From Rhypophila decipiens (taxonomy: Eukaryota > Ascomycota > Sordariomycetes > Sordariales > Naviculisporaceae), in the NCBI GenBank assembly GCA_033297075.1, contig MU858300.1, positions 1 to 43,312 of the forward strand: a stretch of DNA of 43,312 nt, in the 5' to 3' direction. The translations under genes and the position numbers were made by a program. The first letter of the stretch is position 1. The number at the start of each line of letters is the position of its first letter. The notes beneath the pieces were generated by a model. The model was not told where the DNA came from and ran no database searches. It saw only the letters and a program-made list of their open reading frames with translations. Shown piece by piece: positions 1 to 43,312 of this stretch.

Positions 1-1983
1 CAGGTACTTCGTCCTAGAGGTATGAAATTCACACTTATGAATGTCCGCCTGCAAGCCAGCGCCAATCAAGCGCTTCAAGACTTCCTTGACATGTTCCTCA
101 TGCTCCTCCTCTGTTTTGGAATAGATCAAAATATCGTCTAGGTAGGCTGTAACCGAGTCCCCCAGCAGCTCGTAAAGCACATCATTGATGTAGTGCTGGA
201 ACGTCGACGGCGCTCCACTCAAACCGAAAGGCGTCACAAGCTGCTCATAGAGTCCAAAGCGGGTGACGAAAGCTGTAAGCCACTCGTGCCCTTCCGCTAT
301 CCTGACTCTGTTGAAAGCTGCAATGATGTCTAGCTTGGTAAAGATCTTTGCCTTGCAGACTGCATCCAAGGTTTCCTTGATCAACGGTAAGGGGTAACGT
401 CCTTTCACACAGACGCTATTCAGCCCCCGGAAATCATGGCAAATGCGCACTCCCCCTCCCGGCTTGCTTGCCATCAACAAGGGAGACGCCACTGGTGACT
501 GTGACGGCCGTATAAATCCCTTCGAGAGGTGCTCATCTAACCATCGTTTCAATATCTTCAGCTCAAGCGGCGACATTGCTCGAGCCCGATGGAATGGTAG
601 CTTTCCCCCTGGCACCACCTGAATCTTGTGGTCGTACGGCCTGTGGGGTGCCAGCTGATCTGCATCTTGCGGGATAAAAGCTTTCAAAAGTCCGTGATAT
701 TGCTTCGGTACTTTGGCTTTGATTTGCTCCATCGAGGCGTATCCCCTGTCCTGCTTTTCGAGGAACAGTCTGGCGTCTTCCTCCGTGATCTTCCGTACTG
801 CTTCCTCGTCTCCGTAGCAGAAATCAATAAACTCATGAAAGTCCTCGGGGAACAGCTCCTTGAACTGATCTGGGCTCCCCTCGCCACTGAGTAGGTCCCT
901 AAACAGCTCCTCAGGCAACCTCGGTGGAAGGGGTAGTTCCTTCTGGTCTGCTGCTCTCTCGAGCTCGTCGGCCGTAACTACTCGTATTTGAACTCCCTTC
1001 TGTTTTGCGAACAGCATGAAGTTCTGGGCAGCCACGAGTCTGATTTCCGTTTGATCGGTGATTCTGTCCCAGTCCCCTTCTTCCGGTCGTCGATACTCGA
1101 CTTCATGTCGCTCACGGCTGGAAACCCTCATCCCTTGAACTATTCGCGCTGGGAATTTGACTCTGTCAGATTTGTTAGGGATCATGATCGCTCTCTGACT
1201 GGGTTCAGCATGAGTCCATCGCGGGCCGTTCTCCAATGCCCTCTTCCTTGCTCGCTCGAGACTGTCTCGTTGTCGATGTTCTCGTCGCTTTCTGGCTTTC
1301 CGTTCCTGGGCCTCTATCGTCTTCCTGATCCGTTTGACCTTCTTGTCCTCCGGGTCGTCGTCGTCGGAGTCCTCACCGTCGGTGTCCCCCTGGTTCTCTG
1401 CCCCTGATTCCCCTTCGTCAGGGATCTCTTCCACCGTCGGTGCTTTATATGATGTGCCAACCGTCGCTAACTCCGGTGCTTCCAGTGCTTTGGGTGCACA
1501 TCGGAGACGCGCAGGCAAGCCCTCCGGTAGGCAATGTCCCACACAATGCTCCCTGAAAGTTAGACTCGGTACTGACCAGTCGATGTCTGGATTATGCTTC
1601 TGTAGCCAAGGGAGCCCCAGAATGACTGGGTTCTTGCGAGACAAGTTCGTCAAGTAGAACTCTATGTTCTCCCTATGGTGCCCGATTCGCATGACCACAT
1701 GAACGGAGTTGGTGATCCAGTCGCTCAACTCTCCATGTGCCAGATATAGCGGCTTCGGCTTCTCCAGTCTCGTCCACGAAAAGCCCCTCTCCTCGGCAAA
1801 CTTCCTGTCCATGAACCCAAAAGCAGACGCTCCCGAGTCTACCAATCCTTGGGTCCTCACTTCCCATTCATCACGCTCGCCAGAAGAAAGAGACACGTAG
1901 AGTAATATAGATTTATTGTTGCCTATCTTACTCAAATATAACGGTTCTCCGTAGTCTCCTTCTCTGGGATCACCCCCCCACAT
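1..1983 (-). CDS. Retrotransposon pol polyprotein, partial: aspartic protease and reverse transcriptase
   Basis: This frame makes the enzymes that mature Gag and copy the element's RNA. No stop codon occurs in it from base 2187 down to base 1, so it overlaps the end of gag by about 200 nt and lies in the -1 frame relative to gag. The first in-frame ATG is at 1983, 5 nt after the gag TAA. From that ATG, the protease motif LVDSGASA is near residue 49 (catalytic Asp at 1837-1839), with a later ILGLPWL segment. A long, strongly charged stretch of acidic then Lys/Arg/Glu-rich residues follows, up to about residue 265. The RT then shows SPVASPLLMASKPGGGVRIC, TPFGLSGAPSTFQ and YLDDILIYS (Tyr codon at 142-144). 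The C-terminus is missing because the window ends, not because the gene is broken. Expression may use a -1 frameshift at 2007-2013 or reinitiation at the ATG. Confidence 0.93.
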   Translation of the reverse strand, partial: MWGGDPREGDYGEPLYLSKIGNNKSILLYVSLSSGERDEWEVRTQGLVDSGASAFGFMDRKFAEERGFSWTRLEKPKPLYLAHGELSDWITNSVHVVMRIGHHRENIEFYLTNLSRKNPVILGLPWLQKHNPDIDWSVPSLTFREHCVGHCLPEGLPARLRCAPKALEAPELATVGTSYKAPTVEEIPDEGESGAENQGDTDGEDSDDDDPEDKKVKRIRKTIEAQERKARKRREHRQRDSLERARKRALENGPRWTHAEPSQRAIMIPNKSDRVKFPARIVQGMRVSSRERHEVEYRRPEEGDWDRITDQTEIRLVAAQNFMLFAKQKGVQIRVVTADELERAADQKELPLPPRLPEELFRDLLSGEGSPDQFKELFPEDFHEFIDFCYGDEEAVRKITEEDARLFLEKQDRGYASMEQIKAKVPKQYHGLLKAFIPQDADQLAPHRPYDHKIQVVPGGKLPFHRARAMSPLELKILKRWLDEHLSKGFIRPSQSPVASPLLMASKPGGGVRICHDFRGLNSVCVKGRYPLPLIKETLDAVCKAKIFTKLDIIAAFNRVRIAEGHEWLTAFVTRFGLYEQLVTPFGLSGAPSTFQHYINDVLYELLGDSVTAYLDDILIYSKTEEEHEEHVKEVLKRLIGAGLQADIHKCEFHTSRTKYL

Positions 1984-1988
1984 GCGAT

Positions 1989-3914
1989 TTACTGCGAGGG
2001 GCCTCCATTTCCCTGGCCATGACCAAAGCCGCGGAATCCTCCGTGGTCGTCCAGCTCGCCGATGACTCTTCCGCCTCCTGTGTCGTTGAAATAGCCCGCA
2101 CCGCGGCCTCCAGCATGGCTGGCTTGGAAGTTGCCATCCTGGCCGTTGCCGGTGTAGCCGCCCGTGTAGGCATATCCTGGGTTGCCGTCAAAACCGAAGG
2201 TACGGAGGTTCTGTGCATTGTAGGGACCTCCTCGGCCACCCTGGCCTTGGTAATTTCCACGTTGCTGGTAGCCTCCTCCGCGCTGGTAGGTCTGCTGCTG
2301 TTGGCCGTTCTGACCCAGACCGTAGTTGTTTCCATACTGGAAGTTCTGCTGACCATTCCAGCCGCCCTGATCATTCCAGCCACGGCCCCCTCCCTGGTTG
2401 CCGTTGAAACCACCGCGGTTGCCGCCGCGACCGCCTCTGCCTCCTATTCCGTTGCCGTTGGCGGCATTGTTGTAGTTGGCTGCAGGGGGGCGGCCGTTCT
2501 CGTCGTGGTCCTTGGCGAAGTGTCCCAGTTTTCCGCACTTGAGGCAGAGTCCCTTCTCGAACCGCTGCTCTCTGATCTTCTGCTTGTCAGATTTCGTGCC
2601 CATGGCATCCAGATCCATAGGATCATCGACGGCGGAACCGCCTCCTCCACCGCCGCCGCCGCCGTTGCCATTGGCGTCCTTGCCCTTCTGGTTCTGGTTG
2701 GCGCGGTAGCCCTCTTCAAAGTTGAGAGCTTCCTCGTTGGAGGCTAGTTCATTCATGATAGCGAGCCACTTGTCCCACTCATTCTCGCCTGGGAGGCCAC
2801 GCTGGACCTTTAATGCCTTTCTCAACGGCTCGTGGACCTTCTGCTTAAGCCCACGGACTTTAGCTGCGTCGTCGAGGTTAATCTTCTCAGACAGCTCGAT
2901 GTATCTCGTGATGAAGTCGGCGTAGGACTTATACTTCCCTGCCTGCGTGAGATTTCTCCAGTCAGCCTCCGCCCGGACCGTGACGTTGACAGTGTGGTAG
3001 CGGGATCTGAGCTTCTCGAGCAGCTCTTTGGCTGTCTGAACTGGCCACTGCGAGGTGTCGTCGGTCTCGATGATCTTGCTGATGATGTGGGAGACGGATG
3101 TGTAAGCTCCGCCTTCCAGGAGACTGCCTGCATGCAGGATCTTCTGCTTCTCGGTAGCGAAGACCTCGTTGTCCTGTGCCCAGCGGATCTGGATCTTCTG
3201 CTCCCAGGTATTGTACTTCTCCGAGCGCTTGGCGGCGTCGGTATCAGAGCCCGTGAATGCGTCTGGATCGATGGCTCTGGGTCTTCTCGATGTGTTGGTG
3301 CTCGCGGCCGGCGCCTCCATTCTTGCTCCTGCAAGTGCCTTGGCGACTGCGGTCTCGATCTCCAGTTGTCTGATTTTCGCTGTCAAGTCGTCGATCTTGG
3401 CTTGGTCGATCGGGTTCGATCCTCCTTCACCGAAAGTGAAAGCAGGAGGAGGATTGGCCCCTCCTGATGTCGTTGACGATGAACCCTCACCGTTAGAAGG
3501 TGTAGATGTCGAAGGGCCAGGGGTAGCCTCCTCTGTCATCGTCGAGGAGGAAGCCCCGGCTGGTGGATCGTCCTCTGGCTGAGCAACCCCTTTTCCCTTG
3601 AGTGCTCTAATGGTGGCCTGAAGTTCCTCGTTCTGGGTCTCGAGCTCCGTAACACGGGCAATCCTGCGGTTCAGTTCGTGCATCGTGATGACCCATGTAT
3701 GTGCCGTAATCTCCAGGAGTTTGCTGATGGCCTCTGTTGTCTTCCCACCTGCCTTCTGAGTGAGATCGACAATAGCACCGGGGAAGTCAAGGTCGTCAAT
3801 TCCATCGTCTACCTGCTGCTCGGTCCTGAAACGCAGGAGAGCCTCGAAGGCGACCAAGCTGTTCCCACTGGCCAGACCCCGAAGGATCCGCCAGGAATCA
3901 AGTCTCTGCACCAT
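1989..3914 (-). CDS. Retrotransposon Gag, 641 aa
   Basis: This is the structural protein that forms the cytoplasmic particle packaging the element's RNA. The N-terminal part is helical. Residues about 225-400 resemble the retrotransposon gag domain (WEQKIQIRW, a YHTVNVTVRAEADW stretch and a KYKSYADFITRYIELSEKI stretch). A zinc knuckle follows at roughly residues 450-465 (CLKCGKLGHFAKDH). Its spacing is C-x2-C-x4-H-x4-H, with His in place of the usual last Cys. The remaining 150 or so residues are extremely rich in Gly, Asn, Gln and Arg (GGRGGRGGNRGG-type repeats), suggesting an RNA-binding disordered tail. An acidic/Ser-Thr segment with a Gly-rich run precedes the knuckle. The start at 3914 is the first ATG of the open frame, about 280 nt inside the likely LTR end. 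There are no internal stops. Confidence 0.92.
   Translation of the reverse strand: MVQRLDSWRILRGLASGNSLVAFEALLRFRTEQQVDDGIDDLDFPGAIVDLTQKAGGKTTEAISKLLEITAHTWVITMHELNRRIARVTELETQNEELQATIRALKGKGVAQPEDDPPAGASSSTMTEEATPGPSTSTPSNGEGSSSTTSGGANPPPAFTFGEGGSNPIDQAKIDDLTAKIRQLEIETAVAKALAGARMEAPAASTNTSRRPRAIDPDAFTGSDTDAAKRSEKYNTWEQKIQIRWAQDNEVFATEKQKILHAGSLLEGGAYTSVSHIISKIIETDDTSQWPVQTAKELLEKLRSRYHTVNVTVRAEADWRNLTQAGKYKSYADFITRYIELSEKINLDDAAKVRGLKQKVHEPLRKALKVQRGLPGENEWDKWLAIMNELASNEEALNFEEGYRANQNQKGKDANGNGGGGGGGGGSAVDDPMDLDAMGTKSDKQKIREQRFEKGLCLKCGKLGHFAKDHDENGRPPAANYNNAANGNGIGGRGGRGGNRGGFNGNQGGGRGWNDQGGWNGQQNFQYGNNYGLGQNGQQQQTYQRGGGYQQRGNYQGQGGRGGPYNAQNLRTFGFDGNPGYAYTGGYTGNGQDGNFQASHAGGRGAGYFNDTGGGRVIGELDDHGGFRGFGHGQGNGGPSQ
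2007..2013 (-). promoter_or_regulatory. Candidate -1 ribosomal frameshift heptamer GGGAAAT (gag to pol)
   Basis: Read on the minus strand in the gag frame, the bases are G GGA AAT, which fits the X XXY YYZ slippery pattern. It sits five sense codons before the gag stop, inside the region where the pol frame is already open. Five nucleotides further on, CCCC (2001-1998) could pair with part of the seven-G run at 1979-1973, giving a short stem around the stop and the pol ATG. The shift direction matches the -1 offset of pol. The stem is weak, and use of the site is inference. Confidence 0.5.
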
Positions 3915-4190
3915 CGTGAGTGCGCCGTTGTGGTGATATATTGATGTTCGTAATGTCCGTGGCGTACGCCAATGCTGTCATGTACCCTGTCCTGTCGCCC
4001 CCAGTAGTGCGTCACTGTGGATGTGGGGTGATGGGTTGTGGCCTCTGCAACCTAGTTCGGATGGTTCCTGGATGGTGCCCCGCAGTCGCTGTCGCTGTCG
4101 TGCCCGCGCGAACTGCAATTGATTTGCTGATTCTTGTCGCAAAAGAAAGTTCTCGGTATCCCCTGAAAGCGCCTGCTCTCAGCTATCTGT
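3915..4190 (-). other. Untranslated leader of the retrotransposon
   Basis: This is the stretch between the probable LTR inner end and the gag start. It should contain the primer-binding site, but I found no convincing TGG-initiated tRNA complement next to a CA-ending LTR boundary. Self-priming or an unusual primer therefore cannot be excluded. Confidence 0.45.
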
Positions 4191-4290
4191 GATGGTGTTT
4201 TAATTTGTCGTGTCCCTTTGTTTGGGTTGTTTGTAGGTGCAACAAACTATCACGGCGCAACGTTAGGTGTGGGTAACAATCGATGTTGTT

Positions 4291-4323
4291 GCACGCAGGG
4301 TTAAGTTCCAGAACCCTGCGTGC
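4291..4323. repeat. Perfect 12-bp inverted repeat inside the LTR
   Basis: GCACGCAGGGTT (4291-4302) is followed after 9 nt by its exact reverse complement AACCCTGCGTGC (4312-4323). In LTR RNA this would make a strong hairpin, possibly part of a polyadenylation, packaging or priming structure. Confidence 0.85.
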
Positions 4324-4373
4324 TCAGCTATTTAGCTATGGGCTGCCAAGGCTCTAGCGCCAACGTTGGCTCA

Positions 4374-4415
4374 AGTGGCTTGGCACGCAGCAATGCCCAC
4401 TAGTGGCTTGGCACG
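4374..4415. repeat. Direct repeat AGTGGCTTGGCACG within the LTR
   Basis: The 14-bp sequence occurs exactly at 4374-4387 and 4402-4415, 28 bp apart, in the U3 side of the LTR. It may be a duplicated promoter element. Confidence 0.8.
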
Positions 4416-4435
4416 GGGAATCCCGTGACAGTAAT

Positions 4436-5274
4436 GATCCAACCAGAAACCCAATGTACCACTGATAAACAAACCACCAGGTTATACCGCGGTTTAAGCC
4501 GTCGAATGGCCGTAAAGGAGTCTAATTCTAGTGACCTTGAAGACTACCTATATTTCCGCTGATATGTGTAATCCGATGGGCGACAATAGCAATAAGAATC
4601 AGCTCTCTCTATATAATCTAGAAAGAAGCAGTCCGAGTAAGTAGTTCCTTCATAAACACAATGGTCAAAGAGGGTTTTGATTTGATATAGCTAGATGATA
4701 ATACCTTATAGCGCCTCGATGTAGCCTGCTATCTCGTAGATCGTAAACTAGGACCCGAAATGCACCATAGACATCATGTAAAATCCCACCACTTATAGAA
4801 TCTCTGAAAATGTTGATGAAGACAAAAGGTACACATATAAAAGAAGTTAAAAGGACTATATAGTATCTTCCATGGCATGTAATGGCTCCTTATAAGCACT
4901 ACGCTGCCTTCTCTTATATTTATAGGCATATACGTTGGAAGGTTTCTATCCCCCTTTCCAAGCTCGTTACCTACCTGCCTAGCCTTTATATCCCGAGTTT
5001 CACCTCGTATGTTACAAGGCAGTCACGACTTTCACAACCACGGAATTCAGCAACTTCCCAGAAGCCCATTCGTCCCATATCATGCAATTAGGTAATGTCC
5101 TGCATGCCTTGGCAGCATACCGGGTGCGGCAGCGACGTCCAATTGATTATGAGTGGCGGGCCAGTCCAGTGAGTCGCAACTCAATCCCCACAACACCAAT
5201 CAGTACCCACCATCTCTAGTATCACGATCAAACCGAGAACGCAGTTCCCCGCTTCAGCCCAGTCGGGCTGCCGA
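4436..5274. other. Gene-free, TA-rich spacer
   Basis: The DNA between the retrotransposon and the patatin-NACHT gene is visibly richer in A/T and TpA than the flanking genes, especially 4540-4980. I see no credible gene, RNA or repeat in it. It may be decayed transposon DNA affected by repeat-induced point mutation, plus the promoter of the downstream gene. Confidence 0.5.
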
Positions 5275-8200
5275 ATGATTCCCACGCGGACCTCCATGTT
5301 CACGATGTCCTCTTCGAGTATTTTGGAAAGATTTGATCCGCTGGTCGAAGATCAAAACCATCCGCAAGAGCTCCAAAGCCCAGATTTCCCCGAGTCGAGG
5401 CCGGGTCTCGGGCTGAATCTCCTCTGCCTCGATGGCGGGGGTGTTCGAGGGCTCTCTTCCCTGTACATCGTCAAACAGTTGATGGAATCCATCAATCTCG
5501 AGTCTCCCCCAAAGCCATGCCAGATTTTCGACATGATCGGCGGGACTTCGACTGGTGGCCTGATCGCCATCATGCTCGGCCGGCTAGAGATGAGTGTTGA
5601 CGACTGCATCGAAGCCTACAGGGCGATGTCACCCAAGATCTTCACCAAGGTCAACCACAGATTGAACCTACGAGGTAAAGTCCAAGGCCGATTTGACCAC
5701 ACCGCAATCGAGGAAAGTGTCAAGAATATACTTCGGGAGCACCATTTGCCAGAAGACGAGAAGTTCTACCAGCCTTCGAAACATGGCTCTAAGAGATGTA
5801 TGACGTGAGTTGTCAAGACCCAGAAACAGCTTATGCTCTCCGACTGCGGCTCATCAATTTCGCTCCAGATTTGTGTGCGCAACCAGCAAGCAGACGGGAA
5901 AAACCGTCGTCTTCTCGAGTTACCCTTCAGCTCGTCGCGGCCGCAGCCTCCTTGACAGGGCGACAATATGGCAAGTTGCTAGGGCTACTTCTGCTGCCAC
6001 CTCCTTCTTCGATCCTGTCGAGATTGGTGATGAGGAATTCGTCGATGGTGCAACACCAGCCAACAACCCGATAGCGGAGTTGTGGTCTGAGGCGTACGAA
6101 GTCTTTTCCAATGTCGACGCAATCTGGAGCTTGGAAGACAACGTAGCGTGTGTGGTGTCTATTGGCACTGGTGTTCCCATGCTCAGACCTTTTGGTGATG
6201 ACCCACTGAGTATTGGGGCCAAACTGGTCAAGATTGCTACTGACACGGAAAAGGCGGCCGAAGACTTTGCGAGGCACCACCCGCGCTTGGTGAGAGAAGG
6301 TCGTTATTTCCGCTTCAATGTCCAAAAAGGGCTGGAGGCAGTTGGCCTCGAGGAACAGGCTAAGCATAAAGAAATAATCAGCTCCACCAGGTTTTATACG
6401 CAGACCCAGGATGTCCAAAAGTTGATGATGGGTTGTGCTGAGGCGTTGGCCAAAAAGTCGAGGTAGGTCAAGACCCTTCGTTGATGCAAGTCTTCTTATC
6501 TGATGATGGCTTGAGTCATACAGCCTTGGCTCGTAACTATGACTTCGCCCAAGGTGAAGCAAGTCGGCCCGATATTCGAGCTCTCGAACAAAGCCTCCGA
6601 CGTCTCCGCAGTCTTTTCACCATCACCCCTTCTTCCGATGTCCTAGGCTGGTTCACAAACACTTCTGCTTACCAGGATTGGATTTCACTCGGGGGATGCA
6701 TTTATTATCCCTTAACACATGCTACCACGATCGGCTTCGGGAGGTATCTCATAGGTGCTTTGCCTGCCGTGTGGGAGCAGGATCCTCAAGCATTAAACTC
6801 ATCTATCGACAAAGAACCTCCTTGGACCATATATGTGAGATGCGAGAGTATTCCTGACGCCGGTGTATCCGACCTAGTTCGCTCTCTCGTGGCTCAAGTT
6901 ATAGACAGGTGTTTCCCCACCGAGCATCAATGGCTTTCCTTTCACCAGCAGCTTTCTCCTAGAGAACGACAGCTTCTTTCCCGGGACTTAAAGTCCATAA
7001 CCCTACATACATTATTCGATATTCTGCGCCTTCTTCCTTTAGGCCATGGCTCCGCAGTTTTAGAGCACTCCGAGAACTCATCGAATATGAGGCCTTTCCT
7101 CGTCATCATCACCAACGTACATTTTCTACGGAAGGGTTATATTGAAGAGGAAATGACCCAGCTCCGGGCACAACTGGACAGGGTGGGGTTGAGGGTGTTG
7201 CTCACAGGAAAAGAAACATTGGATTTCAATAATTCAAGCTGGGGAGCAAGTCAGTTCCGAAGGGTCGACGAGGCCACTGAATATCGAGGTGAGACTTTTC
7301 ACATGGGTTCATGAATACGTTTTTGTATGCTTGCGTCAACTGACAAACCTGGCTCCAGAGTTTTTAAAATCTATCGAGTTTGACGACATGCACACACGTA
7401 GGAATCAAGTTGGAGTGGCGCTGGGCGGGACAACGGAATGGATCAAAACACATCCCGCCTTTGAGGAGTGGAGTGACGAGGCTGATGGAATTCTCTGGAT
7501 CCAAGGAAAACCTGGCTCCGGAAAGTCTGTGCTCGCCAAATCTATCATTGAGATGATTCAGCAAGCCGGTCCCTCGAATCTTCTCACGGCCAGCTGGTTC
7601 TATAGCAAACGTGGTGGGGATGTGGGAATGTCTCACATCTCCATGATGCGGTCCATTTGTTACCAGCTCTTGAGCCAAAACAGACAACTCTTCCAGGCCT
7701 GTGCGGGTATCTACCGCCAAAGAGGAGACGTCATGGAGAGGCTGCCCAAGATCATGGAAGCAATTCTTGGACATGTGGATAGTCCGCCCATCATCTGCCT
7801 TCTTGATGGACTCGATGAGTCAGCAGATAGGGATGGCAAGCGAGGAAGAGACATGCTGGAGCTTCTTGTCCAGCTGGTAGACAATCCCGGATCCAAGGCA
7901 AAGATCATAGGCCTCAGTCGCCCCTATTCGTCAATCGAAGAGGCGTATGGGACTTATGACATCCTGTTGGAGGCAGAAAATGGCTCAGATATCGAGAAGA
8001 TTGTTGACAGTGGCATGTCATCGCTCGTCGAAGCCATGGAAAGCAAGAAGCCGAGTTCGAATTCATCCTTTGCAAGCAGGCGACGGCAGAAGATTATGGC
8101 GGCTTCTTGCTTTGCAAGCAGGCGACGGCAGAAGATTATGGCCGATCGGCGCCAGGCGTACAACAACAGCCCAGGCCCTGAATTGGACGAGGTGGCGCGG

Positions 8201-9625
8201 AAACAAGAAATGCTGGGCATCAGAACTTACCTGATTGACCGTGCTCAGGGTGTTACCCTCTGGGTAACCCTGTGCATCGACCAAGCGGTCAGGTACGTGA
8301 GCAAGGGGCCCTGTACATGGGCGACCATACGAAGGATGCTAGCCAGCTTGCCTCTCCAAGTCACTGAAATGTACGTCCTAATCACCACGGAGCTTGCTCA
8401 GGAGTGCGGTTCGGAGCATATACGCATGGCCAGAAAGGTCCTTGCGTGGGTCATTGCAGCCAGTGCCAAGCGACCTTTTCTGGTCAGGGAGCTCTTCGAT
8501 GCTGTCTCTATTCCTGATGGCTGGGAAGAACCCCAGCTGGAAAACTGCCGGCAGTCCGATCGAGACCCGATAGCAAGTAACAGACCATTGTGTGACTCCT
8601 GGCCCGACTTTTGCCGCTCTGTCCTGGACATTTGTGGTCCGCTTGTTGAGTTTCTCAATATGGATTCTCAAGAGGGAACTTTCCAGTACGACCGGCTGGC
8701 CAACGTGACAGATGGCTCCGTGGTACAGCTTGTTCACCAGACGGCAAAGGACTTTCTGGAGACTACAGAGGCTCATGTGTTCGCCCTCAAGCCGGGAGAC
8801 TCGCAACATATTTTGGAGATAGACAGCGACTTGTATTTCCAGCTCGTGATACCAATGCAAATCACAAGCTATACACCTGTCTTGGACGATGTCTCGCCCA
8901 ACTGGAGGAAGACAGTCGTGGAAATGGTCGAGTATCTCGACGACAAGCACCTCCTCCCATTCATCCTGACGCACTGTCGCCTAAGGTCTGAGCACACGGA
9001 TATGGCCGCCGCGTCAAACAAGGCCAGATGGATGCTCTCGACCTTCTTCTACGACATGTCTTATCGTGATACTGACGTGGAGGGTGTGCTCGAGCAGACA
9101 GTCGTTGGATCATGCTTTATCCTAGCATGCAAGCGCGGCATGCAAACAGCCGTCGACAACCTCCTATACCTTAGCTCGCTGCGTCCTTCTTGGTGGCGTA
9201 TACACAAACGTGCAGTTATCAGCGCATGTTGGGGAGTGGGCAAGTCACAGAGGCTCTCGGCCGTCGCCAGACTTTTGGAAAACCACAGGCCTCCACGTTA
9301 TACGCCTGCCCGTCGAGACGGCGGAACCTATAATCCTGAGAAACTGTTGTGGCTGAAGCACAGTAAGAATTATAGTCCTGAGGCTGAGAAGCTGCTGCTG
9401 GAGGGGCCGGAAGCTGGGCGTGTGTCACCGGACGCTGGGGATATACGGATACCGGCGGGGGTATACAATGAAGATGAAGTGTTGTTCCCGGAAGTTGCAG
9501 CCGGGCCAAAGCCACTGGTGCAGCAGGCAATCGCAAGAGTTGTGCATTATCTTGATGGTCACTCTCAGCCACTCGAACTCACTCCAGTGGATTGGGTAGG
9601 CAGTCGGGCGCAGTCCAGAGGATAA
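5275..9625 (+). CDS. Patatin-NACHT NLR-like protein, about 1371 aa
   Basis: This is a fungal NOD-like receptor with a lipase effector, probably a cytosolic self/non-self or immune sensor. Proposed exons are 5275-5804, 5869-6462, 6564-7288 and 7359-9625. Introns 1 and 3 join cleanly with good branch sites. The intron 2 acceptor is uncertain (6563 or 6515). The patatin domain shows the oxyanion motif DGGGVRG (about residue 54), the nucleophile motif GTSTGG (Ser92) and the catalytic Asp in FVDGATPANNP (about 236). Exon 3 looks like a degenerate P-loop region (see findings). The NACHT in exon 4 has Walker A GKPGSGKS (from about 7507) and Walker B ICLLDGLDES (from about 7792). A long helical C-terminus follows, with no recognisable ankyrin, WD40 or TPR repeats. 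A 14-residue in-frame duplication lies after the Walker B region. Family assignment is secure; the ligand is unknown. Confidence 0.88.
8068..8142 (+). repeat. In-frame tandem duplication within the NLR gene
   Basis: Two identical 33-bp copies (8068-8100 and 8110-8142) are separated by 9 bp, giving a 42-bp (14-codon) period. Both encode FASRRRQKIMA. Identity at all three codon positions indicates a recent duplication. Confidence 0.92.
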
Positions 9626-10480
9626 GGCGAAGTGATGTGCAGCCGTGCAGCCTCTACGCACTCATTTTTCACTGCTGGATCAAGATGGAAGCAAAATGGA
9701 CATGTATCTGAGCCCAAACAGGTGGGTGTTTGTTAAAAAGCTGTCGCATATAAGGTACGTACGGACTGACGGGTTCTTCGTCCCAAGACATGAGGGGAAA
9801 GAAAAGAGGGGGTAAGCGCTGAACGACGCCGTTTATCTCGTCGCTCCAGTTCGCGTATTAACCGAAGAGTTGGCTTGGACCTCTAATAACGATAGTATTT
9901 GAGGCAGCATGAGGCGAGAAACGAGGTCTTGAGGTTTGAAAGGAGGAGGCAGCGGAGCAATGAGATTCGCGTTGAGCGCTCAAGTCTTGGCATTGGTGGA
10001 AAGGCGGGGTGCGTAAAGCACGTGACTCTTGGCATCGCTTTGCTTTCTGCTCCTTCCCAAGAAGGCCAAGACAATCAGGTGGAGCCCCACATCGACGGAA
10101 ACACCCCCGCTGATTGGGAAAGGGAAACACAACACACGGCGGAAAATCACCTGAGCCAACGAGAAGCGGCACTGAGACATTCCGCCCCAAACATCCTCCA
10201 ACCAAAACAAACCGAAATCACACGAGCCAAGTGATGATGGCCGAATGACCACGACTTTGCCTCCACACTCACATTTTCATGACTCTCGAGGCTCATCTCG
10301 GGCTGCGATTGTGAGAGGGATTTGAAGAGGGAATTCCCATTCTGAATTATTGCCTGGACGGTGCCCGCCGCGTTTGGGGTTAGTTCCAGACAGACGTCAA
10401 CGACAATCGACGACCGGGATCATTTCGGACATTTCGTTTTCCATCACATCGTCTCAACCAGCCCATCACCGCCAGAGACC
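9626..10480. other. Intergenic region between the NLR and the membrane-protein gene
   Basis: It holds the 3' end of the NLR transcript and the promoter/5' UTR of the next gene. The open frames seen here (for example 9899-10234) have no recognisable protein features and I do not regard them as genes. Confidence 0.55.
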
Positions 10481-11725
10481 ATGGACTCGTCGAGTAGTAT
10501 AGCCACCAACGGCCGGACCGGTCGAACTCTGCAGGTCATACACAGGCTGTCGCTCAAATATCTCGTCATTCCGCCTATCATCTTCGCCATCCTGACGGGA
10601 TTCGTCATGTTCGCCCACAGCGACACCAACATGGCAATGCTCTACTCTCAGTGTCATGCCCGGGCACGTCTCCCCTTCATCTCCAAGAATATCCCTCTTC
10701 TCGGAACGCCCATCTGCTTCTTGGTATCCTTCTTCCAAGAGGCCCTAGCGTCGACTCACAAGACGGTCCCACTGATGTCGGGTGTCCTCTCTTTCGTAGG
10801 AGGGCTCTTGACGGTGAGCATGGTCGAGTCGTCGCGCATTTGCAACCAGCCCAATATCCTCATCGCCTACCCGACTGGCGCATGGCTGATCTTCAACCTC
10901 GTAGGAGGAGCGCTGGTCTGGGAACTTGTCATCATCCCGGCATTTTTCAAGCGCAGCCGGGAAATCATTCTCGCCAGAAGGAGTGGAATCACGGGCGGCG
11001 CTGATCTTTCCGGCCCGACCGATCCCAACTTTGGCCAAGCAATGAGACATCTTGATAAGGTGGCAGAAATCGTAGCCATCCCACTTGCTGTTGGCATCGG
11101 CTACGTTCTTCCTTCGGCCTTGATGGTATTCCTTCCAGACAACAGGAATGATCTGACCAAGCCGATTTCCATCATAGTTTGGCTCTTATTTCCAGTCTGG
11201 GTGTCGCTGATCCGTCAGGCAGCTCACAAGATCATCGTCACTATTCCCGCAAAGTACCTTCCCTCGACATTTACCACCACCGACGAGTCCGACACAACAA
11301 CAGTTGCCAAGTCCTTCCATCTGGAATCGAACCCACTTTCCTTGGGCATGATGTATGGCATACCTATTCTAACATCTGTTCTCTCTCATGGCCTTTTTAT
11401 CTACTCGCTCTTTCAGACCGACGATCGTAAGGAGATGACGCGGGCGACAATCAAATTTGTCGTGATAAACATGTTTTTCATCGGACTGACAACACTATAC
11501 TGGATCTTTGTCGAGACCGGCTGGCGTTTGACGGCCGTCATGATCGTTGCGTCGCTCGTCTTTGGCCCCGGAGCGGGGATTTGTATTGGGTGGATTTACC
11601 GCGAGAGCACAGTTGACCCGGACAGAAGCGTCACGGTTGTCGCCGTCGGCGCCCGGAGAGCAAGTGGCCAGAGGGATGGGAGCAGCAGCCCAGCAAGTGA
11701 GGAGACGCCCTTGTTAAGGGCATAG
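10481..11725 (+). CDS. Multi-pass membrane protein of unknown function, 414 aa
   Basis: This is a single-exon gene. The start is the ATG at 10481 in a good context (GAGACCATGG); the frame is open further upstream but without an ATG. The protein has about nine hydrophobic segments, for example LVIPPIIFAILTGFVMFA, PICFLVSFF, VLSFVGGLLTVSMV, WLIFNLVGGALVWELVIIP, IPLAVGIGYVLPSALMVFL, IIVWLLFPVWVSLI, IPILTSVLSHGLFIYSLF, INMFFIGLTTLYWIF and MIVASLVFGPGAGICIGWI. The termini are hydrophilic, and the C-terminus is Ser/Arg-rich. It has the look of a fungus-specific membrane protein, of the sort sometimes found beside secondary-metabolite genes, but no biosynthetic enzyme is nearby. I do not recognise a named family, and no function is assigned. 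Confidence 0.75.
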   Translation: MDSSSSIATNGRTGRTLQVIHRLSLKYLVIPPIIFAILTGFVMFAHSDTNMAMLYSQCHARARLPFISKNIPLLGTPICFLVSFFQEALASTHKTVPLMSGVLSFVGGLLTVSMVESSRICNQPNILIAYPTGAWLIFNLVGGALVWELVIIPAFFKRSREIILARRSGITGGADLSGPTDPNFGQAMRHLDKVAEIVAIPLAVGIGYVLPSALMVFLPDNRNDLTKPISIIVWLLFPVWVSLIRQAAHKIIVTIPAKYLPSTFTTTDESDTTTVAKSFHLESNPLSLGMMYGIPILTSVLSHGLFIYSLFQTDDRKEMTRATIKFVVINMFFIGLTTLYWIFVETGWRLTAVMIVASLVFGPGAGICIGWIYRESTVDPDRSVTVVAVGARRASGQRDGSSSPASEETPLLRA

Positions 11726-12811
11726 GGTGCCGTCGTTCGGTGAAAAGCGTGATGTCGGAAGAGGCGCTTTGTCTGTCATGGTTGATGAACAGGCGGTCTT
11801 CTTTTTTTGTTGTCAACGTTTATTAACCCATGCATGGCGGATTGGAGTTTTGCACAAACAACTTGATGCTTACCAGACTTCTGCACTTTGTAAATACCCT
11901 CTCGGAAGGCACGGTGTTCGGCTAACTTTCATATTCACAAGCGGCGCAGTCATGAGATCATTCGACTAATGTACAATAATGAGTTACGTATCACAGATCA
12001 TATGGCGAAGGGCAATGGGAACAAGACCACCACGATGATGATGTGAGTCTTTACTCTATTGGCAACAGCTTTAATCATGGTTGCTTTTTTGTTGCTTATT
12101 TTTGAGACTTTTGGTCAAGTCGTGGGTTAGCTCCTCCTCCTCCCGTTCTGATTCGTCTTTTTTTTCTTCAGGTACTCCACCCCCAACCACCAACCCAAAT
12201 TCTGGATGCTGATCAACCCCGATTTTTGTTCCAAACGGTTGGGTAAGCCGAGAGCTGAAAAATGGCGAAATCGCAGATTAAAATGGCGTCACCGCTCGAT
12301 TGGGTGATGACCCACCAGCCAGCATTGGTTTTTCTGTCAATATTCCGTATTTGACCTGTGACAATTCTCCCAGCTCTTGTCTTACCAGCATGATACTGAG
12401 TCAGGTAGGTATTTAGGTACATACCTGTAACACAATAAATAGGTTTACCTGCCTTGCAAAGTTTTAAAGGTTTATTATTTCTTGCAGCTTTTGCACTCAA
12501 CAGGGTCTCCAAACACAACAAAAACACAGATCGACTTTTCCCGCGTCTTAAATTTTCTCCTAACTATGAATAACTAACATTGAATCAAGTCTATTTTGCC
12601 CGCCGGCCACTGGCCTCATATCATCACTCCCTCCCGCTGGGTATTATGCACCTTTACGAAATCAACTATATAACAGACCGAGAAATAAGGATAAGCTAGA
12701 TGGCAAAGAAACCCGTGCGACATGAAGACTAGATGACGAAAAGAAAAACATGACCCTCCGAGATTTTAAAATTCAGATCCACCCATTACATCTGTCCACC
12801 AGATACCATCA
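11726..12811. other. Intergenic region between convergent genes
   Basis: It lies between the 3' ends of the membrane-protein gene (plus) and the zinc-cluster regulator (minus), so it should hold both 3' UTRs. T-tracts occur near 11800 and 12160. Apart from the small dyad at 12402-12427, I see no gene or RNA. Confidence 0.55.
12402..12427. repeat. Imperfect inverted repeat CAGGTAGGTA / TACATACCTG
   Basis: Two 10-bp arms (12402-12411 and 12418-12427) match at 9 of 10 positions around a 6-nt loop, in the AGGTA/TACCT-rich style common in fungal intergenic DNA. No function is implied. Confidence 0.6.
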
Positions 12812-15280
12812 TCATGAAGGCCCGGAATGAGGAGGCTGCTGCTGTTGAGGAAGCTGCATATTCGACATGCTGTTCAGCCAGTCATTGCTACTCATCATGT
12901 TCCCGCCACCAGAGAACGCATTAACCCAGCCGTCGTCCGAGAAGAAGTCCGCCCCAAGATTGGCGAGATCATCCAGCGACTCTTCAAAAGCATTGCTCCC
13001 ACTTGTGCGGACACTCGAGTGCGACGGCGCGATGGATGCCGCAGGCGCTTCGACTTGTCCTATCTCTTGCTGCTGCTGTTGGCGAGCATGAACTCCTAGC
13101 CCGGTAGGGATAGGCGAATAGCTCGGGGCCATGCTGGCCATCAGTGGGGTGAGAGCCGTGGTGGCGACAGGCATCTGTGCCGCCGACACCGATGCTTGCG
13201 TCACGGTAGCCGGCGAAGAGGCCGCACCGGAATCACCACCTGTCCGAAAGCCCTGAAAACCTCCCATCTGGCCCATCGGCGGACTAACAACACCAGGCGC
13301 CATCACGAGCTTCACCCCTTCCCTGTTGACATGTTCAATCTCAGCGAGAATCGTCCTGCCCGCCTCGGAACCCTTTGTCGGACCCGTCGCAGCGCGAAGA
13401 CACCCTGACGCCAGCTCATCCACCACATCTCTCGTAAACCCAATATCCTGGCCCCACGTCTGCAAGCCATGAAACAACACCCTCACGCACTGATGCGCAC
13501 AACCGGCAATATCGATATCCGTCACGGGCACGCTGATCCCAGGAGAAAGCAGCATGGCAAACATGTCCGCCATGGACCTCGCATGATCATAACATTTCCT
13601 CCGACTATTCACCACAAACTTTTCGTCGAAGCACGACCTGAGGATGTTCAGCGGAAGCGCCTCCTTCAGTCCAGGCAGGAACAAGCGGTAGAGATCCAAA
13701 TGACACTGGCGCCACAAGACATGCGTCATGAAGAAAATGCCCAGCCGGGACGAATACGACCTCAGTTTCAAGCTTGCCGCCGAGAAGCGAAACGAAGGCA
13801 GCAATCGGGACTCAAACGCCTCCAGCTCGGCAACTAGCCCCGCCACAATACCAGGCAACGCATCCAGCTCGGCTTGAGACGGCCCACTGGTAATGACCTG
13901 CATCGTCCGCTGCAGAATTTTGGACCGCATATGGTACATCCTTATATGCAACGCCAGCAAGCCGATTGCGTCGCGTCCAGGGTCGGCCCCATTGCCGCCT
14001 TCAGAATCCTGGCCCGCAGACGGTAGCGGAGGTGGAGACGAAATCAACGGCTCCGTCACCTCGGGCAGGTCCAGCTCGAAACGACGCTCGTTACACGGAA
14101 GATTGATGCGAATCTGACGCTCCGGATTCGGCCACAGGGAAAAGTCGACCTTGCCGTTGGAAATGGTGCTATCGATGATGAAAATGGACCACATCAGTCT
14201 CCGGCGTGTCTCTTGCGCGAGGAAGCACAGCGTCGGGTTCTCGCAGTGGAGTCGAAGAGCGGTGGCCATTCGACTGGCTAGGGAGAAGAGTAAGAAGGCG
14301 CCATGGAACCGGTTCGACAAGAGCCGGTGCTTGACGACAATGACTAGGGCTTCGAGACGCGCGATGGAAATCTCCTCGGCGTGGGCAAGACAGACGCTTG
14401 CCGCTTCTTCGATGCACTTTTGTCCGTACTCTCGAGTCCCCGGTCCTAGGTCGGTTAGCAAAGAGGTGATGCCTATGAGGGCCAGGATGAGAGAGCGGTC
14501 GAGAGTGCCGGCATTGTACGTGTCCATGAGGGACGCCCGGTGGAGAAAGGAGAAGACGGGGATGTGGTGAACGTGGTTGAAGTAGTTCTCAAAGGCGTGG
14601 AAGATGAGAGACTCTGGTGGGTCGGACGAGGAGTGCAATGCTGCCATCGGGAGTTCTCTCGGGGGCGGTGAGGCCAAGGAGGTAGCGTTGGGACTGGCCG
14701 TGTTGCTGTGGGTAAGAGACGTTGCGCTGTCGTCTTGCATTGCCACGTCCTGAGATTCTGCAGCTTCTTTGGAAGACTGCTGCTGCTGCCCTCCACCACC
14801 TGCCACAGATGTCGGTGATGGCAAGGCCAAGGACCGCCTGCCTGGACGATAGACACAGTTCAACCCTTGGACACGACATCGATCGCAGATGGGCATGGAG
14901 CCGCTACACCGTGCCTTTTTAGCATGGCAGTTTTGGCAGGCCTGTCTTGCTCGCCGACGAGGGATCAACAAGGGCGGTGCGCTGAGCGAGGGGGCATTGT
15001 TGTTATTGCCGTCGGGGATGAAGGTGTGTGATGGCAGGGGCAGTGGTTGCTGCTGCTGCTGCTGTTGTTGTTGTTGTTGCTGCTGATTGTGGGCCAGTAT
15101 AGCCGAGTTGGGGACCAGGATGCCCTCGAGGGCGAATGTGTCGTCCCATGAGCAGGGCAGACCGAGTCGTTCGCAATTGGTGCAGACACCCTTCCGGCCG
15201 TCGCAACGGACCTTGCGGGCCCGGCATGTGACACATGTTTGGGCGGTCCGCTTTTGAGGACGGGGCGAGGCGCTGCTCAT
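12812..15280 (-). CDS. Zn2Cys6 transcription factor with two zinc clusters, 822 aa
   Basis: This is a predicted nuclear DNA-binding regulator in one uninterrupted exon. The first zinc cluster lies at residues 16-43 (Cys16, 19, 26, 33, 36, 43) and a second complete one at about 115-142. Both follow C-x2-C-x6-C-x6-C-x2-C-x6-C. They are separated by a 13-residue polyglutamine run (about 66-78) and a Pro/Asn-rich segment, and each begins with basic residues as in functional clusters. From about residue 220 the sequence resembles the fungal-specific transcription factor domain (YFNHVHHIPVFSFLHRAS, ALRLHCENP, RRRLMWSIFIID). The C-terminal 200 residues are Ser/Pro/Gln-rich and end in a Gln/Pro tail, a possible activation region. 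The target genes are unknown. It lies next to the esterase genes, but proximity alone does not make it their regulator. Confidence 0.92.
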   Translation of the reverse strand: MSSASPRPQKRTAQTCVTCRARKVRCDGRKGVCTNCERLGLPCSWDDTFALEGILVPNSAILAHNQQQQQQQQQQQQQPLPLPSHTFIPDGNNNNAPSLSAPPLLIPRRRARQACQNCHAKKARCSGSMPICDRCRVQGLNCVYRPGRRSLALPSPTSVAGGGGQQQQSSKEAAESQDVAMQDDSATSLTHSNTASPNATSLASPPPRELPMAALHSSSDPPESLIFHAFENYFNHVHHIPVFSFLHRASLMDTYNAGTLDRSLILALIGITSLLTDLGPGTREYGQKCIEEAASVCLAHAEEISIARLEALVIVVKHRLLSNRFHGAFLLFSLASRMATALRLHCENPTLCFLAQETRRRLMWSIFIIDSTISNGKVDFSLWPNPERQIRINLPCNERRFELDLPEVTEPLISSPPPLPSAGQDSEGGNGADPGRDAIGLLALHIRMYHMRSKILQRTMQVITSGPSQAELDALPGIVAGLVAELEAFESRLLPSFRFSAASLKLRSYSSRLGIFFMTHVLWRQCHLDLYRLFLPGLKEALPLNILRSCFDEKFVVNSRRKCYDHARSMADMFAMLLSPGISVPVTDIDIAGCAHQCVRVLFHGLQTWGQDIGFTRDVVDELASGCLRAATGPTKGSEAGRTILAEIEHVNREGVKLVMAPGVVSPPMGQMGGFQGFRTGGDSGAASSPATVTQASVSAAQMPVATTALTPLMASMAPSYSPIPTGLGVHARQQQQQEIGQVEAPAASIAPSHSSVRTSGSNAFEESLDDLANLGADFFSDDGWVNAFSGGGNMMSSNDWLNSMSNMQLPQQQQPPHSGPS

Positions 15281-16400
15281 CTGGATGATAGACAGACCGT
15301 CGTGGTTGTCAGTCGTGGGGTGTGGTGGGTGTCACAAGAATGGATGAAGTTCCCGATAAGGTTTAATCGGTGACCGGCTATTTTTGCCCCCTCCCGGCAC
15401 GCAATTGAATGTCACTCTTTTCCCTTCTTCTTCCTTTGCCTTGAAGTCAACATAGATCTTAGCCGTGGGGGTTTAGCGGCTCGGGGGTCAGGTTTCGTGA
15501 CGGCGGTTGCATTGAATGTACTCGTACTTTTTGGTGTTGGCAACTTGCGTTCAATCAAGGTTGGTGAGTGAGATGGAGTCATGACCCAAGACCGCTGGGC
15601 AATTAACCCCAACTTTTTCAAGGTGGAGCCATTTCGGCTCCTGTGTTCCACGGCAAAAGACGGCACGGAGTTGAGCCCTTGGCGCATTTCAGTGGCATGC
15701 GAATCCCGGGTCCGTCCGATCGGACTGAATTGAATCCAGGGTTAGGGTTGCAGTTGGTGTTTTATCATACGATCGTCCAAGGTAGGTATGGAAAGATCAA
15801 AATATGAACTTGACATTATTGATTGCTTACTGCAATTGTATGGGCAAGTACTAAATCCATGTTCGAGTAGATTTTCACGGGACAGCCTCCTGCCTTTCAA
15901 GAATATTTACTGGACTACTCTGTATGTTCTGCCCGTGCAATGTGCTCTCAACCTGTAATGTTGTTGTGTTTTACTCCGAGTGATGAGATGAATTGGAGAG
16001 AATTGTCAAACAGTAAGGCAGCTAATCAGCTCATAAACCAGTTGTTATATGCTTGTAAGTTTTATTAAATCCAATTAAACTGTATCAGCCCAGCTTGCTT
16101 TCTACAGCAGTACTTTGCACTTTTCATATTCACAATTTGTATCATCATTCTTTAGTCTTGTTTGGTTGGGGGGTATTTGGTGTCTATTTGCATCAAATAA
16201 AAGAAAGATATGTGCGTGGTGCAATAAGGTATATACAGTGAAATTCAACATGCTCTCTTTGAGATCAGAGAGCATGTCTGGCTTTTGTTTGTCATCCCAT
16301 CTTTTCTCCTTGTCCAGTTCCCCGCAATCACCACAACTGGCGTCTCATCTTTCTACCCATTTCCATCATCATCATCGTCGTCGTCGGCGTCATGATCCGC
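15281..16400. other. Intergenic: promoter of the zinc-cluster gene and 3' region of the CE1 gene
   Basis: There is no credible coding region. The part next to 15280 should be the promoter and 5' UTR of the regulator; the part next to 16400 should be the 3' UTR of the esterase. A perfect hairpin lies at 16250-16277, and AT-rich DNA at 15800-16230. Confidence 0.55.
16250..16277 (-). repeat. Perfect 10-bp hairpin downstream of the CE1 esterase gene
   Basis: CATGCTCTCT (16250-16259) and its exact reverse complement AGAGAGCATG (16268-16277) flank an 8-nt loop. It starts about 123 nt past the stop codon of the minus-strand esterase gene, where the 3' UTR is expected. Confidence 0.8.
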
Positions 16401-17459
16401 TTACAAGCACTGGTGATACCAGTCGTTGATCTTCTGGCAGGTGGTGCCAGAGACGCAGGTGAAGGGGCCGTTCCAGCCGTTGCCACCGCACTGGCCCCAC
16501 TTGGGAGAAGCAGGGCCCTGAGTAGGAGGAGTAGGAGTGGGCTGCTGGGGCTGCTGGGTGGTGGTGGTGGTGATGGGAGAAGGACCGGGCTGCTCGGGCT
16601 GGGTGCTGCTGCCGTCGGCCTGGAACTGGCTCCAGAACTCCCAGGTATTGCCGGGCGCGAAGGGCGTGTTGCTGCCCTGGTTGGTCTGGGACGGGTTGTG
16701 ATCGCCGTTAAAGATGACCCACGTTACCGGCTTGCCAGGCTTGCAGTTCTGGTATTGGGTCTTGACCGAGTTGCCGCCCTGGGGCTGGGGCTCGGGGTTG
16801 AGGGGAGTGCAGCCGTTGTTGCGGACAAAGCGGTCACGCATCTGGCGACCTTGGGCAATGGACAGGACAGAGTCCGAGGTTCCGTGCTGGTGGTAGTAGG
16901 CGACGGGGTCGTTGCCACCGTTGCAGCCCGAAAGGACGGCCGAGGACAGAACCGAGATGGCACGGACGTCGTTGGGGCGAGAGCAAGCCCACGAGTAGGA
17001 CATGGCACCACCGTACGAGAAGCCGGTGGCGAAACGAAGGGACTGCTCAACGCACAGGTCGGCCTCGACAGTCCTGACCATGTTGTCGACGAAGGTGATA
17101 TCCTCACCACCTGCGTTGCCCCAGCCCTGGTTCAGGCCGTTGGGGGAGATGAAGATGGCCGAGTTGTTGCCCGTCATAAGAGGGGGCAGGCCATACCAGG
17201 CGAGGGTGCCGCCGCCGCCGTTGGCAATCTGCTGGGCATTGCCGCCCAGGGCGTGGAAGGTGAAGACCAAGCGGTAGGCCTGGTTGGGGTTGTAGTTGTC
17301 GGGCAGCCTGACAATGTACTCGCGCTGCTTGCCGTTGACCGTCATGGTGTACTGGCCCGAGCGGATGGTGTTTGTCTTGCCGCATCCAGGAGAGCGAGCG
17401 CCCAGGACGGGGGCGACGCAAGAAAGCGCCGCCAGAAGGGAGAGGACGGAGAGCTGCAT
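16401..17459 (-). CDS. Secreted CE1 feruloyl-esterase-type enzyme with C-terminal CBM1, 352 aa
   Basis: It probably releases ferulic acid (or acetyl groups) esterified to arabinoxylan, outside the cell. A signal peptide of about 20 residues ends at VLG. The catalytic domain begins SPGCGK, as in FaeC/FaeD-type CE1 enzymes related to PHB depolymerases. The nucleophile is Ser148 in GFSYG, the probable Asp is Asp196 (HGTSDS) and the His is His254 (NGDHNPSQ). A Pro/Thr/Gln linker spans about 281-319. Residues 321-352 form a CBM1 cellulose-binding module (WGQCGGNGW ... NDWYHQCL) with the expected Cys and aromatic residues. It is a single exon, and TATAAAA lies about 105 bp upstream of the ATG. It sits on the same strand as the CE15 esterase gene, about 1.3 kb downstream of it. 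The exact ester substrate is not fixed by sequence alone, so no gene symbol is given. Confidence 0.9.
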
Positions 17460-17561
17460 GTTGACCGGCGGTGTGTGAATGATCAGGACCAGGGAGAGAT
17501 GGTGGGTGATGGCGAGAAGAAGAGAAAGGCTATGGACTGTCCTGGGGAGATGTCCGCCACG

Positions 17562-17568
17562 TTTTATA
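17562..17568 (-). promoter_or_regulatory. TATA box of the CE1 esterase gene
   Basis: TATAAAA reads toward the gene 103-109 bp upstream of its ATG, a normal place for a strongly expressed fungal secreted-enzyme gene. Confidence 0.7.
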
Positions 17569-18229
17569 CATCACGAGGCGAGGTGAATTCAAGATTCTTC
17601 CTTCCCCAGCTTCTGTCAGGTTCGGTTCTCGGAATCGAAGCCGTGAAAATGCGACATCACGGCCTAGATTTCATGGAGTCAAGTCAACATCATCTCCGTT
17701 GCCAAGGACTTGGCTTTCTGGTGGTGATGTTGCTGCTATTTCTGATCTTTACACTAGATGGCCCCAAGAGTTCAGACGAGAAGCGCACCAATGAAGGAGC
17801 ATAGATCTTGGCCGGGGTTGGCATCTTGGTAGCATAAACAGATGTAATGACTGCTTGCAGGTTGGGCTGCTAGTCTGGTGAATGCCATTGCAACGGCCAC
17901 TTTTAGCGACACTGCTAACTGCACTGCCCCTTGTCCGACCAAACAACTTCCCATTCCAGCTTCGGGAGCCGCATCCCTCGCCCGAAATGGTCGATTCGAG
18001 ACTCTGTTCACTCAAACACCTGATACGTCCACATCGTTGGCCAATCCAGTTGCCGAACTCATTTGCCGACCTGCCATTCCAAGATCTAGAATGTCACTGC
18101 ACGGTGCCCAGCCCCGGGGAATGTTGTATCTCTTGTCACCTTGTGGCCCAGTTGATGTCCACAAGACTTGAGGCTCCTTTTGCCACGCCCGTTGTGGGCA
18201 AGTGCCAGGCTTGCCCCAGGTTTTCTCAC

Positions 18230-18236
18230 TTTAGCC
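18230..18236 (-). promoter_or_regulatory. Candidate XYR1/XlnR site GGCTAAA upstream of the CE1 gene
   Basis: The heptamer matches the XlnR consensus in sense orientation about 770 bp upstream of the CE1 ATG. It could equally be chance. Confidence 0.3.
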
Positions 18237-18797
18237 TGCAATTGAACCGGTTTGGGGCTGCCACCAAGAAAAACCCCGGTAGCCGGTTGTGAGGTAGCAT
18301 CGAAATCTGGGCAGGGCGAGACAGCGGGCCGTTGCCCGTACTTATGCGCTTGTACAATGGGTTAGTGCATGGAGAAAAAGCACGCAAAGCGGCGGTTAGC
18401 ATATTTGTGATGAGGAAAACAAGGTATTGGAGGGATTCTTGTCGAAACAAGTTTCCGAGTCGTGGATTGCCGATAGAAATGCTCCGAGCCATCCTCCTTT
18501 GATCCTTTATCCGTGCAGGTTTCCAAGGTGACCAAAAAGGGGTAAGTACATAATCAGACCTTTGTTCCGGAACCACAACAACTTCACTGTAACCACAAAC
18601 AATTAACACCACGTGGAATGTCGTAGATGAGATGGGCCTGAAAGATGTCAAATAGATTGGTGCATGCCATTTGATTGCTATGTATTTGCTAACCACCGCA
18701 TATGTACACTACTCAGCATCTCCAACAAACAGCCCCTTTCCATCCATATATACATTCAGCCCCTTTTCCATTCCATCCACCGTCATGATGCATCCCA

Positions 18798-20243
18798 TCA
18801 CGCCAGCGTCGGAACCGTCCAAGGGCACCAGCTGTCCAGGTTAAAGCTACCCAGGTTCTGCTCTGTCCGATAGATACTGGTCGACCCAGCATTGTTGTTC
18901 TTGAGCAAGAACTTGCCAATAAACGCACTCAGCTCGCTTCCCTGCTTCGCACTGGGGAAGCTGCAGTGGCTATTTCCGCCAACTTGCGAATACCCGAACT
19001 TATCCAACGCCCCCAAAGCCTGATATACCTTCCTGCCGCCACCCATGCAGCCATACGTCGACTGTCGACCAAGCCACTCCATATCCGAGTTCTCCATGAC
19101 GTACAACGGTCTAGGCGCCACCAGGCCAGCCAACAAATGGTGGTCAAAGGGCAGTCCATTGACATTGTTCACGTAATTGTTGAAGCTGGTCGAGAACCAG
19201 ACATTCTCAGTTATAATCTGCGGGGCATCCTGGACGTTATTGCCATTCTGCTTCTGCCACCTGGCAATTCTCCAGCAGCCTGATCCTCCGGCTCCCGACT
19301 CCTGGGGCAGAGTCAATGCGATTCTCGGCTCGAGAGCGCCGGCCACAAAGGCGCCCTTGCCGTTGCGCGAGCAGCCCGTTACGCCGATTCGGGTCGGGTC
19401 GATGTTGGTTTGCGCCTGGGTGAGTTCGAGAGCGTCGATGATGCGGCCGACACCCCACGCCCAGGCGGTCAAGGCACCGGCCGAGTGGGACGATCCGTAG
19501 AGATCGAAGAACTTGCCCCGTCCGCGGGAGGCAGAGGCCGACTGCTGGGCGGCGATGTCGTCGTTGTTGAAGAGGATAGTGGCTACGCCGGCGGGGACGG
19601 GGATGGAGGCCATGCCGTAGGCGATGATGGCCGGGTGGGGTCCAGGTCCGGAGGGGCGGTTGTTGATGGTGACCGAGAAGGAGATGGACTTGCCACCGGT
19701 TGAGGCGGTGATGGAAAGAGTCGAGCCCGAGAAGCTGGCGCTGACGCTCGGCTTGGGAGGCAGAGTGCCCAGCTCGTAGCGCTGGAACAGCGTAGAGATT
19801 TCAGACTGTCGGCAATCCCAGAGCGCGGCAGACGTCACCTTGGAGCCATCGGCGAATGTGAATGGGTCATTCAGCGTTGAGACCGAAACGGAGAGGGAGG
19901 AAGGGGTCGACGGGCAGGTCGCCGGACCGCCACCGCCGTTTCCGGGCGACGAGGTAGATGTGGGCCCTGCTGTCGAGGTGGTCACTGTGGACGTGGTCAG
20001 GGTCGTGATGGGAGGCGGGGCCGGTTGTGTGGTGGATGTTGTTCGGATGCTGGTGGTGCTGGTGGTCGGATTGGACCCGGGGATGCACTGATGGTACCAG
20101 TCGTTTTGCTTGAAGCAGTATGCTCCCGACACACAAGTTGTCTGGCCGCTCCAGTTGTTTCCACCGCATTGACCCCAGAGAGACTGTTGTGCTTGTGCGC
20201 CCGTGGCCGCACCGACGACGGCGAGAAGAACGGGAGACCTCAT
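18798..20243 (-). CDS. CE15 glucuronoyl esterase with N-terminal CBM1, 481 aa
   Basis: It is a secreted 4-O-methyl-glucuronoyl methylesterase that cleaves ester bonds between lignin alcohols and glucuronic acid on xylan (Cip2-type). The signal peptide covers residues 1-19 or so (ending AQA). A CBM1 follows at about 21-55 (WGQCGGNNW ... NDWYHQC), then a Thr/Ser/Pro linker to about residue 107, then the alpha/beta-hydrolase domain. The nucleophile is Ser292 in the CE15 signature GCSRNGKG, the acid is Glu315 in LPQESGAGG, and the base is His426 in GGNSHCSFP. The length is normal for fungal CE15 with one CBM. It is a single exon. A TATA box (ATATAAA) lies about 110 bp upstream, and a GGCTAAA site about 425-430 bp upstream. 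Its neighbour on the same strand is the CE1 esterase, which acts on the other main lignin-hemicellulose linkage. Confidence 0.95.
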
Positions 20244-20350
20244 CTTGGGCAGGGAAAGTTGTCAAGCTGGTTACTCTCAAGCCGTGCTGACTGAGCGAGG
20301 TGTAGGTATCAAGACCGTGAAGACATCTCCAGCCCGGGTGCAGGCCGGTG

Positions 20351-20357
20351 TTTATAT
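20351..20357 (-). promoter_or_regulatory. TATA box of the CE15 gene
   Basis: ATATAAA on the minus strand, 108-114 bp upstream of the ATG at 20243. Confidence 0.65.
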
Positions 20358-20666
20358 GTCCCCGAATCTGAGTCCCGGGATCAGTTTGATGACCGAGAAC
20401 TGCCATCACGAAAACGAAGAGCCATGTGCATGTCCCCCCTTCCATGTCATCCACACACCGCACACTCTTGGTTCGGTCATCGCCACGTGGATTGGCCTGT
20501 CAATATCTCGTGGCGCTGCTTATTCTGGCTCGTCAACAAGCATTCTTACCATTCCTGGAGAGCTAGTCGACCCTTTTCGTCAAGGGCTGAGCATCTTGCC
20601 CGGCGCGTCGGCGGCCGTTAACGCCTTCAGCTCTAGCCCTACAACCTTGCCGTAGCTTCCGACATG

Positions 20667-20673
20667 TTTAGCC
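20667..20673 (-). promoter_or_regulatory. Candidate XYR1/XlnR site GGCTAAA upstream of the CE15 gene
   Basis: Consensus heptamer in sense orientation, 424-430 bp upstream of the ATG. Context supports a role, but the motif is short. Confidence 0.35.
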
Positions 20674-22484
20674 TGAAGAACGGTCGAACGGTTCCCATAT
20701 CTAGCAGCTCAGAACGACTTGGTTCCTGGTTCTAGAGGCTCAAAACCGGGCGCTCATGATGGACTAGCCACCTGAATGGAACTTCAATAAACAAAAAGGT
20801 GGTATGGGGGATGTGCCAACCCCGGTATAATTGGTGGAAAATTAGGGATAATGCCGCCAATAAACGGTTGTTAACCAATTGCTGGGAGGGCTTGGTACTT
20901 AGTTACAGTTCAGAGGCTTGGAAGTTTCCAGTCCTGTTACCTTGCATCCACAAGAGAGTTCCGAGAGCCGTAGAAGCTTAGGAATCTTCCATAAGACTTG
21001 GCATGTTGAAGGTCACCAAGACTTCCCCGCATGGGTTTCTTGTCAGGTAGGACCCGCCCAAGATATTGGGCGGGCAAAGGCGGCGGGACTGGTTCCGAGT
21101 TGGCGTTTAGCGGATCAAAGACGGGCTGGCTGCCTACACTACGGCTAGCACTTGTCATAGGACTTAGCGGTGCACGAAAATCTTGGAAGTAAAAGAAACT
21201 GAAATAAACTGTGCTTGGCTTGCGAAGGTTGATATATGTCGTTCTGGAATCGCCATGTACAAAGTTGATTAGATATCAGCCTCATGGCAACACAGTGACG
21301 CCAGGCAATATGGCTTATATGAGCCGCAAATTGTGGTCACCTTGGCGAGGGATCAAGACCGGGTAACGGGGGCCTGAAAGATGTGTGCGACCAGGTTGGA
21401 GCTACCACAACTACATGAGGAAAGCTGCTCATAAAAGCCATACATCACATTGTACAGAGTATCAGACACGGATATTGAGAGTGGAACAACGATCGATTGG
21501 CTAAAAGGAAACAAAGCGTACCCCATAGGCCTAGATGGCAATTGCAAAAACAGCTGGGTACGTTGAGCTGTCGCTTCTTGCTTCCGAGTTCCGACGCTCT
21601 TGCCCCGGATCTCACTTGTACCAGCCTCAGGCTCCTCTCCATAAAAAAACAAAAACCAGCATGTGATCAAAGTCAGGGGGTTCAGGTTTGGTTGGGCGCC
21701 ATGACTGGAAGCTAACTCGGAGGCTTGTCCAGTATATCCGTTTCCGTATTAGGCAATCGGAGGTCAAGTCACCCAGCCAAGGCGAGTCGATTGCTACTGT
21801 CAAGGTCAACGTAACGGTGATGTTTTTGATCTCCGGCTAAATGTTTGCTCCAACTCTGGTAACCTCAAAGGCGACTCACAAGTTGTTGAAAAACACGTGA
21901 GAGTGCTTCAAAGGGAAAAAGGGACAAGATTTACCAAATAATGGGTAATTAGGCGTGAGATCAAAGGTGTCGAGCATGCCAGAGCAGAGGAAAGTAGACA
22001 GCGGTCTGAGAAGTTATGTCATTACTTCACGGACGAGCACCGTGATTCGATTATTGGGTTAAGTTTAAATGTCGGTCATCTGGCAACTATAGGTGGGTCC
22101 GTCTCGTTGACTCAGCAATCCTTGTTAAGAAATATTGCAATACCTTACTGCTGATGGAGAGGACTCAAGATCGGGTCAGAGTCAGAACGTGAGCTATAAT
22201 CATGACAGGATGAAGACAAGCTGACCGTTTCTCACTTCGTTCTACCCGTAATGTATGTTGTATCTACGGCCTGGATACAAGGGACAGCTTGAGGGCGGCC
22301 GGGTGTAAGGAAGCGGTCAAGATATCCTTGTAAGGGTGTTTTTATTGCTATGGAAAGATCGAAATAAAGCAAAAGGGATTGATCCCTGTAACAGAAGCTC
22401 TAGATATCAAATAACGAATCAAAGATGGATAAACGAATGTATAGAAAAAAAAAAAACCACCAACTAAACTTCGTATGCGTCACT

Positions 22485-22509
22485 GCCAGTCCTTCCAGTC
22501 CTTCCAGTC
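22485..22509. repeat. Short tandem repeat, CCAGTCCTT x 2.8
   Basis: Nearly three exact copies of a 9-bp unit, followed by a C-run and an ACACAC run, about 160 bp past the DUF4360 stop codon. Confidence 0.85.
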
Positions 22510-22670
22510 CCCCCAGCCACACACACACCTTAGGGCCCTTGCCCCTTTCCACAGTCCACATGACTAGAAATCCCCACGGCCAACTTCCCACCTTTGTCTC
22601 AAAGTCCCAGCCACAAGCTCACCGCTTAGCAGGTGTATATACCACATCCATGCCAAGCAAACGCCATCAC

Positions 22671-23297
22671 TTAACAGACGCGTTGGCTTTGGTTGCGAAT
22701 ATCAAAAATGATCTGCTGGTTGCTCAACAAGCCCGAAGGTCCATTCGTCGGCTGCAGCTGCAGCTCGCCCTGAGGTCCGAAGGTAATATTTCGGTTGTTT
22801 GCATCCGGTCGGTTGAGAGTATAAACGATTCTGTCTTCCAGGACATATATCCCATTCCTCGGACCGGGAAATCTTCCGTCCGGGCTGGTCTCGCTCACAG
22901 TGCTGAGAGACGGGGAGATGGCGTAGTTGCGCCCCGTGTAAGTGGCCGTCACACCCGCTGGGACGTTGACCAGACCGCTGGCGCGGCCGATGAATGTCCC
23001 ACTGGTGCAGATGCCCTGCGGGAAGCTCACGATTACCGAGACGTGGCATGTGGAGGCTGGGCGGGTGGGCAGGGTGACGAAGTAGTTGGGCAGGAGGACG
23101 GTGGCGACCTCGTTATCCTCAGAGTAGGTTACAGAGGCGCCGTCACAGCCGCCAAACCGGCTGTCGGCGGTACTGAAGCCGGTGGTGTTGAACTTAGCAC
23201 GGGGGAGGGCTGGCTGGCGAGCTGAGACAGATGCGTCCACAGGGGTGGCGAGGACGCCAGTGATGGGAAGAAGGAGAGCGGTGAGTTGGAACTTCAT
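22671..23297 (-). CDS. Small secreted DUF4360-type protein, 208 aa
   Basis: The protein has a signal peptide of about 17 residues (MKFQLTALLLPITGVLA). The mature part carries the arrangement typical of the fungal DUF4360 family: FGGCDGASVTYSEDNE, then PNYFVTL, a Cys followed by VSVIVSFPQGI, and NVPAGVTATYTGRNY. Length and single-exon structure fit that family. Molecular function is unknown; members are usually extracellular. The C-terminal 30 residues are less typical, and the protein ends in Cys. A TATA-like element lies about 150 bp upstream, next to an inverted repeat. The start is the first ATG and immediately begins the signal peptide. Confidence 0.78.
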   Translation of the reverse strand: MKFQLTALLLPITGVLATPVDASVSARQPALPRAKFNTTGFSTADSRFGGCDGASVTYSEDNEVATVLLPNYFVTLPTRPASTCHVSVIVSFPQGICTSGTFIGRASGLVNVPAGVTATYTGRNYAISPSLSTVSETSPDGRFPGPRNGIYVLEDRIVYTLNRPDANNRNITFGPQGELQLQPTNGPSGLLSNQQIIFDIRNQSQRVC

Positions 23298-23446
23298 TTT
23301 GGAGTTTTGGACTTGAGTTTTGTTGCTGAAGGTGTTGATAAGAACTGGAGGGCAGGCTCTTTGATGCTATGGGGGATGATATGAAGATGAAACTGATGGC
23401 GATGAGGACTAAATTTACATGGAAAGAAGCAGACTATCATGCCGAT

Positions 23447-23453
23447 ATTTATA
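23447..23453 (-). promoter_or_regulatory. TATA box of the DUF4360 gene
   Basis: TATAAAT on the minus strand, 150-156 bp upstream of the ATG. Confidence 0.6.
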
Positions 23454-23471
23454 CTCGAGAGTTTCGAAATA

Positions 23472-23506
23472 GGGATACATATTTCATTGTTTCTCACATG
23501 TATCCC
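23472..23506. repeat. Perfect 9-bp inverted repeat GGGATACAT / ATGTATCCC
   Basis: The arms at 23472-23480 and 23498-23506 flank 17 nt. The dyad lies directly upstream of the TATA box of the DUF4360 gene, a reasonable place for a dimeric regulator. Confidence 0.75.
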
Positions 23507-23542
23507 GGCGATATCCGTTGTGGTGGATGGCCGGCGATATCC
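23505..23542. repeat. Direct repeat CCGGCGATATCC, two copies
   Basis: Exact 12-bp copies at 23505-23516 and 23531-23542, 26 bp apart, in the DUF4360 promoter. The first copy overlaps the right arm of the inverted repeat. Confidence 0.8.
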
Positions 23543-25116
23543 ATCTCGAGCTTCACGTTGGTTCTCGTGATGATGCTTCGGACTCTCGATTTCCTGTTCG
23601 AGATGGAGATCGTGCCTCGTGTCTTGGACGACCTCGCGGTAGGGCTGAATAGCATTGACGGATGTCATGGAGTAAGGCTTGATGTAAGTCTTAGGACCGT
23701 CTAGGGTCGCATTCGAAGAGGCAGAGCTCACCAGCAACCAGGCTCCTGGGACCGGTAACCATCCGATTGCTCCATGTCAAAGAACCTTGCAGGTCAGGTG
23801 CCTATTGCATCATCTCATGCTCGGATTTATAGAAGCATGCGCCATCTTGTTGTTCTGCTCTGCCCGGGCGTAGGCTTTGGGCCAAGAGAGCTGTCGTCAG
23901 CTTGAGTGTCTGGTTCCAGGTCATCCATATTCTGACCACAATCATCAAGAGGGTCATCGAGACCGCTGTCATTGACCTGTCGTCTACGGTAAGGCAGAGT
24001 AAATTCCAGTGGCTAATGTGTAGCCCAGAACCGTGAGTGGCTTTCCATTGTCCTGCCACGAGTTCATGCGACGGTAAGACTAGGATATGACCCGTGGGAT
24101 GAAACCGAGACGACGATATTGGCAGTTGTGGGCTTGCGGCTCATCTCTGGCTGCTCTTTCATATGGGATGTAGCTTGGGATATCCTATACTGCCGGGGTA
24201 ACGGAGACGGTGAGCTGTACATCAACTTGAGTCCGCCACCCGAGTAGGCATAAGCCAGACACTAACAGTTCCCGTCATGCCATATGAACAGTCTGCTTCT
24301 TGAACGCAAACCAACCACCACTTAGCCCAGGCTCAGTCTTGGATCCTCTGGACCTGACATCTGTATATGACCGAGATATCACCATACCATATTCGTCAGC
24401 TATCGAACCTACAACGGGTTTCAACTCTCATTTCGTCCAGTTTTCCCACACTCCCTTACGTATAACAAAGCAGTAAGCGGCTCTGACGGTTTTGTGTAAC
24501 GATGGGGGTGAAAGCGTCTGTATTTGGTAGCTGGGTGATATAACATGCCCGCGTGAACCGACGAACCGTGGGTCCCCGTCAGCTTTGGGCTCATCCAGAC
24601 TGGTGACCAACTCTCGGCCCTAAGAAAAGGGGTTGCATTGGTGGCTATCGATGACTTTGGTTCCAGTGTTTGAGCTTGTTCTGACAGCGCCGAGTCCGAA
24701 CGCCCCACGCTCATGTGATATGCAAAATAATGCTTGATCTGACACAGCTCCTGAGACGATTCCCTCTACCGTACAAATGCGTATCGCGCAATGACGATGC
24801 GTCACGATCGTGTGCATGCTGCCTCAATCTCCCATCAGGTTCAGCAGAAACTACAAGTACGGCCTAATGTGGTCATAAGCTTCTGAACAAGACCACGTCT
24901 TATTTTGACTTTGCAGCTACTGGAACTTGAAATGCATGGCACGCCATCGTTGACCAAAAGATGATGATTCTCAGGAAAAGGCGCAAACCAAGTCACCAAA
25001 CGGCGCCCCTTTTCCATTCTCTCCACCCGCCGAGAATTATCCCTGACTCAGCACTTATAGGCATGCGGTAAAACCTCGGAGTTCCAACAAATCAGAAGGC
25101 AGTATTAATCTGCAAA

Positions 25117-25240
25117 GCCCTTATAGCTCAGTGGTAGAGCGCGTCACTCGTATCCCATCTCCGACGATATCCTTTCAGGTTAAAGTGCGAGGTATAACTG
25201 CGATATGACGAGGTCGGCGGTTCAATCCCGCCTGGGGGCA
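25117..25240 (+). tRNA. tRNA-Thr (anticodon CGU) with a 52-nt intron
   Basis: The acceptor stem pairs GCCCTTA (25117-25123) with TGGGGGC (25233-25239), with G-U pairs. The D arm is GCTC-AGTGGTA-GAGC. The anticodon stem pairs CGTCA with TGACG. The T arm is GGCGG-TTCAATC-CCGCC. The anticodon loop reads C T CGT A, then an intron from about 25153 to 25204 at the canonical position after base 37, then A. The anticodon CGT decodes ACG (Thr). The gene-encoded 3' end has no CCA, as expected for a nuclear tRNA. Confidence 0.93.
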
Positions 25241-25299
25241 CTGGGTAATATCTCTTAACATATTATACAATACGGTCTTATTCGAAGGGCCATTTCTTC

Positions 25300-25303
25300 T
25301 TTT
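25300..25303 (+). terminator. Possible RNA polymerase III terminator T4
   Basis: First run of four T on the sense strand after the tRNA, 60 nt past its 3' end, followed at once by a T5 run. Confidence 0.45.
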
Positions 25304-25427
25304 ATTTTTCTCTATCCTCCTTTTTTTAGACTCAATCAAAATTTCACAACCTTGCAACTGTAGATAAATAATTCTTCCAAGACCTAGATAGCATTATGAC
25401 CCAACCCTCCCTTACGTTCGAATTCGA

Positions 25428-28352
25428 TCAAAGTCTACATACAGCCCCTTTTAAGCATAATATATCCTCCACCACGCTTCTTTCGACGACCCTTGCAGCC
25501 ATGATTTCCCTAACAATCCTCAGCGGCGACTTATGTCCCCAGCAAGTTGTCAGTCGCTCCTCGAGAATTTCCTTCCTTTTTGCAGGGCCCCTATCTGGTC
25601 CGTCATCATCTTCAACTCTTTTGCGGCTCTCATTACAGCCACAGTGAGCAGGGACAGCATTTACAACGGCCCCGGCATCCAAAAGTATCGACACAGCCTC
25701 TTTGTGCATCAACATGGCGGCGCTTTGCAAGGGCGTCTCCGTTACGGACATGTGACTGCCTATAGTAGTAGAGGGATTCACATTCGCCCCGAGCTCAATC
25801 AACATGTCGAGGTGATCCAGCCGAAAGTCAGCCACTATCACATCCGGAGACGCCTTGAGTGCCACCGACAAGAGGGACAATCTCCGACCGGAGGGCGTAG
25901 TAGTTACATATGAAGAAAGGTCTCGTAAACAGTCAAGAAGTAAAAGACGGGTACATTCCGTTGCGTCAAATCGTAGGGCTACCTCCAATGGGGTGCCGCT
26001 GGGGAGATAGTCTTCTGGATGAAGAGAGACGTCAAATTCCTGGAGATCGGATTCAGACTTTTCATTCGACTTCGAGATCCCGCGGTATATTTCTTTCCAC
26101 CAGGTGGCGTCTGATTCGTCCAGAACGAGGTAGCTAGAACTCGTGCCGATGGCCTGTTCTTTGGCCGCCAGAATCATAGATACGACAGACGGCTGGTTAA
26201 AAAAAAACACGCCAGAGTGAGGGCTAGGTCATGCGGGTATGCATTTGAGAGCGAATAACCTGATCATACCGGGTGGATCCAGTCGCTGCCTCCTATGGCT
26301 GGACAGCGCCAGGCTATCCATTTGGAGTGTCTCGGTGTCGGATTGAACAGCTGTAGCAATAGAGAATTGAGTTTGGCTCGAAGAGCTGAGTCTTTTATGC
26401 GAGAGGCTGCAGAGCCCACCCAGGCTGAGCTGGCTAGTTCGAGAAAGGGGAAGGAGGTATGCACTAATGCTCTGTATTCCTTTTGTTCCGAAGAACTGGC
26501 GGAGAGATAGCACTCAGCCGACGGAATTCCTTCGTATGAGATGTTGACGAGGTAGACTAGCGATGCCATCGATGTCTGGTATTGTGCTAGTTCGTCGGAT
26601 GAGTGGAAGTACACAGCGGGCGAATGCATTATTCGGTCCGAGTAGAGGTATTCTAGAACTGTGTAATGGGCGAGTAACAATTGTGATCTTTGGGGGTCGG
26701 TCTCATCCACCCGGACTAGACACGTGCACATTTCGGCGATGAACTCCTTTGGCATGAGTATGCGGTCGGTCGGACTAAAACTCACGGTGTCGATATCGAC
26801 CACGATTGCCTCTGCTATGACCTCTGGCCCTTCGAGCTCGAAGTGTCCACCCGCTAGGAGGAGTAAGGCCTTCTTTGCTCGGTGTTTATGCTCTTCGGGT
26901 ATGCTGAGCAAGATACGTTTGTAGGTCGCATCGAGACCCCGAGGAAGATCACTCAAGGCCTGGCGAATGTCGGGGATGGTGTGAAGCCGGGATAGGACGT
27001 CTATCTGGCAAGAAGCCCATCGAAACCTGTAAATTGTAATCCCAGACGTCAGATTCCAAAGCTGCCAAGAAACGTGTATGAGAATTTGGTGGTACTTGCA
27101 TGCCACATGCCCCCTTCACCAGCCCTCGCTCGATCTCTTGCTTTAGCCATGTCGGGTAGAGGGAAAGTCGGACATTATCGGCCAACTCGCTTCTTATGTA
27201 CATGGCAATGTCCTCGTCGACATGCCTGTTGGACAACGACACCATCTGTGCACACAAACTGCCCATATCCTCACTGATGTCATTCTCTTCTCGGCTCATG
27301 GCGAGGATTTTTAGGTTTGGAAAGCCATCTCGTAGAGACTTCATGACCCGAAGAATGTTGGACCTGTTTTGCGACTCATCCAGCCCATCAACAACAATGT
27401 AGACAGTCTTGAAGCGTTGAGAAAGCTCGCGCATGACTTCCAAGACCGTCCCCGAGTCTGGCTGATGCCCATAGTCATAGAGGTCTTTCAACTCATGTGG
27501 TATGTACTTGACCAGCCTCGCAAGCTGACTTATGATCCATCTCATCAGGGGTAAGGATTCGTCTTGATTTCTGCCAAAGTAGCAGTAGTAATATGTGCAG
27601 ACTGAGGGCAGGTCGCCATCTTTTTTCATGGTCTTGCAGTGGGTTCTGATATCTTCGACAATGTGAGAGAAGAGGACGGTCTTTCCTGCACCTGGGTTTC
27701 CGTAGAACCATATAAGTGAGCATGTCCCTTGTTCGTTCTTCCACCTTCGATACTCTGGTGATTTGTCAAGCCAGAGGCCCGTATGTTTATCGCGCATGGC
27801 GTGCGTGGTGTTGTGGTAAGACGAGGTGTCGGTTGCCACAAGCCAGTCTAGTATCTTTCCACGACTTGTTTCTTGGATATTGAGTAGTACATGACAGCAA
27901 CCATGTATCAGATGAGAAGGTCTTGAATGTGCATGTTGTTCATATCGAAAAGAGTGGTGTAAACCATGCGGACAAAGAATCACCATGGAAATACACGCCC
28001 AATGTGGGTTCCTACACTTGCAGACATTACCTGGATCATCATCTTCTTGCGCCCAATCATCAGGTAACAACTTGTCAATCTCGGTCAAACAATCCCGGCA
28101 TCCCTTGATAGGCCCGTCGTTCCTGCCAAGGCCCAAGAATAGTTGCTCGAGTCCGGGGTTCGAATTGGCCCCACCGTTGGTTTTGTACAGGACCTCGAGA
28201 TTCCCAATGACCGACTTCAGAGTGCTCGTTTCTATCAACAGAACACGGATATCGCTCGGGCAGTATTTGACGGCGGAAATGTACCGGGTACAGCACCTGA
28301 TGACTTGGTCTGTTAAGCCAACCACTGCGATTAGGCTCGCGGCGAACTCCAT
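25428..28352 (-). CDS. HeLo-like / NACHT / ankyrin NLR-like protein, about 871 aa
   Basis: This is a fungal NOD-like receptor, probably a cytosolic sensor that triggers cell death or another response. Proposed exons, in coding order, are 28352-28031, 27871-27100, 27026-26270 and 26192-25428; they total 872 codons including the stop. The N-terminus (MEFAASLIAVVGLTDQV) matches the helical HeLo-like/PF17111-type domain, but only about 107 residues precede the NACHT part. ETSRGKILDWL leads into the NACHT, with Walker A GNPGAGKT and Walker B YIVVDGLDES. The conserved GMFRWASCQID segment is formed across a GC-AG intron. A winged-helix-like region follows (PRGLDATYKRIL, LLLAHYTVLEYL). The last exon has ankyrin-like repeats (GTPLEVALRFDATECTRLLL and TPLQSAAMLMHKEAVSILLD). 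The start is the ATG at 28352. Confidence 0.85.
27027..27099 (-). other. Predicted GC-AG intron in the NACHT-ankyrin gene
   Basis: The donor reads AT|GCAAGT, the consensus for GC-type introns, and the acceptor TTTACAG|G, with a CTGAC branch site between. Splicing joins ACGM directly to FRWASCQ, the conserved NACHT continuation, in frame. The nearest GT donor (2 nt further on, paired with an earlier acceptor) would insert about 13 unconserved residues. Confidence 0.7.
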
Positions 28353-29233
28353 CACTCACTCACGGAGCCACGTGAATTGAGAATGCGGAGAGAGAAATAG
28401 CTCGTTCGGGTAGAGGGTAACGTTTAGAAAATCAGAGATTGAGAAACAGCATCAAGGCCAGACACACGGTCAAGACTTGGATGGACGTTGATTTTCACCG
28501 ACATGTTCAGCTCGGCCAGCCCCTCACTTCTTCACCGCCGCCAAGCAGCAGCACAGCCACCACAATCGCGTCCGAATTACGCCTGACCAGACCAGTAATT
28601 TTCAATGTGTGTGTCCTGAATCTCGCATCCCAATCCAGCCAATAACTTGCCCCGAGACCCTGCAAGCCAAGTGTCAAGCCAGGCAATGCTTCAATGCTTC
28701 GAGATCGCGATCGCCAAGCGACGCCATTAGAAACACTAGTCCCTTAACTGGCCATGACCGTCAAGTCTTGGGAAGCTTGTTAGTGTGATATCTTGGCAGC
28801 TTGGCCTCGTGGTTGACGTTTCTAGTGTGCTGGGACATCTTGGGACGTCTTGGGTTTCTTGGATGGTAAAAAGGTTAAAACGACTACACCTGACATGGTT
28901 TACTCACTGTTCATTAGAGTAAAGGAGGAAATTTGAATGTAAAATGTGGCAGCGTCCTTTCTGGGCTTTATACAATATTTACTTGAGAACAGGCAAATGT
29001 CCCAAGGCCAGTTCTTGGTACTGCAAAACAGCATACGTTACACGTATACACATTCCAAGGCTTGTGGACCAATGCTTAGTCTTTCATAGCAGAGGTGTCA
29101 GGGAGGGCAACATCAGAGTCGCCTTATAGTCAGCAGACGTCATTTATCTGGTACTGATTACTATATGTGATAATCAAAGTGTGGCTGGATGAGGTTAGGT
29201 TATCATTCACTAATACTGACACCACGTTGAAGT

Positions 29234-29282
29234 GGCAGTCAAGTCATTTGATATCACCTTTTCGGTTATCCCCTTGACTGCC
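29234..29282. repeat. Perfect 10-bp inverted repeat GGCAGTCAAG / CTTGACTGCC
   Basis: The arms are at 29234-29243 and 29273-29282, with 29 nt between them, in otherwise featureless DNA. Confidence 0.7.
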
Positions 29283-32200
29283 TTGGTGCTCCTTGATACT
29301 GCGATGACTGTCGTTGGAATTAACCATATGACTTGTTGATGAGAGAGTTGAAGTCCTGGTCACGATTCCTGTCTGCTGGTTACTTGTTGTAAGTAAGTCA
29401 ACCATTCCGATTCATACTGCGATGCACCAATCGTAAGTAACAAGAGGTCCTTTTACTTTTTATTACGCTATGTACGAGAGAATCTAAGAAGCGAATAAAG
29501 AACGCTGACAACAATGCAAACCTAGCCGGTTGTCCTATGATCAACATATCGCCCTTGTTTGCTGACTTTATTTTCTCAAGCAATGATTAGCGACGAATAC
29601 CGGGGAAAAACCAAAGACTTTCATCATCGTCTCAGAGCCAAACGGAGAAACCCAGCTACGGCCGGATTTCGGAAACCGGACGCCGATTGCCGGGCCCGGC
29701 TAGGCAGGTGGTGCGTTCACACTTCACAGGAGGCAAAAAAGACCAAGTCCACAATTGGGCCGTTGTGTCATTGTATAGGCACTTTCTCAGAGAGAAAATC
29801 TAGTCTGTTTTCGGACCATCATGGGAATCGGAAGGGGAATGGTGCTTTCTCGGTACCGGCGCATTGGAGGGTTTTCTTGAACAAGTGTGGAGCGGGAAGG
29901 GAAGGAAAGCGAACGATGAACGGGAGCCTGAGCGCCGGAGCGGCAAGTCTGGAGGTTATGTTGGGGTCATTCGGAGGTATGGGGATGATCATTTGGAGAA
30001 GTTAGCATCGGGGTGGGGAGAGAGGAAGGAAGGGACGGACGGGGAGAGGTTCTATAATAACAGCTTGACGCGGGTAGCAGGCAGGATGGTTGTTGCACCG
30101 AGGTATGATGTCGGTGGCTATTTCGAATGACGAAGAGCTCGATCAAAAGATGGAGAGTTCAAGACTCATTTCTCACCTATTTGTTCTTGTTTACCTACTC
30201 GGTCGCTTGGTTGGGGGGAAGGAGGCGGCATTGAGGGTCCTGAAGCTCAAGATTTGGGGTAGGGAAGGAGGGAGGGAGGTGGCATCGGGCTAATATCCAG
30301 GTCTTGGCCGGGACGGTATTGATCAACCGTAATGTGACTTTGTGACCGTGCAAGGACCGGTTTGCATACCATTCCCGTAATATGGGTTAATTGCCTATAT
30401 ATTGCTGGCTCAAACTGGAACGATTTGAGACGGAGGAAGAGGGTGCAAGATTTGCTGGTGGTTGCCATTCTGCGCCCTCGGTGTTGCAATGTTAGCTAAG
30501 TGATCAACTTGCAAAGAATAGAGCCATGTTTGAGAGCCGTGGAAAATAAGGTATCTGGTAATCGAATCGTTATGGGTGCTCCTTTGCTTGCTTGCTCAAT
30601 CATGTAATTATCCCATATATCAGCATCTAGACGCGTAAAACGCAAAACTGATGATTGCATAGCAACCGCAGGTCATCTGTTCGTTCGCCGTGGTCATGCT
30701 CCTAGATGACTGGAATCAAGGTCACAGACAGTTGCGACGAAGGTTCAAAACCAGGTTTCCAACCTCTGTTAATATGCGGACTGCAGCAAACCTAGCTAGA
30801 GGTGGCATTGATCATCCATGTCCAACAGCGACTAGAGGATTACGACTTTGCTACCCTCTGATTAAATCCCAGCTATCAGCTTCGTGTATGGGATCCCAGG
30901 CTCCAGCTGTGTAGGGCCTGGGAAATGGGCAGTCATGACGGACTGGACGGACCGGAAGAGCCGCCTCGCCCTGATCCTCGCCGTAGGACTGCCACCCAAG
31001 TCCACCACCCTTCCCGAGTCCCGTCGCCGACGGCGGCTTGGAAGCGAGCCATGCACTCTAACCCGGAGCCTCTGCTATCCTACATGCGAGTTAATTTGAA
31101 GGCTGGTCGTGAGCCCCTCCGAAACTCCAGCACCACTCGGTCTCCAGCTCCGACGTGGGTCAAGGTCAGCGCCTACATCCTTGAATTGATATATTGAAAT
31201 GGCTAAGCGAGGAAGTGAGATTTCAACAGTATGGTTAAAGGGAAAACCCGCTCACTTGTTAATGCTTTTGAGATAATTCCAGTGATACACATGGCCCAGC
31301 CGAACCCTCCAAGGAGAAAGAGCGAGGATCCGTAGTAGAACCGAGCGCCTAATGAACCTCCATACCTAAGACCAGCAAGCTTATTGCATGTAACAAGCCC
31401 TATCTTCTGAAGTGGGTCAGCCGGAGGAGATTTGAATGGCGGAGGCAAACTTGCCAAGGGAGGAAGACAGAAAAACAACGTAAGCTGGGAAAATTAACTA
31501 CATCACGGACGGTCCACGTGGGAACACGAGAACTGCAGTGGATGATCAAGGCCTGCTTTCCCGGTTGGATGTGGCTAAAAGTACGGGTTACAGTATACAG
31601 TAAGAAAAAGCATGGGCATACGGGGAGAGCGAGAAGAAGGCCAGGCGAAGTAGAAGCCGCTCGGCAGCGGCTCACGGCACATGGACCGAATTCGACTTAG
31701 CGTGGCAGTTGAAGCGAGGAAATTTGAAAAGAAGGCACCGGGATTTGTTCTATGAGTGTTGGAATGCTGATGGGCGCAAAAGAATGTACGTCATGGTGCT
31801 TTGATTGGGCCTTGCGTATAGTCAACACCCTCTATCTGGTGCAAATCCCATCTTGGTTGGCTGTTTGAGGCGTTCGTGCTTTTGCACCATACCTCTTCAC
31901 CTTGTCTTCACCTTGCCTCAGCTTACACTACTTGTGCCAGTCTTGGCTCTCCATCTTCGGTTCTTTTGTCCGCTGTATGATCGACAGGGCAAAGAGATCT
32001 GACAGGCTGCAAGCCCAGAGCAGGAGGTGGCGTGTGGGCCGCTAGTACCCTTGTCGTTAAGTGGCATCGGATATACAAGATAAGGTGGCATTGATGGGAC
32101 AAGACGGGTTTGCTCAGCCAGTGGGAATCTTGGTTGGTTAAATAGGCGTTGCACGGGGCGGTTCAATGTAGATGAGGGTGTTCTTAGCGGCCTACTTGGG

Positions 32201-32371
32201 CGAGCTTGTCCCATCTTGATTCCTTCTAGAGGCGCGCTGGTTCGTCGAGTTCGAACACAGCAAAACAAGCGCTACAGGCCAGCAACTGCCGGACAGGAAC
32301 ACACTGGGCAAAGTTGGCTGCACTGGCACTGGCACTGGGCTCGATTCGCCCGGTGCCGGGTCCCCCACATT

Positions 32372-32383
32372 ATCGGCGCCGAT
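32372..32383. repeat. 12-bp palindrome ATCGGCGCCGAT
   Basis: Perfect palindrome containing CGG-2-CCG, the layout recognised by many dimeric Zn2Cys6 factors, about 1.03 kb upstream of the GH7 ATG and 15 bp before a GGCTAAA site. Confidence 0.6.
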
Positions 32384-32398
32384 CAATGAGGACCGTTG

Positions 32399-32405
32399 GG
32401 CTAAA
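32399..32405 (+). promoter_or_regulatory. Candidate XYR1/XlnR site GGCTAAA upstream of the GH7 gene (distal)
   Basis: Consensus heptamer in sense orientation, 1008 bp upstream of the GH7 ATG. Confidence 0.35.
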
Positions 32406-33171
32406 GCTTGGCGCACATTTCCATACCGGCAAAAAGGGGTGGATGATGAGGGGCCGGTATATATTAATTATTTCTGGGGACAGCCAGACCACAAAGGGAG
32501 CACGAGGAGCCCGTCGCCCATCCACAGCCCCGGAGAAATTGGAGACTCCTTGTCGTCGTTGGATTCTGCGGGGCTCCCTCTCCGCGCTGCCAGTCTGACC
32601 CCGAACCGGAAAGGGGTGAAGCACAGAGGGAACACGGCGATAAACAAGCTGCGTGATCTGACCCCTTTTATTGTGGGGAGACCTACATGGCCATGGAGGT
32701 GCTTGGTACCAGGTACTCCAGCCAAGACCGCGTAAACAAGTCGCACTATCAGTCCGTCCATGCCAGCACCACCGCAATATCGATCCCGACCAGAACGAGC
32801 TCATCGAGGCAAAAAGATGTACGGGGTACTAGCCCGACGCGGTCAGCCAGACAGTCACCCTCCTCCTGCACATTCCATATTCAGTCACTGCAACCACGCT
32901 CATGTTCCCCAGATTCTGCTCATCTGTGCCTCGCGAACCATTGGGCCACTGGGAAGAGGTGCCGTCGATATGAATGCCACCAGCTCTGCCGACGTCGCCT
33001 CCCCCGCCCCAGGGACAAGTCTCCGTGCAGACCCATATCTATCAATCTGGAATTAAAATCTTGTCTGGATGTGGAAAGTTCGGCTCAGTGTTCCATGCTG
33101 CAAGATGATGAGGGCTGTGTCGCCCCGAGATTGAACCCCAGATCTCGCCGGGACAGCTTCCGAGACCCTAG

Positions 33172-33178
33172 TTTAGCC
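33172..33178 (-). promoter_or_regulatory. Candidate XYR1/XlnR site GGCTAAA upstream of the GH7 gene (proximal)
   Basis: Consensus heptamer in antisense orientation, 229-235 bp upstream of the GH7 ATG and about 90 bp upstream of the TATA box. Confidence 0.4.
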
Positions 33179-33269
33179 ACTCTATTCCACTGTTTGTTTC
33201 CTCCAACGAGAGAATGCACATGATGAGACCCGCCGGGGCCTAGTTCTGGACTCACCTCGGAAAGAGAGA

Positions 33270-33275
33270 TATAAG
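33270..33275 (+). promoter_or_regulatory. TATA box of the GH7 gene
   Basis: TATAAG, 132-137 bp upstream of the ATG. The pyrimidine-rich stretch after it would be the start-site region. Confidence 0.6.
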
Positions 33276-33406
33276 AAGGCAGGCCCGGTCGTGATCTGAA
33301 GTCCATCCTTCTTCTTCATTGGCACCTGTTTTGCTTCTTGTCTAAACAGCCACTCCCTGTCAGCCCTTGCCTTGCTTTGAGATTTTGATCTTGCAGTTTT
33401 TTCACC

Positions 33407-35022
33407 ATGAAGGGCTACCTCGGTTATATCGCCGCTCTGGCGTTGATGGGCCAGACGGCCATGGGTCAGCAGGTGGGCACCCAGACGGCCGAGACGCATC
33501 CCAAGATGACGTGGAAGAAGTGCACGGGCAAGGCTCAGTGCACGACGGTCAACGCCGAGGTCGTCATCGACTCCAACTGGCGCTGGCTGCACACCACGGG
33601 CAGCAACGTCCAGAACTGCTACGACGGCAACAAGTGGACCAGCGCCTGCTCGACCGCTGCCGACTGCGCCTCCAAGTGTGCCATGGAGGGTGCTGAATAC
33701 GCCAAGTCGTACGGTGCCACGACCAGCGGTGACGCCCTCACGCTCAAGTTCGTCACCAAGCACGAGTACGGCACCAACATCGGCTCGCGTTTCTACCTCA
33801 TGAATGGCTCGTCCAAGTACCAGATGTTCACCCTGATGAACAACGAGTTCACCTTCGACGTCGATCTCTCCACCGTCGAGTGCGGTCTCAACTCTGCCCT
33901 CTACTTTGTTGCCATGGACGAGGATGGTGGCATGTCCAAGTTCTCGACCAACAAGGCCGGTGCCAAGTACGGCACAGGTGTAAGTTTTGAGCCCCCCTTT
34001 TATTCTAGTAACAGTAACAAAAGGCTGACGGTGAAAATAGTACTGCGACGCTCAGTGCGCTCGTGATCTCAAGTTCGTCGGTGGCAAGGGCAACGTCGAG
34101 GGCTGGAGGCCATCCTCCAACGATCCCAACGCCGGTGTCGGTCCCATGGGCGGATGCTGCGCCGAAATCGATATCTGGTGCGTCATCCTTTCTCTTTCTC
34201 CCTCTCGCTCTATCCAAGAAAGCCGACTAACCAAGAAAACAGGGAGTCCAACGCGCACGCGTACGCCTTCACTCCCCACGCCTGCACGGACAACAAGTAC
34301 CACGTCTGCGAGACCGACAACTGCGGCGGTACCTACTCCGAGGACCGCTTCGCCGGCAAGTGCGATGCCAACGGATGCGACTACAACCCGTACCGCATGG
34401 GCAACCCCGACTTCTACGGAAAGGGCAAGACGGTCGACACCACCAAGAAGTTCACGTAAGCTTTTTCCCTCATACTTCGTCCTGAATTAAGATATAACTA
34501 ACCTGTCTCCCTCCACACCAGCGTCGTCACCCAATTCCGGGACAACAGGCTCACCCAGTTCTTCGTCCAAAACGGCAAGAAGATCGAGGTTCCTGCCCCC
34601 CAGATGGACGGTGTCCCCTCCGACAGCAGCGACATCACCCCCGAGTTCTGCACAGCCCAGTTCGCTGCCTTCGACGACCGCGACCGCTTCGCAGAGGTCG
34701 GCGGCTTCGATCAGCTCAACACCGCCCTGCGCGTGCCCATGGTCCTCGTCATGTCCATCTGGGACGACCACTACTCCAACATGCTCTGGCTCGACTCCAC
34801 CTACCCCCCCGAGAAGGAGGGCCAGCCCGGCGCCGCTCGTGGTCCTTGCGGACAGGACACCGGTGTCCCCTCCGAGGTCGAGGCTCAATACGCCAACTCG
34901 TATGTTTCCCATCTCTCCTCCTTTAACTCCAATCTTGTCATTTCTAACATTCAATCTCAAACAGCCGCGTCGTCTGGTCCAACATTCGCTTCGGACCTAT
35001 CGGCTCCACCGTCAACGTCTAA
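33407..35022 (+). CDS. Secreted GH7 cellobiohydrolase without CBM, 452 aa
   Basis: It is a reducing-end, retaining cellobiohydrolase (CBH1 type) acting on crystalline cellulose outside the cell. Exons are 33407-33979, 34041-34177, 34243-34455, 34522-34899 and 34965-35022. The introns are 61-66 bp, and GTAAGT-, GTGCGT- and GTATGT-type donors and CTGAC or CTAAC branch sites are visible. The signal peptide ends near TAMGQQ. The catalytic motif is AEIDIWE: nucleophile Glu233, Asp235 and acid/base Glu238. The motif is assembled across intron 2, whose phase-2 junction rebuilds Trp237. Other GH7 marks are [36 protein letters not shown] and [17 protein letters not shown]. The many Cys residues and the loops (GTCGQ-like RGPCGQDTG) favour a cellobiohydrolase over an endoglucanase. 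The protein stops after the catalytic domain (GPIGSTVNV), with no linker or CBM1. The upstream DNA carries a TATA box and candidate XYR1 sites. Confidence 0.95.
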
Positions 35023-38000
35023 ACGCATCACAAAGACAAGAAAGCAAAAAAGTCTCCTCCGTCTCCCTGCCATTCTTTTCTTTGCCTCTCTTCATTCAGC
35101 CAATTTTATCATGGTGAGGGAAAACAAAAGGAGAAGGGCAAAGGAGTAAATGGACGACCAAACAACCACCCAAACTGAACATAGCAAAACACCCTTCTTT
35201 GTAGATACTAAGTTGAAAACCTTTTACCGTTATCCTATTGTTTCCTTCGTCTGTCGTTATCATTAGCGTGTATGTGTGTGAAAATGTAGCATCTGTCTCA
35301 TGTCTTTTGTTTTTGTTGACGCATCATACTCATACCGTACGGAGTGATCTGGAGTGAGAGAGCACGTGAATTTGATGGCTTTTCTTATCAGAGCAAAAGG
35401 TTTTTGAAATATCAGTGCCGTTTGCCGTTGCTGTTGGGGTTGATTCGAAGCAGAGCAGCATTTGTCATATCTACTGTGAGATCCAGTACCGAATCACTAC
35501 AGAATCATACCCCCTTTACCCATTTTGATTCTCTCGAGTGATGCAGCGATTCACCTTCGGAGGCCCGAGGATCGGAAGGCTTACGCAGTCGCGATATCTG
35601 GTATGAACTTAAACCAATACTCATCAAAAGTCCCGGTTCAGTTGCCCCACTTTGAGGCAGTTGCACCAGAACACCCGTCTCATATCGATATTTAGGCCAA
35701 GATTTTTCTTATACCAAGACCCGTATCGGATATATGTCGACAGAAAGCTGAAAATCAGTCCTAGCTTCCGGATGATTCATTCCCAGAGAGCAAGCAATGA
35801 TTCTTGCAGAGATGAAAGGTGCCGGTCACTCGGAATAAAAGGGTCGCTGCATGATATAATTATCACATATTTGACCCAAGCTGGAAGGAATGCTTCGATA
35901 TGAAAGCTCGTGGCCAAACCAGGAGGGAGCAAACATCAACGTGGGGTGGCCGGCTAGTGGATTGGTGTACTGTACGAACGGGAGACAAGGGTAGGAAAAA
36001 CGCCACAATTGATATCTCAGACGAGCTGAAGAACAGTTTTATTTTTAGGCCCTGGTTAGATAAACACAAGCTTTCTTGGTAATAGATGTGCGCCAGGGAC
36101 CCCGTCCTCACAACGGCCGAAGTTGTCCCTCAGTGAAAAACCAGGAGCTCGATATCGCAAAAAGTGCTCGATTGGGTGAACAGATGGCAGGTACGTATCG
36201 ACAGATGACAGAATTTCCTTTCAAGGCAAGCGCGTCGCTCAAATGGGATTAAGAACGAGATGATATCGAGGAAAGAATGCTCCGTCTCACGATCCTGCTG
36301 GGCCGCCAAGTGGGGGTCACTTCCCAAAAGTTCAACCTTGATTCACGTTCCCTCTTGATAAATCCAGAGTTGGGCAAGGCCCAGATGCTACCATCAGCTC
36401 ACCCATCTCTCCGGAGACTCTGTCCCGCATTGGATCATGTACGTCGATGCAGCTTTCCATTGAATATTGAGACCATCCACGGATACGGTATGAACCTACC
36501 CTCCTATCCCGGATTTCCTAGATACAGACCGATGCCAGCATTATTTGACGGATACGTACATCTGATGGTCTTTGTAAGCTCCAATGTTGCAACCCCAAGG
36601 TCTCGTTTTCAGACATCCGTGGCTTTCCTTGTACGCCGTGATCCCCCCGGGAAAATTTGTGGAAGTTGGTTCAGGATTTAAGTTTGGCTGATGAGTGCCG
36701 GAGATAAGGGCGCCGGTCCGGACCCGCGTGGTTTCCCGCCGCTTTCCTCTTCACAGAGGCTGGAGTGGCGCCTGCCTTGTTGTGTATCTTTCACCAAACG
36801 GGCTACTTCCTCTTATCTACACGTTAGTCTGGCGCCAGTGGGAAAGAAAAAGAAATCGAACGATGACGTCTTTTAACTGGGCTGTGGTGGATGTCTCGGC
36901 AGGGGGGTCCAGCCCTCCAGGTTCCCGGTTAGGAAGCCGCATGGTGTACTCCGTAGCCACACCAATATTTACAGAATTGGGACACGCCTTCCCCTGAAAG
37001 GGGGCACTTGCCGCTAAGCTGTAGCCAAGTGGACCATTCACCGCTCAGATCCAGACAAGCTTATCCCTGCGTCCGCAGCTGCAGGCCGAAATGAATTATT
37101 GAAATCTTGACCTCCTGTCAGCCCATGTACCTGGCTCTCATCCAAGACTCAATCAACACCAGGTTCGACTCCTTCACCAACCTTTCTTTCAATCCACAGT
37201 AAGAATGCCGTCATGACGATACCCAATGGACCAGGTAATCATTGTCCGAAACCCCAAAGTTCGCACCAACCACTGCACACTTTCTGCAGACCATCACGAG
37301 CTTGACCTCTTCCAGCTTGACAACAACGCACATGGAATTCGATAGACTGCATGCCGCGGCACGTCATCAACTGGCTGACAAGCTTGACATAAACTCCAGG
37401 CATGCAAAAGAATGCAGATGGCTTCCATAGGCGGTCTGGCTGCTGGGATACGTTCCTCCTTGACTGTGAGCCTCTTCCACGCTCTGCGTCCTACCGAACA
37501 AAGCCAACGTGGGGGCCCCAAGCGCCTTGAAGAACCAGTGGATTGATAACCGCACCCACGGATGCAGGTCCCGTTCGCCAAGCCCTACGATGCTGTCCAA
37601 CATCAGATGGATCCTCACTGCTCAGGGACGGCTTTGTAACCCTCCACGGAGTCCATGCATGTGCTTGCCTTCCCCCGGTGCCTTGCTCCTTGCTGAACAA
37701 TCACCCTGTTTTCCCATCAACTGCAGAGGAAAAGAGGATGAAATATTGGACGCCTCTGCATTGTTAGTCCATGCTGTTTTCCGCAGATACAAGTGCACAA
37801 ATGGCTTACCCGGAACCCTCGTCATCCCCCCTCGCCCAGACTCCAGCAAGCCGTATATGCTGGTCTCACTTCCATCATGTCTTGGTCGTGATACACATAC
37901 CGATCAAGACTCGTCAGCACTGCAGCAACTGCAGCAGCAAGTCATATGGAACAAAACACGCAGCTAGCGCCGCCGCTGCCGCCATCCTCTATGTGAAGTC

Positions 38001-38392
38001 CGCCTCAAATTTGGGTTTCCCATTGCGAAAGCTGCGGAATTGTTCGACTCGAGCTCTCGGATATCCACTTTTGTTTGCGTGGCGGCCTGGACTTGAACTT
38101 GTCGGCTATCAAATCACATTCCCTTGCCCAGCGGTTGACTGCGCTGCTGTATGCCAGCCCCCTTCAAACAAAACAGACTGACCATCCTACTCTGGTCACC
38201 TTCCCTGGAATGCTCTTTCCCATTCAGCTGTGTCGTCGCCATTGCTTGCCTCTTCGGTCGTCACTCATTTGACTTGATCTTGATATATCGGCGCTGTGAC
38301 TTAGATCTGTGTCTCAAGTGTTTTCCCTCCTCCTCACAAGATATTGCGGAACATTCCTCTGTTCATTCAGTGAGCCATATCGTCCCTCAACC
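35023..38392. other. 3.4-kb intergenic region
   Basis: The 3' UTR of the GH7 gene comes first and the promoter of the propeller-oxidase gene comes last, with a weak TATAT at about 38284, roughly 105 bp before the ATG. Frames such as 36277-36681 and 37771-38181 show no recognisable motif, signal peptide or supported exon joins, so I do not call them genes. I saw no RNA gene or long repeat. Confidence 0.5.
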
Positions 38393-41300
38393 ATGAGGCG
38401 TTGGGTCACCACAGTGCTGGCAGCGCTGCTTCCAGCCGCCGTCGACGCCGTTCGAATCACCGACTCGCTTCAGGACGCGGTATGGGGACCCAGGTTGCAA
38501 CAGATCATGACCACTTGGAGTATTACTTGCTAACTGCCCATCAACAGGATCCTCCTCAGTCAGGTTACCTCCCGTGTCACAATGTCGACCCAGCAAAGGT
38601 CTCGAGCTATACAAGGATCTGGCAGCAAGTGTTTCTTGCGAATGAATACTTTCATGCCAAGCCGCTCGTCTGGACGCCTCCGGGCTCGACTAATGAGCTG
38701 GTGATTGTTGTTTCTAATCAGAACAATATTCGAGTTCTCGATGGTGCAACAGGCGCTCTCCAGTATAGCCGGCTGGTCCAGCAGCCCTTCATGGCGTCTG
38801 ACTCGAATTGCGGTGACATTCTGTACTCTATCGGCATAACGAGCACGCCGTACATCGACCCGCAGACCGATATCATGTACTTTTTCTCCAAGGGCTACAA
38901 GGCCGGCAAGGGGCCAGGAGACCCTAATGACCCCGGATCTGGAGCTATCAATGGTATTTAGAGGCGCTTTTTTATGGCATCGTGGTCGCTCATCAGTTAC
39001 TAATAAATGTCTTGTCAGGTGTCTACAAGATGTACGCAGTACGACTGCCGACGCTTGTTGACGTGCCGGGATTTCCCGTCATTATCGATGGGAGCAACGC
39101 AGACAATGACCGAACTCGATACTTCCTGGGTGGTACCCATCTCCAGCGGCCGTCCCTGGTATCTGTTGGCAGCAACATCATTGCCGGCTTCGGTGGTCAT
39201 TGCGACATGTTCAACTATACCGGTATGCTAGTCAGTGTCTCCAAGACGGCCGGTGTCGGCGTCACAGGAGTACAAGCCATGGTTGCAGCTCCGGGGGCGC
39301 CCAGTCCCCAGCCGCTGGACATTCATGTCGAACAGGGCGGCAAGGGCGGCATCTGGCAGTCTGGAGCTGGCCTTGCGGTAGATGGACGTCGTGTCTTCTT
39401 TTCAACTGGGTACGTTTAGCAGACTTTTCTCGAGCCATGTGATGGATGATGGCCGCTAACTGTGAGCGAAGAAACGGCCGGGGACCTGGCGAGAACAAGG
39501 GAACCACTCCAAGAAGTGGCAAGACGTACCTCAGCACTCTTGAGCAGGCGGCTTGCTCCTTCAACGTCGAGAGCTCAGGGGCTTTGAGGCAACTGGATTG
39601 GTTCGAAACTTACAATTTTGACAGCTTCAATGGCGGCGACCGTGATATTGGCTCTTCAAATGTGGCACTTCTGGACCCCAACACGTTTAATGGTGGAGGT
39701 GTTAGTCGTGTGGCGGTGATGGGAAGCAAAGCGGGCATCGTCTACATCATGGACGCCGATAACCTTGGAGGATTTATGATGGGTGAGACGCTTGCGAGAG
39801 TTCATGATCAACATCAAAGTGCCAGCTAACCGTTTGTCAGGACCTGGGGGCTCTGATGCCATTCTGCAGACCATCACCTTACCCGGTTCATTCTTTGGCG
39901 GTATTGGCAGCTACCCCCAAGAGGGCGGTTATCTCTAGTGAGCTCACATGACCCTCCTTGCCACTCTCATTTTTGTAGGGGCTAACAATGTCAGTCTCGT
40001 CGCTTCGGGAGGCCCCGTTTACGCTTACAAATTCGGTCGAGATGGGAGCGGAAAACCCGTCTTCACTCAGGCAGGAAAGAGTGCCCAAGCCTTCTCGGGT
40101 TGGAACAGTCCTGTGGTCACGACACTTAACGGGCAAGCCGGCACGGCTGTTGTAAGTTGAGCTAGCATATGCAGACCGAGCTCGAATGCTAATCATGTTT
40201 GACTAGTTGTGGCTTTCCGATGTCAACACGGGTCTTGTGGCCTACAAAGCCATCCCCGTCAATGGCGTGCTGGAGCCATATACATTTTACCAGACAGGGA
40301 GACTGACAAAATTCCAAAGGCCCGTGTTTGGAAACGGCAGAGTCTTCACATCCCGGGGACAAACCATCCTGGCCATGGCACCTCCGGGACCGGCACCTAC
40401 GTATCCAGCAAGCTGCGCCGGTGGAAGTGGAGGCGGCCCCAACAGTCCGCAGCCAACCCTGAGCTCCACGACTTCACCAAGCTCGACGAGATCTTCGACT
40501 ACCACGACGACTTCTACTCGGTCATCGACCACGTCGACTTCTCGGAGCTCAACAACTTTGACGACATCTAGGTCAAGTACCACATCAACAACATCCAGAT
40601 CCAGCTCTACCTCTACCACCCGGTCAAGCACCACAACCTTGACCTCGCGATCGAGCACAAGCACTACGACATCCAGATCTAGCAGCAGCACGTCGACATC
40701 AAGATCCAGCTCCACGTCGACATCACGGTCCAGCACTACCACTACATCAAGATCTAGCACCACCAGCACTTCCACGTCGAGAACTAGCTCAACTAGCACT
40801 GTATCAGCCAGCTTACCACCTTACCCGAGCTATACCAACAATCCCATCCCCAAGGGAAAGCTCATCACGTACAACTGGAACGTCACCTGGGTCTCGGGGT
40901 CGCCCGATGGATTCAGACGACCATTTGTGGGCATCAATGGACAGTGGCCATGCCCACCTATCAAGGGCAATATTGGTGACGAGATCAAGATCAACCTCGT
41001 CAACATGCTTGGCAACCAGACAACAACGCTTCACTTCCACGGATTGTTTCAGTACAACACGACTTTTGAAGACGGCCCTGCCATGGTGAACCAGTGCCCA
41101 ATCTCACCTGGAGGCTCGTTCGTGTACCAGTTCAAGCTTCAGCAGCGGGGTACATACTGGTATCACGCCCATGTTGGCGGTCAGTACATTGATGGTCTGC
41201 GTGGGCCTCTTATCATCAATGATCCCAAGGCACCATGGGCAATTACCGGCTCACAGTGGAGGATCGACCAGGAATATACACTCACCTTGACCGACCTGTA

Positions 41301-42546
41301 TCACCAGCAAGCTCCATATCTCATACATTACTACTTGTCGCCCGAGAACGCTGATATAAACGGCGGCGCGGAGCCGGTCCCTGACACTGCCTTGATCAAC
41401 GAAGCACAGGGTGCCAAATTTGCCATGTCACCCGGAAAGACGTACCTGTTCCGCGTCATCAACATGGGCATCCTCGCTGGCCAATATCTCCAGTTTGACC
41501 AGCATGACATGTTCATTGTCGAGGTGGACGGCGTGTACACGCTGCCCAAGAAGGTGGACCAGCTGTTTGTCGCCGTCTCACAGCGGTATTCCGTTATCGT
41601 CAAAGCAAAAGCCACAGCAGCTCAGAACTTTGCCATCGTATCGCAGTTCAACACTGACATGTTTGGTTCCTCTGTGACTCCTCCGGGCATGAATCCAGTC
41701 GGTACTGCTTACCTTGTCTATGACGCAGGCAAGCCTCTTCCCCAGCCCTTTGACCTCACACCAAAGGTCTGGGATGATACCGAGCTTGTGCCGTGGGATA
41801 AAGAGCCAATGCTGGACGGGCCTAACGTGCGGGCCTTGACATTTTCGGTTGTGTTTGGTATTGACAATGCTGGGTCCATGCGTGGTTACCTGAGCAGTCT
41901 CACTTATGTCCCACAAAAGGTTTGTTCTCTGCGAGGTTCTGAACGGCATCAAGATTCTTACTGACTAAATTTCTAGGTTCCCACGCTCTTCACGGCACTC
42001 ACTGCACCTGCCGAGTACGTCATGAATCCAGCAATTTATGGCCGCGTCAATCCCCGTGTTCTACAGTTCAACTCCATCGTCGAGGTCACGGTCAACAACC
42101 ATGACTCCCGAGCCCATCCCTTCCACCTGCACGGTCACAACTTCCAGGTGATTAACCGTGGCGAGGGAGGCGCTCTTTGGCCTGGACTGTCCACTCTCCC
42201 TCAGTACCCCATGAAGCGTGACACGGTTACCGTTTATGGCGGCTCATCGGTCACTATTCGGTTCAAGGCTGACAACCCTGGAATAAACCTGTTTCACTGC
42301 CACACCGAGTGGCACGTCGAAAACGGGCTCACGGCAACCTTCATCGAGGCACCCGATGTGCTCCAGAGCTACAAGCCGTATATCCCAAATAGCCACAAGA
42401 CGGCTTGCGACACACTCAAGATTTCTCGAAAGGGCAATGCTGCGGGCAATTCCAAGAACTGGCTGGATCTGACGGGTGCCAATACGGAGCCCGAGGACCC
42501 TGGCCGGTACTGGGGTGCCATGGTTCAGCCGCCTCTTCTTGTCTAG
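38393..42546 (+). CDS. Secreted fusion: PQQ/quinoprotein-like beta-propeller + Ser/Thr linker + Fet3-like multicopper oxidase, 1243 aa
   Basis: Exons are 38393-38479, 38548-38953, 39019-39409, 39472-39782, 39841-39937, 39995-40151, 40207-41919 and 41977-42546, with 55-68 bp introns, nearly all with CTAAC-like branch sites. Every junction keeps frame (1244 codons). A signal peptide (about residues 1-19) is followed to about residue 545 by repeats of PQQ-propeller type: NNIRVLDGATGALQY, GIVYIMDADN, GGPVYAYKFG and WLSDVNTGLVAYKA. A Ser/Thr/Arg linker spans about 565-684. The multicopper oxidase (about 685-1243) has all four copper motifs: HFHG (759-761), YWYHAH (803, 805), HPFHLHGH (from 1101) and HCHTEWH (Cys1162), with Leu at Cys+10. 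Its NPGINLFHCH and PQKVPTL segments are Fet3-like, but there is no C-terminal membrane anchor. Role: extracellular oxidation coupled to oxygen reduction (family knowledge). Substrates and any propeller cofactor are unknown. Confidence 0.9.
40450..40810 (+). repeat. Degenerate tandem repeats coding the Ser/Thr/Arg linker
   Basis: The 120-residue linker is built from variants of SRSSTTSTT (7-10 codons), with recurring DNA words such as AGATCTAGCA, AGATCCAGCTC and ACGTCGACATC. It should be heavily O-glycosylated and extended. Such repeats are prone to length variation between strains. Confidence 0.85.
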
Positions 42547-43312
42547 TCAAGGAATGGAGATGGTAGTGTGAAGGTAATGGATTGACGAGGTAATGATGGA
42601 TTTGGGTTTTGGATTCTAGTTAGTTAATAGATAATATCTTGATGTTTAGATTCGCGACACTCTTTTAAGCGGCTTGGGTGTATAATAGATGGTAACAGGA
42701 TACTCGGTATTTGTGGCGGAATCCGGAACAATTTAAGTACTTATGCCAGTTCAAGATTATCGAAATTGTTTTTGTTTATGGGTCTCTTTCTTCCAGCGTT
42801 CTGGCGAATCTGTGCCCATCGATCTTGTCACCGTAAGGGATCCATTGTGATGAGTCAAGTCAAGTCTTTTTCAGGCATCGAGTGGATTTCAATGTAAAAA
42901 CGGGTAATAAAAAGGGAGACTTCAGAGAGAAGCCCACCCTTACCAAAGGATGCCCAGTAGCTGAATGCCAGAGTGCCTTGGTGGCGTTTAGATAGCACCC
43001 AACTTCAACACTTTTCACAATGCCGATTCGAATCTCCAAGGTGTGAAGAATATCAAATGCCAAAACAGGCCTAGTCTGAGGGCCTAGATTCTCATAATTC
43101 ATGTCCATTTCTGTTCATACATCCAGCTTCTTCACGTGCAACTTCTGCCCACCACCTTACCAGGCGAGATTGATAACATGCCCTCCTCAACAACATTGAG
43201 TGGATGGCGGTAGGAATTCGAGCACTGCAATTTTAGCCCCAACGGAGGGGGGGTTGTTACACAACGGGATCTCTTGTCACAATTTAAGGGGAGGTAGTTC
43301 TTTGCAAAGGTT
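42547..43312. other. 3' flank of the propeller-oxidase gene
   Basis: AT-rich 3' UTR DNA followed by sequence without recognisable genes. The minus-strand frame at 42860-43108 has no supporting feature. A chance GGCTAAA (antisense) occurs near 43232. Confidence 0.5.

Follow-up and report, generated by a model that had tools for sequence, protein, structure and literature searches.

A secreted protein of Rhypophila decipiens joins a predicted quinoprotein-type propeller to a multicopper oxidase

A 2019 paper described the fungal family AA12 as the first eukaryotic PQQ family and the only one then known (PMC6881810); within it, TrAA12 is a propeller of six blades, similar to bacterial sGDH (PMC6881810), and CcPDH is a multi-domain protein with an AA8 redox partner and a CBM1 (PMC5960967, PMC6881810). 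A 2026 paper reports Tc323 of Trypanosoma cruzi as a PQQ-dependent multi-propeller protein, states that activity has otherwise been demonstrated for a single eukaryotic PQQ enzyme, CcPDH, and places uncharacterised fungal and plant domains near Tc323 (PMC13384848). Among the bacterial MDH-type enzymes, the metal ligands of MxaF and XoxF include an Asn (N261 and N256, respectively) and a Glu (E177 and E172) (PMC11845868). The literature searched, at the level of titles and abstract openings, described no multicopper oxidase (MCO) fused to a propeller, in agreement with the first-pass annotation of this DNA, which knew of no characterised enzyme of this architecture. We report here such a fusion in R. 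decipiens, encoded in a window (the whole stretch of DNA analysed, 43,312 nt) that spans positions 1-43,312 of the forward strand of contig MU858300.1, assembly GCA_033297075.1.

The gene rebuilt from the DNA (Table 1) encodes, from N to C terminus, a predicted signal peptide, the propeller, a 125-residue Ser/Thr/Arg linker and a three-cupredoxin MCO, so that the proposal of one gene joining both modules in a secreted protein is borne out. All seven introns (55 to 68 nt) are GT-AG and, by eye, each carries a CTAAC-, CTAAT- or CTGAC-like motif close to its 3' end; the splice junctions are in frame, as first proposed, and the 1243-aa reading holds no internal stop. The acceptor of intron 5 lies at 39994, behind GCTAAC, in frame and at the same place as in the NCBI model P0121; two other boundaries tried for this intron were rejected for stops in the reading frame. 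P0121 (R. decipiens, 542 aa) is 100% identical and ends upstream of the linker, thus providing an outside check of exons 1 to 6 and of the beginning of exon 7. In a hydropathy scan, the top three 19-residue windows start at residues 5, 4 and 8. The linker called earlier is present, at 125 rather than 120 residues, and is composed of 53 Ser, 47 Thr and 12 Arg, among others; a bacterial-type promoter and terminator scan of it is not informative for a fungal host.

Table 1. Features of the propeller-oxidase gene, in window coordinates
Feature	Coordinates	Strand	Basis
Whole gene, 8 exons, 1243-residue fusion protein	38393..42546	+	Rebuilt from DNA; 5' part matches NCBI P0121
Exons 1-4	38393-38479, 38548-38953, 39019-39409, 39472-39782	+	Rebuilt from DNA
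Exons 5-8	39841-39937, 39995-40151, 40207-41919, 41977-42546	+	Rebuilt from DNA
Predicted signal peptide, residues 1-19 (MRRWVTTVLAALLPAAVDA)	38393..38449	+	By eye
Propeller module, residues 20-542, exons 1-7	38450..40383	+	AlphaFold; Foldseek and VIA matches
C117, opposite first Cys of PQQ alcohol dehydrogenase vicinal Cys-Cys	38809..38811	+	Profile alignment
D227, conserved acidic residue adjoining MDH metal-Glu position	39204..39206	+	Pooled alignment, one residue off
W277, opposite PQQ-stacking Trp	39354..39356	+	Profile alignment
N296, opposite metal-binding Asn (N261 MxaF, N256 XoxF)	39473..39475	+	Profile alignment
D351-x-D353, opposite catalytic/metal Asp region (D299, D301 of XoxF)	39638..39646	+	Profile alignment
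K381, opposite PQQ-binding Lys/Arg	39728..39730	+	Profile alignment
Exon 7 (1713 nt): final propeller strands, linker, most of oxidase, single open frame	40207..41919	+	ORF list, gene model
Ser/Thr/Arg linker, residues 558-682, in part 24-nt-period repeats	40429..40803	+	Gene model
Cu-oxidase_3, first cupredoxin domain, residues 709-824	40882..41229	+	Pfam
Cu-oxidase, second cupredoxin domain, residues 839-989	41272..41724	+	Pfam
Cu-oxidase_2, third cupredoxin domain, residues 1050-1181, split by intron 7	41905..42357	+	Pfam
H1161-C1162-H1163: type 1 copper Cys and two trinuclear-site His	42295..42303	+	Sequence

We consider it almost certain that propeller and oxidase form a single gene. That two adjacent genes were merged by prediction through the Ser/Thr-rich stretch, as might be argued from P0121 and from several relatives' gene models that stop after the propeller or start in the linker, is very improbable given that (i) exon 7 is open across both parts (stop-to-stop frame 40207-41964, 585 codons), as initially described, including the 40450-40810 segment where a stop would have separated them, (ii) the hydropathy scan found no signal-like stretch ahead of the oxidase, and (iii) fused models occur in ten other proteins, two of which (lgn P0005 and P0010) lie on contigs as short as 4577 and 4441 nt, their ORFs being ~3.8 and ~4.2 kb long, and look like ORF calls on transcripts.

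The same architecture thus recurs, as a survey suggested at the outset was meant to establish: 10 of 120 proteins among the matches listed have both propeller and MCO. Four of these ten full fusions (P0006-P0009) also have WSC among their Pfam domains; in P0006 and P0007 it sits between the two modules. Many propeller relatives among the matches listed carry WSC domains, most have no MCO in their model, and one WSC-propeller paralogue is found in the R. decipiens genome itself, on C23. In the MCO tree, from which P0236 was dropped as too short, 11/11 full fusions and 9 shortened models, which start in propeller, linker or WSC sequence, fall in a single 34-row clade (support 100/100) together with 13 further unlabelled rows and one exception, P0241, which has its own signal-like N-terminus and a long branch (90/73). 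The propeller tree, made by a quick method on 91 rows chosen from 181, puts 11/11 fusions together with 13 rows not known as fused in a 24-row clade (SH-aLRT 99); because of this mixture, the case for a single origin is made on the oxidase tree.

Structure prediction gives a propeller with confidence (AlphaFold pLDDT 91.6), upholding the early assignment of residues 20-545 to this fold and, through its matches, to the PQQ class. The top Foldseek rank is held by bacterial PQQ dehydrogenases, and the Foldseek and VIA matches comprise PQQ-ADH, XoxF and MxaF as well as the eight-bladed designs Tako8, Cake8 and v31Bagel8. The model therefore suggests an eight-bladed propeller of the quinoprotein class, the blade number being read from the matches. 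The Pfam search called for in the first-pass annotation recovered the three Cu-oxidase domains and missed the propeller, with no propeller match at E<=1 in the whole 1243-aa protein; P0121 gave a sub-threshold PQQ_2 match (E 0.018), and Pfam and NCBIfam together returned almost nothing on the propeller. Searched against the PDB, the propeller had no phmmer match at E<=1, and its family profile gave short blade-type matches only, mostly to YxaL, BamB and designs. No match to the AA12 domain PF22807 appeared in the full-length protein at E<=1; the same model matches other loci of the genome. Glyoxal oxidase, the UniRef name of P0127, was dropped because fold and profile indicate quinoproteins.

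Aligned with a pooled quinoprotein profile, W277, N296, D353 and K381 stand opposite the stacking Trp, the metal Asn, the catalytic Asp and the Lys/Arg; in quinoproteins, this Trp stacks on PQQ and the Lys/Arg binds it. All four letters are present in 205 of the 210 fungal and bacterial relatives that could be evaluated, 6 of 223 matches having been left out by coverage or span. By sequence, the four letters of an MDH-type site thus appear to be in place, with the Asp positioned at low confidence (D351/D353 align at 3 on a scale to 9), so that the identity of the base, D351 or D353, is uncertain. No residue pairs cleanly with the metal Glu, the conserved D227 lying one residue away, and only 5 of the 8 quinoprotein sequences taken as yardsticks have Glu at that place. 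The vicinal Cys-Cys pair is absent from the propeller, which has the single C117; three of the eight yardsticks, including E. coli Gcd, also lack it. Since the four letters fall on quinoprotein positions and are kept in 205/210 relatives, a redox function is probable for the propeller. We lean, by a little, toward a catalytic quinone-type domain, which may bind PQQ.

The high pooled-profile probability is due to pooling, as single quinoprotein sequences align weakly with the propeller (local probability 2.5-56). BamB, which we take to be a non-enzymatic propeller and used as a control, scored 36-37 as a single sequence, inside that range, and single quinoproteins on the whole scored no better; in its global alignment, an unconfident one, N296, D351 and K381 are paired with N, D and K of BamB. 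A BamB profile of 78 close sequences (from 80 loci, 3 dropped for stops) reached 35 local and 0.3 global, and is less diverse than the quinoprotein pool (effective number 1.4 versus 3.2). A PqqC search of the R. decipiens genome gave no match, and none in control genomes either, and is therefore uninformative. The lack of clean separation on single sequences speaks for a different and quite possible reading, namely a non-catalytic binding or spacing module, with the propeller or the relatives' WSC anchoring the oxidase on the plant or fungal wall and the oxidase alone acting on phenols or metal ions. The WSC domains of the relatives and of four fusions point the same way, and because many relatives carry them the propeller may serve to deliver the oxidase to a polymer, the alternative raised at first; so do the designed propellers and YxaL among the best VIA matches, and PQQ-like names have misled before, section 2.5 of one paper describing another PQQ-like domain that bound no PQQ when tested (PMC10916295). 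Nevertheless, a scaffold would have no evident need for the Trp, Asn, Asp and Lys kept at active-site places.

The oxidase module is a three-domain MCO by Pfam, as initially called, and its sequence offers all the expected copper ligands, ten His and one Cys. A plasmid search with the oxidase DNA gave no match. Among solved MCOs, Fet3p is the nearest in sequence (4.1e-109) and also the best match of the ortholog model P0004 (1.2e-59), and Fet3p E185 and D409, which with D283 and Y354 we take to be its functional iron residues, are retained in 33/33 fused-clade rows. These observations would suit a secreted Fet3-type ferroxidase or Mn oxidase whose propeller acts on the metal, or on its ligand, by binding or by reduction. 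We find this improbable, given that D283 is replaced by Gly beside a gap (Gly 11, Asp 10, Asn 6 and Ala 3 across the 33 rows), that Y354 is replaced by Arg (Arg in 32/33 rows), and that no C-terminal window is among the 12 most hydrophobic in the hydropathy scan, i.e., a C-terminal membrane anchor is lacking.

One secreted two-module redox enzyme is, in our opinion, the best explanation, held at somewhat less than even confidence. Because the core of an MDH-type PQQ/metal site appears to be kept, the propeller would probably oxidise an alcohol or sugar with PQQ drawn from the surroundings, like fungal AA12 enzymes. Reduced PQQ may then pass electrons to the type 1 copper and on to O2 at the trinuclear site, either when the tethered modules collide or via phenol/quinone mediators re-oxidised by the oxidase. 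That the two centres act as one electron chain is a tentative proposal. The full-length model of ortholog P0004 has two confident modules, a low-confidence linker and a pTM of 0.53, and thus lends no support to a fixed contact between them. The fusion would be a self-contained oxidase working near plant or fungal cell walls and yielding water, not H2O2. The neighbours foreseen as lignocellulose-type are found by Pfam (a GH7 cellulase, a CBM1 glucuronoyl esterase and a CBM1 esterase, the last with a weak esterase match, E 0.00012). In its fullest and more doubtful form, this reading would make the propeller a working MDH-type PQQ dehydrogenase domain and, next to AA12, a second class of fungal quinoproteins; electrons from alcohol or sugar would travel via PQQ and the four coppers to O2 and yield water, and the Asp-x-Asp pair would leave space for a lanthanide, by analogy with XoxF.

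Should PQQ bind to the propeller, the fusion would stand out among eukaryotic oxidases, and the ascomycete propeller family, whose MDH-type site looks intact, would be a further eukaryotic PQQ class, hidden so far because Pfam barely detects it and annotation shortens the R. decipiens gene. For biocatalysis and bioelectrodes, a natural union of a quinoprotein-type domain with a copper enzyme that reduces oxygen would offer a design ready for use.

Among known systems, yeast Fet3p and other fungal MCOs share the three cupredoxin domains and all copper ligands, whereas Fet3p lacks a propeller and the R. decipiens protein lacks the transmembrane helix and Fet3p D283 and Y354. The likeness to fungal AA12 (CcPDH, TrAA12) lies in the idea of a secreted fungal quinoprotein, without a PF22807 match. 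Tc323 likewise has a eukaryotic PQQ-ADH superfamily propeller without adjacent cysteines, but is membrane-associated with six predicted nine-bladed propellers, and the word "multicopper" is absent from the available text (PMC13384848). The WSC-propeller proteins of Ascomycota, whose models have no MCO, belong to the same propeller family (~45-58% identity among the matches listed). Compared with the bacterial MDH-type eight-bladed PQQ dehydrogenases (MxaF, XoxF, quinohemoprotein ADH and E. coli Gcd), the R. decipiens protein is fungal, secreted and MCO-fused, has a putative PQQ and neither the vicinal Cys pair nor a clean metal Glu, and its propeller is 11-16% identical to MDH-type solved structures among the VIA matches listed; it shares with them the fold class and, by profile alignment, the four core letters of the site.

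Rebuilding the gene model from the DNA gave a 1,243-residue protein encoded by eight exons (38393-42546, + strand) with no internal stop, which bears out the first-pass proposal of a propeller-oxidase fusion gene and of a common exon (exon 7) that runs from the final propeller strands through the linker into the oxidase, most of which it encodes. The seven introns (55 to 68 nt) are all of the GT-AG kind, and each carries a branch-site-like motif recognized by eye. Of the 125 linker residues, 53 are Ser, 47 Thr, and 12 Arg; a signal peptide is read at residues 1 to 19, and none of the 12 most hydrophobic windows in a hydropathy scan is C-terminal. The window matches C256:1-43312 in the 45.7-Mb genome of the sordarialean fungus Rhypophila decipiens, for which the NCBI model P0121 (542 aa, flagged partial) is an identical protein. 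P0121 confirms the splicing of exons 1 to 6 and the start of exon 7; it stops shortly ahead of the linker, and the fusion is therefore hidden in the NCBI model.

Features on the contig of the fusion gene
Feature	Coordinates	Strand	Remark
Retroelement at contig end	1-3977	-	reverse transcriptase
Patatin frame, then NACHT-type frame	5173-9625	+	
CBM1-bearing esterase	16401-17570	-	
CBM1 fungal glucuronoyl esterase	18798-20261	-	
Small secreted-looking protein	22671-23366	-	DUF4360 match under Pfam cut-off
Second NACHT-type gene	26949-28355	-	
GH7 cellulase, first part	33389-34066	+	
Exon 7 of the fusion gene	40207-41919	+	1713 nt; last propeller strands, linker, most of oxidase

On the same contig, the two CBM1-bearing esterases (one of them the glucuronoyl esterase) and the GH7 cellulase make up a small lignocellulose group. 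The patatin and NACHT-type frames are reminiscent of fungal NLR-like proteins, and the retroelement has a sub-threshold aspartyl protease match and, by eye, a zinc-knuckle-like CxxCxxxGHxxxxH motif in an upstream frame.

The oxidase part had been read as a multicopper oxidase, and a Pfam check recovered all three copper oxidase domains, with a complete set of copper ligands. Yeast Fet3p is the closest solved structure (4.1e-109), followed by fungal laccases. Among the four Fet3p residues that we take to be needed for iron (E185, D283, Y354, and D409), E185 and D409 are retained in 33/33 rows of the fused clade, but D283 is replaced by Gly and Y354 by Arg in the R. decipiens protein. Hence, by sequence, the oxidase is clearly Fet3-like, while its identity as a ferroxidase is not clear.

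The architecture is not confined to this gene. A full-length search scored 7,995 candidates (456 at E<=0.001), and the propeller and oxidase occurred together in 10 other proteins among the 120 matches listed. Both parts were matched in 12 of 341 proteins compared, two of which (P0222 and P0224) hold, besides the oxidase, the last 48 to 54 propeller residues only. Where a source of the 10 is named, it is Apodospora, Podospora didyma, Pleurostoma, Acephala, Drepanopeziza, Rhynchosporium, or Cadophora, which belong to Sordariomycetes and Leotiomycetes. Among the closest "single" oxidase models, nine start inside propeller, linker, or WSC sequence, and five propeller/oxidase model pairs share an organism name and equal-sized contigs, pointing to one gene split into two models, or to neighbors. 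The 75-row oxidase tree places every one of the 11 full fusions, and those nine models, in one 34-row clade (support 100/100), together with 14 unlabelled rows; six of the seven members of its sister clade have their own signal-like N terminus. Within the fused clade, P0241, which sits on a long branch, resembles a single oxidase, and the Hyaloscypha oxidases P0248 and P0250 start with long Ser/Thr stretches and could be fusions, with a propeller or another partner, whose models were cut short.

For the propeller, the family profile was aligned with a pool of eight bacterial PQQ-dehydrogenase-class sequences from named records (Escherichia coli Gcd, a sequence that we take to be MxaF from its gene neighbors, XoxF5, four more annotated dehydrogenases, and one PQQ-like protein). 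With this pool read in four reference frames, local probabilities were 97.3 to 97.7. W277 lies opposite Trp, and K381 opposite Lys or Arg, in all four frames; in quinoproteins this Trp stacks on PQQ and the Lys or Arg binds it. N296 lies opposite Asn in three frames (Val in Gcd). D353 faces the W-D motif Asp in 3/4 frames, and the Gcd frame puts D351 there and D353 at the Asp two residues further. Placement of the Asp has a low per-residue confidence, 3 on a scale that runs to 9. The metal ligands are Glu177/Asn261 in MxaF and Glu172/Asn256/Asp299/Asp301 in XoxF, according to PMC11845868. With 217 of 223 matches used, all four site letters were present in 9/9 evaluable fused proteins (n = 10), 156/161 evaluable other fungal-like relatives (n = 167), and 40/40 bacterial-like relatives, and W277, N296, D353, and K381 are all among 26 columns at least 90% conserved over 542 query positions. 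The outlying relatives P0165, P0166, and P0167 (Geopyxis and Coprinopsis among them) have altered letters at the putative site and could possibly serve as a natural loss-of-site control.

One-by-one alignments of the eight quinoproteins are weak (local probability 2.5 to 56); three of the sequences span all four sites, each reading W, N, D, and K, and no other letter occurs at any covered site among the eight. The score of a single BamB sequence from E. coli, 36 to 37, falls within that range; in its global alignment, which is unconfident, N, D, and K fall on N296, D351, and K381, and W277 has no partner. A BamB profile (78 close sequences) reaches 35 locally and 0.3 globally and covers only N296 of the four sites; since this profile is less diverse than the quinoprotein pool, the contrast between them is no more than suggestive. 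Two features speak against counting the propeller as a full member: it lacks the vicinal Cys pair, as do 3/8 of the pooled sequences, and for the metal Glu, present in 5/8, it offers just a near neighbor, D227. A Teredinibacter PQQ-like domain, for which PQQ binding was looked for and not found (PMC10916295), is a cautionary case.

Altogether, a secreted two-module redox enzyme is the best-supported reading of the predicted protein. PQQ would be supplied from outside: fungi are described as lacking the PQQ-making machinery, and such extracellular enzymes can find PQQ in the medium (PMC6881810). AA12 loci also occur in the R. decipiens genome. The type 1 copper would then receive electrons from the propeller. 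In the model of the full-length ortholog P0004 (pTM 0.53), both modules are predicted with confidence and the linker between them is not; contact would thus depend on collisions of the modules or on small phenol/quinone carriers. The strongest alternative gives the propeller a binding role, in view of the WSC domains of its relatives (PMC8400822). WSC domains are also listed in the fusions P0006 to P0009, with a match slightly under cut-off in P0010. The sole other family propeller found in the R. decipiens genome (G000:C23:171457-173034; five candidates scored) is probably the WSC protein P0017.

In E. coli K-12 (L017:1-3226), cueO, which codes for a multicopper oxidase, and gcd, which codes for a quinoprotein, lie side by side in convergent orientation; that these are the same two enzyme classes as in the fusion is probably a coincidence. 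Among the titles and abstract starts listed in searches of the open PMC literature, none was on this propeller-oxidase architecture. Each half comes from a known superfamily, and a 2026 Trypanosoma cruzi paper (PMC13384848) mentions uncharacterized fungal relatives in the PQQ-ADH superfamily, possibly with the present family among them. Should PQQ binding by the propeller hold, this family would represent a further eukaryotic quinoprotein class.
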